Below, one piece after another: positions 1 to 64,000 of a stretch of DNA of 64,000 bases (position 1 is its first letter; every line of letters starts with the position of its first letter). A program made the position numbers and the translations under genes. Origin of the DNA: Chryseobacterium gleum (lineage in GTDB: Bacteria; Bacteroidota; Bacteroidia; Flavobacteriales; Schleiferiaceae); assembly GCA_945883565.1 (NCBI GenBank), contig CAMCXO010000005.1, positions 1-64,000 of the forward strand, given 5' to 3'. Below the pieces are notes generated by a model. That model ran no database searches. It was not told the DNA's origin and worked only from the letters and a program-made list of their open reading frames with translations.

Positions 1-455
1 GTATGCGTCGAAAATAGCGATTATTCTCCGCACTACAAGATTATATCCGCAAATTTTGCAGTTAATGCCATGCTTATTCTCCGCAAAGTGGTCGTTAGCC
101 CGTACCACTAATGGTTTGCGCGTTGCCGCAGTTGGCGGTTTCGGAGCACAAGACTGTTTGCCAGCACGAAACTTGATGCGAAGCACAAAGCTTCATTTAA
201 GCGTTGAATCCGCCAATTCAGGCAACACGCTGTTGGCAGCTGGTGTTCTGTCTGCTCGTCTTTGTAAAACATTGTCATTATTGGGTTTTCGTGTCATTGT
301 CTGTGTCGGCCGTGCGTTGCGTTTTTTTTTAGAAGGGTCGGGAAATTTTTTTAAAAACAATTTTGTACTGCGTTGGCTTTGCAAGCTCTTTGACAAAGCT
401 TTGGTTGTAGCGTTGGCTTTTGGGGCTTTGGCAATGTGCTTGCAAAATGCGTGGG
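1..455. other. Non-coding stretch downstream of the reverse transcriptase
   Basis: I see no convincing gene here. A plus-strand frame runs from about 56 to 538 but its translation has no recognisable domain and overlaps the RT 3' end, so I treat it as chance. The only structure noticed is a short hairpin at 224-247 (stem AACACGCTG pairing with CAGC-tg-GTGTT, loop TTGG). It lies 3' of the RT gene but has no following T-run on the minus strand, so it does not look like a terminator. Confidence 0.5.
224..247. repeat. Short imperfect hairpin
   Basis: AACAC (224-228) pairs with GTGTT (243-247), and inside it GCTG (229-232) pairs with CAGC (237-240) around a TTGG loop, with a two-base bulge. It could be a dispersed intergenic repeat or part of a mobile-element end; nothing here decides. 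Confidence 0.35.
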
Positions 456-2042
456 CTAAACTTTCTTCCTTTTTTTGGTTTTTCCTTTATACTCCTTATA
501 TAAAAATCTTTGATTATTTTTTGAATTTAATGTGTTGACTAAAATAGTAAAATGTCTTGAAAGTTGTTTGCGAATTGAAGGTGAATTCATTCCTTCCTTT
601 TCCTCTCCTTTTGATTTGTTGTAGAATTCTTTAGAAGCATTGTAAGCATAAGTCAAAAAGTTTCTGTTGCCCAGATGTGAGTATCTCTCAAAAATTTGCT
701 TCTTCCATATTTTGTTGTCTTTTCCATTATCGCTATATGCCATAACTACAGTTTTGATAATCCTTCCTTTCATTTTTCGGAAGTATCTTGACAAACTACT
801 TGAACGGATATAGATATTCTGACCGTTGTATTCAAATCCTAAATATTGAAGTGGTTTGTAATACAATGATTCATTGTTTGCATTTGTAATCTGCAAGCCC
901 GCTTTTGATTGTTTTTTCTTATTGAAGGCTCGAATTATTCCTTTTGAGTTTGGCCTAAACTCGGTTAATTCTACTTTCTTATCCTGAATTTCCAGATAAT
1001 ATTCGTCTTTAATTTTTGTAATGATTTCTTTCTGAATTGTTTCTGCTTTATCACTATCGCAAACAATCAAAATATCATCACAATACCTTCGGTAGAAAAA
1101 GCCTTCATTTTTTGCTCGTTCATTTAAGTCTTTATCAAAGTCAATTAGGTAGATGTTTGATAAAAGTGCACTCATTCCTGAACCTTGAGGAATTCCAAAA
1201 AGTCGTCCAGTTTCTTTATCTGGCTTGTTATTGGTTACAATTAACCTGTCATCACGCAACCTTTGATATTTTTCATAGTCCTTCTTACCAGGAACTAGGT
1301 CAAGCAAAGTTGACGGTGGATGAGCTAATTTTTTTAAATCAACATCATACTTTCGCAAAATGCTATTCTTGCTTACATAGCTGTATTCTGTAAGTGCTTT
1401 ATAAAGTTTAAATTGGTCAGGTGGAAGTTTCTCACCAATTACTTGAATCCATTTTTCCTTTAACTTTTTATGGTCTATGTGGTCGAAATACCCTTTTATG
1501 TCTAAAGCTATTGCGGAACAATTCCCTCTTCGTTTGATTTCTTCAAAAACCTCTTTTGAGAATTGAATATTACACTTGCCAGCTAAATTTGAACGGTATG
1601 CAAGTGGACATTCTGAGAAACCCTCTTTGGCAATGTAGGCTTCATATTTTTTAGTAAGTGCATAGGCGTAAAACCCAAAAATCAATCCGTCAATATGTGA
1701 TGCAAAGCATATAGGTCTGATTTTAGTTTCTAAATCATAATGACCTTCTGCTTGTTGATACTTGTATCTCGGTGTTTTCAGAAGAATTTTTAGAAATGGG
1801 CTGAACGGCCACCATTCTTCCGTTTGGTGCTTTTTATTGTAAAACCGAAGTCCGTTTTTAAGCAGTGCTTTGAGTTCGTCTTTTCTTTCAGGAAACCAAA
1901 AGCGAAGGTCGAAATGGGTGTAACCCTTTTTCAGGTATTTCTTGGAGTCTTTGCCTGATTTGTTTTTTACAACTTTATAGTTGGTTTCTTCTTGTTCTGA
2001 CCAACCTTTCCAAAATTCTTCAAATTCTTCTTCATTAAACAT
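456..2042 (-). CDS. Defence-type reverse transcriptase (unknown-group RT, DRT2-like)
   Basis: RNA-directed DNA polymerase, 528 aa from the chosen ATG. Visible RT motifs: KIRPICFASHIDG (about 107-119, motif 2), ALDIKGYFDHID with the first catalytic Asp (about 179-190, motif A), GIPQGSGMSALLSNIY (about 283-298, motif B), and YCDD (about 320-323, motif C). A ~90-residue insertion lies between motifs A and B, and a helical C-terminal tail includes NRNFLTYAYNASKEF and SIRKQLSRHF. There is no group II maturase/HNH region and no retron VTG motif. The YCDD box, the tail and the structured RNA upstream point to UG2/DRT2 anti-phage RTs; this class call is inferred from memory of the family. A longer frame begins at a TTG at 2120, but it reads through an 11-bp stem-loop, so ATG 2042 is preferred. 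It sits next to a type I R-M operon. Confidence 0.8.
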   Translation of the reverse strand: MFNEEEFEEFWKGWSEQEETNYKVVKNKSGKDSKKYLKKGYTHFDLRFWFPERKDELKALLKNGLRFYNKKHQTEEWWPFSPFLKILLKTPRYKYQQAEGHYDLETKIRPICFASHIDGLIFGFYAYALTKKYEAYIAKEGFSECPLAYRSNLAGKCNIQFSKEVFEEIKRRGNCSAIALDIKGYFDHIDHKKLKEKWIQVIGEKLPPDQFKLYKALTEYSYVSKNSILRKYDVDLKKLAHPPSTLLDLVPGKKDYEKYQRLRDDRLIVTNNKPDKETGRLFGIPQGSGMSALLSNIYLIDFDKDLNERAKNEGFFYRRYCDDILIVCDSDKAETIQKEIITKIKDEYYLEIQDKKVELTEFRPNSKGIIRAFNKKKQSKAGLQITNANNESLYYKPLQYLGFEYNGQNIYIRSSSLSRYFRKMKGRIIKTVVMAYSDNGKDNKIWKKQIFERYSHLGNRNFLTYAYNASKEFYNKSKGEEKEGMNSPSIRKQLSRHFTILVNTLNSKNNQRFLYKEYKGKTKKRKKV

Positions 2043-2341
2043 AGGGCGGTTTTTAATGGGACACTGTCCAGCGAGCAATACCAGTCTTAACTCAACTGGA
2101 CAGTGTGCACTTTTTTTCAAATGCGATGGCTATAAGTCTGCCTCCAACTCACAGAGGGTTTTCACCTCAAAAGCCTTTTTCCACCCTTGGCCAATCAAGA
2201 GCCGAATAAATCGGATTGTGGCACTTCAGATTGCAACCTTTTCACAACCTTTTCAGGATTACCGCCAAGATGACTGTATCTTGGTTTAGTTATATCCCCC
2301 GAAACCTTGAAGCTAAGCTTCTCGGGCATTCCCAGTTTTTA
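2043..2341 (-). ncRNA. Candidate structured ncRNA of the RT system (template RNA)
   Basis: The ~300 nt just upstream of the RT start fold, on the RT strand, into many short hairpins: 2298-2302/2322-2326 with an inner GAAGC/GCTTC stem; a perfect 7-bp stem 2265-2271/2278-2284; CCGA/TCGG 2202-2205/2211-2214; CTTG/CAAG 2186-2189/2196-2199; and a perfect 11-bp stem 2061-2071/2096-2106 ending 18 nt before the RT ATG. There is also an 11-nt direct repeat of CAACCTTTT (2234-2242, 2245-2253). A hairpin-rich ncRNA directly 5' of the RT on the same strand is the known architecture of DRT2. Ends are approximate. The promoter is unclear: the best guess is TTG 2516-2518, 21 nt, AAACTTTG 2487-2494, one mismatch from TAnnTTTG, which would give a longer leader. 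Confidence 0.5.
2061..2106 (-). promoter_or_regulatory. Perfect 11-bp stem-loop abutting the RT start
   Basis: ACACTGTCCAG (2061-2071) and CTGGACAGTGT (2096-2106) are exact reverse complements around a 24-nt loop, 18 nt upstream of the RT ATG at 2042. It can be the last stem of the ncRNA, and it argues against the longer TTG-initiated RT frame. Confidence 0.6.
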
Positions 2342-2372
2342 CACTAGGGAGGTCTTTTTTAACATCAGTAAG

Positions 2373-2588
2373 ATGAAAGTCATTAATATTATCATATTCA
2401 ACCTTATAAGTGCTGTGCTATTCGCAGCAGGTGCTTATTCAGCGGAAACTTTGACAGATATTCTTGCGTTATTGGCAGGAATGGTTCAAAGTTTGATATA
2501 TATTGTTAACTTAAACAACTATCCATCGGTCTATTTCAACCTTTGCACTTCTGGTAATTCATTAATTGTGCCATTACATTTCGACTGA
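2373..2588 (+). CDS. Possible small two-helix membrane protein
   Basis: A 71-residue frame from ATG 2373, opposite in strand to the RT and hsdS. It is very hydrophobic up to about residue 45, with two likely membrane segments (IIIFNLISAVLFAAGAY and LTDILALLAGMVQSLIYIV) separated by SAET. The frame also extends upstream to 2307. It occupies the gap between hsdS and the ncRNA/RT unit, so it would overlap the region where the RT promoter should be. No family was recognised. It might be a real small membrane protein of the defence island or a chance frame. Confidence 0.3.
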   Translation: MKVINIIIFNLISAVLFAAGAYSAETLTDILALLAGMVQSLIYIVNLNNYPSVYFNLCTSGNSLIVPLHFD

Positions 2589-2617
2589 CAAATTGGCTGA
2601 ATTTTCGATTTTTACAT

Positions 2618-4126
2618 TTATACCTTTTCCATTTCCTTAACCTCAAACGCCTGATACAGCAATGCTTTTAGCAGTTGCTCGGTGGCTTGTTGGTTGGCAA
2701 TAATGTGTTCTTTTAATTGTTTGGTTTTGGCTATTTGCTTTTCTATTTCCGACACTATGCGTTTTTGCTCGGACAGTGGTGGGATTGGTATTACCACTTC
2801 TCTTATCTGATTCAAGTGAAGATTTGGAACTCCTATCCCTCTCAATCTTTTATTAAACTGTTTTTTAGCGATTGATGAATTAATGAAATGCAAGAGATAT
2901 AGGGGGTGAATTCCTTCATATGCTCGGAGTAACGCAAGGCTAACATAAATATCAAAAACAACGTCTCTGTCAACTAAAGCAGCCACACCTGTTGTTCCAT
3001 TTTTTGCCAATAAAATATCATTAATTTTCGGTGAAACACGTTTTTGCATTTCTATGTGTTGCTTTTCATCTATGTATTTAATATTTGTCCAATCAATTTT
3101 TCCACTTGTAACATTTTTTGAAGACAGGAAAATAATTCCTTCTTTGAAATATGTTGGTGTATAATGTGTTCCGTCCGTTATGTAGTAGCAAATCTCATTA
3201 AGTTTAGTCCACACCCAATTTTCAGGAATCTCAAACGGAATTTCTTCGGGTTTGATGGGTGGCAAGGGTTTTTCTTTCTTGCCTGATTTTGCTTTCTCTG
3301 TTTTTATGCGTTTGAGCAATTCGGTTGCAGGTTCGTCTTTAGGGTCTTGCTTTACCAACTTACCCTGTACCGCTTCTTGTAAAATGGCTTGGTTTAGGGA
3401 GTCGAGGTGGGTGAGTTGGTAAGTGAGTTCGTCTTGAACTTCTCTTGCTTTAACCTGCTTTTCTTGAATGTCTTTTATTTCATTTTCAATTTCTTCATCA
3501 AAATAATTATGACCGTTTATATCCCCATTTCTTAAGTCATTCAGAAAACGAATGATATTTTTTTGAATATCCTTGCTCGGAATCGGAAAGTTTAATTCTT
3601 CGATTTGTTTAGGGCTTACATTAGGAATGGCAGCACCCCAAGCTAAATTCTTTACAATTCCTTCTACACCTCTTGCAATCCAATAGATGTATTCCTTTTC
3701 AAATTCATTTCGGTTCAGAATGTCAAACTTTCCAACTCGTTGATTCAAATAAAGCTTACCCAAACCTCCTTGAACGATTCCTAATTTCCCAATTGTTCCG
3801 CCTGTTAAAGCAATGATTATATCAGATTCTTTGAGTTCGTATTTTTCAAGCAATGGTAATTCTTCGTAGTAAACAACACTATCTAAAACGATTCTTTCAT
3901 TGTTGAAATCAGAAATTCGGATTATTGGAACACCTGAACTTTTGTATTCAGAATTTTTAAACGCAAATCCTCCAACAATCTTAATGTGATTTGATAAAGG
4001 TTCACTTTTAAAACTTTTACTAAGCCCTTTATTGATTAGTGTTATGTAATGACCAATTGAATTGAAAAATGCTTTTTCCCAATTATCTGTTATACTTGAG
4101 CTAAATGGTTTTCTTCCTCTACTCAT
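2618..4126 (-). CDS. hsdS: Type I restriction-modification specificity subunit HsdS
   Basis: DNA-recognition subunit of the type I R-M complex, 502 aa. Two target-recognition domains are visible: about residues 40-210 (ending at NVSPKQIEELNFPIPS) and about 300-480 (ending at HLNQIREVVIPIPPLSEQK). They are separated by long helical spacers (LTHLDSLNQAILQEAVQGKL) and followed by a second helical spacer (SEQKRIVSEIEKQIAKTKQL). The linker with PPIKPEEIPFEIPENWVW is typical of HsdS. The start overlaps the stop of the DUF1016 gene by 4 nt (ATGA), showing translational coupling with hsdM and hsdR upstream. Its two target recognition domains set which split DNA sequence is methylated or cut; the actual target cannot be read from sequence. 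Confidence 0.93.
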   Translation of the reverse strand: MSRGRKPFSSSITDNWEKAFFNSIGHYITLINKGLSKSFKSEPLSNHIKIVGGFAFKNSEYKSSGVPIIRISDFNNERIVLDSVVYYEELPLLEKYELKESDIIIALTGGTIGKLGIVQGGLGKLYLNQRVGKFDILNRNEFEKEYIYWIARGVEGIVKNLAWGAAIPNVSPKQIEELNFPIPSKDIQKNIIRFLNDLRNGDINGHNYFDEEIENEIKDIQEKQVKAREVQDELTYQLTHLDSLNQAILQEAVQGKLVKQDPKDEPATELLKRIKTEKAKSGKKEKPLPPIKPEEIPFEIPENWVWTKLNEICYYITDGTHYTPTYFKEGIIFLSSKNVTSGKIDWTNIKYIDEKQHIEMQKRVSPKINDILLAKNGTTGVAALVDRDVVFDIYVSLALLRAYEGIHPLYLLHFINSSIAKKQFNKRLRGIGVPNLHLNQIREVVIPIPPLSEQKRIVSEIEKQIAKTKQLKEHIIANQQATEQLLKALLYQAFEVKEMEKV

Positions 4127-5211
4127 ATCTCCTCCCTTTTTTGATTATCCCATAACTCCACCAACTCATGTAACTTGGCTTGGAGTAATTTCTTGTCTGG
4201 CAGGGCCATTTGGTATTCGCTTACCAAGGCAGGAGAAAGGTTGCGGCTGAGCGCGTATTCTACGACTTCGCTGTCTTTGCCTTTGCAGAGTAAGATGCCA
4301 ATGCTGGGGTTTTCGTGGGGCTTTTTTACGTCACGGTCGAGTGCTTCGAGGTAAAAATTCAATTGTCCCATGTGTTCGGGCGAAAAATCAACGGTTTTGA
4401 GTTCAAAGGCAACCAAACATTGCAATTGTCTATGGTAAAACAGCAGGTCTATAAAAAAATCTTTGTTGCCTACCTGCAAACGGTTTTGTTCACCAACAAA
4501 AAGGAAATCTTTGCCTAATTCAAGCAAAAAGGATTTGAGCTTTTGAATCAGACCTTTTTGAAGTTCGTTTTCCGTGAAGGTTTCGGGTAAGTTTAAAAAC
4601 TCAAAGATGTATAAGTCTTTGAAATGAGGCTGTATCGAATCTATGCCTGATGAACTTGCTGGAATTTCTGTTTTTGCAGACAGCATGGTTCTTTCAAACA
4701 CGGATGCAGAAATCTGCCGGTCGAGTTCTTTTACGGTATAGCGCTCTTTTTTAGTTAGGTACAAATAGAACAAACGCTCTTCTTCTGATTTGCATCGGCT
4801 CAACAACGTAAGATGTTGTGTCCAGCCAATTTCAGTAAGATCACTGCTTCTAACATCCCACATTCTAAATTGTGTCATTGCCGCTGACACAATTGTATCT
4901 TCATTATTTTCAACACTTTGTAAATGTGTCCTCGTTGATGACACCATTTCGGCATCCTTGTAAGTTTCAAAAAATTGACGCATTCGGTATAGGCCTCTGC
5001 GGTTGAAGCCCTTCATTTCGGGATGCTTAGTTTGAATGTAATTCGCCAGTTCTTCTACTGTTTTATCACCCCATTGTGCTGCGTTTACTTTAAGGGCAAT
5101 GTAGTACCCTACATTCCAATAAAGGTTAATTAACTCTTTATTAACCGCTCTGTAAGCAGAAGCTTGTGCTGACCGTATCAGCGAAACGATTTCAGCAAAA
5201 CGGTTATCCAT
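4123..5211 (-). CDS. DUF1016 / YhcG-type PD-(D/E)XK nuclease family protein
   Basis: A 362-aa protein with the YhcG arrangement: an N-terminal DUF1016_N helical region (SAYRAVNKELINLYWNVGYY, about 18-37, then NRRGLYRMRQFF, about 70-81) and a C-terminal nuclease-like domain. Putative PD-(D/E)XK residues are D255 in KDFFIDLLFYH and E270/K272 in VAFELK, followed by the conserved QLNFYLEALD. Proteins of this family often sit inside type I R-M operons. Here it overlaps hsdM by 8 nt upstream and hsdS by 4 nt downstream, so the three are co-translated. The role is not established; it may be an auxiliary nuclease or an R-M modulator. The domain call is confident, the function is not. Confidence 0.85.
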   Translation of the reverse strand: MDNRFAEIVSLIRSAQASAYRAVNKELINLYWNVGYYIALKVNAAQWGDKTVEELANYIQTKHPEMKGFNRRGLYRMRQFFETYKDAEMVSSTRTHLQSVENNEDTIVSAAMTQFRMWDVRSSDLTEIGWTQHLTLLSRCKSEEERLFYLYLTKKERYTVKELDRQISASVFERTMLSAKTEIPASSSGIDSIQPHFKDLYIFEFLNLPETFTENELQKGLIQKLKSFLLELGKDFLFVGEQNRLQVGNKDFFIDLLFYHRQLQCLVAFELKTVDFSPEHMGQLNFYLEALDRDVKKPHENPSIGILLCKGKDSEVVEYALSRNLSPALVSEYQMALPDKKLLQAKLHELVELWDNQKREEI

Positions 5212-6664
5212 GCTTTAATTCCTTTAAAAGTTGCAAGGAAGCCAGAAAAGACTCTTCCAGATTTTCAATAATGGCCTTTCTATCATAAACAACTTCTTCT
5301 ACAACTTTATTTGGGTTCTTAATATCCAAATCATAGTTTCGGTCTATGATAGTCTGCATTGACACCTTCCAAGATGCTTCGCTTTCTTTACGATTTTTCC
5401 ACCATTGTTTAATTGGTTCAAACTCTTCAATGCGAATAGGTTTGGTTTTGCTGTAGGCTTTTTGTCCGTCAGGCAAAGTGTGTTCGTAATACCAAATCTC
5501 TTTTGTTGCGTGCCTATTGTCTGAACCATGATTTTCAGGATTAAAGGATTGCCCTGATTTATCGAAGAAGATAAGATTGGTATTGACTGTTGCGTAAGGT
5601 GCAAAAACAGATTGCGGAAGTCTAACGATGGTGTGGACATTACAATCTCTGAGCAATTTTTCTCTTACCCGTTGTTTTACACCATCACCTGTTAAACTGC
5701 CATCTGGCAACACAATTCCTGCTCGTCCGCCATCTTTCAGCAATTGGATAAACAGTATCAAAAACAAATCAGCACTTTCCTTGGTGCGGTAATTCAAGGG
5801 GAAATTGGTTTCCATACCATCGCCCACCACACCACCAAAAGGCGGATTGGCAACAATGATGTCCACACGGTCTTTTTGTTTGATGGAGTTGTATTCACGG
5901 CTCAGCGAATCACTGTTTTCAATTTGTGGCACTTCAATGTCGTGGGTAATCAGGTTTACCACACTCAGCATAAAAGGCAGGGGTTTCAGTTCGCTGCCTG
6001 TTACGGTTTCCTGTAAGGTTTTGCGATCGTCAATGTTTTTTACCTGCTTTTTCAAGTGTTCAATGGCACACACCAAAAAGCCCGCAGTTCCGCAAGCAGG
6101 GTCGGTAATTTTCTCACCCAATTTGGGGTTTACCATATCCACAATAAACTGGGTTACGGCTCTTGGCGTATAAAATTCGCCCGTGTCTTTCTTGGTAGCC
6201 AAGCCCTGCAAAATCTCCTCATAAATCACATTAAAAACGTGATGCTCTTTGCTGCTGTTAAAGTCAATTTCGTTGAGTTTGTTAATGGCTTGGCGGAAAG
6301 TTGTTCCGCTTTTCATATAGTTGTTGGTTCCGTCAAAGATTTGGCGAATGGTAATACCCAATCTATCATCAGCCGAAACTGTCAGATTTTTCAGTGTCGG
6401 GAAAAGTTTGTTGTTCACAAAATTGATGAGTTCATCACCTGTGATGCCTTCGTCATCTTCTGCCCAATTACGCCACTGCAATTCAGCAGGAATATCTGAT
6501 TTGTATTTGGGGTTCAGGATTTCTTTTTCCTTGTCTTTGTCGTCAAAAAGTTTCAGAAATATCATCCAACCCAATTGCTCAATGCGTTGTGCATCTCCAC
6601 TTAAACCCGGGTCTTTGCGGAAAATATCTCTGATTGATTTTATAGTGCCTGCTATGTTGCTCAT
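5204..6664 (-). CDS. hsdM: Type I restriction-modification DNA methyltransferase HsdM
   Basis: N6-adenine DNA methyltransferase subunit, 486 aa. The N-terminal HsdM_N helical domain (about 1-130, GDAQRIEQLGWMIFLKLFDD) is followed by an N6_Mtase domain with GEFYTPRAV (162-170), the SAM-binding DPACGTAGF (188-196) and the catalytic NPPF (273-276). It pairs with HsdS for modification, and with HsdR for restriction. Its ATG overlaps the preceding unknown gene by 4 nt and its stop overlaps the DUF1016 gene by 8 nt. All motifs are intact, so the methyltransferase should be active. Confidence 0.96.
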   Translation of the reverse strand: MSNIAGTIKSIRDIFRKDPGLSGDAQRIEQLGWMIFLKLFDDKDKEKEILNPKYKSDIPAELQWRNWAEDDEGITGDELINFVNNKLFPTLKNLTVSADDRLGITIRQIFDGTNNYMKSGTTFRQAINKLNEIDFNSSKEHHVFNVIYEEILQGLATKKDTGEFYTPRAVTQFIVDMVNPKLGEKITDPACGTAGFLVCAIEHLKKQVKNIDDRKTLQETVTGSELKPLPFMLSVVNLITHDIEVPQIENSDSLSREYNSIKQKDRVDIIVANPPFGGVVGDGMETNFPLNYRTKESADLFLILFIQLLKDGGRAGIVLPDGSLTGDGVKQRVREKLLRDCNVHTIVRLPQSVFAPYATVNTNLIFFDKSGQSFNPENHGSDNRHATKEIWYYEHTLPDGQKAYSKTKPIRIEEFEPIKQWWKNRKESEASWKVSMQTIIDRNYDLDIKNPNKVVEEVVYDRKAIIENLEESFLASLQLLKELKHG

Positions 6665-7347
6665 ATTCCAATTTGTTTTCTGGCAATTTTTATAATTGCT
6701 GATAATGCAGTCTCTGCTATTTTATCGTAAGTTTTGTCTTTGAATGATTCTTTGAGTTCTTTGAATATGCTCTCTAATTTCTTGAACTCCTTTTTTACTT
6801 CAAGATCACTTTTATCCTTGTTTATAGCTTCAATTAAAGGTTGTTTTTTTGCTTGTCTTAAGATGCTGTCTAACAGATTTAAAAACTCAGTGTATTTTAT
6901 CACAAGCTGGTTTTTATTTAATGTGTAATCAATTGAGGAACCACTTTCGACCACAAATCTTTCAATTAATCTGTGAACGTGCAGGTCATCAATATAAATT
7001 CGGACTTTACCGTTTTCTTTATCCTCTGTTTCTAATTTTTTACCATCTAATGCCTCAAATATTAATTTCCAATTATCTTCATTGGACAAATCTAGGTTAA
7101 GAAATTTTGCAGAACGTGTCATTTCCAAGCTTCTTAACTTGGTAGGAGTTATTTTTAAAACTCTCATCAAATCATAGCTGTTTTTAACCTTTGATTTATC
7201 TATATTCATCATTAAGTGATGAAACATAAAGGCTTCAAAGTCAGACTTAGACAAAACACCAAGCCCAAGTTCTTCGAAACTTTTTATTAAAGCCTCGCCA
7301 AATTTTTTACCACCTTCTTTTTGAAGTATCTGAGAAAGTTTTTCCAT
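6661..7347 (-). CDS. Unknown protein embedded in the type I R-M operon
   Basis: A 228-aa protein I do not recognise. It is charged and mostly helical. Its C-terminal ~75 residues are Lys/Glu-rich (EVKKEFKKLESIFKELKESF), suggesting coiled coil. No signal peptide, membrane segment or catalytic motif stands out. The central part (SAKFLNLDLSNEDNWKLIFEALDG) looks like an alpha/beta or helical repeat rather than low complexity. It begins on the last base of the hsdR stop (TAATG) and overlaps hsdM by 4 nt, so it is translationally coupled to both and very likely part of the system. Possible roles, all inference, are an anti-self regulator, an abortive-infection partner or an assembly factor. Confidence 0.75.
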   Translation of the reverse strand: MEKLSQILQKEGGKKFGEALIKSFEELGLGVLSKSDFEAFMFHHLMMNIDKSKVKNSYDLMRVLKITPTKLRSLEMTRSAKFLNLDLSNEDNWKLIFEALDGKKLETEDKENGKVRIYIDDLHVHRLIERFVVESGSSIDYTLNKNQLVIKYTEFLNLLDSILRQAKKQPLIEAINKDKSDLEVKKEFKKLESIFKELKESFKDKTYDKIAETALSAIIKIARKQIGI

Positions 7348-9740
7348 TATGCTACTTTATACAATTCGTTTTCTAATTCTTTGATGGCTTTTTCGTATTC
7401 TTCACGACTGCCAAATGCTTTGATGATTTCGGTTACCGAGCCAAATTCATTGATTGGTGGAACAGTCAGAATTTGAATGTTCTCAATGTTTTCAATGCCT
7501 TGGTCAGCGTATTTGTCGAGCAATGCTTCTAAAACTTTTCGGGCTTGTTCGCCATACTTGGTAAAGTAGTTGCGTTTCTTCACGTTGTTTGCTCGTTCTT
7601 TTCTTGTCATTGGTGGTTGGTCATAAGCAACGTGGCAGATTAAATCAAACAAATCCACTTGCTTGTCAACGGCTTCATATAATGCTTCCACCATTACGCC
7701 CTGTTCAATCAATTCTGCAATGATGGCTTCTTTGCGGTCAGAACCTTTCCACTTGTTTAGAAAATCATCTAAGGAAGCAAATTGCTCTTTGATAATATCT
7801 TTGGTGTGGTCTTTCAAACTGGTTGTGATGGGTCTGCCGTGTTGGTCGAAATGCAATTCACGACTTATCAAAACCGTAACGTCAACTCCGTTTACATAAA
7901 CCTTTTCTCTTGGTTCGTTAAAAGTTTGTGGTGGAAATTCTGTTTCAGGATAACGGATTTCAGGGGACGTAATTTCAATTTCTTCTCCTGTTTCTATGTC
8001 AATGATGGGTTCTGTGTTTACTTCTTCTTCATCCACAATGCCGCTTAAGTCGGTTTCTTCTGCAACTGGTTTTATTCTTATCGGGTCACCGTCAAATTGT
8101 GGGTCTGCAAAAAGGTCTGTCGCATTTCTGAAATCCAAAATGGTAAAATACAGTTTGCCATATTCCTCATTGATTCGTGTTCCTCTTCCAATGATTTGCT
8201 TGAACTTGGTCATTGAATTGATGTTGCTGTCCAATACAATCACTTTGCAGGTTTGAGCATCCACACCTGTGGTCATCAATTCGGAAGTGGTGGCAATGAC
8301 CGGGTATTTTTCTTCGGGATTGATGAAGTTGTCCAACTCTCGTTTGCCTTCGTCATTGTCGCCTGTAATCTGCATTATGTATTTGTGGTTCTCCGCAACC
8401 AAAACAGGATTGTGTTTGGCTAATGCGGTTCGCATTCTTTCTGCGTGGTCAATGTCCACACAAAACACAATGGTTTTAGCAAAGCGGTCGTAACCTTTTA
8501 AAAACTCAGTTAGCTTTTTGGCAACTGTATCAGTCCTTTCCTCAATAACCAAGTTTTTGTCAAAATCCTTGCGGTTATAAATGCGGTCTTCAATTTCGTT
8601 TCCGTCTTTGTCGGTTTTGCCTTGTTCGGGTCGCCAACCTTCAGCATCCACATTTAGGGCAACTCTCACCACACGGTAAGGAGCAAGAAAACCATCGTCA
8701 ATTCCTTGTCGCAAAGAATAAGTGTAAACTGGGTCGCCAAAATATTCGGTGTTACTTGCTTCGTTGGTTTCTTTTGGCGTTGCAGTCAAACCAATATGCG
8801 TAGCATTTTGGAAGTAATTTAAAATCTCTCTCCAACTGCTATCGTCTTTTGCGCTTCCTCTGTGGCACTCGTCAATTACAATCAGGTCGAAAAAATCTCT
8901 TGAAAACTGTTTGTAAACATTGGCTGCTTCATCTGTTCCTGAAAGTCCTTGATACAATGCCAAATAAATTTCAAAGCTTTTGTCAATTTGCCTGTGTTTT
9001 ACCACAGTCATTTTATCCTTGAAATGTTTGAAGTCGCCTCTGCGTGTTTGGTCAATTAAAGCGTTTCGGTCAGCTAAAAACAGAATGCGTTTTTTTGCTC
9101 CGCTTTTCCAAAGTCGGTGAATGATTTGAAAAGCCGTATATGTTTTTCCTGTTCCTGTTGCCATTACAAGCAGAATTCTGTTCTGTCCATTGGCAATAGC
9201 TTCAACTGTTCTATTTACTGCAATTTGTTGGTAGTATCTCGGTTTGCGGTTTGTTCCGTCAAAATAATAGTCTTGTGAAACGATTCTTTCCGCTTCGGGA
9301 GTTTCAATACCTTTGTATTTTTTGTATTTCTGCCACAGTTGTTCGGGAGTAGGGAAGTCGTCTAAACTGATTTCGGTTTCTATGTTTCCGTCTGTCGCAG
9401 TACGGTCGTGAAATAAAAATCCGTCACCATTGCTGCTGAACACACAAGGAATGTCCAATATTTGAGCATAGTCCAAGCCTTGTTGTATTCCTGCCCTGAC
9501 TGAATGGTTGTTGTCTTTTGCTTCAATGATTGCAATGGGAATATTCGGCTTGTAGTATAGAATATAGTCGGCTCGTTTTCTTGTTCCTCTTGCTGTGATT
9601 TTTCCTCTAACGTAAATTTTACCATCAGTAAAAGAAACTTCCTCCAATATCTGCAATTGCTTGTCCCAACCTGCCTTTTCTAAAGCAGGAGTGATAAACT
9701 TGGTGCAAATATCTCTTTCTGAAAGTGTCTTTTTATTCAT
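7347..9740 (-). CDS. hsdR: Type I restriction enzyme translocase/nuclease subunit HsdR
   Basis: ATP-dependent DNA translocase and endonuclease subunit, 797 aa. It has an N-terminal nuclease domain with IAIIEAKD (E73, K75), Walker A ATGTGKT (194-200), Walker B DECH (290-293), motif III TATPKE (about 319-324) and motif VI IIGRGTRI, then an EcoEI-type C-terminal domain (about 640-797). This layout resembles the EcoEI branch of HsdR. It is the first gene of the operon. No exact TAnnTTTG promoter was found before it, though two AT-rich near matches lie at about 9749-9775. The motifs are intact, so restriction should be functional. Confidence 0.95.
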   Translation of the reverse strand: MNKKTLSERDICTKFITPALEKAGWDKQLQILEEVSFTDGKIYVRGKITARGTRKRADYILYYKPNIPIAIIEAKDNNHSVRAGIQQGLDYAQILDIPCVFSSNGDGFLFHDRTATDGNIETEISLDDFPTPEQLWQKYKKYKGIETPEAERIVSQDYYFDGTNRKPRYYQQIAVNRTVEAIANGQNRILLVMATGTGKTYTAFQIIHRLWKSGAKKRILFLADRNALIDQTRRGDFKHFKDKMTVVKHRQIDKSFEIYLALYQGLSGTDEAANVYKQFSRDFFDLIVIDECHRGSAKDDSSWREILNYFQNATHIGLTATPKETNEASNTEYFGDPVYTYSLRQGIDDGFLAPYRVVRVALNVDAEGWRPEQGKTDKDGNEIEDRIYNRKDFDKNLVIEERTDTVAKKLTEFLKGYDRFAKTIVFCVDIDHAERMRTALAKHNPVLVAENHKYIMQITGDNDEGKRELDNFINPEEKYPVIATTSELMTTGVDAQTCKVIVLDSNINSMTKFKQIIGRGTRINEEYGKLYFTILDFRNATDLFADPQFDGDPIRIKPVAEETDLSGIVDEEEVNTEPIIDIETGEEIEITSPEIRYPETEFPPQTFNEPREKVYVNGVDVTVLISRELHFDQHGRPITTSLKDHTKDIIKEQFASLDDFLNKWKGSDRKEAIIAELIEQGVMVEALYEAVDKQVDLFDLICHVAYDQPPMTRKERANNVKKRNYFTKYGEQARKVLEALLDKYADQGIENIENIQILTVPPINEFGSVTEIIKAFGSREEYEKAIKELENELYKVA

Positions 9741-10118
9741 TCTTTAATTGTCAAAATATAGTTTACAAAATACGCTTGGTCGATTTGGTCTGTATGTCGA
9801 GTCCATTTTGAGTAAGTATCTTTCATGTCTGTAATTTTGCCTTGCAGCCCATTTATATATACACGAAAATATACTGTACTTTTTCTGGTATATTGTGGTT
9901 TGTTATTTTGCGTAGTGTATTCATTATTAGTGATTTTGTTGGATTTGGTAAAATTAGCTGCATTTTGGGTTAATTGATTTAGGGGGGCTGTTGGTTTTAT
10001 TCTCCTTGGATTGGGTTATGTGATCGAAATGGTGGTGGTCTTCGTGGTGTTTGATGGCTCCAAAATTGTCTTCAATGAGTTCGTAAAAAGGGTTTTGAGA
10101 TATCCCGATGAATCTAAT
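9741..10118. other. Intergenic region upstream of hsdR, no gene seen
   Basis: AT-rich sequence before the restriction operon. A minus-strand frame at 9954-10229 (91 codons) runs straight through a perfect palindrome and has a His-rich, unfamiliar translation, so I do not call it. The hsdR promoter must lie in the first ~150 nt but no exact -7 consensus is present. Confidence 0.5.
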
Positions 10119-10144
10119 TAGCCCACGGTTTAAACCGTGGGCTA
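10119..10144. repeat. Perfect 26-bp palindrome (REP-like)
   Basis: The half-site TAGCCCACGGTTT is followed directly by its exact reverse complement, giving a 26-bp loopless palindrome. GC-rich palindromes of this type are dispersed in many Bacteroidota genomes and are often associated with REP/IS200-like transposases, but no such transposase is in this window. It separates the hsdR side from the 21-bp repeat field. Confidence 0.7.
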
Positions 10145-10234
10145 TGTGAAGGGTGTTGTTGGCTGTTTGAAGTTTGTGGTTTAAGGGTGAAAGGCTATGG
10201 TGCAAATGGACATGCTTTGGGTTTAGCAACTGCT

Positions 10235-10952
10235 TTTGTTGGTAGAATTGACAACGTTGGCGGTAAAATTGAAAATGCTGGCGGTGGAACCGCTAACGTT
10301 CGTGGTGGAAATGAAAATCTTGGTGGTTTGTTGTAAATGCGGGTAGTGCAGCGTTGAAATCTGTTGCTTAGTGTTGAAGCCGATGGTGGAAGTGAAGAAG
10401 TTGGCGGTAAAATTGAAAATGTTCGTCGCTTATTTGTAAAGGGCTTTGGTGCAGCGTTTGATGCCTGTGGTGCGGCGGATAATGCAGGTGGTAAAATTGA
10501 AAACGCCTGTGGTGCAATGGAAAATGCCTATAGTTTGCTGTTTGATGCCTGTAGTTCGATGGTTGATGTGGGTATACAAAGTTGAAGAGGCCGGCAGTTG
10601 AATTGCAAAAGCCAACACCTGAAAGAGATGAAGGCTTCCGCTTTTTTGAAAACGTCGGTCGCTTTTTTGCAGAAGCCTGTGGTGGATGGTTTGAAGCCAT
10701 GTCGGGAATGTTGGATGTCGGCTGCATTTTTGAAAATGCCGGTTTCGTTTTTGAAAACGTCGACTGCTTTTTTGCAGATGTCTGGGGTTGATGGTTTGAA
10801 GCGGGCTTGGGAATTGAAAATGCGGGCTGCTTTTTTGCGGACGTTTGTGGTTTAGGGCGAGAAGCTAGGTTTTGATGGTTTGAAGTGGGAGGATTTTTTG
10901 AAATGCGGGCAGAAGATTTGAAGAAGGCCGTGTTTGATGGTTTGACGTGGGT
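10235..10952. repeat. Degenerate 21-bp tandem repeat field
   Basis: About 0.7 kb of decayed ~21-bp units such as GGCGGTAAAATTGAAAATGCT, GGTGGTAGAATTGACAACGTT and GGCTGCATTTTTGAAAATGCC. Translated on the plus strand, successive units read as heptapeptides (GGKIENA, CGAMENA, YSLLFDA, GCIFENA, GFVFENV, DCFFADV), but the frame is broken by stops into separate pieces (10364-10585, 10582-10791). Several units are self-complementary (GCATTTT...AAAATGC). I see no start signal, signal peptide or domain, so this is annotated as a repeat rather than genes. It grades into the tight array that follows. Confidence 0.65.
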
Positions 10953-11330
10953 GCGGGAATGTTTGACCACGGCGCGGGAGCGTTTGACCAGGATGTGGGA
11001 ATGATTGACGTCGTCGCGGGAATGTTTGACCCTGATGCGGGAGCGATTGACGGCGGCGCGGGAATGTTTGACCCTGATGCGGGGGTGTTTGATGCCGGCG
11101 CAGGGGTGTTTGACCACGATGCGGAAGTGATTGACGGCGACGCGGGAATGAATGACTCCGGCGCGGGAGCGATTGACCGAGACGCGGGGGTGTTTGTCGG
11201 TGAAGTGGGAATGTTTGAGCCCGGCACGGGGGTGTTTGACCCTGATGCGGTAGCGTTTGACCGCGATGTGGGAATGTTTGAGCCCGGTTCGGGAGCGATT
11301 GACGCCGATGTGGGAATGTTTGAAGTGGGT
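10953..11330. repeat. 18-copy 21-bp tandem array, exactly phased
   Basis: Eighteen consecutive 21-bp units with no insertion or deletion. The core is GCGGGAATGTTTGAC, with most variation in the last six bases (CACGGC, CAGGAT, CCTGAT, GGCGGC, CCCGGC and so on). Because 21 is a multiple of three, one plus frame is open across the array (heptapeptides like GAGMFDP and DAGAFDQ, frame 10947-11336) and so is a minus frame (10865-11350). Neither has a recognisable domain. It may be a minisatellite, a relic of a repeat-protein gene, or an array of binding sites. Confidence 0.8.
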
Positions 11331-11680
11331 AATTGAAATTTCGAAGTCATTTAATGATGGTTTGATGCTTTTTGACTTTCTTTATAAACGGGTTGGTTTT
11401 CTTGGCCTACGGCTATGGAATTTCTTCAATAGGTTGATCTTTTGGGCGCCTCAATCGCCGGCGCGGGGCTTGTTCCTTTTGGCTTGACCCAAAAGGAACC
11501 AAAAGGTCAAGGCCTGTTCTGCCTGTCGTCTGGTCTCCATTGAAGAGGCTAAGTGCGGCCGGGCTAAAAATCAGCCGCCGATTTGGTAAAACAAGATAAC
11601 TATTGAATTAACTTGCATTGGCTCTATTGGTGGTCTTTTGTAATTCCAATAAAGCTTTTAACCCCAATCATGAAAACACT
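11331..11680. other. Intergenic region with hairpin repeats, no gene
   Basis: Between the tandem array and the small secreted protein gene. It contains the TTCCTTTTGG hairpin (11473-11511) and a GC-rich hairpin around 11556-11580 (GGCT/AGCC at 11562-11565/11573-11576). No coding signal was found. Confidence 0.5.
11473..11511. repeat. Overlapping inverted repeats
   Basis: TTCCTTTTGG (11473-11482) pairs perfectly with CCAAAAGGAA (11489-11498), while CTTGACC (11483-11489) pairs with GGTCAAG (11505-11511), so two mutually exclusive hairpins are possible. Similar CCAAAAGGAACCAAAAGGTCAAG-like elements are dispersed in Bacteroidota genomes (from memory); their role is unknown. Confidence 0.5.
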
Positions 11681-12091
11681 ATGATACAGAAAATCAAACT
11701 TCTGCTTGTTGCTTTTGCCACTTTTCTGGCTTTATCGCCTTCTGCTGTGGCGCAGTCAAAATTCGATAAATGGCCCGAATTAATGGCTTTCCATGGCGTT
11801 ATGTCCAGTACTTTTCACCCCAGCGAAGAGGGCAATTTAGAACCTATTAAAGCCAAAATAGGCGAAATGGTGAAATTGGCTGAAGACATGCAAAAAGCTG
11901 AAATTCCGGCCGAATTCAACAAAAAAGAAGTAAAAGATGCAGTGGGCAAATTAACGGCCGACAGCAAAACGCTTAAGAAAATGATTCAAAACAAGGAAAG
12001 CGACGAGGCCATTACCAAGGCCTTAAGTGCCTTGCACGACACCTTTCACACCATAGTTGAAAAGTGCTCGCATACTGAAGAACACCACTGA
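11681..12091 (+). CDS. Small secreted helical protein of unknown function
   Basis: A 136-aa protein starting at ATG 11681 with a clear signal peptide (MIQKIKLLLVAFATFLALSP, cleavage near AVAQS). A frame extending back to a TTG at 11618 would bury this signal and is rejected. The mature part is helical and charged, beginning KFDKWPELMAFHGVMSSTFHP and ending in FHTIVEKCSHTEEHH. The size, four-helix look and C-terminal FH...C-H pattern recall cytochrome c' proteins, but there is no CxxCH haem motif. The His-rich C-terminus might bind metal. It is monocistronic, with a strong terminator at 12130. Confidence 0.75.
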   Translation: MIQKIKLLLVAFATFLALSPSAVAQSKFDKWPELMAFHGVMSSTFHPSEEGNLEPIKAKIGEMVKLAEDMQKAEIPAEFNKKEVKDAVGKLTADSKTLKKMIQNKESDEAITKALSALHDTFHTIVEKCSHTEEHH

Positions 12092-12129
12092 AAATTGGGG
12101 GCCCCTACCCCATTATATGATTTGAATTT

Positions 12130-12158
12130 AAAACGCCCCTCTTTTGATGGGGCGTTTT
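12130..12158 (+). terminator. Rho-independent terminator
   Basis: AAAACGCCCC (12130-12139) pairs perfectly with GGGGCGTTTT (12149-12158) around a 9-nt loop, about 40 nt after the stop of the small secreted protein. The stem ends in a T-run on the plus strand. Confidence 0.85.
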
Positions 12159-12189
12159 CAATTATTGGCATCCTTTAGCTCTTCAGTTT

Positions 12190-12365
12190 GTTGTAAGCCG
12201 CGCCAGTGATTGCAGCGAAAAGCCCACAGCCGCCCGCGTATGGCTCAATTAAAAAAACCTGTCCATTAGGCGGCGAGGACTTGCAGCGTAAAGCACGGCC
12301 CGGGAGGGGTGTGATGGATTTTATACGCTTTCGTTTGATTTTTGCCCCGAGCGGGGGCGCCCCAA
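12190..12365. repeat. GC-rich intergenic repeat element
   Basis: A gene-free stretch whose composition differs from its neighbours. It holds two copies of a TTGCAGCGnAAAGC motif (about 12209-12224 and 12278-12293) and ends in GC-rich hairpin sequence around GCCCCGAGCGGGGGCGCCCC (12344-12363). It looks like a dispersed Bacteroidota intergenic repeat. On the minus strand the hairpin is followed by A rather than T, so it is not an obvious rnz terminator. Confidence 0.4.
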
Positions 12366-12375
12366 TGAAATGCGC

Positions 12376-13290
12376 TTATTCTACGAAAACGTCTAATCCG
12401 TCGTGAGCGGTTTCAACGGCTTCGAAAAGGGTTTTGGCTTCGGTTAAAAAATGGGTTTTATCGGCGTAGCGAACGGAATAATGCCCCAACAGCAACCGTT
12501 TTACCTGGGCCATTTGGGCTATTTTGGCGGCGTCGAGGGCGGTTGAATGTCCTGTTTTTTCGGCCAAATGCCGTTCGCTTTCTAAAAAGGTGCTTTCGTG
12601 GTACAATAAATCTATGTCTTTTAAGTAAATGGCCATTTGGGGGTTAAATGCGGTATCGCTGCAAAATGCATATGAAAGTGGTTTTGGGCCTTCTTCGGTA
12701 TAATCGGCAAAATGCCAAATTTTACCGGATTCGTCTTGGTAATTTTCACCGCGTTTAAGGGCTTGAAGTGCGTAAAACGGCAATTTATGGCCTCGCAGCC
12801 GTTCGGGTAAAAGCCTGCGTTCTTTGGGCGCTTCGCGAAACACAAAGCCACAAGCGGGAATTGAATGGTTAAGGGGGATGCTGTCTACCCAAAACCTTTG
12901 GTGCCGGAGAATGGTTTCGGGATTTTGAAAATTCAATTCATGAAACACCAAGGGAAACTTTAACCAGGTATTAGACAAGCGGAACTGCAATTTGAGAATG
13001 CGTTCCAATCCGGGTGGGCCGTAAACGTAAAGCTCGCGCTGGCGTTCGAGCAAATGAAAAGACGAAATAAGGCCTGGCAGCCCGTAGCAGTGATCGCCAT
13101 GCAGGTGGCTAATAAAAATATGGTCGATGCGCGACCATTTAAGTTGATGCCGGCGCAGTTCTACTTGGGTGCCTTCGCCACAATCTATTAAAAAATGTCG
13201 GTCGGCAAAATGCAAATACTGGGCTGTGGGCTTCGAATAAACCGTTGGGGTTGCGCTTCCGCAACCCAGTATTTTAAGCCAAAATGGCAT
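12376..13290 (-). CDS. rnz: Ribonuclease Z (tRNase Z)
   Basis: Zinc-dependent tRNA 3'-processing endonuclease, 304 aa, the usual length of the short form. It opens with the metallo-beta-lactamase strand LGCGSATPT and carries the zinc-binding motif SHLHGDHCYGLPGL (about 61-74), a second metal region (FCSDTAFNP), and C-terminal HESTF and GHYSVRY metal-ligand segments. It is the last gene of a pyrR-pyrB-small protein-T9SS protein-rnz run, and its ATG shares one base with the preceding stop (TAATG). Confidence 0.95.
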   Translation of the reverse strand: MPFWLKILGCGSATPTVYSKPTAQYLHFADRHFLIDCGEGTQVELRRHQLKWSRIDHIFISHLHGDHCYGLPGLISSFHLLERQRELYVYGPPGLERILKLQFRLSNTWLKFPLVFHELNFQNPETILRHQRFWVDSIPLNHSIPACGFVFREAPKERRLLPERLRGHKLPFYALQALKRGENYQDESGKIWHFADYTEEGPKPLSYAFCSDTAFNPQMAIYLKDIDLLYHESTFLESERHLAEKTGHSTALDAAKIAQMAQVKRLLLGHYSVRYADKTHFLTEAKTLFEAVETAHDGLDVFVE

Positions 13291-14042
13291 TAGTGGGCAA
13301 TAAGCAGTCGCTGCCCAACTGTATGGCCGCGGCTTTCAAGTTGAAGAAGGTAAAGTCCGTTGTTTAAATGGCCGGTTTTTAGGCGGTATTCGCCCAATTC
13401 AGGAATAAAACTGCCTGCTTCTACCAGCCTTCCGCTTAGGTCTTCTATTCGATAACCTACGTTTTCGTTCTGTCGGTTAATGGCAATGTTAACATATTGA
13501 TGAGCCGGATTGGGCGAAAGACGGAAATCGAGTGATCTTTCTTCAAAAATAGAAACCCCTGAACTAACCTCAATTTCGAATACAAAAGGGGCTGGAGCAG
13601 AAGTATCGATTAAGCCCGGTACGTTTACGGTAAACAAAGTATTCACATTAACAGAAAAGGTGCCAATTTGAGTAGGCGTACCCTGCACTTCTATGCACCC
13701 TATATCACCCCCTTTCCATGCACAAGCCGTATTGTTGCAAACGTAGGTTAAACCGGGGGGCATGCCTACTACCGAAGTAATGATCATAGAATCGATGGGC
13801 ACAGTAAAGGTAAGCCCGAAAAAAGACAAGGTGGTATCGGTTAAAACCTTGACATCGGTTCGCAGATTTGCCGGCTGATTAACGGTAATAGGTGGAAAGG
13901 TAAAGGTGGCACCGTTTACCACCGTTCCGGCAGGCGGGTACACACCTGGAGCCATGCTGGAGAGGTTGGCATCGGGCACGCATTGGGCATTGGCCACGGC
14001 CGATGCTAAAATGAGCATAAGGGTGATGTAAATGTGTTTCAT
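13290..14042 (-). CDS. Secreted protein with T9SS type A sorting domain
   Basis: A 250-aa secreted protein. It has a signal peptide (MKHIYITLMLILASAVANAQ), a central beta-rich region of unknown function (about 25-165) with a Cys cluster (VCNNTACAWKGGDIGC), and a C-terminal Por/T9SS sorting domain from about 175 (DFRLSPNPAHQYVNI, then LSGRLVE, and GLYLLQLESRG near the end). Such proteins are exported by Sec, then by T9SS to the surface or medium. It sits between the small pyrB-linked gene and rnz, with 9-nt and 1-nt junctions, so it is probably co-transcribed with housekeeping genes. Substrate and function are unknown. Confidence 0.85.
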   Translation of the reverse strand: MKHIYITLMLILASAVANAQCVPDANLSSMAPGVYPPAGTVVNGATFTFPPITVNQPANLRTDVKVLTDTTLSFFGLTFTVPIDSMIITSVVGMPPGLTYVCNNTACAWKGGDIGCIEVQGTPTQIGTFSVNVNTLFTVNVPGLIDTSAPAPFVFEIEVSSGVSIFEERSLDFRLSPNPAHQYVNIAINRQNENVGYRIEDLSGRLVEAGSFIPELGEYRLKTGHLNNGLYLLQLESRGHTVGQRLLIAH

Positions 14043-14051
14043 TTTTGTGAT

Positions 14052-14372
14052 TTAGGGGTTTTGCAAAGCACGTTCAATTCTTTCCATTTCCAATACATCG
14101 TAGGCTTCCTGCAGGCTGGGTGCAATGGGCCATTCGTCGTCGCCAAAAAGGGGCAATTGGTTTTCGTTTATCCGGAAAACCAAGCTTGAGCCTCGTTTCC
14201 TATTGCCTTCTAACAAGCCGAGCATCGATTCTATGTCGGTGGCATTGAGTTCACTTTCGGCCACATCCAAAATGAGGTCTTCTCCCAATTCGCAAGAATG
14301 CCAATCGGGGCCGGCATGGGCTTGCCAAACCAATAGCCCTACTTCGTGAAAACTGCTTCTTTTCCAAGCCAT
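14052..14372 (-). CDS. Small conserved protein of the pyrB-rnz cluster
   Basis: A 106-aa protein four bases downstream of pyrB. It has no signal peptide or membrane segment. The pattern LILDVAESELNATDIESMLGLLEG, then a strand (SSLVFRI) and a final acidic helix (LQEAYDVLEMERIERAL) suggests a small alpha/beta fold like a STAS domain; from memory, other Bacteroidota carry a STAS-type gene next to rnz. The assignment is tentative. Position and coupling suggest it belongs with rnz, and the T9SS gene may have inserted between them. Confidence 0.7.
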   Translation of the reverse strand: MAWKRSSFHEVGLLVWQAHAGPDWHSCELGEDLILDVAESELNATDIESMLGLLEGNRKRGSSLVFRINENQLPLFGDDEWPIAPSLQEAYDVLEMERIERALQNP

Positions 14373-14376
14373 AATG

Positions 14377-15315
14377 CTATCTAATTTCTAAGCTGCGTTT
14401 GCTGGCCAAAAGGTACAACACCGCCATGCGCACCGCAACCCCGTTTTCTACTTGGTCTAGAATAATAGATTGGTGGCCATCGGCTACCTCGCTGCTTATT
14501 TCAACCCCTCGGTTTATTGGGCCCGGGTGCATAATGGTTATGGTTTTTTTTAACTGGTTGAGTTTTTCTTGTGTAATGCCATACCGCATGGTGTATTCGC
14601 GAATGGAGGGAAAAAATTTCATGTCCATTCGTTCGTGTTGAACGCGGAGCATATTGGCTACATCACACCAATTTAAAGCGCTCATAAGATTGGTTTCTAC
14701 CTTAACCCCAAGAGCCGGTAAGTAGCGTGGAATTAAAGTGCTGGGACCACAAACCATGAGCTCGGCGCCCAGTTTTTGCAAACAGAGAATATTGCTTAAC
14801 GCCACTCGCGAATGGGCAATATCGCCAACAATAACCACTTTTTTGCCTTCTACACTCCCTAGTTTTTTGCGAATACTAAAGGCATCGAGAAGGGCTTGGG
14901 TGGGATGTTCATGGGTACCATCACCCGCATTAACGATGATGCTGTTTACATGTTGAGCCAAAAAAACAGCAGCACCTGGATTTGGATGGCGCATCACCAC
15001 CATATCCACTTTCATCGCCAAAATATTGTTTACCGTATCTATGAGTGTTTCGCCTTTGCTAACAGACGAGGAAGAAGCTGAAAAATTGATTACATCGGCT
15101 GAAAGGCGTTTTTCGGCCAATTCGAAAGAAAGACGGGTACGGGTTGAGTTCTCGAAAAACAGATTGGCCACCGTCATATCGCGCAGAGAAGGCACTTTTT
15201 TAATGGGGCGGTTAATTACACCGCTAAACTCATCGGCTGTATTTAAAATGAGTTGAATATCGGCTTGGTTGAGGTCTTTGATGCCCAGCAAATGGTTAAC
15301 ACTTAGTTCGGCCAT
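14377..15315 (-). CDS. pyrB: Aspartate carbamoyltransferase catalytic subunit
   Basis: Catalyses carbamoyl phosphate + aspartate to N-carbamoylaspartate, the committed step of pyrimidine synthesis. At 312 aa it is standard length. Carbamoyl-phosphate loop FENSTRTRLSFE (STRTR 57-61), HPTQALLD (137-144), and HPGPINRGVEI near the C-terminus are all present. No pyrI regulatory subunit is seen here. It begins one base after the end of pyrR, consistent with PyrR-linked pyrimidine control. Confidence 0.96.
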   Translation of the reverse strand: MAELSVNHLLGIKDLNQADIQLILNTADEFSGVINRPIKKVPSLRDMTVANLFFENSTRTRLSFELAEKRLSADVINFSASSSSVSKGETLIDTVNNILAMKVDMVVMRHPNPGAAVFLAQHVNSIIVNAGDGTHEHPTQALLDAFSIRKKLGSVEGKKVVIVGDIAHSRVALSNILCLQKLGAELMVCGPSTLIPRYLPALGVKVETNLMSALNWCDVANMLRVQHERMDMKFFPSIREYTMRYGITQEKLNQLKKTITIMHPGPINRGVEISSEVADGHQSIILDQVENGVAVRMAVLYLLASKRSLEIR

Positions 15316-15316
15316 A

Positions 15317-15865
15317 TTACTTCTGCGCTCGGGTTAATGTTACTTTGTCTTCGCCTTGTAATTCTTTCCATTGCACCACTACCCTTTCGGCGTCGATGCT
15401 GTCAACCCTTCTACCAACGTAATCGGCTTGTATGGGCAAATGCCGGCTAAAACGGCGGTCTATTAAAACCAAAAGCTCGGCTTCTGCCGGACGACCAAAA
15501 CTTAAAATAGCATCCATAGCGGCACGGGTACTGCGGCCGGTATAAAGCACGTCGTCAACAAAAACCACTTTAAGGTCTTCAACAATAAAGTCTATACGGG
15601 TTTGATTGGGTTGCAGTGGCGCGTCGCGTCGTCTAAAATCGTCTCTAAAAAAGGTGGTATCCAAATGGCCAAAACGCATGGTTTTTACGCCGTAATGGCT
15701 TTCGAGCATATATACCAAACGATTGGCAAAGGTTACCCCTCTAGGTTGAAGCCCAACAATGGCAGTTTTGGTAAAATCGCCATGTTTCTCTAACAACTGA
15801 CAACACAGGCGGTGTAAAATCACCTCCATTTCGCCTGCGCTTAGCAAAACCCTGCTCATTTCCAT
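15317..15865 (-). CDS. pyrR: PyrR bifunctional pyrimidine regulator/uracil phosphoribosyltransferase
   Basis: A 182-aa PRTase-fold protein. The PRPP-binding loop VVFVDDVLYTGRSTRAA lies in the middle (about 99-115), with IVGLQPRG and the C-terminal VLIDR segment typical of PyrR. PyrR proteins bind pyr mRNA to attenuate transcription and also make UMP from uracil; whether the RNA-binding role holds in this phylum is uncertain. A frame from TTG 15874 exists, but ATG 15865 (or ATG 15859) is better: a -7 box lies at 15872-15879, so a start at 15865 would be nearly leaderless. It is directly upstream of pyrB. Confidence 0.92.
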   Translation of the reverse strand: MEMSRVLLSAGEMEVILHRLCCQLLEKHGDFTKTAIVGLQPRGVTFANRLVYMLESHYGVKTMRFGHLDTTFFRDDFRRRDAPLQPNQTRIDFIVEDLKVVFVDDVLYTGRSTRAAMDAILSFGRPAEAELLVLIDRRFSRHLPIQADYVGRRVDSIDAERVVVQWKELQGEDKVTLTRAQK

Positions 15866-15871
15866 ACTTCG

Positions 15872-15906
15872 CAAATGTAAACGATGCTTAAGCTTGTAGC
15901 CACCAA
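15872..15906 (-). promoter_or_regulatory. Putative Bacteroidota promoter of pyrR
   Basis: An exact -7 element TACATTTG (15872-15879, minus) with a TTG at 15904-15906, 24 nt upstream. The spacing is longer than the usual ~19-20. It lies 7 nt before ATG 15865, implying a very short leader and little room for an attenuator hairpin. Confidence 0.4.
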
Positions 15907-15969
15907 AAATCGAGCACTATTTTCGGGGCTAAAGGGGCTTTAAACAACAAATAAATTATCTGATTTTCT

Positions 15970-17124
15970 TTAACTCAGCACCTTAACCCACAATCCCTTC
16001 AGATATTCACCTTCAGGATGCAGTAAGTTTTGAGGGTGGTCGGCAGGTTGCTGCAACTGCATGATAATTTGTACGCTTTTTTTGCTTTCTATGGCGGCTG
16101 CGCGAATGGTAGAAACAAAGAGTTCGCGAGAAATATGCTGACTGCAACTAAAGGTAAGCAAATCGCTGCCTTTTTGCATGTGTTTCATGGCCATGGCATT
16201 AATGCGTTTGTAGGCCTGAACAGCGTTGTGGGTTACTCTTTGGTTTTTAGCGAAAGCAGGCGGATCTAAAACCACCACATCGAAATCATCGGGCATGTTT
16301 TGTAAATATTCGAAGGCATCTACCGCCAAGGCATCATGGCTGCTCGGGTTTTTGCTTAGTTCCACATTATTATGGCAAAGCTCTATGGCTTTCTTAGAAC
16401 TGTCAACACTTACCACCCATTTTGCATGGGCATTTAAGGCATACACCGAAAACCCACCCGAATAAGAAAAAACATTGAGAACTCTTCTATTGGCTGCCAA
16501 GCTGCCTAATAAACGGCGGTTTTCGCGTTGGTCGATAAAGAATCCGGTTTTCTGACCAGTTTCCCAATCAATTTTAAAGCGGTTTCCGTACTCCAGAAAA
16601 ACCTCTTCATGTTTATGCCCTATCAAATATTCGTCTAATGCCAAGCCTTGCTGCAAGCTCTCTTTGCTTTTAGAGTAAACTGTCTTAAAACCGGCCTTTT
16701 GATAAATTTCAGCAATTTCATTTCGCATGTGATATAGGGCCAAAGCGTGAAATTGCAAAACAATGTGCTGGCCGTAACAGTCGGCAATTAAGCCCGGCAA
16801 ACCGTCGCCTTCGGCAAAGAACGCCCTGAAGATATTGGTTTGGGCGTTGTTCAAAAGCCCTAAATGGGCACGAAGCTGCAACGCACGCTCAATGCGTTGC
16901 TCAATTAAAGCCATAGGATCAACGTCTTGATATCCGGCAATTTTAAAAGCTATGCTGCCCGCTTCGGTATAACCAATGGCCAAAAAACTACCGTTATGAT
17001 CGCACAATTTGGCCCAAATTCCGGGTTTAGAAGGCACATTATAAAGAGCGCCTGAAAATACCCAAGGGTGTCCTCTTAATATAGATTTCTCTTTAGCCGG
17101 TAGAAGCCGTATTTCTTCTAGCAT
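15970..17124 (-). CDS. rlmI: Class I rRNA methyltransferase, RlmI-like
   Basis: A 384-aa SAM-dependent methyltransferase of the RlmI (23S rRNA m5C1962) family. It has an N-terminal PUA domain (about 1-75, with KSILRGHPWVFSGAL), a central RlmI-like region, and a Rossmann methyltransferase domain with VLNVFSYSGGFSVYAL (SAM site) and VVLDPPAFAKN, followed by SCSQHISRELF. A GTG one codon upstream is possible, but ATG 17124 overlaps the preceding stop by one base (TGATG), the more usual junction. Cotranscribed with the HsdR_N-like gene. Confidence 0.9.
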   Translation of the reverse strand: MLEEIRLLPAKEKSILRGHPWVFSGALYNVPSKPGIWAKLCDHNGSFLAIGYTEAGSIAFKIAGYQDVDPMALIEQRIERALQLRAHLGLLNNAQTNIFRAFFAEGDGLPGLIADCYGQHIVLQFHALALYHMRNEIAEIYQKAGFKTVYSKSKESLQQGLALDEYLIGHKHEEVFLEYGNRFKIDWETGQKTGFFIDQRENRRLLGSLAANRRVLNVFSYSGGFSVYALNAHAKWVVSVDSSKKAIELCHNNVELSKNPSSHDALAVDAFEYLQNMPDDFDVVVLDPPAFAKNQRVTHNAVQAYKRINAMAMKHMQKGSDLLTFSCSQHISRELFVSTIRAAAIESKKSVQIIMQLQQPADHPQNLLHPEGEYLKGLWVKVLS

Positions 17125-17582
17125 CACAATTCGGTATAAGCGGGTATTTGGTTCGAGAAAGTTGCACCGTTGGCGCTTAAATTGGCCAATAGGTGGTGAA
17201 TTCCATTGGTAATTAAGATATAGGGGGCTGAAAGAACTTTGTTATAACGCTGTACCTGATCAAAAACATCTTGGCTTAGTGCTATTTGAGGTGCCTTACA
17301 TTCTACCAACATGCGCAATACGCCTTTTTTATACACCCTTATATCGGTTCGTTTCTTCAGCTCACCTAATTGTAAACCGTTTTCGATGGCCAAGCAAGAC
17401 ACCGGGAAGCCCAATTGATGCTTTAGGTAGTAAATCAACGATTGGCGAACCCATTCTTCGGGTTGCAAAACAAGCCAGCGTTTTCTAAGCCCATCATAAA
17501 TTTCTATTTTTTGGCCTGTTGAGCGCAATTTAACTGGCCAATCGGGAAAGCTCAATACGGGCAATTCAACACTTGTTTCCAA
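17124..17582 (-). CDS. HsdR N-terminal (HSDR_N_2) domain protein
   Basis: A 152-aa protein consisting almost only of a restriction-nuclease-like fold resembling the N-terminus of type I HsdR. Visible are RKRWLVLQPEEWVRQ (about 33-47), KRTDIRVYKKG, and the (E)xK-type core LRMLVECKAPQIAL (E and K about 119-121). It has no helicase part. Such stand-alone proteins are common in Bacteroidota beside housekeeping genes and are probably not restriction enzymes. The frame begins at TTG 17582; no ATG exists near the N-terminus, and a second TTG six codons on is an alternative. It is coupled to rlmI by a one-base overlap. Confidence 0.8.
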   Translation of the reverse strand: METSVELPVLSFPDWPVKLRSTGQKIEIYDGLRKRWLVLQPEEWVRQSLIYYLKHQLGFPVSCLAIENGLQLGELKKRTDIRVYKKGVLRMLVECKAPQIALSQDVFDQVQRYNKVLSAPYILITNGIHHLLANLSANGATFSNQIPAYTEL

Positions 17583-17604
17583 AAAGAATCTGCAATGCTT
17601 AGTT

Positions 17605-17633
17605 AAAAAAAAGGCCCTGCTTGGTGCAGGGCC
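17605..17633 (-). terminator. Rho-independent terminator after the PorE-like gene
   Basis: GGCCCTGC (17613-17620) pairs with GCAGGGCC (17626-17633) around a 5-nt loop. On the minus strand it is followed by eight T residues (17605-17612). It lies 28 nt past the stop of the PorE-like gene and just before the HsdR_N-like gene. Confidence 0.85.
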
Positions 17634-17660
17634 CTCACCAATTGCAAGCGGTGAGTTGTT

Positions 17661-20174
17661 TTATTGAATTTTAACGGTTCTTCCCGGAAGCAAATCGCTG
17701 TCTTTCAGATCAGGGTTCAATTCTTTGATAACTTTCACGTCTACTCCTGCTTTTTTAGCCACTTCTTTTAACGATTTTTCCATATCAACCCTAAGGTTTG
17801 CTGCATCGTATTCGCTGTAATCGCCTTCAGGCGTTACTTTAAGTTGAAGTCCTTCAAAAGGTCTAACGCCTCTTAAACCGCCGTTTAATTTTTTGAGGTC
17901 GATTATGGTGATATTGAATTTTTTAGCAATCACCCCAAAATTTTCTTTCGCGTTTTCTACCACATAGATTTCACCCTTTACTTTAGGCTTCTCGTCGGCT
18001 TTGTTATCGGTGCTTCCTTCTGTTGTCTGGCCCGGTACCGTTTCTTTAACCTGATTAGGCACATAATCGTCTCTCAACACTTTAAAGTCGGTACGTCTGT
18101 TAATTTGATTGGCCACTTCTTGTTGGTTGGCAGGTAATCGTTTAATGAATTCTTCGGTGAGAACTGCGCCGGCTTTAAACAAATCTTTGCCTAACCCTTT
18201 ATAGGCTTCCGGAATGGTAAGAGGTTCGGTTTCGCCTTTACCCACCGCCACAAGCCTGTCGCCCGCTACACCTTTTGAAATTAGATACTTTACGCAGGTA
18301 TCGGCTCGGTTTTGCGAGAGGATTCGGTTTTTCTCGTCGGTATCGCGATAGTCGGTATGCGAGCGCAATTCAATAACCACATTTGGGTTGTTTTGAAGAA
18401 TGGCCACCACCGAGTCGAGTGCCAGCATGCTTTCTGGCCTTAAATCCCACTTACCCAAATCAAAAAGAACATTGGGCAGTACAATGGGCACTTCTATGGG
18501 CTCTATGCCCTTGTCGAGTTTAAGTGTATGCAAAAAGAAGCGCTCGCCTGCATTGTATTCAAATGCCGAAAACGGAACGCCAACTGTTGTGGCATCGCTA
18601 AAGCCATTTAAGTACTTTTTCTTTTCAAAACTAAGTCGGTAAGTGGTGTTTTCAGCCAATTTGTCTTTTTCGAATACATACCGTCCATTTCCATCTGTAT
18701 TGGCTACAATAGACGTTCCGTCCGATCCATCCAATCTTACAGTTACTTGAGGAATTGGCTTTTTGTCTTTGGTACTGCTAACCACCCCTTCCAATTGGAA
18801 CAACAGTGGCACTTCGAAAATGGAGAAAATATCGTCGTTTCCTTTGTTTCGGTTAGACGAGATAAATCCTTTTTTGGCCCCACCGGCTTCCAGAATAATT
18901 CCAAAATCTTCGAACTCAGTATTAATGGGGTATTTCAAGTTTTCGGCTTTACCGGTTGGCATTCCGTCCTCGGTAAGTTTTATGCGAAAAATGTCTAAGC
19001 CCCCCATGCCGGGCTGCCCATTCGATGAAAAGTACAAATACCCATCATCGTGGGCAAACGGAAATAATTCATCGCCTTCGGTATTCACCAAAGGACCTAA
19101 ATTAATGGGGTCGGCCCATTTTTTTGTTCTGCGGTCAAAGGTGGTCATCCAAATGTCTTTGCTATCACCTAAGGCACCCGGTAAGTTTCCTGCGAAGTAT
19201 AAAATTTTATCGTCTGGAGAAAGAGATGGATGTCCAACAGAATAGGTGCTGTCGGGAGCAAGAACCACCAATTCCGGAGCATCCCAGGTTTGCCCTCTTT
19301 TTTCGGTTGTATAGATAGAACAACCCAAAACTTGAAATTTCTCGGTTCTGCAGCGGGTAAAGAACATTTGTTTGCGTCGGCTGTCAAAAGCCATTGGTCC
19401 TTCGTGTTCTTTAGAATTAATAGATTCATCAAGAGGCACCGGAACCGAGAACTTAGCCAAAGGCTCACTTCCTTTACTGCGGCCTTTTCCTGGTTTCCCG
19501 GCTTTTCTTTCGCGTGCCGCCATCCAAATATCCATAAACGATTCACCGGTCCATCCATCTTCTTTGTTGCCAATAGCACCTTCACGTGAAGAAATGATGT
19601 ATACCTCATCGTAAGTACCAGGTCTGCCCGAATAAATGGGCGTCATATCGCGCAATTTGCTGTTTAATTCAGCTTCGGGTTCTACGATATAGCGACTTGG
19701 GTTATTCTTCCATTCTGCCGACATTTTGCAGGTTTCGATGCCCATTTCGGCGCGTTTGTCGCCGGGTTTCATCGCTTTTAAAGCCTCAAATTCTACCAAG
19801 GCTTCTTCGTATTGACCTTGAGATTTAAGCATTTCCGCATACCAATACTGGGCATCGGGACCATATTCGAGCTTAACCGCTTTTTTGTATTGATTAGCGG
19901 CTTGTTTATAATCGAGCATAAACCGATAGCAATCGCCCAACATAAAGGTAAGTTCTTTCTTAACCTCACGGCTTTTTTCTTTGCTAAACGCGCCTTTTAT
20001 GGCTTCTTCGGCTAAGGCATACTCTTTGGCTTTGAAATAATCTTCTGCTTTTTGAGTGGCTTTGCTTTTTTTAGTGTCGCCTTCTTCTTCTTTATTTTTT
20101 TCATTTTGAGCACTTAAGCTCGAAATAGACCAAATGAATACTCCCAACCAAAGGAGGAAATTACCATTGCGCAT
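17661..20174 (-). CDS. PorE-like OmpA-family protein (TPR, PD40, CRD, OmpA, LysM)
   Basis: An 837-aa exported protein with a signal peptide (MRNGNFLLWLGVFIWSISSL). The order of parts is TPR-like helices (about 35-150), WD40/PD40 beta-propeller repeats (about 170-440, e.g. VGHPSLSPDDKILYFAGN and DELFPFAHDDGYLYFSSNG), a carboxypeptidase-regulatory beta-sandwich (about 445-540), an OmpA-like peptidoglycan-binding domain (about 560-690, ELRSHTDYRDTDEKNRILSQ), and C-terminal LysM-like repeats (about 725-837). This is the domain order of PorE, a T9SS component tethering the machine to peptidoglycan, plus an added LysM tail. Monocistronic, with a strong terminator downstream. Equally it could be a general envelope protein of the same architecture. 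Confidence 0.85.
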   Translation of the reverse strand: MRNGNFLLWLGVFIWSISSLSAQNEKNKEEEGDTKKSKATQKAEDYFKAKEYALAEEAIKGAFSKEKSREVKKELTFMLGDCYRFMLDYKQAANQYKKAVKLEYGPDAQYWYAEMLKSQGQYEEALVEFEALKAMKPGDKRAEMGIETCKMSAEWKNNPSRYIVEPEAELNSKLRDMTPIYSGRPGTYDEVYIISSREGAIGNKEDGWTGESFMDIWMAARERKAGKPGKGRSKGSEPLAKFSVPVPLDESINSKEHEGPMAFDSRRKQMFFTRCRTEKFQVLGCSIYTTEKRGQTWDAPELVVLAPDSTYSVGHPSLSPDDKILYFAGNLPGALGDSKDIWMTTFDRRTKKWADPINLGPLVNTEGDELFPFAHDDGYLYFSSNGQPGMGGLDIFRIKLTEDGMPTGKAENLKYPINTEFEDFGIILEAGGAKKGFISSNRNKGNDDIFSIFEVPLLFQLEGVVSSTKDKKPIPQVTVRLDGSDGTSIVANTDGNGRYVFEKDKLAENTTYRLSFEKKKYLNGFSDATTVGVPFSAFEYNAGERFFLHTLKLDKGIEPIEVPIVLPNVLFDLGKWDLRPESMLALDSVVAILQNNPNVVIELRSHTDYRDTDEKNRILSQNRADTCVKYLISKGVAGDRLVAVGKGETEPLTIPEAYKGLGKDLFKAGAVLTEEFIKRLPANQQEVANQINRRTDFKVLRDDYVPNQVKETVPGQTTEGSTDNKADEKPKVKGEIYVVENAKENFGVIAKKFNITIIDLKKLNGGLRGVRPFEGLQLKVTPEGDYSEYDAANLRVDMEKSLKEVAKKAGVDVKVIKELNPDLKDSDLLPGRTVKIQ

Positions 20175-20448
20175 GCTTAAAGATGGGTTTGTCCTATAAC
20201 GTGCTAAAATATAACTTTAGGCTTACTGCGCTTGCTTTTAGGCGTAAATCCTATAAAAACTAGCTAATACAAAGCATATTTAACTAAAATACAACAGTTT
20301 GCATCTTAAAAAAGACGTAAATAGTTTATTTACTAAGGTTTTAAAATAAGATTATACGCAAAAGCATTTGTTTTTACCCACCTTTTGGAAATTTGACAAA
20401 AGAAAAAGCCGCTTTGATAAGCGGCTTTTTATGTAAGCATTGTGTGTT
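20175..20448. other. Intergenic region, only a terminator
   Basis: AT-rich sequence upstream of the PorE-like gene and downstream of glnN, both minus strand. I see the glnN terminator at 20403-20430 and no exact TAnnTTTG box; TATGCTTTG on the minus strand near 20270 is off by one base in spacing. Confidence 0.5.
20403..20430 (-). terminator. Rho-independent terminator of glnN
   Basis: A perfect 12-bp inverted repeat, AAAAAGCCGCTT (20403-20414) and AAGCGGCTTTTT (20419-20430), around a TGAT loop. It starts 19 nt after the glnN stop, with T-runs in both directions. Confidence 0.9.
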
Positions 20449-22641
20449 TTAGCGAATAAACAACAATTCGCGGTATTTGGGTAAGGTCCAAACTTCATCG
20501 TCTATTAGCATTTCCAATTTATCGCTGTTGTAACGAATGGTTTGCATAAATGGAAGTACTTTCTCGCAATACTCTATAGCCCTTTCGCGCATGTCTTCTA
20601 TTTTATTGGCCTGTTTGCGCGTTTCAACCATGGCATCGCGCTGACTTAGAATAGTGGCTACTCTTGTAGAAATTTCTTCGGCAATTTGTCGAGGCGCTTC
20701 GAGCATTTTTTCGAGGGTTTCGCCTGAAAATACTTTCATTAGGTTGGTCATATTTTCAAGGATCAAACTTTGGTATCTCAGGGCTGTTGGCACTATGTGG
20801 TTACCGGCCATATCGCCTAACACCCTGCTTTCTATTTGAATCTTCTTGAAATAGTCTTCAAGCATAATTTCATGGCGAGCGTGTAGTTCTTTGTGATTGA
20901 GAATTCCCAAAGAGTCGAACAACTTGACAGAAGAATCACTAATAAGAAAATCTAAGGCCTGAGGTGTTGTTTTTACATTGCTTAAACCCCTTCGTGCGGC
21001 TTCATTTTCCCATTCTTGACTATAGCCATCGCCTTCAAAGCGAATGTTTTTCGAAGCCTTAATGTAGTCTTTCAATACGTTGAAAATGGCATCGTCTTTT
21101 TTCATGCCTTTTTTATCAATCAACGAATCTACTTCTACTTTGAATTCACGCAATTGGGCCGCCATAATGGCATTTAGAACGGTCATGGGGCCGGCACAAT
21201 TGGCAATTGATCCCACTGCACGGAATTCAAACTTATTGCCAGTAAAGGCAAATGGAGAGGTTCTGTTCCGGTCGGTATTATCGAGAAGAATTTCGGGAAT
21301 TTTACCTACTACATTAAGCTTAAGCTCAGTTTTTTTCTCTGCGCTTAATTTACCTCCCTCAATTTTTTCCAGTTCGTCGAGTACCTGACTCAGCTGGGTA
21401 CCAATAAACACCGAAATAATAGCGGGCGGGGCTTCATTTGCGCCTAAACGGTGGTCGTTACTGGCCGATGCAATGCTGGCTCGAAGTAAATCGGCGTGGG
21501 TATGAACCGCTTTTATAATATTGATGAAGAAGGTAAGGAATTGCAAATTGCCTTTAGGATTTTTACCAGGGCTCAACAAGTTAACCCCCGTATCGGTGGC
21601 CAACGACCAATTGTTGTGTTTGCCGCTTCCGTTCACCCCTGCAAAAGGCTTTTCGTGCAAAAGCACACGGAAACCATGGCGTCGGGCTACCTTCTCCATA
21701 ACATCCATTATTAATGAGTTATGGTCAACAGCCAAATTGGCTTCTTCGTAAATAGGCGCCATTTCATATTGCCCCGGAGCTACTTCATTGTGACGAGTTT
21801 TGATGGGTATACCCAATAAATGTGCCTCATACTCCAATTCGCGCATATATGACATTACACGCTCCGGAATAGAACCAAAATAATGGTCTTCCAATTGCTG
21901 ACCTTTAGCCGGTGCATGGCCTACCAAGGTGCGTCCGGTTAACATCAAATCTGTACGAACATTGAAAAGAGCACTGTCTACCAAAAAGTATTCTTGTTCC
22001 CAACCTAAGGTAGAAGTGACTTTCGAAACATTCTTATCGAAGTATTGGCAAACGTCTGTAGCGGCTTGATCTACAGCTTGCAAAGCTCTTAATAGCGGTG
22101 TTTTATAATCGAGCGCCTCGCCTGTATAACTAACAAAAATGGTTGGAATGCATAAAGTGCGCCCAATAATAAAGGCTGGAGAAGTCGGGTCCCAAGCTGT
22201 ATATCCTCTTGCTTCGAAGGTGTTTCGAATGCCGCCTGAAGGAAATGAAGAGGCATCGGGTTCTTGCTGAACCAGGAGGCTTCCATCAAAGCGTTCTATA
22301 GCCTGTCCGTCGGAAGTGGGTTCAAAAAAGCCATCGTGTTTTTCGGCTGTTGCGCCGGTTAATGGCTGAAACCAATGCGTGTAATGGGTAGCGCCTTTAC
22401 TTAAAGCCCAAGCTTTCATAGCCGAAGCCACCTGATCGGCCATATTGCGGTCTATTTTGGTGCCGTATTGCATGGCACTCATCACCGACTTGTAAGCCTC
22501 AGCACTTAAAAAAGCGCGCATGGCTTTTTGATTAAACACATTGGCTCCGAAATAGGAGGTTACTCCACCTTCGGGATTTTTAAATTCAACGGCGGTGCGT
22601 TTAGACGCCATATCAACGCCTTGAAAGCGAATATTGGGCAT
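20449..22641 (-). CDS. glnN: Glutamine synthetase type III
   Basis: ATP-dependent synthesis of glutamine from glutamate and ammonia. At 730 aa it matches the large GSIII family, not the ~470-aa GSI. The N-terminal GSIII region includes FKNPEGGVTSYFGANVFNQ, and the catalytic core has GWEQEYFLVD, KTRHNEVAPGQYEMAPI, VNGSGKHNNWSL and NRTSPFAFTGNKFEFRAVGS. The C-terminal GSIII-specific extension is complete. Monocistronic, with its own terminator and a candidate promoter 18 nt upstream. GSIII is the main ammonium-assimilating glutamine synthetase in many Bacteroidota. Confidence 0.97.
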   Translation of the reverse strand: MPNIRFQGVDMASKRTAVEFKNPEGGVTSYFGANVFNQKAMRAFLSAEAYKSVMSAMQYGTKIDRNMADQVASAMKAWALSKGATHYTHWFQPLTGATAEKHDGFFEPTSDGQAIERFDGSLLVQQEPDASSFPSGGIRNTFEARGYTAWDPTSPAFIIGRTLCIPTIFVSYTGEALDYKTPLLRALQAVDQAATDVCQYFDKNVSKVTSTLGWEQEYFLVDSALFNVRTDLMLTGRTLVGHAPAKGQQLEDHYFGSIPERVMSYMRELEYEAHLLGIPIKTRHNEVAPGQYEMAPIYEEANLAVDHNSLIMDVMEKVARRHGFRVLLHEKPFAGVNGSGKHNNWSLATDTGVNLLSPGKNPKGNLQFLTFFINIIKAVHTHADLLRASIASASNDHRLGANEAPPAIISVFIGTQLSQVLDELEKIEGGKLSAEKKTELKLNVVGKIPEILLDNTDRNRTSPFAFTGNKFEFRAVGSIANCAGPMTVLNAIMAAQLREFKVEVDSLIDKKGMKKDDAIFNVLKDYIKASKNIRFEGDGYSQEWENEAARRGLSNVKTTPQALDFLISDSSVKLFDSLGILNHKELHARHEIMLEDYFKKIQIESRVLGDMAGNHIVPTALRYQSLILENMTNLMKVFSGETLEKMLEAPRQIAEEISTRVATILSQRDAMVETRKQANKIEDMRERAIEYCEKVLPFMQTIRYNSDKLEMLIDDEVWTLPKYRELLFIR

Positions 22642-22658
22642 AGGGGTAAAATTTTGCG

Positions 22659-22693
22659 CAAAAGTATACTCTTTTATGTTAATTTAAAAACAA
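22659..22693 (-). promoter_or_regulatory. Putative promoter of glnN
   Basis: An exact -7 element TACTTTTG (22659-22666, minus), with a TTG at 22691-22693, 24 nt further upstream. It lies 18 nt before the glnN ATG. The TTG spacing equals that of the pyrR candidate. Confidence 0.45.
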
Positions 22694-22703
22694 TTTAAAC
22701 ACA

Positions 22704-22723
22704 ACCCCTATTTTTTAAGGGGT
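22704..22723 (-). terminator. Weak hairpin after the antiporter gene
   Basis: ACCCCT (22704-22709) pairs with AGGGGT (22718-22723) around an A/T loop, five nt past the antiporter stop. The downstream sequence is T-rich but has no clean T-run, so termination may be partial. Confidence 0.35.
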
Positions 22724-22728
22724 ATTTT

Positions 22729-23673
22729 TCAAAAAAGAATGATTATATACATAATGTACCCCGCTAAAAGGATGGAGGCCTTCCATAAATTTAAGCTTCC
22801 TTTTTTACCAATTAAAATAAGAAAAGGCAAAATCAAAGTAAAAAGCATCATTGCCGGAAAATCAACCTGTACCATCTGACTAGAGCTGGCTTTCAAAGGG
22901 GTGATCATGGAACTTACGCCAATAACCGATCCAATATTGAAAATATTGCTGCCTACGATATTGCCAAGAGACATCTCGCGTTGCCCGCGATAAGCCGAAA
23001 CCAAAGAGGCAGCTAATTCGGGTAAACTGGTGCCTATGGCCACAATGGTAAGGCCTATAACCCTTTCGGAGATTCCTATGCCGCTAGCCAAGGCAACAGC
23101 ACCTTCTACCAAAAATGATGCACCGTATTTCAACAATAACAAACCTACCAATAGCAGAAGTGTAGATTTTACCCAATGCATTTTAGCGGCCTCAAATTCG
23201 TGGCCGGCTTCAAACTTGATTTTATTGTCTTTTCTGGAAGTGTGAACCAGAAAGCCTACGTATATCACTATTAGGCTAAATAAAACTACTCCATCCAACC
23301 AGCCCGTTTCTCCATCGGCGGCTATTAAAATATAATAAACCAAGGTAAAGAAAATCAATATCGGCATATCAAACTTTAGTGCTTTTGGCTCTACATCAAA
23401 TTTGAAAAACATAGCCGTAAGGGCTAAAATGAAACCAATGTTAACTATATTACTTCCCACCACATTGCCAATGGCAACATCTGGAAATCCTTTTATGGCG
23501 GCGTCTATACTCACCAGCAACTCCGGAGCAGATGTAGAGAAACTTACAATGGTTAAACCAATAATCCACGGACTTATTTTAAACCTAAGTGCTAAATCGG
23601 CTGCTCCACGAACCAACAATTCGCCTCCGCCCAGCAAAAGTGCAAGGCCAAGCAAAATCCAAATCACATTCAT
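22729..23673 (-). CDS. Calcium/sodium antiporter (CaCA family, YrbG-like)
   Basis: A 314-aa integral membrane protein with about ten hydrophobic segments in two homologous halves. Each half carries the CaCA alpha-repeat signature: PWIIGLTIVSFSTSAPELLVS then GNVVGSNIVNIGFILAL in the first, and RVIGLTIVAIGTSLPELAAS then GNIVGSNIFNIGSVIG in the second. It exchanges Ca2+ for Na+ (or H+) across the inner membrane. It lies 14 nt after tatA, at the end of an ffh-folD-tatA-antiporter run. Confidence 0.93.
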   Translation of the reverse strand: MNVIWILLGLALLLGGGELLVRGAADLALRFKISPWIIGLTIVSFSTSAPELLVSIDAAIKGFPDVAIGNVVGSNIVNIGFILALTAMFFKFDVEPKALKFDMPILIFFTLVYYILIAADGETGWLDGVVLFSLIVIYVGFLVHTSRKDNKIKFEAGHEFEAAKMHWVKSTLLLLVGLLLLKYGASFLVEGAVALASGIGISERVIGLTIVAIGTSLPELAASLVSAYRGQREMSLGNIVGSNIFNIGSVIGVSSMITPLKASSSQMVQVDFPAMMLFTLILPFLILIGKKGSLNLWKASILLAGYIMYIIILF

Positions 23674-23687
23674 AATGTTTTCGGCTA

Positions 23688-23981
23688 TTAAAGATTACTG
23701 CCCCGTTTTATGGTATCTTGAGCTTGTTCTACCAACTTCTTGCCTTGCTCAACTTCTTTCTTCAAATCAACAATTTCATCAACATTTAAATCTGCAGAAT
23801 TTTGAATTTCCTGTTTAATAGATTCGGTAGCGTGCTTAACCTCTTTTATGCCCTTAGCCAATCCCCTTGCAATTTCCGGTATCCTGTTTGAACCGAAAAA
23901 GAGAAGCACTACGAGTAAAATTAGAAAAATTTCACCTCCACCGATAGAGAAAAACATGAATATATTGAAAATGGTATTCAT
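23688..23981 (-). CDS. tatA: Twin-arginine translocase subunit TatA/E
   Basis: A 97-aa protein with one N-terminal membrane helix (GEIFLILLVVLLFFG), the TatA hinge and amphipathic helix (SNRIPEIARGLAKGIKEVKHA), then a charged helical tail. It forms the pore-like part of the Tat export system for folded proteins. A start six codons earlier (23999) would overlap folD by 17 nt; ATG 23981, two bases after the folD stop (TAA-T-ATG), is the better choice. No tatC is in the window. Confidence 0.92.
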   Translation of the reverse strand: MNTIFNIFMFFSIGGGEIFLILLVVLLFFGSNRIPEIARGLAKGIKEVKHATESIKQEIQNSADLNVDEIVDLKKEVEQGKKLVEQAQDTIKRGSNL

Positions 23982-23982
23982 A

Positions 23983-24867
23983 TTAACTAAGGCGTTCATG
24001 GCGTTTATAAGCCTGTAAAGTATTCAACAAAAGAGCTGTTCGCGTCATCGGTCCAACACCTCCTGGAACTGGACTTATCAGATGGCATTTTGGAGCAACT
24101 TCATCGAACTTCACATCGCCTACTAAAGAATACCCTTTACTGGAATGGGCGTTTTCTACTCTATTAATGCCTACGTCTATAACCACAGCTCCCTCTTTTA
24201 CCATTTCACCCGTTACAAATTCTGGCTTGCCAATTGCAGCTATTACGATGTCGGCTTGTTTACATAGTTCCGCCAAATTTGGGGTTCTGCTATGGGCAAC
24301 CGTTACAGTACAATTCCCGGGCTCTGCATTGCGTCCCATTAACAACCCTATGGGCATGCCTACAATATTGCTCCTACCTATTACAAGACAGCTTTTACCG
24401 GTTGTTTTAAAGCCCGAACGTTTTATCATTTCGATTATGCCAGCGGGAGTGGCAGGAAGAAAGGCTGGCAACCCCAAAGCCATTCGTCCTATATTTTCAG
24501 GATGAAACCCATCAACATCTTTGTTCGGATTAATGGCTTCTAAAACCTTGTGCTCATCTATTTCTTTGGGAAGAGGCAATTGAACAATAAAGCCATCAAT
24601 CTTTTGGTCAGTATTGAGTTCATGTACAATGGCCAAAAGTTCACTTTGAGAGGTATTTTCTGGGAGTTTGATGGCATTTGAATAAAAGCCAACTTCAAAA
24701 CAATCACGCACTTTGGCCTCTACATAACTTTGACTAGCCGGATTTGAACCTACAAGAACCGCCACCAAACCGGGTTTTCTGTGTCCTTTGTCTATGTAGG
24801 CACCTACAGCTTGGGCAATTTCTTGCCTTATGGTTGCGGCCAAACTTTTACCGTCAAGTATAGGCAT
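23983..24867 (-). CDS. folD: Bifunctional methylenetetrahydrofolate dehydrogenase/cyclohydrolase
   Basis: Interconverts 5,10-methylene-, methenyl- and 10-formyl-THF using NADP. At 294 aa it is standard length. Signature segments are SQSYVEAKVRDCFEVGF with the catalytic Tyr and Lys (about 50-56), FIVQLPLPKEID, CLVIGRSNIVGMPIG (nucleotide site) and the C-terminal PVPGGVGPMTRTALL. Its ATG shares one base with the ffh stop (TGATG), so it is coupled to ffh. Confidence 0.96.
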   Translation of the reverse strand: MPILDGKSLAATIRQEIAQAVGAYIDKGHRKPGLVAVLVGSNPASQSYVEAKVRDCFEVGFYSNAIKLPENTSQSELLAIVHELNTDQKIDGFIVQLPLPKEIDEHKVLEAINPNKDVDGFHPENIGRMALGLPAFLPATPAGIIEMIKRSGFKTTGKSCLVIGRSNIVGMPIGLLMGRNAEPGNCTVTVAHSRTPNLAELCKQADIVIAAIGKPEFVTGEMVKEGAVVIDVGINRVENAHSSKGYSLVGDVKFDEVAPKCHLISPVPGGVGPMTRTALLLNTLQAYKRHERLS

Positions 24868-26195
24868 CAGCGGGTTTTTAAAGATCTTGCCATCTGCCGC
24901 ATACCCCCACTGCTCTGCATAACCCGCATCATTTTATTCATTTCTTCAAATTGCTTCATTAGCTGATTAATTTCCTGAACACTGGTACCGGATCCCATGG
25001 CAATACGTTTTTTTCGACTGCCATTTATAATCGCTGGATTGCTTCTTTCTTGGGGGGTCATCGATTTTATCATAGCTTCAATAGGCTTGAATGCATTATC
25101 ATCGATATCCAGGTTTTTAACGGCTTTTCCCATACCGGGTATCATGCCCATGAGGTCTTTGATGTTGCCCATTTTTTTTATTTGCTGGATCTGATTTAAA
25201 AAATCATCAAATCCAAATTTATTCTGGGCTATTTTCTTTTGAACCTTGCGCGCTTCTTCTTCATTAAACTGTTCCTGAGCCCTCTCTACCAGCGAAACCA
25301 CATCACCCATACCCAATATTCGATCGGCCATTCGGCTTGGATAGAATATATCAAGGGCATCGAGTTTCTCGCCGGTTCCCACAAATTTGATGGGTTTATC
25401 AACCACCGACCGAATGGTTAAAGCCGCACCTCCTCGTGTATCACCATCTAATTTGGTAAGCACCACCCCATTATAATTCAGCACATCATGAAAAGCCTTA
25501 GCGGTATTAACAGCATCTTGACCCGTCATGCTGTCTACCACAAATAAAGTTTCACTTGGTTTTACCGCTTGGTGGATGCGTTTAATTTCATCCATCATTT
25601 CTACATCAACGGCTAATCGGCCAGCGGTATCAATAATAACGGCATTAAACCCATTTTTCTGGGCATACTGGATTCCAGCTTGGGCAATTGCCACTGGGTC
25701 TTTACTGTTTTCATCAAAAAACACCTCTACCCCAACTTGCCCCCCCAATATTTGTAATTGTTGAACGGCAGCTGGTCGATACACGTCGCAGGCTACCAAA
25801 AGAGGCCTCTTCGATTTTTTACGCTTTAAATAGGAAGCCAATTTGCCCGAAAAAGTGGTTTTGCCCGAGCCTTGTAATCCACTTATAAGTATGGTAGACG
25901 GATTGTCTTTTAGTTGAATATCGTGTGCTTCGCCTCCCATGAGCTCGGCCATTTCATCGCGCACAATTTTCACCATTAGCTGCCCAGGCTGCAAGCTGCT
26001 CAACACTTTTTGTCCTAAGGCTTTGTCTTTTACCCTTTGGGTGAAATCTTTGGCTACTTTAAAGCTAACGTCTGCATCAACCAATGCCCGTCTCACTTCT
26101 TTAAGCGATTCAGCTACGTTAATTTCTGTAATCTTATCGCGGCCTTTAAGAATATGAAACGCTTTGTCGAGTTTCTCGCTTAAATTTTCAAACAT
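24867..26195 (-). CDS. ffh: Signal recognition particle protein Ffh
   Basis: SRP GTPase that delivers membrane and secreted proteins to FtsY/SecYEG, 442 aa. It has an N domain (MFENLSEKLDKAFHILKG), a G domain with GLQGSGKTT, DTAGRL and TKLDGDTRGGAAL, and a Met-rich M domain (MGNIKDLMGMIPGMGKAV, RKKRIAMGSGTSVQEIN) for signal-peptide and 4.5S RNA binding. The frame could extend 17 codons upstream, but MFENLSEKL is the canonical N-terminus, so ATG 26195 is used. It is first in the ffh-folD-tatA-antiporter run. Confidence 0.97.
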   Translation of the reverse strand: MFENLSEKLDKAFHILKGRDKITEINVAESLKEVRRALVDADVSFKVAKDFTQRVKDKALGQKVLSSLQPGQLMVKIVRDEMAELMGGEAHDIQLKDNPSTILISGLQGSGKTTFSGKLASYLKRKKSKRPLLVACDVYRPAAVQQLQILGGQVGVEVFFDENSKDPVAIAQAGIQYAQKNGFNAVIIDTAGRLAVDVEMMDEIKRIHQAVKPSETLFVVDSMTGQDAVNTAKAFHDVLNYNGVVLTKLDGDTRGGAALTIRSVVDKPIKFVGTGEKLDALDIFYPSRMADRILGMGDVVSLVERAQEQFNEEEARKVQKKIAQNKFGFDDFLNQIQQIKKMGNIKDLMGMIPGMGKAVKNLDIDDNAFKPIEAMIKSMTPQERSNPAIINGSRKKRIAMGSGTSVQEINQLMKQFEEMNKMMRVMQSSGGMRQMARSLKTR

Positions 26196-26438
26196 GCATT
26201 CAAGAAATTCTGGTTCCGCAAAGGTAACGATCGTGAATCGGTACAAAACCCTTTAACCAATTGCGTTGGAAAATAATCTGTAAAGAAGTTATCGGTAATG
26301 TTAGAAAAGAATCTATTTCGAATTTTTATGCAACAGTTACTCTTAAATTTGATAATGTCTGAGCTCTCTCTCGTTGAGAATTGCCCAACGAACACATCTT
26401 TTTAGCTTGAAAAACTTATAAAACGACGTATATCCTAA
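26196..26438. other. Divergent intergenic region between ffh and the ABC ATPase
   Basis: No gene is visible. It must hold promoters for the ffh run (minus) and the 11-gene plus-strand run. On the plus strand an exact -7 box lies just past its end at 26439. Confidence 0.45.
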
Positions 26439-26446
26439 TACCTTTG
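26439..26446 (+). promoter_or_regulatory. Putative -7 box for the plus-strand gene run
   Basis: An exact TACCTTTG, seven nt before the ATG of the ABC ATPase at 26453, so the transcript would be leaderless or nearly so. The closest TTG upstream is 29 nt away (26407-26409), a poor -33 match. Confidence 0.35.
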
Positions 26447-26452
26447 CCCAAA

Positions 26453-27163
26453 ATGAGTGATCCACAAAACCAAGTTATCGAATTGCGCAACATCCGTCGC
26501 GATTTTCCATTAGGCACCGAAGTGGTTAAAGTACTAAAAGGCATTGATTTAGATATAAAAAAGAACGAGTATGTGGCTTTAATGGGGCCATCAGGAAGTG
26601 GTAAAAGTACCTTGATGAATCTTATTGGTTGTCTCGACACCCCTTCTTTAGGTACTTATGTATTAAATCGGCGAGATGTTAGTAAAATGGGCGACAACGA
26701 ATTGGCCGAAATTCGAAATGCCGAAATTGGCTTTGTTTTTCAAACTTTCAACCTTCTTCCTCGGTCTACTGCACTCGAAAATGTAGCGCTTCCATTGGTT
26801 TATGCCGGCTTAAAAAAGAGCGACCGACTCGAAAAAGCCAGTGAAATGTTGAAGCAAGTGGGTCTTTCTGATAGAATGGACCACCGCCCAAATCAACTGT
26901 CGGGTGGACAGAGGCAAAGGGTAGCTGTGGCTCGGGCATTGGTTAACAAACCAAGTATAATTTTAGCAGATGAGCCAACCGGCAACCTCGATACCAAAAC
27001 TTCTCTTGAAATAATGGCCCTTTTTCAAGAGATTCACAATGCTGGTAACACCATTATTCTGGTAACGCACGAAGAAGAAATAGCGGCTCAAGCACATCGC
27101 GTGGTGCGCTTGCGAGATGGGCTCATTGAAAGCGACTCGCCTCAAACCCCTAAAAAACCATGA
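26453..27163 (+). CDS. ABC transporter ATP-binding protein (LolD/MacB type)
   Basis: A 236-aa ATPase with Walker [11 protein letters not shown]-loop VFQTFNLLP, signature [15 protein letters not shown], Walker [13 protein letters not shown] and the switch His in LVTHE. It most resembles the MacB/LolD/FtsE group, which drive lipoprotein release or efflux. No permease is beside it, so its partner must be elsewhere. A TTG three codons upstream is an alternative start but falls within the -7 box. It is the first of 11 closely spaced plus-strand genes, overlapping paaZ by 4 nt (ATGA). Confidence 0.92.
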
Positions 27164-29205
27164 AATACAGTTTAAACTATGTACTTGGCCAATGGCTGGC
27201 CGGAACAGGTAAAGAAATAGAACATTATAATGCCATTACTGGCGAAAGCTTAAGTTTCGCCTCTTCTAAAGACCTCGACTTTAAAGCCATCTTACAATAT
27301 GGTCGCGAAAAAGGAGGTCCTGCTCTTCGAAAAATGACCTTTCCACAGAGAGGCCAAATGCTTAAAAATTTGGCCCTTCATTTAAGCGCAAAAAAAGAAA
27401 CATTTTACGAAGTGAGTGCGGCTACCGGGGCAACTCGACTCGATAGTTGGATAGATATTGAAGGAGGTATAGGAAATCTTTTTGCTTATGCCTCATTGAG
27501 AAGAAAATTTCCTGATTTGCCTTACCATGTGGACGGAGACACTGTTGGGTTGTCTAAAAAAGGAAGTTTTATTGGGCACCATATTATGGTACCTAAACGT
27601 GGTGTAGCTGTACACATTAATGCCTTCAACTTTCCGGTTTGGGGAATGTTAGAGAAAATTGCAGTGAATCTCTTAGCAGGAATGCCCGCCGTCGTAAAAC
27701 CTTCTGAATATACCAGCTTTCTTACGGAAGCGGTAGTACGCGAAATTGTGTCGAGCCAAATCCTACCTGAAGGGAGCTTGCAATTAATAAATGGTTTAGG
27801 AAGAGGTATTATTGATTTTTGCGAAAATCAAGATGTAATAACGTTTACTGGATCGGCCGAAACAGGAAAAAAACTAAAAAGCCATCCTCAAATATTATCA
27901 GAATCGGTACCTTTTAATATGGAAGCCGACTCCTTAAACGCTTGCGTTCTTGGACCCGATGTTACAATATCAAGCCCTGAATTTGAAATTTTCACCAAAG
28001 AAGTTCTAAAAGAAATAACGGTAAAGGCCGGACAAAAATGTACGGCAGTAAGGCGCATTTTGGTTCCTAGAAACATGATGGAACCAGTTAGAGAAGCCTT
28101 AGTAGAACGTCTGAAAAAAGTAACCATTGGCAATCCGGCTATGGAAGGTGTGAAAATGGGGTCTTTGGCAACCAAAACGCAGTTAGAACGTGTTCAAGAA
28201 AAAGTTAACTATTTAAAGAAGAATCAAGAAGTTGTTTTTGGAAACGAGGCTGATTTTGAACTTACCGGTGGCAATCGAACGGACGGGGCCTTTATCCAAC
28301 CTGTTTTGTTTCAAAATCTAAATCCATTTGCGGTCACCGATGCGCATAACATTGAGGCTTTTGGTCCGGTGGCCACCCTCATGCCTTATTCTACTTTAGA
28401 TGAAGCTGCCGCCATCGTGGCTTTAGGCAAAGGCAGTTTGGTGAGTAGTATTGTTACAGCCAATCAACAATATGCACGAGAATTTGCACTAGAAACTGCT
28501 CATACCAATGGACGCATATTGGTTTTAAACGAAAAGTGTGTTCGAGAAAGCACCGGTCATGGTTCACCCATGCCAATGCTTACTCATGGAGGCCCAGGTC
28601 GGGCAGGAGGAGGAGAGGAAATGGGCGGTATGAGGGGTGTAATGCATTATTTGCAACGTACTGCCATTCAAGGTCACCCCGACGATATTCGGAATATTAC
28701 GCAACAACACCAAGCCGGAGCCAGCCGTCCGGAAGCAGAACCGCACTTGTTTAGACAGTATTTCGAAGACCTTAAAGTAGGTGACACGGTTACAACTCAT
28801 AACCATACGGTAACCGAAGCCGACATTGTAAATTTTGCTAATGTAAGTGGTGATAATTTCTATGCCCATATGGATGCCACTTCGTTAGATGGAACTTTAT
28901 TCACTGGCAGAGTAGCTCATGGGTATTTTGTACTGAGTAAAGCAGCCGGTTTGTTTGTAGACCCTAAAAAAGGCCCTGTTTTACTTAACTATGGCATAGA
29001 CGAAGCCCGCTTTACCAAGCCGGTTTACCCAGGAATGACCATAGGCGTGAAGCTAACTGTGAAGGAAAAAATAGCTCAAGAAAAACGAGCAGAGGACGAC
29101 ATTAAAAAAGGAATTGTTAAATTCTATGTGGATGTTTACGACGAAACGGGCGAAACTGTGGCGCTTGCCACCATATTAACGATGGTAAAAATGCGAGAAC
29201 AATGA
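27160..29205 (+). CDS. paaZ: PaaZ bifunctional aldehyde dehydrogenase/oxepin-CoA hydrolase
   Basis: A 681-aa fusion. The N-terminal aldehyde dehydrogenase (about 1-515) has FNMEADSLN and the catalytic Cys in [11 protein letters not shown] (about 294). The C-terminal MaoC-like hydratase (about 530-681) has [15 protein letters not shown] and [17 protein letters not shown]. In phenylacetate degradation it opens the oxepin-CoA ring and oxidises the resulting aldehyde. The rest of the paa pathway (paaABCDE epoxidase, paaK) is not in this window, only a crotonase and an ABM-fold protein downstream. It may act with distant paa genes or on another aromatic CoA ester. Confidence 0.93.
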
Positions 29206-29540
29206 TATTTCCAGCTTTTCCCACACTAAAAAACCTTCCGGAGCCTCCATATTTTGCGGCCATATTTATTTCCGAAAGAAGTGATAACTTGGATGGTTAT
29301 GACGAAATGGATCAGGCTACTCTGGAAGCTGTTCAGGATATTCCGGGTTATTTGGGTTTTGTGAGTTTAAAAGAAGGCAATAAAGGCGTTTTCATTTCTT
29401 ATTGGAACAGCCCGGCCGCCATTGAATTATGGCGAAAAAATGCTATGCACCGATCAGCCAAAGAAATGGGAAAGAAACAATGGTATAGCCGATACATTAG
29501 CCAACTTTGTGAAATTGTTCAACATGGTACAAAGCTATAA
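29202..29540 (+). CDS. Antibiotic biosynthesis monooxygenase (ABM) fold protein
   Basis: A 112-aa protein with the ferredoxin-like dimeric alpha-beta barrel of ABM proteins. Visible are YFAAIFISERSDNLDGYDEM, the aromatic core IPGYLGFVSLKEGNKGVFISYW and a terminal helix with KNAMHRSAKEMGKKQW. Such proteins include monooxygenases and small enzymes with no known substrate. It overlaps paaZ by 4 nt and is 3 nt before the crotonase, so it is co-expressed with them. A role in aromatic degradation is inferred from position only. Confidence 0.8.
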   Translation: MIFPAFPTLKNLPEPPYFAAIFISERSDNLDGYDEMDQATLEAVQDIPGYLGFVSLKEGNKGVFISYWNSPAAIELWRKNAMHRSAKEMGKKQWYSRYISQLCEIVQHGTKL

Positions 29541-29543
29541 TTA

Positions 29544-30302
29544 ATGGAAAATTCCTACGTTAAAACCCATATTGAAAGTGGCATTGCCACTGTAGAGTTT
29601 TACCACGAAAAACAGAATGCAATGCCCTCGAGCCAATTAATAAAACTGGCAGAAAGCATTAATGCATGTGGTCTTAATCAAGAGGTATTGGTGGTAATTT
29701 TAAAATCGGTCGGTGATAAAACATTTTGCGCAGGTGCTTCTTTTGACGAGTTATTGCAGATTTCCAATGCCGAAATGGGCCTAGAATTTTTTAGCGGTTT
29801 TGCGCGTGTTATCAATGCCATGAGAACCTGTCCAAAATTTATCGTTGCACGTATTCAAGGCAAAACGGTAGGCGGAGGTGTCGGCTTGGCTGCTTCTGCC
29901 GATTACGCCTTTGCCCATACTTCAGCCAGTGTTAAGCTTTCTGAACTCGCGGTTGGAATTGGGCCATTTGTGGTGGGGCCTGCAGTTGAGCGCAAAATGG
30001 GCCTTGCAGGTATGAGCGAATTGGCAATAGACGCCAGTTCGTGGCGCAGTGCTGAATGGGCCATGCAGAAAGGCTTATTCAATCAGGTTTTTGATTGCCA
30101 TGAGGCTCTTGATGAAGCTGTTTCTGCACTGGCGCACCGCCTTGCCCATTCAAGCCCAGATGCCATGCGTCAATTAAAACGTATTTTTTGGGAGGGTACT
30201 GAAAAATGGGATCAGCTATTAAGCGAAAGAGCAGCTATAAGCGGAGAATTGGTACTTTCGAATTTTACCAAGAATGCCATTTCTGCATTCAAGCAGAAAT
30301 AA
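29544..30302 (+). CDS. Enoyl-CoA hydratase/isomerase family protein
   Basis: A 252-aa crotonase-fold enzyme. Oxyanion-hole segments DKTFCAGASFDELL and QGKTVGGGVGLAASADYA are present, along with the catalytic-helix region KLSELAVGIGPFVVGPAVERK, which keeps a Glu. It resembles methylglutaconyl-CoA hydratase-like and PaaF/PaaG-type enzymes. Next to paaZ, a role in beta-oxidation of the ring-cleavage product is plausible but not shown. Confidence 0.85.
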   Translation: MENSYVKTHIESGIATVEFYHEKQNAMPSSQLIKLAESINACGLNQEVLVVILKSVGDKTFCAGASFDELLQISNAEMGLEFFSGFARVINAMRTCPKFIVARIQGKTVGGGVGLAASADYAFAHTSASVKLSELAVGIGPFVVGPAVERKMGLAGMSELAIDASSWRSAEWAMQKGLFNQVFDCHEALDEAVSALAHRLAHSSPDAMRQLKRIFWEGTEKWDQLLSERAAISGELVLSNFTKNAISAFKQK

Positions 30303-30317
30303 TTTCACCCAGCTTTT

Positions 30318-31181
30318 ATGGTGCAAAAAAAAGAGTCGTTGTTTAGCAAACTCAAATTCAAATACCGCCTGGTAGTTTTAAATGACGATACTTTTGAAGA
30401 GAAACTTAGTTTTAAGTTAAGTCGTCTCAATGTTTTCATTGTAATTGGCCTTGCCGTAATTGTGCTTATTTCAAGTACCACTTTACTCATTGCTTACACC
30501 CCGCTTCGCGAATACATTCCGGGTTATTCCAGCACCAAGTTACGTAAACAGGCACTCGAATTGGTTCGCAAGACGGATTCTTTAGATGTTCATCTCGTTT
30601 ATCAAAAGCAATACCTTCAAAACATAAAAAACATTGTAGAAGGTCGCGATACCGGAAAACTGCCAGAGCCAAGTCGGAATCAAATTGAAGTACCTAAAGA
30701 TGACGCACTTAAACCGGGCGAAACAGAGCTGGAATTACGGAAAAAAGTAGAAGAAGAAGAACGGTTTACCATAGAACCCGGAAATTCGGGCAACCGCTTG
30801 GGCGAACTGGAGGGTATGACCTTTTTCAGTCCAATAAAAGGCGTGGTTTCCAACGGCTTCGATATAAGAAAAAAACATCCCGGAATTGACATTTTAGCAC
30901 CAGAAAACACTCCCATTAAAGCTTGTTTGGAAGGTATTGTGGTTTTTGCCGAATGGACTGTTGAAACGGGCCATGTTATGGTTGTTCAGCACAAAGGCAA
31001 TGTAATATCGGTTTACAAGCACAACTCAGCACGACTTAAAGAACAAGGCGATCTAGTAAAAGCCGGCGAAGCCATTGCCATTATTGGAAACTCAGGCGAA
31101 TACAGTACCGGAACCCACTTGCACTTCGAACTTTGGCATTTAGGGAATGCCGTAGACCCAGAAAAATTTATGCGATTCTAA
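30318..31181 (+). CDS. Membrane-anchored M23 peptidase family protein
   Basis: A 287-aa protein with a single N-terminal membrane helix (LNVFIVIGLAVIVLISSTTLL, about 35-55), a helical linker and a C-terminal LytM domain (about 175-287). The Zn-ligand motifs HPGIDILAP and HLHFELWH are present, so it may be active against peptidoglycan cross-links. Family members shape or remodel the cell wall or activate amidases. It lies 15 nt after the crotonase gene and 2 nt before the GH3-family gene; this position beside metabolic genes does not suggest a specific role. Confidence 0.9.
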   Translation: MVQKKESLFSKLKFKYRLVVLNDDTFEEKLSFKLSRLNVFIVIGLAVIVLISSTTLLIAYTPLREYIPGYSSTKLRKQALELVRKTDSLDVHLVYQKQYLQNIKNIVEGRDTGKLPEPSRNQIEVPKDDALKPGETELELRKKVEEEERFTIEPGNSGNRLGELEGMTFFSPIKGVVSNGFDIRKKHPGIDILAPENTPIKACLEGIVVFAEWTVETGHVMVVQHKGNVISVYKHNSARLKEQGDLVKAGEAIAIIGNSGEYSTGTHLHFELWHLGNAVDPEKFMRF

Positions 31182-31183
31182 TT

Positions 31184-32680
31184 ATGGCCGTCAAAGAGCT
31201 TATTGCCAAATCTTATGCGTGGTTTTCTCATCAAAAATTAGAGCTTTGGAAACATCGTGCACACGAAGCCCAAAATATTTGGATGCAAAAACTTTGCAGA
31301 GAAGCAGCCCAAACAAAATTTGGGAAAGACCATAAATTCGAACAGATACGCACAGCTGAAGACTTTAAGCAAGCAGTACCTATAAGAAGTTATGAAGATC
31401 TTAGGAGTTATATTGACCCAATGGTGGCCGGTGAAGCCGATATGCTTTGGCCTGGTAGGCCCTTGTACTATGCCAAAACAAGCGGTACCACTTCGGGCAC
31501 TAAATTCATTCCAATTAGCAGGCAATCCATGCCTTACCACATTCAAAGTGCAAAAGAAGCCCTGTTAGAATATATCTACCATAGCAAAAAGAGCGCATTC
31601 ACTGTAGGTAAAATGATTTTTTTGCAAGGAAGTCCACAAATGGGCTTAACCAATGGGGTAAAAACCGGCCGTTTAAGTGGAATTGTGGCCCACTATGTGC
31701 CAACTTATTTACAAGCCAACCGCTTACCCTCTTATGCCACCAATTGTATTGAAGACTGGGAAAATAAGCTTAGCGCCATTGTAGATGAAACCCATAAAAC
31801 CGATATGCGCCTTATTAGCGGAATACCGCCTTGGGTTCAGATGTATTTCGAATATCTTTTGAAAAAAACTGGAAAATCGGCTATCAAAGAAATATTCCCG
31901 AACTTTAGTTTGTTTGTTACAGGAGGTGTTAACTACGAGCCTTATAGAGCGGTTATAGACCAATTAGTAGGCAAAAAAGTAGACATGCTGGAAACATATC
32001 CTGCCAGCGAGGGATTTATTGCATTCAACGATTTTAGTGGCGAAGACGGTTTACTATTATTAGCCGATCATGGTGTTTATTATGAGTTTATTCCGCTTGA
32101 AGAATTTGGACAGCCAAATGCCTCAAGATTGAATTTGGCTCAAATAGAATTGGGCAAGAAATATGCCCTCATAATGAGTACAAATGCAGGACTGTGGGGG
32201 TATAGCATTGGCGATACGGTAGAATTTGTAAGTAAACGTCCTTACCGATTAAAAGTGAGCGGCAGAGTGTCTCATTACATTTCGGCTTTTGGAGAACATG
32301 TTATTGGAAGTGAAGTGGATTGGGCTATGGAAAAAGCTTGTGCCGCAACAGGAGCTTCGGTTATCGAGTTTACGGTAGCCCCACAAGTAAAGCCAAATTT
32401 TGGTCTGCCTTATCACGAGTGGTTTATAGCCTTCGATAAAGAACCCATAGATGAGGATTTTTTTGCGCTCATGTTAGACGAGGCTATGTGTAAAAAAAAT
32501 GTTTACTATCAAGATCTTATAAAAGGTAAAATTTTACGTCCGGCTGTTGTACGATTGGCTAAAAGAGACGCTTTTCAACAGTACATGAAATCTCAAGGGA
32601 AATTAGGAGGACAGAATAAACTACCTAGATTGTCAAATGACAGAAAAATTGCCGATTCTTTAGAGAAATTTTTAGACTAA
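31184..32680 (+). CDS. GH3 auxin-responsive promoter family protein
   Basis: A 498-aa member of the GH3 acyl-adenylate/thioester-forming superfamily (the plant GH3 family, not glycoside hydrolase 3). The ATP motif YAKTSGTTSGTKFIPIS, a middle FVTGGVNYEPYRAVI and YPASEGFIAFND match the family. Bacterial GH3 proteins probably conjugate acyl groups to amino acids, but their substrates are largely unknown. A longer frame from 31133 overlaps the M23 gene; ATG 31184 just after its stop is preferred. Confidence 0.9.
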   Translation: MAVKELIAKSYAWFSHQKLELWKHRAHEAQNIWMQKLCREAAQTKFGKDHKFEQIRTAEDFKQAVPIRSYEDLRSYIDPMVAGEADMLWPGRPLYYAKTSGTTSGTKFIPISRQSMPYHIQSAKEALLEYIYHSKKSAFTVGKMIFLQGSPQMGLTNGVKTGRLSGIVAHYVPTYLQANRLPSYATNCIEDWENKLSAIVDETHKTDMRLISGIPPWVQMYFEYLLKKTGKSAIKEIFPNFSLFVTGGVNYEPYRAVIDQLVGKKVDMLETYPASEGFIAFNDFSGEDGLLLLADHGVYYEFIPLEEFGQPNASRLNLAQIELGKKYALIMSTNAGLWGYSIGDTVEFVSKRPYRLKVSGRVSHYISAFGEHVIGSEVDWAMEKACAATGASVIEFTVAPQVKPNFGLPYHEWFIAFDKEPIDEDFFALMLDEAMCKKNVYYQDLIKGKILRPAVVRLAKRDAFQQYMKSQGKLGGQNKLPRLSNDRKIADSLEKFLD

Positions 32681-32700
32681 CTATATAAAAATCAAACAAC

Positions 32701-33141
32701 TTGAACAAAGAAAAGATATTATATACCTTAAATCATTGGGGACATGAAACCCTGATGCAAACTTTGGAAATCAAGTATACTGATTTTGGGGAAGACTGGC
32801 TTGAGGCCGAAATGCCCGTTAATCCAAAAGTGCACCAACCTCTTGGATTGTTGCATGGGGGTGCCACGGCGGCCTTAGCTGAAAGTGTAGGTAGTGCAGG
32901 CTCAGCACTACACATTAACCGCGAAAAACAAGCGGCTTTGGGTATAGAAATTCAAGCTACCCATTTGAAAAGCATGAAAAGTGGAATGTTAAAAGCACGA
33001 GCAACCCTCATCCATAAAGGAAAATCGCTTCATTTATGGGACATTGACGTTAGAAATAGTGAGAATCAAAGAGTAGCTCATTGTAAACTTACATGCCTAA
33101 TTGTTCCATTACGTTCGAAAACAGCTTCATCTGAAGATTAA
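32701..33141 (+). CDS. Hotdog-fold thioesterase, possible DHNA-CoA thioesterase
   Basis: A 146-aa hotdog protein of the PaaI/MenI type: PLGLLHGGATAALAESVGS (about 47-65) holds the catalytic acidic residue and helix. The frame begins at TTG 32701; an ATG at 32755 would remove the N-terminal NHWGHETLMQTLEIKY segment that relatives normally have, so TTG is preferred. Just upstream of menF, menD and menB (with one gene between), it is a candidate for MenI, releasing 1,4-dihydroxy-2-naphthoate from its CoA ester. That role is inferred from position. Confidence 0.85.
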   Translation: MNKEKILYTLNHWGHETLMQTLEIKYTDFGEDWLEAEMPVNPKVHQPLGLLHGGATAALAESVGSAGSALHINREKQAALGIEIQATHLKSMKSGMLKARATLIHKGKSLHLWDIDVRNSENQRVAHCKLTCLIVPLRSKTASSED

Positions 33142-34199
33142 TGGACAAGCGCGTTTTTGGATTAGACGTCATGCGCGCATTAGCCATTTCAGCTGTAGTT
33201 TGGGTCCATAGCCTAAAATCTTTGCGTTTAGCATTTGATCCGCCTAAAGCACTTTTGCCTGTTGATGGTGTTAGTTTATTTTTTGTTTTGAGTGGATTTC
33301 TTGTAGGGAAAATTATCTTCGATACCATTCATGGAGAAAATTGGCGAGAATTGCCATTTTTCTTGAAAAGACGTTGGTGGCGAACCCTTCCTAACTACTA
33401 CCTTTTCTTTTTCTTGCATGTGTTGGTTTATTTCGCTTTTGGAATACAAGATCAAATCGATTGGCAGGGTCTGCTTTTTTTACAAAACTTAAATCAACCA
33501 AATTCTCTGTTTTTTCTAGAATCGTGGAGCCTGGCGGTTGAGGAATGGTTTTATTTTTTAATCCCAACCATTTGGTGGTCTCTTAAGCGTTGGCTAAAAC
33601 CATGCGATATCAAGCATTTTTTAATTTTTATAGTGCTTTTCATTTTTGCCTCTTTGTGCTATAAGTATTGGTTTTTCAGCAACTTGAAATTAGACATTCA
33701 TGTTCTTCATACCTATGTTCGAAGGCCAGTATTGATGCGCTTAAGCTCAATTGGTTATGGTCTTCTAATGGCAGCCATTGCTATTAATTCCAGGAGTCTA
33801 TTTAAAAAATGGTGGATTTGGGCCTTTGTGGGGCTTGCACTTTATTCGCTTTTCGAATTTTACATAGCCAAACTTAACACCCAATGGAAGGTGATTTATA
33901 TGTTCGAATTTAGATCTGCCATAATAATGTGTTTTTTGCCTGCTTTTTATCATTTTCCTAGATTAAATCATTTTTTAAGCATTATAATTAATAGAATTAG
34001 CTTGTTTAGTTATTCAATATATTTAATTAATCTTCCTGCCTTAAGTATTTTATTTTGGTTTTTATCAAAATGGAACATTATTCAACCTTTTTTGGTTTTA
34101 GGTGGAGTGGCTTTAACTTGGATGTGTATTTTTTTTGCTTCACAATTTATTTACTACAAGTTTGAATGGCCGATAACCCAACTGCGGGAGCGACGATGA
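33141..34199 (+). CDS. Acyltransferase 3 family membrane protein
   Basis: A 352-aa polytopic protein with about ten hydrophobic segments. The family signature RVFGLDVMRALAISAVVWVHS at the N-terminus carries the conserved Arg and His region; SLAVEEWFYFLIPTIW marks the mid-part. Acyltransferase-3 proteins O-acylate sugars or lipids from the inner membrane. It overlaps the thioesterase by one base and menF by 4 nt, so it is co-translated with menaquinone genes though no link to menaquinone is known. Confidence 0.88.
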   Translation: MDKRVFGLDVMRALAISAVVWVHSLKSLRLAFDPPKALLPVDGVSLFFVLSGFLVGKIIFDTIHGENWRELPFFLKRRWWRTLPNYYLFFFLHVLVYFAFGIQDQIDWQGLLFLQNLNQPNSLFFLESWSLAVEEWFYFLIPTIWWSLKRWLKPCDIKHFLIFIVLFIFASLCYKYWFFSNLKLDIHVLHTYVRRPVLMRLSSIGYGLLMAAIAINSRSLFKKWWIWAFVGLALYSLFEFYIAKLNTQWKVIYMFEFRSAIIMCFLPAFYHFPRLNHFLSIIINRISLFSYSIYLINLPALSILFWFLSKWNIIQPFLVLGGVALTWMCIFFASQFIYYKFEWPITQLRERR

Positions 34200-35188
34200 T
34201 GGAAGAACTGCGTTCGTTATGCACAAAATCTGATTTTTTGCTACTAAGTGTTTTACCTAAAAGCAAAAAACTTAAAGTTTGGTTTCTTGATTCAAACTCT
34301 TTGACAGAATTTTGGTTTGTCGACTTCCTAGGTAGGCAATCTTTTCGATTTAAAGTTTCTTGTCACGAAATGAATTTACCTTCATTCTTATCGGAACAAG
34401 TTACTATTTGGCCATACACCAATTCAGATGCACAATATGCCGCGGCATTTGAGCAAATCCAAACCATAATTCTCAATGGTAAAATCGAAAAACTGGTACT
34501 TAGCCGAATTTGGGAAGAAGCTTTTAATTCTGTCGATGCTCTAAATCTGTTCTTAGAACTTAGTCAAGTTTATAAAAACCACGCCCTTTACTGGTTAAGA
34601 CACTCTGAAATTGGCGAATGGATGGGTGCAAGCCCTGAACTTTTGCTGAAGAAAGATGGCAAACGAATTTTTACCCATGCTTTGGCCGGAACACTTGGTT
34701 TACAAAATGGGCCCTTTGGGGCTAAAGAAAAAGAAGAACATTTAATGGTTTCGCGGTTTATTAAAGAAACCTTTTTAAACTGGGGTGCAAGTCAAATCGA
34801 ATTGGTTGGACCTTATGAATGGGAAACCGGTAAAATTAAACATTTAAAAACAGATATATCTGCAGATTATGCTGGAAATGAACTGGATATTCTACTAGCC
34901 CTACACCCTAGCCCAGCTGTTTCGGGACTCCCAAAACAAGAAGCCATATCTGCTATTCAAAACATAGAAAAACATAATAGGGCTTTTTACACGGGTTTTT
35001 TTGGATGGAAACAACCTGAACATTCTGAGTTCTTTGTGAACTTGCGTTGTCTTGAAATGCACCAGAACAAAGTGCGGTTTTATGTGGGTGGTGGAATAAC
35101 AGCTCAAAGCCAATTACACAGAGAATTTGAAGAAACTGAAGAGAAAAGAATGGCCCTTTACCCCTATTGGAAAAAGCATGCGTATTAG
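34196..35188 (+). CDS. menF: Isochorismate synthase
   Basis: Converts chorismate to isochorismate, the entry to menaquinone synthesis. At 330 aa it is short, with only the chorismate-binding core: KIEKLVLSRIWEE, MGASPELLLKK, HALAGTLG, IKHLKTDISADY, LHPSPAVSGLPKQEA and NRAFYTGFFGW, which together carry the metal and substrate residues of the MST family. ATG 34196 overlaps the acyltransferase stop (ATGATGG); a start 30 nt earlier is less likely. The context (menD next) identifies it as isochorismate rather than anthranilate synthase. Confidence 0.93.
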   Translation: MMEELRSLCTKSDFLLLSVLPKSKKLKVWFLDSNSLTEFWFVDFLGRQSFRFKVSCHEMNLPSFLSEQVTIWPYTNSDAQYAAAFEQIQTIILNGKIEKLVLSRIWEEAFNSVDALNLFLELSQVYKNHALYWLRHSEIGEWMGASPELLLKKDGKRIFTHALAGTLGLQNGPFGAKEKEEHLMVSRFIKETFLNWGASQIELVGPYEWETGKIKHLKTDISADYAGNELDILLALHPSPAVSGLPKQEAISAIQNIEKHNRAFYTGFFGWKQPEHSEFFVNLRCLEMHQNKVRFYVGGGITAQSQLHREFEETEEKRMALYPYWKKHAY

Positions 35189-36887
35189 CACCGATAAACA
35201 TTTGGTAGACTTAGCCATTGGGCTGTTGGCAAAAAGTGGTGTAAAAGATGTAATATTCTCGCCGGGAAGTCGGAATGCTCCAATGGTTTTGGCGTTTAAC
35301 TCTTTTGAACAATTTAAAATAAGGGTAATTGTCGATGAAAGAACCGCCGGCTTTACCGCTCTCGGCATGGCTACTGCCAGCCGCACTCCAACCGTTTTGT
35401 GCTGTACCTCTGGCAGTGCCTTGTTAAACTACTATCCAGCTATTGTGGAGGCGTTCTACAAGCGCATACCACTTTTTGTGCTAAGTGCAGACCGTCCATC
35501 AACGCGAATTGATCAACAAGAAGGCCAGAGCATCAGGCAAATAGGGGTCTTCTCAAACCATATTGTTCACCAACTTCATCTGCCTGAAAAAACAGACAAC
35601 GAAAAACATGAAAGGGCCATATGGCGACAAATGAATGAATCATTCAACCTTTTACAAAATCATTCAGGACCAATACACTGGAATTTTTCTCTCGATGAGC
35701 CACTTTATCAAAGCTCGCCTTCAATGGATTTGCCAAAGCCAATTGAAGTTTGGAAGCCTAAACCCAAAATAAATTTGGATTTAAGTGTATTTTCTACTTT
35801 TAGAAATGCCGACAAAGTGTTGATTTTGGTGGGGTATATCGAAGAAACAGAGCGTGCCAAAGAAATTCAACATTGGCTCAATATCGCAACCCAAAGGCTT
35901 CCGCAATTGGCGGTTTTTTACGAAACCTTAAGTAATGTGCATATTGATGGAGGCGAAAGTGGCATTGACAGTTTGGTTTTAAGCCTTAACGAACAAGAAA
36001 ACTTCGAATTACTTCCAAACTGTGTTATTAGTTTTGGAGGAGAAACGGTTAGCAGGAAGGTTAAAGTTTGGTTGAAACAAGCCAAAAACCTCCAACATAT
36101 GCATATCGACCCAGTTTTGCCACATCCCGATATTCTAGATTGTTTAACACTTTCTGTTCAGGTTTTACCAGAAGATTTTCTGCCAGAGTGGATTAAAATG
36201 GTTGAACCCATTGAATCGAACTATCAAAATACCATCAAAAAAGCTTCTAAAAAAAGAGTAATGGCCGCTCAAATGTTTTTGAAATCGGCTGCTTTCAGCG
36301 ATTTAACAGTGTGGTGGAAAATTTGGGAAGCTTTGCCAGAAAAGACCTTGTTATTTAACGGAAATAGCAGTGTGGTTCGATATTTCCAATTGTATGCCGA
36401 GCGAAAAGATATGTTCCATATTGGTAATCGTGGTGTAAGTGGAATAGATGGAACCACCTCAAGCGCCATAGGTTATGCACTAAATGTTAAAAATTTATGC
36501 GTTTTAGCAACAGGCGATTTGGCTTTTTTTTATGATAGCAATGCATTTTGGCAATCTCCACTTCCTAAAAACCTTAAAATAATACTGCTTAACAATGGCG
36601 GGGGAGGGATTTTCAGAATTATTGATGGACCTTCTCAAACCCAATACCTGGAAAAACACTTTGAAACCCATCATCATAAAACAGCCGAGTTATTGGCGGC
36701 GCATTATGGGCTGCCCTATTTTAGCGCAAACAGCCAAGCTACACTAAGCCATTCAATTAATAACTGGTTAACTGTAGAAGGTCTTGCTATTTTGGAGGTG
36801 TTTACGCCTAGGAATTCGAACGACATTTGGTTAAAAAACTACTTTAAATCTTTGAAAGATGAGTCATTACAACTGGATACCCCTTGA
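35178..36887 (+). CDS. menD: MenD, SEPHCHC synthase
   Basis: Thiamine-diphosphate enzyme joining isochorismate and 2-oxoglutarate, the second menaquinone step. It is 569 aa from ATG 35178. [17 protein letters not shown] and [18 protein letters not shown] start the N-terminal PYR domain; the activating Glu is in [15 protein letters not shown]. The C-terminal PP domain carries [29 protein letters not shown] and [14 protein letters not shown]. The longer frame from 35127 adds residues not typical of the family. It overlaps menF by 11 nt. Confidence 0.95.
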
Positions 36888-37680
36888 GCAATTCGAAGAT
36901 ATTCGTTTCGAATGGTTCGAAGGTATCGCCAAAATCACCATAAACCGCCCTCACGTTTACAACGCCTTTAGTCCGGAAACCAACATAGAAATGATTAGGG
37001 CCATGGATATTGCCCGTGAACGTCAGGATATAGCGGTTGTGGTTCTTACTGGCGAAGGCGACAAAGCTTTTTGTTCAGGAGGCGATCAAAATGTGAAGGG
37101 TGTGGGCGGTTATGTGGGCAACGATGGGGTCCCTCGGTTAAATGTTCTCGATTTACACAAGCGCATTCGCTCTTTGCCAAAGCCCGTTATAGCCATGGTA
37201 AATGGATATGCTATAGGCGGAGGTCACGTTTTGCATGTGGTTTGTGATTTAAGTATTGCAAGTGAAAACGCGCGTTTTGGTCAAACTGGACCCAAAGTCG
37301 GAAGCTTCGATGCAGGATTCGGCTCCTCCTATCTTGCGCGTCATGTAGGCCAGAAAAAAGCTCGAGAAATTTGGTTTTTGTGCAAGCAGTATTCTGCTCA
37401 AGAAGCATTGGATATGGGCTTAGTGAACAAAGTAGTTCCTTTTGAGGCTTTAGAAGATGAAGTTATTGATTGGTGTAAAACCATAATGAAGAGAAGTCCA
37501 TTGGCCATTCGAATGATTAAGCGCGGATTAAATGCTGAATTGGATGGTCAGATGGGTATTATGGAATTGGCTGGCGATGCCACTCTTTTATACTACTTAA
37601 CAGAAGAAGCTCAGGAAGGAAAAAATGCATTTCTAGAAAAGCGCCAACCTGATTTTCAGAAATACCCTAAGTTTCCTTGA
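36859..37680 (+). CDS. menB: 1,4-dihydroxy-2-naphthoyl-CoA synthase
   Basis: Crotonase-fold enzyme closing the naphthoate ring in menaquinone synthesis, 273 aa. Signature segments: [52 protein letters not shown] and [15 protein letters not shown]. The sequence matches MenB rather than general enoyl-CoA hydratase. It overlaps menD by 29 nt and is the last gene of the plus-strand run; menA, menC and menE are not in the window. Confidence 0.95.
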
Positions 37681-37709
37681 ACTAAGGCAAATGGCTGTTT
37701 TGCATTTAA

Positions 37710-38393
37710 TTAGGATTTTACTTTTGCCTTAACGACACGTAACTGGGGTACCAATAACTTCTTCAAAATGACTTTTGGCCCAATAGTAGTGGTAATAAAG
37801 TCTCTTTCGGCTTTCCATCCACGAGCTGGAGAATACTCTCTTCCATAAAAAATAATTTGTAGATGTAACTTGTTCCACAGTTCTTTAGGAAATAGTTTTT
37901 TGGCATCAGCTTCGGTTTGCTCAACGTTTTTACCGCTGCTAAAGCCCCAGCGGTACATCAACCTGTGAATATGGGTATCGACAGGAAATGCCGGATGTCC
38001 AAATGCTTGGCTCATCACAACGGAGGCGGTTTTGTGACCAACCGCGGGTAATGTTTCAAGGGCTTCAAAACTGTCAGGAACCCTTCCTTCGTACTTTTCT
38101 ATAATAATTTTTGATAAGCCGAAAATTCCCTTAGACTTCATCGGACTCAATCCACAAGGCCTTATTATCCTGGCTATTTCATCCAATCCCAATTCCAACA
38201 TAGCTTGTGGACTTTTGGCTCTTTCAAACAGTACTGGAGTTATTTCATTTACCCGCTTATCGGTACACTGTGCCGAAAGCAACACGGCAATCAACAAAGT
38301 GAATGGATCTTCATGATTTAACGGAACAGGTGTTTGTGGATATAAGCGCTCCAAAGCTTCTATTACAAAATTAACTTTTTGCTTTATGGTCAT
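37710..38393 (-). CDS. nth: Endonuclease III-like DNA glycosylase lacking the Fe-S cysteines
   Basis: Base-excision DNA glycosylase/AP lyase for oxidised pyrimidines, 227 aa. The helix-hairpin-helix with catalytic Lys is ALETLPAVGHKTASVVMS, and the catalytic Asp is in FPVDTHIHRLMYRWG. Escherichia coli Nth ends in a four-Cys 4Fe-4S loop; here the C-terminal ~60 residues (FYGREYSPARGWKAERDF onwards) contain no Cys, so the cluster is absent. The frame could start at TTG 38402, but ATG 38393 (MTIKQKVNF) is preferred. It is convergent with menB. Confidence 0.92.
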   Translation of the reverse strand: MTIKQKVNFVIEALERLYPQTPVPLNHEDPFTLLIAVLLSAQCTDKRVNEITPVLFERAKSPQAMLELGLDEIARIIRPCGLSPMKSKGIFGLSKIIIEKYEGRVPDSFEALETLPAVGHKTASVVMSQAFGHPAFPVDTHIHRLMYRWGFSSGKNVEQTEADAKKLFPKELWNKLHLQIIFYGREYSPARGWKAERDFITTTIGPKVILKKLLVPQLRVVKAKVKS

Positions 38394-38399
38394 ATTGTT

Positions 38400-38407
38400 C
38401 AAAATTA
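38400..38407 (-). promoter_or_regulatory. Putative -7 box of nth
   Basis: An exact TAATTTTG on the minus strand, seven nt before the nth ATG at 38393. No TTG occurs at the expected distance (nearest 31 nt upstream), so only half the promoter matches. Confidence 0.3.
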
Positions 38408-38519
38408 ATTCAGCATTTTAAGAGAGAGGTCTCCGGTCCAAAAAGTCTATCCATTTATTTTATAAGTGTTAAAATTACACTAAACAATTTCTTATAATTG
38501 GCCTTCTAAATGCCTGCAC

Positions 38520-41500
38520 ATGAAGAAAATTTACTGCCTCGTACTTTGCCTCATAAGTTCATTACAATTTTTAAAAGGCCAAGTTACCGCCGACCCTCGA
38601 TTAGTTGGAACCGACGATACAGTTACAATCTATTTTAATGCCCAGGCAGGTAATGCCGGCTTAGCAGGTTTTACGGGAAACATTTATGCACATACTGGGG
38701 TAATCACCCAGAACAGCGCCCATCCTGGAGATTGGAAACATGTGAAAGCCGGTTGGGGTTCTACCGATACCAGTATTTTAATGACCCCTTTAGGCAATGA
38801 CATGTACAGCATTCGCTTTCATATTAGATCTTATTATAACATTCCGGTTAGCGATACTGTTTATCAGTTGGCTTTTGTATTTAGAAATGCTAATGGAAGT
38901 ATTTCAGGTAGAAGCAGTTCGAATGGAGACATTTTTTACGCTATAAATGTGGCCGCTCCTCGCGATTATCTCGGATTTCAAATGGTTGGTGATGAAGTGC
39001 ATATTTACACAGATCAAGGCCATTTCAGAGCTTTTACCCCCGATGCCGGAATGTTGGGTTTGGTATATGAACCAGATAGCAACCAAACATACCAAAGTCA
39101 AATTGTGGTCGACAGCTTACGGGTATCGCTTGCTGTTAGCGATGCGCCCGACTACTTGCGCTTAAGTTCAGGTACTATGCAAGCCTTTTTAAGAAAATCC
39201 GACCTGTTAATAGGATTTAAAAATGACAATGACACCATTTTAAACAATGGTTATGTTTATGGAGGAAATGGACAGTTAGGCATTAGTTTCGATTGGCGAA
39301 ATGGGCAAGTTATTCATGGTACCGGTTCGAGAGCCATTGATCAAAATCGATTTGGGCGTGTTCTCGAAAATTATAATCGGGCCAGTTTTGGTTATGGAGC
39401 ACCAAACGATCAACTGAACATCACTATTCCAGCGTTTGTTTCTAACGATGGATGGGGTGCATATTTCGATAATTACCATAGATCTTGGAGCGATTTGGGC
39501 GGAAGTGATCCAAATCGTTTAGAATTTAGAGCCAAAGGAGGTGATCTTGCATTTTACGTTTATGGAGGACAAAATGCCGATGAGGTATTGAACCACTTTA
39601 CACGATTAACCGGTAGGCCTTACTTGCCTCCTCGTTGGGCTTTTGGCTACATTCAATCTAAATATGGGTATCAAAACGACGCTGCCACTCGGACCATGGT
39701 AAACACCATGAATAGCCAAAACTTTCCTATAGATGCGGTAATTCTGGACTTGTATTGGTTTGGAAGTCCTGCCACTATGGGTAATTTAAATTGGGACAAC
39801 AGTCGTTTCAACCCTAATCTTGGATTAATTAATTGGTTACACCAACAAGACATTCGTTTGGTTCTGATATATGAAACCTATTTTACTCAAAATTCAACGA
39901 ATTATTCAGCCCTCAACCAATTGGGTTATTTTGCTAAAAATCAAGCTGGAAACACTTATGTTTTAAATGGATTTTGGGCTGGAAGTTCTGGTTTACTCGA
40001 TCTGTTTCATCCTAATGCCTGGAACTGGTTTTGGCCTTTTTATAACGCTAAGTTGCAAGAAGGCGTTGATGGCTTTTGGAATGATTTGGGCGAACCCGAA
40101 GACCACCCCCTTAACATGGTCCATTATGGGGGAAGAACAGCCGAAGAAGTTCACAATTTATATAGTTACGAATGGGCTAAAGGCTTGTACAATTCATACC
40201 AATCGAATTGGCCTAATAAACGCATTTTCAATTTAATAAGATCGGGATTTGCAGGAATGCAACGCTTAGGAGCCATACCATGGTCAGGCGACATCCAACG
40301 AAGCTTCAATGGACTTCAAGCTCAAATTCCGAATATGTTAGGCATGAGTATGAGCGGGGTCCCTTATATGCACTCTGATTTGGGTGGTTTTACAGGTGGT
40401 GGACAAGATAATGAATTATATACCAAGTGGATGGCATTAGGAGCATTTTCTCCAATAATGCGCGCTCATGGTCAAGAAGCTGTTCCTACAGAGCCTTACG
40501 CTTACCCAGAGCCCTTTAAAACCCAATTGCGAAACATCATCAAATTGCGGCATAAATGGTTCCCATATAACTACAGCATCGCCGAAGAAAACACTAGAAC
40601 CGGTAGGCCAATGGCTTTGCCTATGGACTACTTCAATCCACAACAAACAAACCTGATTAACAAAAACGATCAATTTTTATGGGGAAAAGATGTTGTAGTT
40701 GCACCCTATTTGCAGCAAGGAAGCACCAACCGTTCTATTGTACTTCCAAGTGGCGAATGGATTGATTATTGGACCAATGCGCGCATAACAGGAGGTGGAA
40801 GTATTAATAAAAGTGGAAGCATTGATCAAATTCCCTTGTATTTGAGGGCAGGCTCACTTATTCCACTTATGAATCGCGAAATAACCCGTCTTGAAAAATA
40901 TCGCTACAATCACATTCGTTGGGTTCACCCTTATTCAAATAGCGGTCAAGCGCGTGGTGTGGTTTACGCCGACGATGGATTAACCCCTAATAGCCGACTA
41001 AATAACAATTTTGAAGAATATGTGATGACATGTAGACAAGGATCTCAATATTCTCGCTATGTTTTGAACAAGCAAGGCGGAACTTTCACGGATGCTCCAG
41101 ACACAATAGCAACTGAAATTCAATCTATTGGATTTTCTTCACCTGTTAATTTTGTTAAAATTAATGGCAATAATATTCCTTTGGTTGGCAATGTAAGTAC
41201 ATACAACGCTGCAACTACAGCTGCATTTTATCAATCGTCTAACCAAACTTTACGCATAAAATTAAATTGGTTGAAAAGTCAAACCGTTATCGAAGTTAAT
41301 AATGTTCCTCTAGATCCTTTAGAAGATACCGTTTACACATGTTCATTACAAGGGGTTACTTTAAATCCTGGTTTAGGATATTTGTCTTATTTGTGGAGTA
41401 ATGGCGCTCAATCACAAAATTTAAATGTTTCTAACCCCGGTCAATACTGGGTTAGAATTGAAGAAGCTCCTGGGAATTATTTTTACGATACAACCCAAGT

Positions 41501-43526
41501 GGTGTTTTTAGAAGCCGGCTTGCCCGATAGCATCAATGTTTGTTCAGGAGGTTCATTTTCACTACAAGCCAATGATGCAATGCCTTACGCTTACTTATGG
41601 AGTAATGGACAAACTTCTTCAAATGCCAATTTCAGTGCTAGCATCAGCGGAACCGTTTGGGTAAGAATAAGCCTAGGTAATGTGCAATGTTATGACACCA
41701 CATTCATTGAGGTGAATACTTCTTCAAATGCAGTTAATCTTGGTAGTGATACAACTTTTCAATGCCTTCTTGATGCCGGAGGCACCTATGCATCTTACTT
41801 ATGGAGCACAGGACAAACAAGTCGAAGTATAAATTTATCTCAACCTGGATATTATTGGGTTCAGGTAACTGAAAATATCAGTGGCTGCGTTTCATATGAC
41901 ACTATTTACGCTATACCTACATGTGGCAACTTCTTTAGTGGAAGAAATAGTGGCGATAAACTTGGACATTCTGTTGATTTTGATGGGCACTACGGAATTG
42001 CAGGTGCACCAATGCGAGACGGCTCCTACATAGAAGGATTTGACACAATAAGTACAAATGCGTTTAGTGAAATGGGCACGGCTTACATTTATGCATATGA
42101 TGGCTATAATTGGCTAGAACATCAAGAACTAGTAGCTCACGATCGCGATGAAGATGATGAGTTTGGAACTGCTGTTGCAATAAGCCAGTATTTTGCAGCT
42201 GTTGGTGCACCAAAAGAAAAGAACGACATTCAGAACCAATTGCCATTAAACCAAGCAGGCTCGGTATATTTATATAACAAACAAGGCGCGATTTGGACTC
42301 AAGTACAGAAAATCTGCCCTCCAGACCGACAGGCTGGCGATATGTTTGGAGCGTTTCTTAAAATTCATGGAGATTGGCTGTTTATTGGCTCTCCTGGAAA
42401 CAGTACAGATAGTGCTGGTAACCAAATTATAACTGGGTCAGGGGCAGTTTATGTGTATAAAAAAGATATTTCTAACTTCTATGTGTTTGTTCAAAAGATT
42501 ACTGCACCCGATCGTACAGCCGGAGATAGATTCGGTGAAGCATTTAGTGTTTCGACAGGGAAAATAATAATTGGTGCGCCAAATCAAGACACTGATTTTG
42601 ATCAACTCAACAACATGAGCAACTCGGGGGCAGCTTATGTTTATAAGCAGAATGCCAATGGTCAATACCTCTTTGAACAAAAGTTAGTTGCTCTAGACCG
42701 TGGTTCGAACGACAATTTTGGACATTCTCTTGCTATTGATGACACAGATGCCTTTGTAGGCGTTCCTAATGAAGACCATAATTTAGTTGGCCTCTCAACC
42801 CGAACAAACGCGGGAGCGCTTTATCATTTTAACTGGAATGGTACAGAATGGGTTCAAATTCAAAAAATAGTGGCTCATGATAGGCAGAGTTATGATCAAT
42901 TTGCCTACAGTTTGGCCATTAATACCGAAAGGGTTTTGGTTGGCGCTCCTCACGAAGATTATGGCAGTGATGGTACTTTTGTAGGAAACTCGGGGTCGAT
43001 TTACTCATATTTGCGAAATCCATCAAATGTACTGACCTACGATCAGAAATTCGTTCCAAGCGACAGAGTGTCGCAGTCTGGTTTTGGCGAAAGCATAGCG
43101 TTAAATCGAAATTGGTTAATGGTTGGGGCTCCAAAACAGCGTCACAGCATTCAAAATGAAAGTCAAGCAGGTTGGGTTGGATTTTACAGCGCCCAACTAC
43201 CCGTAGTAAGCGTTTTGAATACACATACGCAAAAAGAGATTACTGAAAATTCTGAAGCTGAATTATCAAACCCAAATGCTGAAATCATAATATTTAAAGG
43301 TTCTTTGGTATACCCCAATCCCAGTTCAGGTGAGGTAAATGTTAAAACAGAGCTTAATAATTATGAGCTCATTTTGAATGACTTAAATGGAAGAACCATA
43401 TTTAAAATGAGCCAGCTTCACGAATCCTCAAAGTTTGACTTAAGTGAAATGCCAAAAGGGGTTTACATCTTAACTATATCAGATGAAAGTGGCTTTAGGC
43501 AATTCGAACGACTTATACATTTCTAA
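38520..43526 (+). CDS. Secreted GH31 alpha-glycosidase with FG-GAP propeller and T9SS tail
   Basis: A 1668-aa modular surface enzyme. It has a signal peptide (MKKIYCLVLCLISSLQFLKG), an N-terminal beta-sandwich (about 22-145), and a GH31 catalytic region (about 145-880) with the nucleophile Asp in GFWNDLGEPEDHP (about 518-530) and the acid/base Asp in PWSGDIQRSFNG (about 587-598). Then come three Ig/PKD-like segments (about 930-1130, each with LWSNGQ or LWSTGQ), six or so FG-GAP-like propeller blades (about 1137-1575, e.g. DEFGTAVAISQYFAAVGAP), and a T9SS type A sorting domain (VYPNPSSGEVNVKTEL onwards). GH31 enzymes cleave alpha-glucans or alpha-xylosides; the exact substrate is unknown. Monocistronic with a strong terminator. 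Confidence 0.92.
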   Translation: MKKIYCLVLCLISSLQFLKGQVTADPRLVGTDDTVTIYFNAQAGNAGLAGFTGNIYAHTGVITQNSAHPGDWKHVKAGWGSTDTSILMTPLGNDMYSIRFHIRSYYNIPVSDTVYQLAFVFRNANGSISGRSSSNGDIFYAINVAAPRDYLGFQMVGDEVHIYTDQGHFRAFTPDAGMLGLVYEPDSNQTYQSQIVVDSLRVSLAVSDAPDYLRLSSGTMQAFLRKSDLLIGFKNDNDTILNNGYVYGGNGQLGISFDWRNGQVIHGTGSRAIDQNRFGRVLENYNRASFGYGAPNDQLNITIPAFVSNDGWGAYFDNYHRSWSDLGGSDPNRLEFRAKGGDLAFYVYGGQNADEVLNHFTRLTGRPYLPPRWAFGYIQSKYGYQNDAATRTMVNTMNSQNFPIDAVILDLYWFGSPATMGNLNWDNSRFNPNLGLINWLHQQDIRLVLIYETYFTQNSTNYSALNQLGYFAKNQAGNTYVLNGFWAGSSGLLDLFHPNAWNWFWPFYNAKLQEGVDGFWNDLGEPEDHPLNMVHYGGRTAEEVHNLYSYEWAKGLYNSYQSNWPNKRIFNLIRSGFAGMQRLGAIPWSGDIQRSFNGLQAQIPNMLGMSMSGVPYMHSDLGGFTGGGQDNELYTKWMALGAFSPIMRAHGQEAVPTEPYAYPEPFKTQLRNIIKLRHKWFPYNYSIAEENTRTGRPMALPMDYFNPQQTNLINKNDQFLWGKDVVVAPYLQQGSTNRSIVLPSGEWIDYWTNARITGGGSINKSGSIDQIPLYLRAGSLIPLMNREITRLEKYRYNHIRWVHPYSNSGQARGVVYADDGLTPNSRLNNNFEEYVMTCRQGSQYSRYVLNKQGGTFTDAPDTIATEIQSIGFSSPVNFVKINGNNIPLVGNVSTYNAATTAAFYQSSNQTLRIKLNWLKSQTVIEVNNVPLDPLEDTVYTCSLQGVTLNPGLGYLSYLWSNGAQSQNLNVSNPGQYWVRIEEAPGNYFYDTTQVVFLEAGLPDSINVCSGGSFSLQANDAMPYAYLWSNGQTSSNANFSASISGTVWVRISLGNVQCYDTTFIEVNTSSNAVNLGSDTTFQCLLDAGGTYASYLWSTGQTSRSINLSQPGYYWVQVTENISGCVSYDTIYAIPTCGNFFSGRNSGDKLGHSVDFDGHYGIAGAPMRDGSYIEGFDTISTNAFSEMGTAYIYAYDGYNWLEHQELVAHDRDEDDEFGTAVAISQYFAAVGAPKEKNDIQNQLPLNQAGSVYLYNKQGAIWTQVQKICPPDRQAGDMFGAFLKIHGDWLFIGSPGNSTDSAGNQIITGSGAVYVYKKDISNFYVFVQKITAPDRTAGDRFGEAFSVSTGKIIIGAPNQDTDFDQLNNMSNSGAAYVYKQNANGQYLFEQKLVALDRGSNDNFGHSLAIDDTDAFVGVPNEDHNLVGLSTRTNAGALYHFNWNGTEWVQIQKIVAHDRQSYDQFAYSLAINTERVLVGAPHEDYGSDGTFVGNSGSIYSYLRNPSNVLTYDQKFVPSDRVSQSGFGESIALNRNWLMVGAPKQRHSIQNESQAGWVGFYSAQLPVVSVLNTHTQKEITENSEAELSNPNAEIIIFKGSLVYPNPSSGEVNVKTELNNYELILNDLNGRTIFKMSQLHESSKFDLSEMPKGVYILTISDESGFRQFERLIHF

Positions 43527-43543
43527 ATAACTCTATATAACGT

Positions 43544-43571
43544 AAAATGCCCCAGTAGGGGCATTTTTTTT
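43544..43571 (+). terminator. Rho-independent terminator of the GH31 gene
   Basis: AAAATGCCCC (43544-43553) pairs with GGGGCATTTT (43558-43567) around an AGTA loop and runs into a T-tract, 17 nt past the stop. Confidence 0.9.
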
Positions 43572-43618
43572 GCGAATTTTCTCATTTCAATCTTGCAATA
43601 GTCTTCGATAAATGTTGT

Positions 43619-45004
43619 TTAATTTTCATGCATACTTCTAAAAACCGCAGTATCTAGGTCAAGTCTGGCTTTCAACCAGTTTTCCAATCTCTTACTATCA
43701 TTAGAAATCTCCAGATTGTTCATAGTTTTAGGCCAATAAAATGTGAAGCTTGGAATGGTATCGATTGTACTAAAATTTGAATGCCAAATAAAAGCAATAT
43801 CAAATTTTTGTAATTCAGGATAATTTGCCTTTACTTCCTCTGTTAATTTAATATGTCCCATATGCATTTTTTCCATGGTTGAAATGCGCTCTTTCAAACT
43901 TAATATTTCCTGATCTTTTGTATGTATACCAAATTGAGAGTTAGAATAAAGCTCGACTAATTTCTGATAGTCACCACTTTCTTGATTATCGCCTGTATTC
44001 CCTTGAACAATTTTAAGTTTAGTTCCTAACAATTGATAATTCAGCATTTTTCGTTCCCAATCTTCTAAGACTTCATTTGGTACAAAATTTCCAATTAAAG
44101 TAACTTTAATGGTTTGAATACTATCGTAGTTCAGGATTTCTTTCTTTACAATTTCAGTTCCTTCATAGGAGATAATTTCTTTAACAAAAAGTTCAGCTCT
44201 TCTTTTGTATAGAGAATCAGTAACCGTATTAAAAAAAACCCATATTGCAGGAAGTGCTGTTACAATAGCAAACCAACTTACCAATCTTCTGGTTTTTCTT
44301 TCAGTTCTTTTATCTGGAAGTTCAGTAAGTGGAAATTTCAAATATCTAACAACCAATGAAGTTGCAATCGCTATAAAAATACTATTAATTAAAAAGAGGT
44401 AGAAAGCGCCTAAGAAATAGTTCCATTGGCCAGTACCAATGCCATATCCAGCGGTACACAATGGTGGCATAAGAGCTGTGGCAATCGCAACACCAGGTAC
44501 GACATTATTCTTTTCTTTTCGAGACCCAGCCAAAATACCTGCCAATCCACCGAAAAACGCTATAAAAACATCTAATAAATTTGGTTGCGTTCGAGCTAAT
44601 AGTTCAGATTGGGCATCAGATAATGGTGTTATACTGAAATACAAAGTTGAAGTCACTAAACTCACGATTACTGCAATTCCAAACGACCGTAAGCTTCGTT
44701 TTAAAGTAAATAAATCATTAATACCAATAGATAGTCCAACCCCCATAATTGGACCCATCAAAGGCGAAATTAACATAGCACCTATAATGACAGCAGTACT
44801 ATTTACATTTAATCCGATACTTGCTATAAAAATAGCCAAGATTAAAATCCATACATTAAATCCTTTAAAGTCAATATCGCGTTTAATGCCCTTTATAGTA
44901 ATTTCTGGCTGGGCATTATCAGTAATATTTAATATTTCACTTAAAGAACTTAAAAAGGATTTAAATGAAGAACCCAAACTATTTTCCGAATCTTCCTTAG
45001 CCAT
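43619..45004 (-). CDS. DUF389 family membrane protein
   Basis: A 461-aa integral membrane protein. About six hydrophobic segments lie in residues 45-265, including the family's characteristic GLNVNSTAVIIGAMLISPLMG and PGVAIATALMPPLCTAGYGIG. A soluble C-terminal part (about 275-461) is helical, with a probable coiled coil around residues 355-385. DUF389 proteins have no firmly known function. It begins 2 nt after manC, so the two share a transcript, but no functional link is evident. Confidence 0.9.
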   Translation of the reverse strand: MAKEDSENSLGSSFKSFLSSLSEILNITDNAQPEITIKGIKRDIDFKGFNVWILILAIFIASIGLNVNSTAVIIGAMLISPLMGPIMGVGLSIGINDLFTLKRSLRSFGIAVIVSLVTSTLYFSITPLSDAQSELLARTQPNLLDVFIAFFGGLAGILAGSRKEKNNVVPGVAIATALMPPLCTAGYGIGTGQWNYFLGAFYLFLINSIFIAIATSLVVRYLKFPLTELPDKRTERKTRRLVSWFAIVTALPAIWVFFNTVTDSLYKRRAELFVKEIISYEGTEIVKKEILNYDSIQTIKVTLIGNFVPNEVLEDWERKMLNYQLLGTKLKIVQGNTGDNQESGDYQKLVELYSNSQFGIHTKDQEILSLKERISTMEKMHMGHIKLTEEVKANYPELQKFDIAFIWHSNFSTIDTIPSFTFYWPKTMNNLEISNDSKRLENWLKARLDLDTAVFRSMHEN

Positions 45005-45006
45005 AT

Positions 45007-46086
45007 TTACTCTTCGTTTAATTGAATTCGTAAATCGTTCACAAAGTTTTTAATAAGTTGTTCGTTGTCTTTTTTACAAATAAGCAATCTGTTGTTTTCA
45101 TTCACCACAATATAACCATTCAAGCCTTCAACTACTGCTACTTTATTTTTTCCAATTCGAATCATGTTGTTTGATGAATTGTATAATAGCGTTTTATTGG
45201 CCAGAACTGCATTGTCATTTTCATCTAAAATGCTGTGTTCATAAAGTGAACCCCAAGTTCCTAAATCGCTCCATCCAAAATCACTTGGTAAAACATATAC
45301 ATTCTTTGCTTTTTCCATTATGCCATAATCTATACTTTCGCTTGCACAGGAGGCATATATTTCGTCAATAAATTGAATTTCTTTAACCGTATCATAAGCA
45401 GAAGTATTCACAAAAAAGGCCTCAGTAAGTTCAGGCATAAAAGAATCCATGGCTTTTATAATACTTGAAACTGACCAAATAAATATGCCTGCATTCCATA
45501 AAAAGTCACCGCTGGCCAAAAATGCTTTGGCTGTTTCTAAATCAGGCTTTTCTGTAAAAGTTTTAACTTGATGAATTTCTGGGTGACCATCTAAATGGTG
45601 ATCTGTAAATTGAATATAACCATACCCTGTATCAGGGCGGTGTGGCCGAATACCTAAAGTGATTAGCTTTTCTCCTTCATTGGCAGCCAAAAGGGCTTTT
45701 CTAACAACCCTTTCATATTCGTCTTCTTTGGTTACAATAGAATCAGATGGGGTAACCAACATTAGGGCATCGGGCATCCGGTTTTGGATTTTAGCTGTTG
45801 CATAAGCCAAACAAGGGGCTGTATTTCGGCGAGAAGGCTCGGCCAATATGTTCTGAATTGGTAATTCGGGGAGCTGCTCAGTCACCAAATCCACATATTG
45901 TAAACTGGTAACAATCAAAATATTATCCACTGGGCATACTCTGCTCACCCGTCTGTAGGTTTGTTGCAAAAGGGTTTCTCCGCTTCCTAAAACATCGTGA
46001 AACTGCTTCGGATTAGCGGCTGTGCTCATTGGCCAAAATCGACTTCCAATTCCACCAGCCATAATAACGGCAAATGCTTGTTTCAT
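45007..46086 (-). CDS. manC: Mannose-1-phosphate guanylyltransferase
   Basis: Makes GDP-mannose from mannose-1-phosphate and GTP for polysaccharides and glycoproteins. It is 359 aa from ATG 46086. The nucleotidyltransferase motif AVIMAGGIGSRFWPMS (about 5-20) with NPKQF, the EPSRRNTAPC segment and FTEKPDLETAKAFL are typical. There is no C-terminal mannose-6-phosphate isomerase domain. The TTG frame from 46104 would start inside the -7 box, so it is rejected. It is divergent from adk. Confidence 0.93.
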   Translation of the reverse strand: MKQAFAVIMAGGIGSRFWPMSTAANPKQFHDVLGSGETLLQQTYRRVSRVCPVDNILIVTSLQYVDLVTEQLPELPIQNILAEPSRRNTAPCLAYATAKIQNRMPDALMLVTPSDSIVTKEDEYERVVRKALLAANEGEKLITLGIRPHRPDTGYGYIQFTDHHLDGHPEIHQVKTFTEKPDLETAKAFLASGDFLWNAGIFIWSVSSIIKAMDSFMPELTEAFFVNTSAYDTVKEIQFIDEIYASCASESIDYGIMEKAKNVYVLPSDFGWSDLGTWGSLYEHSILDENDNAVLANKTLLYNSSNNMIRIGKNKVAVVEGLNGYIVVNENNRLLICKKDNEQLIKNFVNDLRIQLNEE

Positions 46087-46101
46087 AAATTTAATTTGTG
46101 C

Positions 46102-46109
46102 CAAAACTA
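46102..46109 (-). promoter_or_regulatory. Putative -7 box of manC
   Basis: An exact TAGTTTTG on the minus strand, 15 nt before the manC ATG. No TTG at the normal -33 spacing is seen. The box overlaps a perfect 13-bp inverted repeat. Confidence 0.4.
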
Positions 46110-46135
46110 CTCAAAAGCCAATGCTTTTGAGTAGT
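46106..46135. promoter_or_regulatory. Perfect 13-bp inverted repeat in the manC/adk divergent region
   Basis: ACTACTCAAAAGC (46106-46118) and GCTTTTGAGTAGT (46123-46135) are exact reverse complements around CAAT. It lies between divergent start codons and overlaps the manC -7 box, the position of an operator. It has no T-run in either direction that would make it a terminator of a flanking gene. Confidence 0.5.
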
Positions 46136-46195
46136 GTACAACCCCACCATTTGCAGTAATTTAGCCCCCTAGACCACAATCAAACCTTAAACAAA

Positions 46196-46777
46196 ATGAT
46201 GCACCTTATTCTTTTTGGCCCTCCTGGTGCCGGAAAGGGCACACAATCGGCCTTTTTGGTAAAACAATACGATTTGGTACACCTTTCCACTGGCGACATT
46301 TTTAGAGCCAACATTAAAAATGAAACCGAATTGGGTAAGAAAGCCAAGGGTTTCATGGATCAAGGCCAATTGGTGCCTGATGTAATTACCGTCGGTATGC
46401 TGCGCGATGAAGTCCTTAATCACCCACACTCAAGTGGCTTCATTTACGATGGCTTTCCAAGAACTGTGGCACAAGCTCAAGCCCTAGATGGTTTTTTAAG
46501 CGAACTTGGAAGCAGCATAACCGCATTAGCCGCCCTCGAAGTTCCAGAAGATGAGCTAAGAATTCGATTGGCAGAGAGAGCGAAATCAAGCGGTCGCAGC
46601 GACGATGCAAATCCGGAAGTTATTCAAAAGCGCATTGATGTTTACAATTATGAAACACGTCCGGTAATGGAGCACTACAAGGGGCAAAACAAATACTCGG
46701 GTGTAAATGGCGTAGGTAAAATTCATGAAATCACTGAAAGACTTATTGCCGCTATTGACAAATTGGCCGCCAAATAA
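46196..46777 (+). CDS. adk: Adenylate kinase
   Basis: Interconverts ATP + AMP and 2 ADP, 193 aa, the short form without a zinc LID. P-loop [24 protein letters not shown], the AMP-site [14 protein letters not shown] and [14 protein letters not shown] are present. A second ATG at 46199 could be the true start. It overlaps obgE by one base (TAATG) and leads an adk-obgE-PAP2-HAD-recJ run. Confidence 0.96.
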
Positions 46778-47763
46778 TGTCGAACAGCAACTTTGTTGAT
46801 TACGTAAAAATCTATTGTGCATCGGGCAAAGGTGGAGCAGGTTCTGCACACCTTCGCCGCGAAAAATACATCCCAAAAGGAGGACCCGATGGAGGCGATG
46901 GTGGAAAGGGTGGAGATGTTATTTTAATTGGAAACCGCAATATGTGGACCTTGCTTCACCTTCGCTATACAAGGCATATAAAAGCCGAAAATGGTGAAAA
47001 CGGAGGAAAACAAGAAAGTTTTGGCAAATCGGGAAAAGATGCCATTATTGAGGTACCACTGGGAACTGTGGCACGCGACGCTGAAACAGGAGAAATTATT
47101 TCTGAAATAACAGAAAATAATGAGCGCTGTATTCTTATTCCTGGAGGGAGAGGGGGATTAGGCAATACCCATTTTAAATCATCAACATTCCAAACACCTC
47201 GATTTGCTCAACCCGGCGAATCGGGCCAAGAGCGTGAAATCATTTTAGAATTAAAGGTTCTAGCTGATGTTGGTCTTGTCGGTTTTCCTAATGCCGGGAA
47301 AAGCACTTTATTGTCTGTACTTTCCGCAGCCAAGCCCGAGATTGCAGACTACCCTTTCACCACATTAGTTCCAAACTTGGGAATCGTATCTTACAGAGAT
47401 TACCGCTCTTTTGTATTGGCAGACATTCCGGGAATTATTGAAGGTGCAAGTGAGGGCAAAGGACTAGGAACTAGATTTTTAAAACACATAGAGCGCAATT
47501 CTGTATTGTTATTTCTTATCCCGGCAGATACCCAAAATATAAATGAAGATTATCGAATTCTCATTAATGAATTGGAAAATTACGATCCTGATTTATTGCT
47601 AAAAGAACGCATTTTGGCCATTTCTAAAAGCGATTTACTCGATGACGAACTGCAAAAAGAGTTGTCCACCCAAATAAAATTTCCACATTTGTTCTTTTCT
47701 GCCATAAGCGGTAAAGGCATTTCTGAACTTAAAGACCATATTTGGAAAGTGCTAAATGGATAA
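46777..47763 (+). CDS. obgE: Obg GTPase (CgtA)
   Basis: A ribosome-associated GTPase linked to 50S assembly and the stringent response, 328 aa. The glycine-rich Obg domain covers about 1-160 ([30 protein letters not shown]), then the G domain with [27 protein letters not shown] and SKSD. The extra C-terminal domain seen in some Obg proteins is absent. Coupled with adk and overlapping the PAP2 gene by 8 nt. Confidence 0.96.
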
Positions 47764-48364
47764 CATATTGAGTTATTTGAACCATTTTGATCACGAGCTT
47801 ATGATAAAGCTCAACAACTGGGGCTTCCTAAAACTTGATGCGTTGATGCTTTTTATATCGGGAACCGGCAGCTGGATACCCCTTTACTTGTTATTAATAG
47901 TCCTTTTGTTTCGTACTTTTCCGATAAAAACTGCCTTAGGTTTCCTTGTTTTAGCTGCGTTTTGTGTAACAGTTACCGATCAAATTTCTGTTAAACTTTT
48001 TAAAGATGTTTTTGAGCGCTTAAGGCCATGTCATGAACCTATTTTCAACGAACAAATCAGATTGGTCAAATCTTGCGGAGGCAAATTCGGTTTTGTTTCG
48101 TCCCATGCCGCGAATACTATGGGCATAGCGGTGCTTTTGGGAAGTATACTTAAAAACCAAATTCTATTGTCAACCTTAATTTTATGGTCTTTAACTGTTG
48201 GATTCTCAAGAATCTACTTGGGTGTTCATTTCCCCGGTGATGTTTTAGGTGGATGGTTACTTGGCGCATTTGTAGGCTATGGAATTTTGAAAATAAATTT
48301 GATTATCATTAAAAAATGGCTCAGTGTCAGAAACATTTATTCTTCAATACAAAATAATTCATGA
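47756..48364 (+). CDS. PAP2-family membrane phosphatase
   Basis: A 202-aa protein with about five or six membrane segments and the three PAP2 phosphatase motifs: [10 protein letters not shown] (about 83-92), [11 protein letters not shown] (about 112-122) and [16 protein letters not shown] (about 150-165), all with catalytic residues intact. Likely substrates are undecaprenyl pyrophosphate or phosphatidic acid-like lipids. It overlaps obgE. Confidence 0.9.
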
Positions 48365-48414
48365 ACTAACTTTTTTAAATTTCAAGCTGCAGGTTTATTC
48401 CTTTGCTTTGTAAC

Positions 48415-49029
48415 ATGAGTAAAACGTTACTTTTCGATTTTGGCAATGTACTAATTAACATAGATGTTTCTAAAACCCGTCAAGCATTTGAACATCTCGG
48501 TGCTTCACAAGAGTTAGAGTTTACTTCGGCTTTTGAAGATTTCGATAGAGGAATTATATCTGAAGATGCCTTTTTAATCGAGTTAAAGTCCTTTTTTCCG
48601 AAACGAATACTTAAAACCGAAATAAAAAATGCTTGGAATGCCTTATTGCTGGAATTACCCGACTCTAGTATAAAACTCCTTAAGATGTTAAAGAGAGATG
48701 GGCACAAATTGTACTTGCTTAGTAATACATGTTCTACACATATAAAATGTATTGAGCAAAACACCGGATTATTCAAATTCAAAGTATTTAGCCAATTATT
48801 TGAACATATGTTTTATTCTTTTCATTTAAGAGTTAGAAAACCAGAGCCAGAAATTTTTCTTCAGGTTATGAAATTTATCAATGAAAAGCCTCAAAATTGT
48901 ATTTTGATAGACGATTTGTTGCCAAATTTAGAACAAGCTAAAGCTTTAGGCATTCAAACTATACATTTTGCACTCGATAAAAATCAAAAACATTCCGAAT
49001 TAATTAGGACCATTACGAATATTTCGTAA
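48415..49029 (+). CDS. HAD-family hydrolase
   Basis: A 204-aa HAD phosphatase-like protein with motif I as LLFDFGNVLIN, motif II as YLLSNT, a motif III Lys around LRVRKPEPEIF and motif IV as CILIDDLLPNLEQAKALG. Motif I reads DFGN rather than DxD, as in the haloacid dehalogenase/epoxide-hydrolase-like subgroup, so the substrate is uncertain. ATG 48415 is preferred over a TTG at 48403. Between PAP2 and recJ, in the same run. Confidence 0.85.
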   Translation: MSKTLLFDFGNVLINIDVSKTRQAFEHLGASQELEFTSAFEDFDRGIISEDAFLIELKSFFPKRILKTEIKNAWNALLLELPDSSIKLLKMLKRDGHKLYLLSNTCSTHIKCIEQNTGLFKFKVFSQLFEHMFYSFHLRVRKPEPEIFLQVMKFINEKPQNCILIDDLLPNLEQAKALGIQTIHFALDKNQKHSELIRTITNIS

Positions 49030-49041
49030 TATTGAAGCTAC

Positions 49042-50745
49042 ATGAATTACCATTGGAAAATTAAACCTGATCCAGAACAGGATGATTTTATTCTGCTTCA
49101 AAAAGAACTAAACATTCATCCGGTTATAACAAAATTGCTTATTCAAAGAGGAATAAAAACTTATGAATCGGCAAAGTCATTCTTTAATCCCCTAAGTCAG
49201 GATTGGCACGACCCTTATTTAATGGCCGACATGAATAAGGCCGTTTTTAGATTGGAAAGCGCCATAACCTTGAACGAAAAAATAATGGTTTATGGTGATT
49301 ATGATGTAGATGGAACTACCTCTGTTGCCATGATGTTTAGCTTTCTTCTGCAGTACACAAAAAATATAATAACTTATATACCTGATCGTTACAAAGAAGG
49401 ATATGGCATTTCAGAAACCGGTATTCAACTCGCTTATGAAGAAGGTTGTAAATTAATAATAGCACTCGATTGTGGTATAAAATCTATTGATAAAGTAACT
49501 TTTGCAAAAAATTTGGGTATTGACTTCATAATATGTGATCATCACCAACCAGGTGACCAGATTCCGGAGGCTGTTGCGGTGTTGGATCCAAAACGCAAAA
49601 ACTGTAATTATCCGTTTAAAGAACTAAGCGGTTGTGGTGTTGGTTTTAAATTGATTCAAGCCTTCCATCAGAAACAAGGTGGACAAAAAGAGGAACTGAT
49701 CGTATACACTGATTTATTAGCCGTAAGTATTTCTGCCGACATTGTTAATGTAACAGGTGAAAACCGTTTGTTTTTAGCTCAAGGTTTAAAACAATTAAAC
49801 ACTTGGAATAGACATGGTTTTCGAGCTCTTCTAGAAGAGAGCGGTGGTCGTGTAAATCAGGTTTACGACGTAGAAAAGGTGGTATTTCAGCTCGCACCCC
49901 GAATAAATGCTGCCGGAAGAATAAAACATGGTCTACTGGCTGTGAACTTATTAAATGCTGATAACTTGGAATCTGCCCGCAGTTTGGCATTTGAGGTTAA
50001 TAAACTAAATATTCAAAGAAGAGCTTATGATGAGACTATTACCGAGGAGGCATTGAAACAACTTGAAACGAGCAAACATACATCTAGCAATGTAGTCTTC
50101 TCCCCAAAATGGCATAAGGGTGTTATTGGTATTGCAGCATCACGTTTAATTGAAAAGCACTACAAACCAACAGTGGTACTTACCCAAAGTGGCGAAACCT
50201 TAGCAGGTTCTGCTCGTTCGGTGCATGGCTTTAACTTATACGATGCATTGGAAGCTTGTTCTGACACATTAATTCAATTTGGTGGACATGCTTTCGCAGC
50301 TGGTATGACAATGAAACCAGAAAACCTTGAAGCTTTTAGAAATCGATTTGAAAAAGTAGTGTCCGAGTCCATCACCACGGAACAGAGACAACCAAGTCTG
50401 AATATTGATAGCGAATTGGATTTTTCAGAAATTAATGAGAGGTTCTTTCGAACTTTGGTTAGAATGGGACCATTTGGGCCTGGTAATATGGCTCCAGTTT
50501 TTATAAGTATGGGACTTAACGAATGTGGAATAAAAGAAGTTGGCCGAAACGGGGACCATTTAAGAGTATGTTTAGCTAATCAACACGGAGTGGTATTGAA
50601 CGGCATTGCTTTCAAACAAGGAAAAAAAGCATCTGAACTTCGCGAATCACGTGTAGATGTTGCTTACGAACTTCAAATGAACGAGTTCAACGGGAAGTCA
50701 GAAATTCAATTAGGCGTTAAAGATATTCGGCAAAGTATTTTGTAA
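49042..50745 (+). CDS. recJ: Single-stranded-DNA exonuclease RecJ
   Basis: A 5'-3' ssDNA exonuclease for repair and recombination, 567 aa. DHH-family motifs are YGDYDVDGTTSVAMM (motif I, about 83-97), IALDCGIKS, ICDHHQPGDQ (motif III) and SADIVNVTGENR; the DHHA1 region has FGGHAFAAGMTM, and a C-terminal OB-like domain follows (about 455-567, NIDSELDFSEINERF). All metal ligands are present. Last of the adk run. Confidence 0.96.
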   Translation: MNYHWKIKPDPEQDDFILLQKELNIHPVITKLLIQRGIKTYESAKSFFNPLSQDWHDPYLMADMNKAVFRLESAITLNEKIMVYGDYDVDGTTSVAMMFSFLLQYTKNIITYIPDRYKEGYGISETGIQLAYEEGCKLIIALDCGIKSIDKVTFAKNLGIDFIICDHHQPGDQIPEAVAVLDPKRKNCNYPFKELSGCGVGFKLIQAFHQKQGGQKEELIVYTDLLAVSISADIVNVTGENRLFLAQGLKQLNTWNRHGFRALLEESGGRVNQVYDVEKVVFQLAPRINAAGRIKHGLLAVNLLNADNLESARSLAFEVNKLNIQRRAYDETITEEALKQLETSKHTSSNVVFSPKWHKGVIGIAASRLIEKHYKPTVVLTQSGETLAGSARSVHGFNLYDALEACSDTLIQFGGHAFAAGMTMKPENLEAFRNRFEKVVSESITTEQRQPSLNIDSELDFSEINERFFRTLVRMGPFGPGNMAPVFISMGLNECGIKEVGRNGDHLRVCLANQHGVVLNGIAFKQGKKASELRESRVDVAYELQMNEFNGKSEIQLGVKDIRQSIL

Positions 50746-50781
50746 TTTGAACCAAAAATATATTTATCAAAACTTGTGCAT

Positions 50782-51657
50782 TTAACGCATTTTTAACAAA
50801 GTGCCCACTTTTGGTTGACTGCCATATGGCATTTTGTTTCGCTTGTACAGTTTATGAAGCTTAACTCCATGCAAATGGGCAATACTTCGCATATTCTCCT
50901 TTTCTAAAACTTTATGCACTTTTACTTTAGCTTTGTTTCTTTTCTTTTGAATGAATACTTTGTCTCCTTTTGCCAAAGGAGAATCGTAAGTTAATTCATT
51001 CCATTCAAGCAAATTTTCCGTTTTTATTCCAAATGAATCCGCCAAATCCTCCCAATTGGTTTCATCTTCAATGATAACAAAAGAGACTCCATTTTCAGTC
51101 TGTTTTACTTGACTTAAAACCAAATTGTTACTTAAATCTTTCAAATCAAAATGATGCAGATTGTTTTCTTCAATTATATTAATTAACAATTCCGGATATT
51201 TGGGGTTAGTAGCGTATCCAGCTTTTTTCAAGCCATATGCCCAAGCTTTGTAATCGGTACGCTTTAGTTTGAATAATTCTTGATATCGTTCCCGTTCTAC
51301 TAAAAATAAACTGTGATCACGCCACGAATCTTCTGCTTTTTTATATTTTCTGAAACATTCATTTTTTTGGTCATCATCGTGATAAACCCTTCCCCCCTGC
51401 CAATCTCGGTGGCATTTTATGCCAAAATGATTATTGGCTTCTTTGGCCAATTTGCTAGTCCCATCTGCCGATTCTAAAATACCTTGAGCCAATTTAATAC
51501 TAGCCGGAATGCCATAAGTTTCCATTTCAGTAATTGCAACCAAGCTGTACTTTTCAATAAAGTCCTCACGGATTTGGCTAATTTGAGCCACTACTTGTAT
51601 TGGCAAAAAAATGATTGTCAACACGAAAAAGCAAATTCTATAGAAGTAAGTCCTCAT
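50782..51657 (-). CDS. Glucosaminidase with LysM domains
   Basis: A 291-aa exported protein with a signal peptide (MRTYFYRICFFVLTIIFLPI...VVAQ) and a FlgJ-type glucosaminidase domain (about 25-175). The catalytic Glu is in KLAQGILESADGTSKLA, followed by HFGIKCHRDWQGGRVYHDD and GYATNPKYPELLINIIEE. Two LysM-like regions follow (about 190-235 and 245-291, GVSFVIIEDETNWEDLADSF). It would cleave peptidoglycan glycan strands in the periplasm. A good promoter lies 20 nt upstream. Confidence 0.92.
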   Translation of the reverse strand: MRTYFYRICFFVLTIIFLPIQVVAQISQIREDFIEKYSLVAITEMETYGIPASIKLAQGILESADGTSKLAKEANNHFGIKCHRDWQGGRVYHDDDQKNECFRKYKKAEDSWRDHSLFLVERERYQELFKLKRTDYKAWAYGLKKAGYATNPKYPELLINIIEENNLHHFDLKDLSNNLVLSQVKQTENGVSFVIIEDETNWEDLADSFGIKTENLLEWNELTYDSPLAKGDKVFIQKKRNKAKVKVHKVLEKENMRSIAHLHGVKLHKLYKRNKMPYGSQPKVGTLLKMR

Positions 51658-51676
51658 TCATCGAAAATAAAAACCT

Positions 51677-51705
51677 CAAACTTAAAAAAAAACACATTGT
51701 TGCAA
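51677..51705 (-). promoter_or_regulatory. Good Bacteroidota-type promoter of the glucosaminidase gene
   Basis: On the minus strand TTG (51703-51705) is followed after 18 nt by an exact -7 box TAAGTTTG (51677-51684), 20 nt before the ATG at 51657. Both elements and the spacing match the consensus. Confidence 0.6.
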
Positions 51706-51774
51706 AAGTTATTCAGTTAACTAAACATTTAAATTATACTATCAATTAAAAAACTTATCAAAATCTAAACAAGT

Positions 51775-51806
51775 AAATAAAGCCACCTTTGCAGATGGCT
51801 TTATTT
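51775..51806 (-). terminator. Rho-independent terminator of the LruC-domain gene
   Basis: AAATAAAGCCA (51775-51785) pairs with TGGCTTTATTT (51796-51806) around a 10-nt loop, 14 nt past the stop of the LruC gene, with T-rich flanks. Confidence 0.75.
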
Positions 51807-51819
51807 TCATTTAAAACAA

Positions 51820-53271
51820 TTACTTTGTATTGAACAATTTACTTTCATCTGTATTTCCAGGTAGCTTTAAATACCAGTCCTTATTTAACTGACCGCCAGA
51901 TTGTGCCCAATTGGCGAAGTTTAGATAAGCTCCTAGAATGTCTTCTTGTTCTTTTGGGTATTCGAATCTCGACGGAATATTTAAAGCCCAAGGTAAATTA
52001 TTGCTGGTTCTATAATAACGTGAAGGATCTATTTGACTCTTATCAGCCTTATCAGTTGGAGACATACTTGGTAAATGAATTTCCATACTCCTTACGCGAT
52101 TTCTGATCAGGAATGGATTAAAAGAAGTTTGGTTCAATTGCTCTACAGTAATTACACCAGTAAATATTAAATCCATTACAACTGTATCGCTATTCGCAAC
52201 TGCATCATTTGGACTGGTATTGTAAAACCATGTACCTTGACGGTTGATAACATTTTCGTAATTATCAAAAGGGATTATTACAGTGTGGGTTTGACCTAAT
52301 TCTGTACCATTGGGGGCTATATTTATGTAACCTTCTTTTAACACATGACCTGAAACACTTGCAATGTTACCAGGATTTAATCCAGTGATTTCTATTCCAA
52401 ATCCACTTCTCATTTCTGCACCTGCTGCTCGAACATATAGTTTAATTTGGGCTCGCTGAACACGGTTATCAGCTTTTGCCAGTACCACTGCCTGATAGTC
52501 TACAACTAAATCATTAAAGTCATAATCACCCATGAAAGGCCACATGTCTTCAAAAGCAAGGGTACCATAAGTGTTTTTATCTCCTGGAAAATAATTCGCA
52601 AATGCCAAATTGGGATCATTTGGAAAATCATCTTCACCATCGGCCACACCATCTCCGTCAGCATCCGCAATTGGTGGAACACCTGTTGGAAGCGGAACGC
52701 AATTATTGCTAGGATCAGCCCAATAAGTTGCTGGAAAAACGTAATTATCTGTTACAGCTCGGTTATTTCCGCCGGTTCCACCAAAGCTAACCATGAGCTT
52801 GTAGGGCTTTCCATCAACAACAGCAGCAGGAACTGGGACTGAAATATTATTCACCGATGTGGAAAACTTTCCCGCAATTTGCACGAAATCATAAATATAA
52901 AATGCCCCTAATGAAGTCCCTTCGTTATGAGCGGGAACATCAGCATCATAAGGCAAAAAACTTAAAGCAATAAATTTGGTAGAACCCGTATTGTTAATTA
53001 ATCTGGCATCAAAACTAATGTTTCCGTTTTGCCAAATCATCCATGGAGTTTTAATCCATGAAGAGGAAAGCGCCGGATTTGACATTGAATTTGATCTTGC
53101 AGACCAACCACCTGAAATCCTTTCTGAATTGTTAATGTAGCCCACTGCTCCAAAAACCCAGCAATTTCCTTGTTCAATGCCTCGATTACCGGATTCAAAA
53201 TCCATTGAATATTGTGCTCGAATTGAGGCAGGTAGAGCTAGGATTAAGATGACTAAAAGTTTGTTTTTCAT
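51820..53271 (-). CDS. LruC-domain secreted protein
   Basis: A 483-aa exported protein with a signal peptide (MKNKLLVILILALPASIRA). An N-terminal beta-sandwich (about 20-200) is followed by a Ca-binding thrombospondin-3-like stretch (DADGDGVADGEDDFPNDP, about 203-220). A LruC domain (about 225-470) is recognisable from FEDMWPFMGDYDFNDLVVDY. LruC proteins are surface/secreted proteins named from Leptospira, with no fixed function. No classic T9SS tail is evident. Paired with the upstream lipoprotein (30-nt gap), so the two probably act together at the cell surface. Confidence 0.88.
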   Translation of the reverse strand: MKNKLLVILILALPASIRAQYSMDFESGNRGIEQGNCWVFGAVGYINNSERISGGWSARSNSMSNPALSSSWIKTPWMIWQNGNISFDARLINNTGSTKFIALSFLPYDADVPAHNEGTSLGAFYIYDFVQIAGKFSTSVNNISVPVPAAVVDGKPYKLMVSFGGTGGNNRAVTDNYVFPATYWADPSNNCVPLPTGVPPIADADGDGVADGEDDFPNDPNLAFANYFPGDKNTYGTLAFEDMWPFMGDYDFNDLVVDYQAVVLAKADNRVQRAQIKLYVRAAGAEMRSGFGIEITGLNPGNIASVSGHVLKEGYINIAPNGTELGQTHTVIIPFDNYENVINRQGTWFYNTSPNDAVANSDTVVMDLIFTGVITVEQLNQTSFNPFLIRNRVRSMEIHLPSMSPTDKADKSQIDPSRYYRTSNNLPWALNIPSRFEYPKEQEDILGAYLNFANWAQSGGQLNKDWYLKLPGNTDESKLFNTK

Positions 53272-53301
53272 GGCTTTTAAGGACGTGTTTAGGATTAAGA
53301 C

Positions 53302-53724
53302 TTATTCTACAGGACTTACTTCTGGTAAAAATGAAAAGCTTGCTTTTCCATCAGATCCAATTCTTACACTTTGATATATAGCTCCAAAACGGATATTCAC
53401 TTGGCTGTAGCGGCTAGGCAATTCGAAGCTCAACTGTCCGTCGTTACTCATATCCCAAATCTGTTTAAAAAATACATTGCCCTTTTCATCCTCTACAAAA
53501 ATCATCCTTTTTACAGGATGAACAGTAGGTAAACCAGTTACATTAATTTCAACTTTGAGCGAGCTGCTCCAATCAAAATTCGCTGGTACCTGAAGTTCTG
53601 AAAACTGAGAAGCTTCATTTTGGGTATATTGAGTTCCTTCGGACATAATATCAGTGTCTTTGGTGCATGAAACCAATGAAAGCCCTAAAGCGAAGAAAGC
53701 GAAAATGTAATTTGAAGTTTTCAT
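53302..53724 (-). CDS. Small lipoprotein paired with the LruC gene
   Basis: A 140-aa lipoprotein: signal peptide with lipobox ALGLSLVSC (Cys about 20), then a compact beta-rich domain containing EINVTGLPTVHPVKRMIFV, and YSQVNIRFGAIYQSV. No family was recognised. The short spacing to the LruC gene suggests a two-gene operon. Confidence 0.75.
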   Translation of the reverse strand: MKTSNYIFAFFALGLSLVSCTKDTDIMSEGTQYTQNEASQFSELQVPANFDWSSSLKVEINVTGLPTVHPVKRMIFVEDEKGNVFFKQIWDMSNDGQLSFELPSRYSQVNIRFGAIYQSVRIGSDGKASFSFLPEVSPVE

Positions 53725-53837
53725 ATTGCTGTGCGTTTGTCAGTCTATATGAAAGCTCGTGCCAAAATACTATCTTATTGAAATTGATACAAATAAGTAT
53801 TATATAAAATAAATAATTTGTTCTGTATTGGGATTAC

Positions 53838-53854
53838 ATTCCAATTATTGGAAT
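53838..53854. promoter_or_regulatory. Palindrome in the lipoprotein/DUF3365 divergent region
   Basis: ATTCCAAT (53838-53845) and ATTGGAAT (53847-53854) form a perfect 8+1+8 inverted repeat midway between two divergent genes, 114 and 136 nt from their starts. It could bind a regulator. Confidence 0.4.
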
Positions 53855-53914
53855 TTTCTTCAATTGAACATTGACTTAGTGATTAGCATCACCTCCAATC
53901 CCAATTAAAGCCCA

Positions 53915-53922
53915 TATGTTTG
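53915..53922 (+). promoter_or_regulatory. Possible -7 box for the DUF3365 gene
   Basis: An exact TATGTTTG, 67 nt before ATG 53990, without a TTG at the proper -33 distance. Confidence 0.25.
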
Positions 53923-53989
53923 TTAACAAGTTTATTATGAACGTAATTCATGTTAAACTTAGTTTTCTATTTCATCCAAAACAAACACA

Positions 53990-54955
53990 ATGTCCAAGCT
54001 TATTGTAGGAGGTGCCATAGTTCTAGCGGCATTTGCGATTCAATGCCAACCGCAATTGCCAATAGACAAAAACCAAACATCTGCCGTTTCAAATGGAGAT
54101 GGCCTAATAGCCATGGAAAGCCTATGCATCAGCTGCCACAATTCAACGGCAACTAAAGAAAACAGACTGGCGCCTCCAATGGCAGCGGTTAAAATACACT
54201 ACTTAGAAAAGCATCCTCAAAAACAAGACTTTATCAATGCCGTAATATCTTTTGTTAATGCTCCTGAAAAAAATAAAGCCTTAATGAAAGGGGCTGTTAA
54301 AAAATTTGGCATCATGCCGAAATTAAATTATGAGCACAAAAAACTCGAAGAAATAGCTGAATATTTATACCATCATGATCCTCCAAAACCTGATTGGTTT
54401 GATGAGCACCATAACAATGAAACGAAGACTTCACAAAACAGCTTGAATTTAGATTCCGGAAATGTAACCACAGAAGATCCATATTTAAAAATGGCTATGC
54501 AAGCCAAAAAAGCATTGGGCTCAAAATTGATACAAGCCATTCAAAATAAGGGCACTGCAAATGCTATAGATTTTTGCAGTATGAGAGCAATTGCCATTAC
54601 AGACAGCGTTTCCAAAGCTCAAGGAGCCATAATAAGAAGAGTTAGTGATAAAGCTAGAAATCCGATTAATCAGGCAAATACTTCTGAAAAAATGGTGTTG
54701 GCAGAGTTCAAAAGGCAATTAAAATCAAATGGCAGCACGAAAAGTATACATGTTGAAATGGATGGTCGTAAATATTTCTATTACAGCATAGAAACCAATA
54801 AAATGTGTTTGCAGTGCCATGGCCAAAAAGACCATGACATTTCAGCGAAAACAATAGAAGCCATTCAAGCCAAATACCCAAATGATAAAGCTATAGGTTA
54901 TTCTGAAAATATGGTTAGAGGTATGTTTGTTGTTGAAGTTTCTCCAACGCCTTAG
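53990..54955 (+). CDS. Haem-binding DUF3365 lipoprotein
   Basis: A 321-aa exported protein, probably a lipoprotein (IVLAAFAIQC at about 10-19). Two CxxCH motifs are present: an N-terminal cytochrome-c-like domain (about 35-130) with ESLCISCHNST, and a C-terminal DUF3365 sensor-like domain (about 165-321) with TNKMCLQCHGQKDH. Asn/Thr-rich sequence joins them. DUF3365 (Tll0287-type) domains bind haem with PAS-like folds. It may act as a periplasmic redox sensor or electron carrier; the partner is unknown. Monocistronic. Confidence 0.85.
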   Translation: MSKLIVGGAIVLAAFAIQCQPQLPIDKNQTSAVSNGDGLIAMESLCISCHNSTATKENRLAPPMAAVKIHYLEKHPQKQDFINAVISFVNAPEKNKALMKGAVKKFGIMPKLNYEHKKLEEIAEYLYHHDPPKPDWFDEHHNNETKTSQNSLNLDSGNVTTEDPYLKMAMQAKKALGSKLIQAIQNKGTANAIDFCSMRAIAITDSVSKAQGAIIRRVSDKARNPINQANTSEKMVLAEFKRQLKSNGSTKSIHVEMDGRKYFYYSIETNKMCLQCHGQKDHDISAKTIEAIQAKYPNDKAIGYSENMVRGMFVVEVSPTP

Positions 54956-54967
54956 CAGGAAAATCGT

Positions 54968-56917
54968 TTATAATCCTCTTAAAATAGTTATGGCACCCTT
55001 GTAAACGTACTCACCTTCAATACGTAATGTGAAATAATAGGTTCCATCTGGAAGAGGGTCCCCCCCTTTGTTGTCTCCTTTCCAATTGTTTAAATAAGGA
55101 GAAACCGAATACACTTCAGCGCCCCAACGATTAAAAATTTGCAATGAACCGTTTCGATCTTTTAACAAATTGGTTAGATCTAAAAAATCGTTTCTTCCAT
55201 CGCTATTAGGAGATATAAAATTTATTACCAACGGAGATTCGATTTGATCGCGCAACATAAACACTCTAACCGAATCAATTCCTTTACAGCCCAAAGCATC
55301 AGTAGCTTCCACATAATAAATGGTTGTATCCCCCTGTGGCCATGTAAAAATTTGGGAACTATACCTATCATTGTAGCGTGCAGGTAAATTACTGTACCAA
55401 TAATACGAGACCCCTCCAGAAGCGTTCAAAATGGCGGTATCGCCAAATTCTATAGTTTGATCGGGACCAGCGTCTACACTTAAGCTCAAACTGCTAATTT
55501 CTATGCTGTCCACTACATTAAAAGAGCATCCAGTTGGCCAAAATGCTGTAAAACTTACGGTTTTCCAACCAGGACTAGACCAACTCACTGGTGGCGGAAT
55601 CTCCCCAACCCATCCTGCCGGACTTGCCCCTCCTCCAAAATTCCATTGAAATGTGGTACTATCTGGCCAAGTACCCGTTGACTTCCAATCTATTCCCTGA
55701 ACCTCAAAACACGGTATTCCCGACCAGTCAATAGTTCCTGAAACGTTTGGCCTTATCTTGAAGTCATAAAAAGTTGTATCCGTACAAGGGCTTCCCGGAT
55801 TCAGAACCAAACTCACTCTATAAACACCTGTATCTGGAAAAGTAAAAATAGGGTTAGGTAATCGAGAAGTATCACTCGAAATACCTTGGACACCAAAATC
55901 CCAAAATAGTGTATTAAAATTGCTACTTAAATTTTGGAATTGAACGGTTAATCCATCGCACAATATTGTTGGATCAACATCTGGGGTAAGCATTTCTGCA
56001 ACTAAATTGCTTATACAATTCACAATATTGAACTGGTAGTCAAGGCGTGCCGTACTCATAAGCAGACCATTTCGCCACTCACTCACGCAAACGCCTACTG
56101 AAAATTGACCCGTTAAATTTGGCATACCAGTCAATGTTCCATTCAAAGGATTTAGGGTTATACCCGAAGTACTTGGCAAAGGTTGACTAAAAGTATAAGG
56201 TGATATAAGATTGATGGGGGTAAATGGCGGTGGGCATGTTGGTATCGGTATTACAGAATTACAACCCGCCCCGCCCATTTGTCCTCCACCTGTATACACC
56301 TCACATAATTCGTAATAGAGGCTATCTCCATCGCTTTCCTGTGCCTGAATTTGTAAATTTAAAGCTTCATTTGCGCAGATAACTGGCGGTATAAGGGGCG
56401 CAAATTCAGGAGTTGAATTGCATACTGAATCCAAAGACGGTATAGTAACAAAATAAGTGTTACCTAAACTTGAAGAATTAGCAACATTGCTAATGGTTCC
56501 ATTTCTACAGCATCGTTGGTGTGCAATGGTGTACCCTCCTAAAATAGGTGGAAGCACCATAGTAGTAACGTATTCAGTATATTCAGAACACAACCCAGCC
56601 GGTGTAACAAGGCAAGGATTGTTAGTACTGTTTAGAGGGACAGAGATACTTGGGCCACGTGCAGGGCTTTGGGTTAAAACTAAATTGTTCCCTATGTCGT
56701 ACACGGCCAAATTTGCAGTTTGATCAAACGCGGCTCCTCCACCTGCACAATCTCTATAAATCCGTAGGGTAAATCTGTATTCATTATTTCCTAAGCACTG
56801 ATAACTTAAACTTCCGCCTATTAAGTGTGCCCCTTTTATTAATAATGGCATTAAGGTTATGCACATCCACAAAATAGAGTTCGCCAAGATTCTAAACATA
56901 CGCTGTTTACGGTACAT
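54968..56917 (-). CDS. T9SS type B (gliding motility-associated) surface protein
   Basis: A 649-aa secreted protein with a signal sequence (MYRKQRMFRILANSILWMC...KGA). An N-terminal region common to Bacteroidota (HLIGGSLSYQCLGNNEYRF, about 28-46) is followed by beta-rich repeats, two PKD-like domains (about 330-540; FWDFGVQGISSD and FQWNFGGGASPAGW) and a C-terminal gliding motility-associated CHU domain (about 560-649, VINFISPNSDGRNDFLD, LQIFNRWGAEVYS). This tail directs T9SS export as type B. ATG 56917 was chosen over a TTG at 56926; ATG 56899 is also possible. Ligand and role are unknown. Confidence 0.9.
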   Translation of the reverse strand: MYRKQRMFRILANSILWMCITLMPLLIKGAHLIGGSLSYQCLGNNEYRFTLRIYRDCAGGGAAFDQTANLAVYDIGNNLVLTQSPARGPSISVPLNSTNNPCLVTPAGLCSEYTEYVTTMVLPPILGGYTIAHQRCCRNGTISNVANSSSLGNTYFVTIPSLDSVCNSTPEFAPLIPPVICANEALNLQIQAQESDGDSLYYELCEVYTGGGQMGGAGCNSVIPIPTCPPPFTPINLISPYTFSQPLPSTSGITLNPLNGTLTGMPNLTGQFSVGVCVSEWRNGLLMSTARLDYQFNIVNCISNLVAEMLTPDVDPTILCDGLTVQFQNLSSNFNTLFWDFGVQGISSDTSRLPNPIFTFPDTGVYRVSLVLNPGSPCTDTTFYDFKIRPNVSGTIDWSGIPCFEVQGIDWKSTGTWPDSTTFQWNFGGGASPAGWVGEIPPPVSWSSPGWKTVSFTAFWPTGCSFNVVDSIEISSLSLSVDAGPDQTIEFGDTAILNASGGVSYYWYSNLPARYNDRYSSQIFTWPQGDTTIYYVEATDALGCKGIDSVRVFMLRDQIESPLVINFISPNSDGRNDFLDLTNLLKDRNGSLQIFNRWGAEVYSVSPYLNNWKGDNKGGDPLPDGTYYFTLRIEGEYVYKGAITILRGL

Positions 56918-56977
56918 CTTTAGCAACAGTTTGTTTGATAATATAAAAATGCATTTTTAAAAAGTATGGCACCATAG

Positions 56978-58129
56978 TTATGAAGCATATTGTTTCCTTT
57001 TATCTTCCGACATACTAAGAACTTTATTATAAAGAGCAACATACTGAGGAATTATTTTTTGGATATCAAAAGTTCTTGCCTGATCAAATGCTCTTGATTT
57101 GAAACCTTCATGAACACTTTCGTTCTGTAAGATTTCAATAGCTTTTTGAGCCATAAAGTTCACATCTCCCACATCTGCTGTAAATCCGGTTAAACCATTT
57201 AAGTTAACTTCAGGCAAGCCGCCAGTATTGGTAGAAATTACAGGTACTTTTGCTGCCATAGCCTCTAAAGCTGCAAGACCAAAACTCTCTTTTTCTGATG
57301 GAAGTAAAAATAAATCACTCATACATAAAACCCGCTCGACTTCTGTGGTTTTACCCAAAAATATCAGTTTTTCTAAAATCCCTAATTCTCTAGCTTGTTC
57401 TTCGGCGCGTTCTCGCTCAGGTCCATCACCAATCAAAATTAGACGACTTGGGATAACCATTTGTATTTTGTTGAAAATGCCTATAACATCCGGAATACGT
57501 TTGACTTTTCTAAAGTTAGAAACATGGGTTACAAGTTTTTCACCATTTGGGGCTAAATTGGCTTTTGCACAATTTCGATCACCTGAATAAAGGCTTAAAT
57601 CTATAAAGTTAGGCACAACTTCAATGTCTTTCCTTACAGGAAAAAACTTTAACGTTTCATACTTAAGACTCTCGGAAACAGAAGTTACTAAGTCGCTATG
57701 ATTTATACTAAAAGTGACAGCCGGTTTGTATGACGGATTCTTGCCTACCAAAGTAATATCAGTTCCATGTAGAGTCGTTACAACAGGAATGTAAATCCCT
57801 TTTTCTTTTAAAATTTCACGAGCCATATATGCTGCGTAAGCATGTGGAATGGCATAATGTACGTGCAATAAATCAAGCCCCTCATTTAGAACTGTATCCA
57901 CCATTTTGCTAGAGAGTGCCAATTCGTAAGGCTGATATTGAAATAGTGGATAATCAGCAACATTCACTTCGTGATAATATATATTCTCTTCCAGAATATC
58001 AAGTCTAACAGGCTGATTATACGTTATGAAATGGACTTTATGTCCCATTTTGCCTAAATACTTACCGAGCTCAGTAGCCACCACTCCACTGCCTCCAAAG
58101 GTTGGATAGCAAACAATTCCAATTTTCAT
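56978..58129 (-). CDS. bshA: BshA, N-acetyl-alpha-D-glucosaminyl L-malate synthase
   Basis: A GT4-family glycosyltransferase that starts bacillithiol synthesis by joining GlcNAc from UDP-GlcNAc to malate. It is 383 aa, with MKIGIVCYPTFGGSGVVATELG at the start, LLHVHYAIPHAYAAYMA, THVSNFRKVKRIPDVI and the GT4 donor loop LPSEKESFGLAALEAMA. The identity to BshA is supported by the GGSGVVATELG start. bshB and bshC are not in this window. It follows the MORN-repeat gene after one base. Confidence 0.93.
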   Translation of the reverse strand: MKIGIVCYPTFGGSGVVATELGKYLGKMGHKVHFITYNQPVRLDILEENIYYHEVNVADYPLFQYQPYELALSSKMVDTVLNEGLDLLHVHYAIPHAYAAYMAREILKEKGIYIPVVTTLHGTDITLVGKNPSYKPAVTFSINHSDLVTSVSESLKYETLKFFPVRKDIEVVPNFIDLSLYSGDRNCAKANLAPNGEKLVTHVSNFRKVKRIPDVIGIFNKIQMVIPSRLILIGDGPERERAEEQARELGILEKLIFLGKTTEVERVLCMSDLFLLPSEKESFGLAALEAMAAKVPVISTNTGGLPEVNLNGLTGFTADVGDVNFMAQKAIEILQNESVHEGFKSRAFDQARTFDIQKIIPQYVALYNKVLSMSEDKRKQYAS

Positions 58130-58130
58130 T

Positions 58131-58823
58131 CTATTCTTTTTTTGATCCTTTCTTGTACTTTTCAGTGCGCTCTAAGGTAGCATTTTCCGAAAAATACAAC
58201 CACTTCCCTTCCTTTTTGTCTTCTTTAAACTTTCCTTGAACCTTTAGCACGCCATTACTATAATACTCAAAATAATTACCATGTCTTAGATTATTTACAT
58301 AAGTCATTCTAGACTTCATTTGAATGCCATCTTCATGATAATACAAAACATCCCCTTCAATTTTTCCATTTTTATAAATGTATTCTGTTGCCAATTTTCC
58401 ATTAGAGAAATACCAAGCAAACAAACCATCTTTTATCCCATTTACATAGTATCCACTTTCTAAAATTTTTTCATTTGAATCAAATACCAGTTGAAGACCT
58501 TCCAATACTCCCATTTTATAATTATATACCTTTAAGCGATTTCCATTTCCAGCAAAATTAGTTTGAAGTCCATTGAGAGTATCATTCACATACTGATGAC
58601 GCAACACAAGTCGACCTTGAGTGTTCCACTCTAAATAATTACCGTGGCGCTTGCCATTTTTATATTGAATTACTGATTTTGGAACTTGATTACTTTGAAA
58701 CAAAATCCAAGTTCCATGGGGTCGGTCAAACTCATTTGTTGGACGAATGTCCTCTTCTGTTTGGGCTAAAAGCATATAGCTCAAGAATAAGTTACAAAAG
58801 ATGTAGATAAAGTTCTTTTTCAT
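58131..58823 (-). CDS. Secreted MORN-repeat protein
   Basis: A 230-aa protein with a signal peptide (MKKNFIYIFCNLFLSYMLLA) and about seven MORN-like repeats such as YKNGKRHGNYLEW, GVLEGLQLVF, GIKDGLFAWYFSNGKL and NLRHGNYFEYYSNG. Databases often label such proteins 'YwqK family antitoxin', but no toxin partner is visible. The function is unknown; MORN repeats can bind lipid or protein. It overlaps the glycosidase fusion by 4 nt (ATGA). Confidence 0.85.
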   Translation of the reverse strand: MKKNFIYIFCNLFLSYMLLAQTEEDIRPTNEFDRPHGTWILFQSNQVPKSVIQYKNGKRHGNYLEWNTQGRLVLRHQYVNDTLNGLQTNFAGNGNRLKVYNYKMGVLEGLQLVFDSNEKILESGYYVNGIKDGLFAWYFSNGKLATEYIYKNGKIEGDVLYYHEDGIQMKSRMTYVNNLRHGNYFEYYSNGVLKVQGKFKEDKKEGKWLYFSENATLERTEKYKKGSKKE

Positions 58824-61723
58824 GGTTGAACAATAGATTGGTAAATAACTTCTTGAATTTTAGTTCTTAAGCCACTCTGCACCAATTTTGGATTTTGGGC
58901 ATCAGGAAATACGCGGTTTGATAAAAATATATATACCAAGTCCTGCTCTGGGTCTACCCATGCCATGGTTCCAGTGAACCCCGTGTGTCCATAGCTTAAC
59001 ATACTAACACATTCACATGCCGGCCCATCGCCTGCCAATTGTGGCTTATCAAAACCTACTCCTCTTCTATTATTTGTTTCGCAATACTGGCACCGGGTAA
59101 ATTCACTTAAAGTACTACTCTCCAAATATTTTCGATCTCCATAAACACCTTGATTCAAATACATTTGCATGAGCTTAGCTAAATCATATGCATTTGAAAA
59201 CAAACCAGCATGTCCAGAAATTCCCCCTATCATGGCTGCACCTTGATCATGAACGTAACCATGTATCACTTGATTGCGGAAATAGATATCATTTTCTGTA
59301 GGCACAATACGACTCTTCTCATAACGGTTAAGAGGTAAAAAAGTTAAGTTAGTTAGTCCCATTGGTTTATAAAAATGCTCCTCTAAATACACATCAAACG
59401 CAATTTCAGTCTCCTTTTCAATTAACCTTTTCATTATATAATAACCTAAATCGCTATATTTATAATCATGTTGTGACCTAAGTTTACTCGAAACAATTGT
59501 CGCCCAAATGGTATCAGCATAATCATTTCTAATGAATAAACTATCTGCTATTTGAATTGAAAATTCCTCAGTAAACTCTTTTCGATACAGCCGAGGATTG
59601 AGCCTTCCATTGAGCAAAGTTCTTTGATAAAAAGGAATCCATGCCTGAAGACCAGCTTGATGGGCCATTATTTCTCTTAAAGTTAAATTCTCTTTATTTG
59701 AACCCTTTAGTTCATGTAGGTACTTTTTTATCGGTTTATCTAAATCCAACTTCCCCTTTTCGTACAAGTGCATTATAGCTAAAGTACTAGCAGCTATTTT
59801 AGTAATAGAGGCCAGATCATACAAATGATACTCATTTATTATTGAATTCGATTCATATGTAGGATTTCCAAATGATTTATCGTATACTATTTTTCCTTTT
59901 CGTGCAACCAGAACCTGTGCCCCAGGAAAACTTCCATTTAGTATGGCATTCTCTACCATTTCATCAATTTTGCTCAAGCTACTTGAATTCATGCCCACTT
60001 CTTCAGCCTGTCCAAAAGATAACATTTTTAAGCCTTTCATTTGGATTCCAGAACCAGCGGTTAGATTTAAACCAGTTCGCACAGGTAAACGTCCTTTAGC
60101 CTGAATTGCTCCAAAAATCAACTCAGCTGCTTTTTGTTCAAAATCAGGAGAATTCTGGTAAGCACAAATCATATTTTCGGCTCTCGCTGATTCGGGCAAA
60201 CTCAAAAATGAATAAGGATTTGCGAACGAGATAAATGTGAATGGTTGTTGCTGATTCAATATAGACAGAAACTGTATTTCTTCGGTTTCCATTTTATAAG
60301 ACTTCCAAGGATTTCTGCCATTGGTATAATATGTAACTATTACCCTATCATAAACTGAAAGTTTATACAAGAGATTAACCATTTCTAATTCACCAAAGTC
60401 GAATAAATCAAAATCCGAATAAAACCGCAATATTTTGGCGAAATTATCGCTTTTTGACTTTCCTATCCTAATATATGCCGTCTTTATACCTTTTTGTGTT
60501 GAAAATGGTAGGCTTTTTTTGGTCAGTACGGTAATGGCGCTTTCTGCTAATCTTTTATTCAATAAAATAGACTCTTTGGAATTGAGTTTCTCTATTAAAC
60601 TCGATGTTTTAAGTGGTTCTACTTTCGATAATCCAGCCCAATATTTCGCAATTAAAATCCGCAAGACACTTTGATCTAATTGCTCCATTCTCAATGAATC
60701 AGTTTCTACCAACTCTCTAATTCGCCTGGCACCATCATGTATATTTTTAGGAAAAAGCAGTACATCGTTGCCGGCTTTAAAAGCATTGAGTTCTGTTAAA
60801 CCTGAATCCGATTTTCCGACGCCTGCCATGTTGAGAGCATCTGTTACAATGAGTCCATTGAATTTCATTTGCGCCCTCAGTACCCTACTTACTAAGACTT
60901 CACTAAGAGAAGTAGGTGTACTATCGCCAGTTAGGGATGGAACATGTAAATGTCCAACCATAACAGATGCCAATGGCCTTTTGAATGCAAGTTCAAAAGC
61001 CTTTAATTCATACTTATAAAGCTCATCGACTGATTTAGAAATTCTTGGGAGTGTTACATGTGAATCTGAATCTGTGTCTCCATGACCTGGGAAGTGTTTT
61101 CCACAAGACAGTACACCCTCACTTTGCATTCCTAAAGACAAGGCCAATGCTTTGTTAACCACTGTATTGGCATTCTCCCCAAAACTCCTTGCGTTAATTA
61201 TAGGATTGTTTGGATTGCTATTTAAATCAAGTACTGGTGCAAAATTCCAATTCACCCCAATGGCCTTGCATTGTAATGCTATTTCTTTTCCAAGTTGGTA
61301 CAATAGAGTGGAGTCTTGAACAGCACCTAAAGTCATAGCCCATGGGAAAGTAGTGCAACTATCTAACCTCATACTTGGCCCCCATTCGGCATCCATGGCA
61401 ATAAACAATGGCACTTTCGTTATTTCTTGCAGGGAATTAACCAATTGCACTTGTTTATGAGGGTTTCCTTGAAAAAAAATAAGACCACCAATATGATTTA
61501 CCCTTACCAAGGAATCGAGCAGTTTTTGGTGCTCGTTGCCTCTATTGGAATAAGCATCTAACATAAAAAGTTGACCAATTTTTTCCTCTATTGTCAAATC
61601 TGCTATTTTACTTTTTGCCCATTCCAAAGCTTGAAAATCATTTTGCCATGGCTGTGCACATAAGTAAACTGGCATCAAGAGAAATAAACTAATAAGTAGT
61701 AAAGTGTTTCTAACCTGTCGCAT
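58820..61723 (-). CDS. Glycoside hydrolase 3 / serine beta-lactamase-like fusion
   Basis: A 967-aa exported protein with a signal peptide (MRQVRNTLLLISLFLLMPVYLCA). The N-terminal glycoside hydrolase 3 domain (about 30-370) carries the NagZ-type KHFPGHGDTDSDSH (about 208-221) and VTDALNMAG with the nucleophile Asp. A GH3 C-terminal-like alpha/beta region follows (about 380-570). The C-terminal serine hydrolase (about 580-967) has SxxK in LASITKIAAS (about 642-645), YSDLGYYIM and HTGFTG. It may recycle peptidoglycan by removing GlcNAc and cutting or editing peptides. The overlaps on both sides place it in the HK-RR-bshA operon. Confidence 0.92.
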   Translation of the reverse strand: MRQVRNTLLLISLFLLMPVYLCAQPWQNDFQALEWAKSKIADLTIEEKIGQLFMLDAYSNRGNEHQKLLDSLVRVNHIGGLIFFQGNPHKQVQLVNSLQEITKVPLFIAMDAEWGPSMRLDSCTTFPWAMTLGAVQDSTLLYQLGKEIALQCKAIGVNWNFAPVLDLNSNPNNPIINARSFGENANTVVNKALALSLGMQSEGVLSCGKHFPGHGDTDSDSHVTLPRISKSVDELYKYELKAFELAFKRPLASVMVGHLHVPSLTGDSTPTSLSEVLVSRVLRAQMKFNGLIVTDALNMAGVGKSDSGLTELNAFKAGNDVLLFPKNIHDGARRIRELVETDSLRMEQLDQSVLRILIAKYWAGLSKVEPLKTSSLIEKLNSKESILLNKRLAESAITVLTKKSLPFSTQKGIKTAYIRIGKSKSDNFAKILRFYSDFDLFDFGELEMVNLLYKLSVYDRVIVTYYTNGRNPWKSYKMETEEIQFLSILNQQQPFTFISFANPYSFLSLPESARAENMICAYQNSPDFEQKAAELIFGAIQAKGRLPVRTGLNLTAGSGIQMKGLKMLSFGQAEEVGMNSSSLSKIDEMVENAILNGSFPGAQVLVARKGKIVYDKSFGNPTYESNSIINEYHLYDLASITKIAASTLAIMHLYEKGKLDLDKPIKKYLHELKGSNKENLTLREIMAHQAGLQAWIPFYQRTLLNGRLNPRLYRKEFTEEFSIQIADSLFIRNDYADTIWATIVSSKLRSQHDYKYSDLGYYIMKRLIEKETEIAFDVYLEEHFYKPMGLTNLTFLPLNRYEKSRIVPTENDIYFRNQVIHGYVHDQGAAMIGGISGHAGLFSNAYDLAKLMQMYLNQGVYGDRKYLESSTLSEFTRCQYCETNNRRGVGFDKPQLAGDGPACECVSMLSYGHTGFTGTMAWVDPEQDLVYIFLSNRVFPDAQNPKLVQSGLRTKIQEVIYQSIVQP

Positions 61724-62157
61724 TAATGTGGCAATTCCATTTGGTTAATGAAATCAATAATTAAACGAATTGTTTGCAGGTATTCGTTTTGACTCATGGA
61801 TTTTAAAAAGTATGCATTAACTCCTAGTGACCAAGCTTCTTGTTTATCGCGGTTGACATCACTCGAAGTCAATACAAAGATAGGTGTACCTAAGAATCTT
61901 TCTGAATGCCTTATCTCTTCTATCAACTGATGCCCTCCAACTTTAGGCATATTGAGGTCTAAAATTAAAGCTAAAGGCTTTGTTAAGTTATTGCTATCTT
62001 TACCAAATAGCAGATTTCTTGCTTCTACACCATTTCTGGCAAACTTTATATTATTAACAAAACCTAATTTTCTTAGTGCTCTTTCAAAATTCATTATATC
62101 TACCTCATCGTCTTCTATTAAAAGAATATTTGGCAGGCTTTTAATGTTTGACATCAT
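61723..62157 (-). CDS. Response regulator receiver-domain protein
   Basis: A 144-aa single-domain receiver (Rcp1-like). Acidic pocket IEDDEVDI, phosphoacceptor Asp in LILDLNMP, switch Ser/Thr in VLTSSDV and Lys in FLKSMS are all present. No output domain, so it probably relays a phosphate or binds a partner. The frame could start at TTG 62172, but ATG 62157 (or 62154) is better. It overlaps the histidine kinase upstream by 17 nt and shares a base with the glycosidase fusion start (TAATG). Confidence 0.93.
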   Translation of the reverse strand: MMSNIKSLPNILLIEDDEVDIMNFERALRKLGFVNNIKFARNGVEARNLLFGKDSNNLTKPLALILDLNMPKVGGHQLIEEIRHSERFLGTPIFVLTSSDVNRDKQEAWSLGVNAYFLKSMSQNEYLQTIRLIIDFINQMELPH

Positions 62158-64000
62158 CTTTTCCTTTTTCAATTAGAGGCCAAGTAAAACTAAAACAACT
62201 CCCCCGCCCCACATCCGATTTCAAATGAACTTCACCGCCTTTTTCGCTAACAATTTTTTTAATTAAAGCAAGGCCAATACCTGTTCCTCTTTGCTGATCT
62301 TGATTATCCAAAGTTTGAAATAACTCGAAGATGCGACCATGAAACTCAGGAGAAATACCTGGTCCGTTATCACAAATCTCAATTGCAAAATATCCAAACT
62401 TTGCTGCAGAATAACATTTAAGCTCTAGCACGAGAATTTCTTTATCACAATACTTAACTGAATTTCCTATCAAATTCGTTATTACCTGAATCAGAGGAAT
62501 CTCCTCACTAATAATAACAGGCCAAGTTCCATAAAATGAAATATTCTTTTCTATAGGACAATACAAGGCATCCACCAATTCTTTAACTAGTTTCAATGTA
62601 TCTATTTCCTTCAACTCATAACGCAACCTTCCAGCCCTTGAGAAACTAAGAATTCCATTAATTAACATTTCCATAAACTTAGCCCTTTCCACAATTTTAT
62701 TTATATTATCAATGGAATGTACGCGACCCTCGGCTAAGTCTTCTATAACAAAATTTGCTAAATTATACATTGCCCTCACAGGCGCTTTCAAATCATGAGA
62801 AACGACATAGGCAAAACGGTCTAATTCTTCGTTAATACTTTCTAATCGTGTTCGAATTTCTTTTTGTTCTGTAATATCTAAACTAATACCACGAATATGA
62901 CCTCTTCTACTTTCAACATCTTCTACCTTTCGAAAAGTAGAAAGCAATTCAATTTTTTTTCCATTTTCTTGAATAAATGAGTGCTCAATTCGCTCGTCAA
63001 ACAAATGATCAACTGTTTCTAATTTAACAGCCAATTGTAGTTCATTATTAGGATCTAATTTATTCAAGAAATCTTGATAAATGATTAGCTCATTATCAAA
63101 TCCGAACATTAAACGCATTTGTGTTGAACATAAAAAGAGTCCTTTTCCGTTATAAATCCAAGAGCCCATTTTACCTAATTCCTGCGCTTTTATAAGCTGA
63201 TCACTTTTCTCTTCTAGCTCAAATTTGGCCATAACTTCTGTACTAATGTCTCTAATAAAAATAACTGTTCCTGTATGTAATGAATTTTCAACAACTGGAC
63301 TGAAAGAAACATCAAAAAAACGTTTTTCCTTATTTAGCCATCTATAGATTCGTTCTCGAACTGGCTTTCCTTCAAGCGCTACAGATAAGAAGCTTTCCCA
63401 AGCAGGTAGTTCATCTTCCGGAAAAGCCTCTCTAATATCTTGACCACTTTGGATATTTACACCATAAATTTTATTTAAATCCTTCAATGTTCTATCATTG
63501 GCAAATGTTACACGAAAATTGTTATCAATACTCCATAAATAATCTGGAATACTATTTAATATTGCCTTTAACCAAGCTTCACTTCTTTCTAATCTTTGTT
63601 GTTGATTCACTTCTGAACTCACATCTGATTGAAGAATGACGAATCCCTCCAAATCACCATTCTCATAAAAAATAGGGTCTATTGCCAGCTTAACCCAATA
63701 GGAGTTATACGCTCTTTTATATTTTAAAATAGTGCTGTTATAAGATTGTTTAGCATTCAACGCATTTAATACTTCATTTAATGCTTCAATAGAAGTTTCA
63801 GGACCTTGAAGAAAAAATTTATATGGAAGTCCGATTACTTCCTCGGCTAAATAATCGCTTTGAACTTCAAATCCCTTATTAACCCAGACTATTTCTTGAT
63901 TTGAGTTCAATAGCAAAACTGCATTTCCCGTTTTTTGTGCAACAATTGCCAATTTTCTCGCATTCTCTTCCGCTTCATACTGTTCAGTAATATCTGTCAA
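62141..64000 (-). CDS. PAS-domain histidine kinase (5' end beyond the window)
   Basis: A 619-residue C-terminal part of a sensor kinase; the frame runs off the window edge, and the first residues (TDITEQ) look like the end of an earlier PAS/PAC domain, so the gene is longer. Visible are at least three PAS/PAC domains (about 15-390), the H-box FAYVVSHDLKAPVRAMYN, then the HATPase core with NLIGNSVKY (N-box), CDNGPGISP (G1) and GTGIGLALIKKI (G2). No membrane segment is seen in this part. Partner of the response regulator it overlaps; the signal is unknown. Confidence 0.92.
   Translation of the reverse strand: MTDITEQYEAEENARKLAIVAQKTGNAVLLLNSNQEIVWVNKGFEVQSDYLAEEVIGLPYKFFLQGPETSIEALNEVLNALNAKQSYNSTILKYKRAYNSYWVKLAIDPIFYENGDLEGFVILQSDVSSEVNQQQRLERSEAWLKAILNSIPDYLWSIDNNFRVTFANDRTLKDLNKIYGVNIQSGQDIREAFPEDELPAWESFLSVALEGKPVRERIYRWLNKEKRFFDVSFSPVVENSLHTGTVIFIRDISTEVMAKFELEEKSDQLIKAQELGKMGSWIYNGKGLFLCSTQMRLMFGFDNELIIYQDFLNKLDPNNELQLAVKLETVDHLFDERIEHSFIQENGKKIELLSTFRKVEDVESRRGHIRGISLDITEQKEIRTRLESINEELDRFAYVVSHDLKAPVRAMYNLANFVIEDLAEGRVHSIDNINKIVERAKFMEMLINGILSFSRAGRLRYELKEIDTLKLVKELVDALYCPIEKNISFYGTWPVIISEEIPLIQVITNLIGNSVKYCDKEILVLELKCYSAAKFGYFAIEICDNGPGISPEFHGRIFELFQTLDNQDQQRGTGIGLALIKKIVSEKGGEVHLKSDVGRGSCFSFTWPLIEKGKDDVKH

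Follow-up and report, generated by a model that had tools for sequence, protein, structure and literature searches.

A reverse transcriptase (RT) gene and the structured RNA upstream of it, at one end of a 64,000-nucleotide stretch of DNA (the window, the whole stretch that was analysed), probably form an abortive-infection DRT2 system of a distinct Bacteroidota subclade, which would make a hydrophobic Neo protein encoded by tandem cDNA. The locus is a DRT2 member by its RT, by the fold of that RT and by the RNA-plus-RT arrangement, while the tandem-cDNA/neo mechanism is what we infer, with support from an open antisense unit. A Bacteroidota DRT2, or else a related new class, was the reading of an earlier note made from the sequence of this DNA, and the former is now supported by the RT family together with a conserved and covarying upstream RNA. 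The features of the locus are as follows.

456-2042, minus strand: DRT2 (UG2) reverse transcriptase, 528 aa from ATG (by PADLOC, NCBIfam, PDB sequence and AlphaFold)
2055-2533, minus strand: putative ncRNA of ~480 nt, with 5' element, template-like stretch and 3' scaffold (by conservation with loci L020 and L032)
2523-2533, minus strand: conserved 5' element TAGACCGATGG (TAGgcCGATGG / TAGgtCGATGG in the homologues)
2506-2510, minus strand: 5' copy of the GTTAA direct repeat (TGTT copy at 2514-2517)
2364-2510, minus strand: candidate template unit of 147 nt, its antisense stop-free round the circle (alternative 2365-2517, 153 nt)
2359-2363, minus strand: 3' copy of the GTTAA direct repeat, within ATGTTAAAA (2365-2357) (TGTT copy at 2361-2364)
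2055-2363, minus strand: 3' scaffold of ~310 nt with covarying helices (e.g. 2278-2284/2265-2271, the 2318-2328 hairpin and 2096-2106/2061-2071)
2127-2287, minus strand: core of covariance model R1, 166.9 bits in the window
2370-2588, plus strand: antisense ORF of 72 aa in its genomic form, starting MKVINIIIFNLISAVLFAAGAYSAETLTDILALLAGMVQSLIYIVN; candidate neo frame

The RT belongs to DRT2 and is clear of other UG families, as placed by HMM, PDB sequence comparison and fold. Using PADLOC, Drt2 is the top family (427 bits), with UG39 as runner-up (85 bits) and Drt9 at 51, and the nearest solved structures in PDB sequence comparison are Klebsiella DRT2 chains (E ~1e-66). The AlphaFold model (mean pLDDT 87) matches DRT2 9c0i with a TM of 0.88 by 9c0i length and 33% identity, and the next-best folds, DRT9 and group II RTs, have a TM near 0.5. 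The YRRYCDD active site is intact at residues 317-323 and conserved across the alignment, Pfam finds RVT_1 only, and a C-terminal extension of ~50 aa runs past the end of Klebsiella DRT2. The NCBIfam Drt2 equivalog gives 380 bits, under its cut-off of 390, and the RT is therefore a divergent DRT2 member. From the above, the UG-type RT with YCDD that had been read on the minus strand corresponds to the 528-aa ORF with its YRRYCDD, and its proposed place inside UG2/DRT2 is supported by the PADLOC scores, the PDB matches and the 9c0i fold.

The closest RTs, in L032 (61% identity) and L020 (58%), both belong to a single other family within the same class, and the remaining relatives reach ~40% identity at most (1,731 genome searches, with overlapping samples). 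In the window, L020 and L032, the RNA has the same order: TAGRYCGATGG, a variable stretch of ~150 nt, a scaffold of ~310 nt and the RT ATG. The minus strand at 2043-2400 folds to -109.5 kcal/mol, whereas its shuffles average -88.2 +/- 5.8 (z = -3.7) and none of 100 folds as well, and the last hairpin (2061-2071 / 2096-2106; 11 bp, perfect) ends 18 nt 5' of the RT ATG, exactly where the earlier note had seen the hairpins end. That note described ~300 nt of dense hairpins and closed the locus at 2341. The dense folding stands, as it beats shuffles, but it covers only the 3' scaffold, and the limit has to be moved, for the conserved RNA runs on through the variable stretch to the 5' element at 2523-2533. 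Because this element lies past the variable stretch, the RNA is probably ~480 nt rather than ~300 nt long. The CGATGG of the 5' element (2523-2528) can also pair with CCATCG of the scaffold (2124-2129) in the window only, not in L020 or L032, possibly by chance.

The scaffold RNA is common to the window, L020 and L032. RNAalifold gives 75 pairs on the alignment of these three sequences, with 94.9% of the alignment cells able to pair. Pairs changed on both sides number 17, while shuffles give 7.2 +/- 2.0 (0 of 500) and slid structures 0-5, the latter being a control that flatters the scaffold because the structure was derived from the same three sequences. Replacements can be followed hairpin by hairpin, for example ACACUGUCCAG/CUGGACAGUGU versus ACAUUAGCUAG/CUAGCUAAUGU, and together with the shuffle control they clearly support compensatory change. 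When the core was turned into a covariance model, the window, L020 and L032 scored 159-178 bits, and a search of 33 further DRT2 loci and of 199 genomes brought up no match of similar strength (hits of about 21-23 bits elsewhere were counted as noise). Since the model rests on three sequences, the negative result means only 'not closely similar'. Conservation of the upstream hairpins among RT homologues, as had been expected, is thus seen both in the covariation with L020 and L032 and in a covariance search that matches only beside this RT clade. The Rfam scan of the window matched no family, RT-12 (RF03016) being absent even at E up to 5, and RT-12 had no match at gathering cut-off in L020, L032, L021 and L029. 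As the Klebsiella-type control loci L036 (80 bits) and L037 (77.5 bits) do match RT-12, the scaffold is of a different type or has diverged past recognition.

To one side of the RT/RNA locus lies a type I R-M operon, which had been reported before and in which hsdR, hsdM and hsdS were indeed found, together with two further genes. It is context outside the system:

2618-9740, minus strand: type I R-M operon adjoining the RT/RNA locus
7347-9740, minus strand: hsdR
6661-7347, minus strand: protein of 228 aa, lying between hsdR and hsdM (unmatched in Pfam and PADLOC, no meaningful NCBIfam match)
5204-6664, minus strand: hsdM
4123-5211, minus strand: DUF1016/YhcG PDDEXK nuclease (PADLOC PDC-S02), between hsdM and hsdS
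2618-4126, minus strand: hsdS

The neighbours of L020 are a histidine kinase, an integrase and a TonB receptor, and that of L032 is a chromate transporter. Since the gene neighbours differ in all three loci, the RT and its RNA form the conserved unit. With the window starting at one end of contig C5, only 455 nt are visible 3' of its RT, and within this reach no accessory gene is common to the window, L020 and L032. The source genome contains one DRT2 in total, and a second defence-type RT was identified on its contig C18 (L054, 1108-2652; UG14 by PADLOC, 719 bits). No relatives were found among viral contigs with the RT query and alignment A2 or by a scan for scaffold DNA motifs, and in plasmids all relatives found by tblastn with the RT are below 60% identity (best ~37%).

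According to work on Klebsiella DRT2, ACA motifs bound a template located 5' of the scaffold, and the antisense neo frame runs across the junctions without a stop, its length being divisible by 3 (PMC12039810; PMC11100668). When the published ACA rule was applied to the Klebsiella-type control L037, an open 117-nt unit was obtained. The variable stretch of the window looks like the template, and its boundaries are candidates only. One antisense frame, ISKMKVINIIIFNLISAVLFAAGAYSAETLTDILALLAGMVQSLIYIVN, is stop-free round the circle for both the 147- and the 153-nt unit, and its peptide is hydrophobic. In L032, an 8-nt repeat ATGTTAAA bounds a 147-nt unit (alternative 141) whose antisense frame is open too. 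Open antisense units occur by chance in 7% (window; P 0.07) and 4% (L032; P 0.04) of shuffled units, before the one-in-three chance of length is counted and uncorrected for the choice of boundary. The template sequence has largely diverged between the window and L020/L032, and the antisense peptides of the window and L032 are alike (z = 5; 42% identical where they align). In L020, the corresponding unit is 152 nt, one base short of being divisible by 3, and its frame meets a stop. The candidate template unit of L020 is placed at 1013-1159 with a run of seven T inside the template, and given this run, an assembly indel, decay and slippage are all possible causes of the frame break.

Several other tests concern the frame and the boundaries. 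A synonymous-substitution test of the antisense frame is weak (P 0.035), with one sense frame equally good. Over the loci, the longest-microhomology test places 56% of spacings at lengths divisible by 3 versus 33% expected, which is no more than suggestive, as the boundaries of known DRT2 systems have only 3 nt in common. Template lengths differ by a multiple of 3 in four close pairs (L015/L017, L014/L018, L009/L013 and L006/L019), and in the other alignable close pairs the differences are not multiples of 3, some intervals including non-template sequence. A single-copy antisense ORF with an upstream GGAGGTC exists in the window and L020. This GGAGGTC was rejected as a ribosome site for the antisense ATG, since L032 has GAGGAA instead and since its complement is engaged in scaffold pairing.

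We compared the antisense frames upstream of the RT in 36 DRT2 loci, mostly from Bacteroidota, with dinucleotide shuffles, in a search region set by hand from the RT ATG (window clade, -540 to -250; other loci, -410 to -120). The antisense strand exceeds the shuffles both in the length of its longest ATG frame (Fisher 7e-16) and in hydrophobicity (Fisher 6e-14), pooled values that overstate the strength because related loci are treated as independent; on the sense strand, length shows no effect (0.34) and hydrophobicity gives 0.02. Even in close pairs such as L015/L017, however, the template stretches are strongly diverged. The window alone reaches 0.04 for length and 0.03 for hydrophobicity, and since the two Klebsiella-type controls are not significant singly (0.24 and 0.13), the test is weak for one locus. 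Hydrophobic short antisense ORFs, candidates for Neo, are present in most Bacteroidota DRT2 loci of L002-L035 (e.g. L006, L025, L026, L032, L034). Hydrophobic antisense Neo frames may be widespread in Bacteroidota DRT2. In the publications considered here, Neo was annotated only for DRT2 close to the Klebsiella system, and whether divergent clades use the same trick was left open (PMC11100668); the family-wide result bears on this published difficulty.

The locus is likely to work as Klebsiella DRT2 does, by rolling-circle copying into a repetitive neo gene on infection. In this process, the ncRNA of ~480 nt would bind the RT through its large 3' scaffold, and upon phage infection the RT would copy the template stretch at about 2364-2510 and jump back at the flanking GTTAA/TGTT, leading to tandem cDNA with units of ~147 (or 153) nt. 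Second-strand synthesis would then yield the strand antisense to the ncRNA, in which a stop-less frame could encode a Neo protein, repetitive and hydrophobic, that arrests growth. We infer here the RNA ends, the jumping, the second strand, transcription, toxicity and the phage trigger. For transcription across the candidate junction, a general Bacteroidota promoter consensus scored no better than shuffles, and no conserved sigma-70 pair was found. A promoter reconstituted at the junction is described for Klebsiella-like DRT2 members only.

The missing junction promoter and the L020 unit, one base off with a stop in frame, both favour a reading in which the DRT2-clade RT and its ncRNA make concatemeric or other cDNA that acts as DNA or as a non-coding product, the antisense ORF being untranslated. 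Neo has also proved hard to annotate in divergent DRT2 clades, for which alternative mechanisms were raised (Tang et al., PMC11100668). Nevertheless, we regard this reading as unlikely, because across the 36 loci both the length and the hydrophobicity of the antisense ORFs are significant, with the sense strand null for length, and because the units of the window and L032 are open, are multiples of 3 and encode similar peptides.

It is very improbable that 2370-2588 on the plus strand is an ordinary small hydrophobic toxin gene, read directly from the genome, that the overlapping ncRNA represses in the manner of a type I toxin-antitoxin pair. In favour are the small size and hydrophobicity of the peptide and the single-copy ORF behind GGAGGTC in the window and L020, but L032 has GAGGAA in place of the GGAGG-like site, whose CCUC in the RNA sits in an invariant scaffold helix. 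Moreover, the frames of the window and L032 stay open through the whole repeat-bounded unit, and the RT clade is DRT2, for which expression of the antisense frame from cDNA is known. That the locus is a decayed or non-functional copy of DRT2, as the contig end, the other defence genes alongside and a score just under the NCBIfam Drt2 cut-off might suggest, is hardly credible given an intact RT ORF, YCDD, a confident fold and RNA helices kept by compensatory change.

Within the preferred reading, a DRT2 system with a Neo encoded by tandem cDNA, the enlarged and unrelated-looking scaffold, the different boundary repeats and the strongly hydrophobic Neo candidate make this locus a new DRT2 variant. 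We offer only tentatively the further idea that it represents a separate DRT2 subtype with a much larger scaffold RNA of its own, whose hidden gene would encode tandem hydrophobic helical hairpins. If so, a cell would answer phage infection by making an ever-longer membrane-inserting protein. The locus and its relatives also give an RNA class that has no Rfam entry, candidate template boundaries and a natural test of scaffold requirements.

Compared with known systems, DRT9 and other UG/DRT RTs have the RT core and YxDD in common with this RT, at 51 bits for Drt9, 85 bits for UG39 and a TM of ~0.5. Rfam RT-12 (RF03016), the structured RNA that accompanies DRT2 of the Klebsiella type, is unmatched by the RNA of the window. 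L020 and L032 share the scaffold RNA and the 5' element, while their neighbours and template sequence differ and the L020 unit is out of frame. Unlike Klebsiella pneumoniae DRT2 (PDB 9c0i), the locus has an RT of 528 aa (425 there), a scaffold of ~310 nt (~130), an RNA of ~480 nt (280) and a candidate unit of 147/153 nt (~120); its repeats are GTTAA/TGTT instead of ACA, and TTGACA/TATAAT was not found across the candidate junction. The two systems are alike in RT family and fold, in an ncRNA upstream of a single RT, in an apparent template 5' of the scaffold, and in an antisense, stop-free, hydrophobic candidate repeat that is divisible by 3 and lies between short direct repeats.
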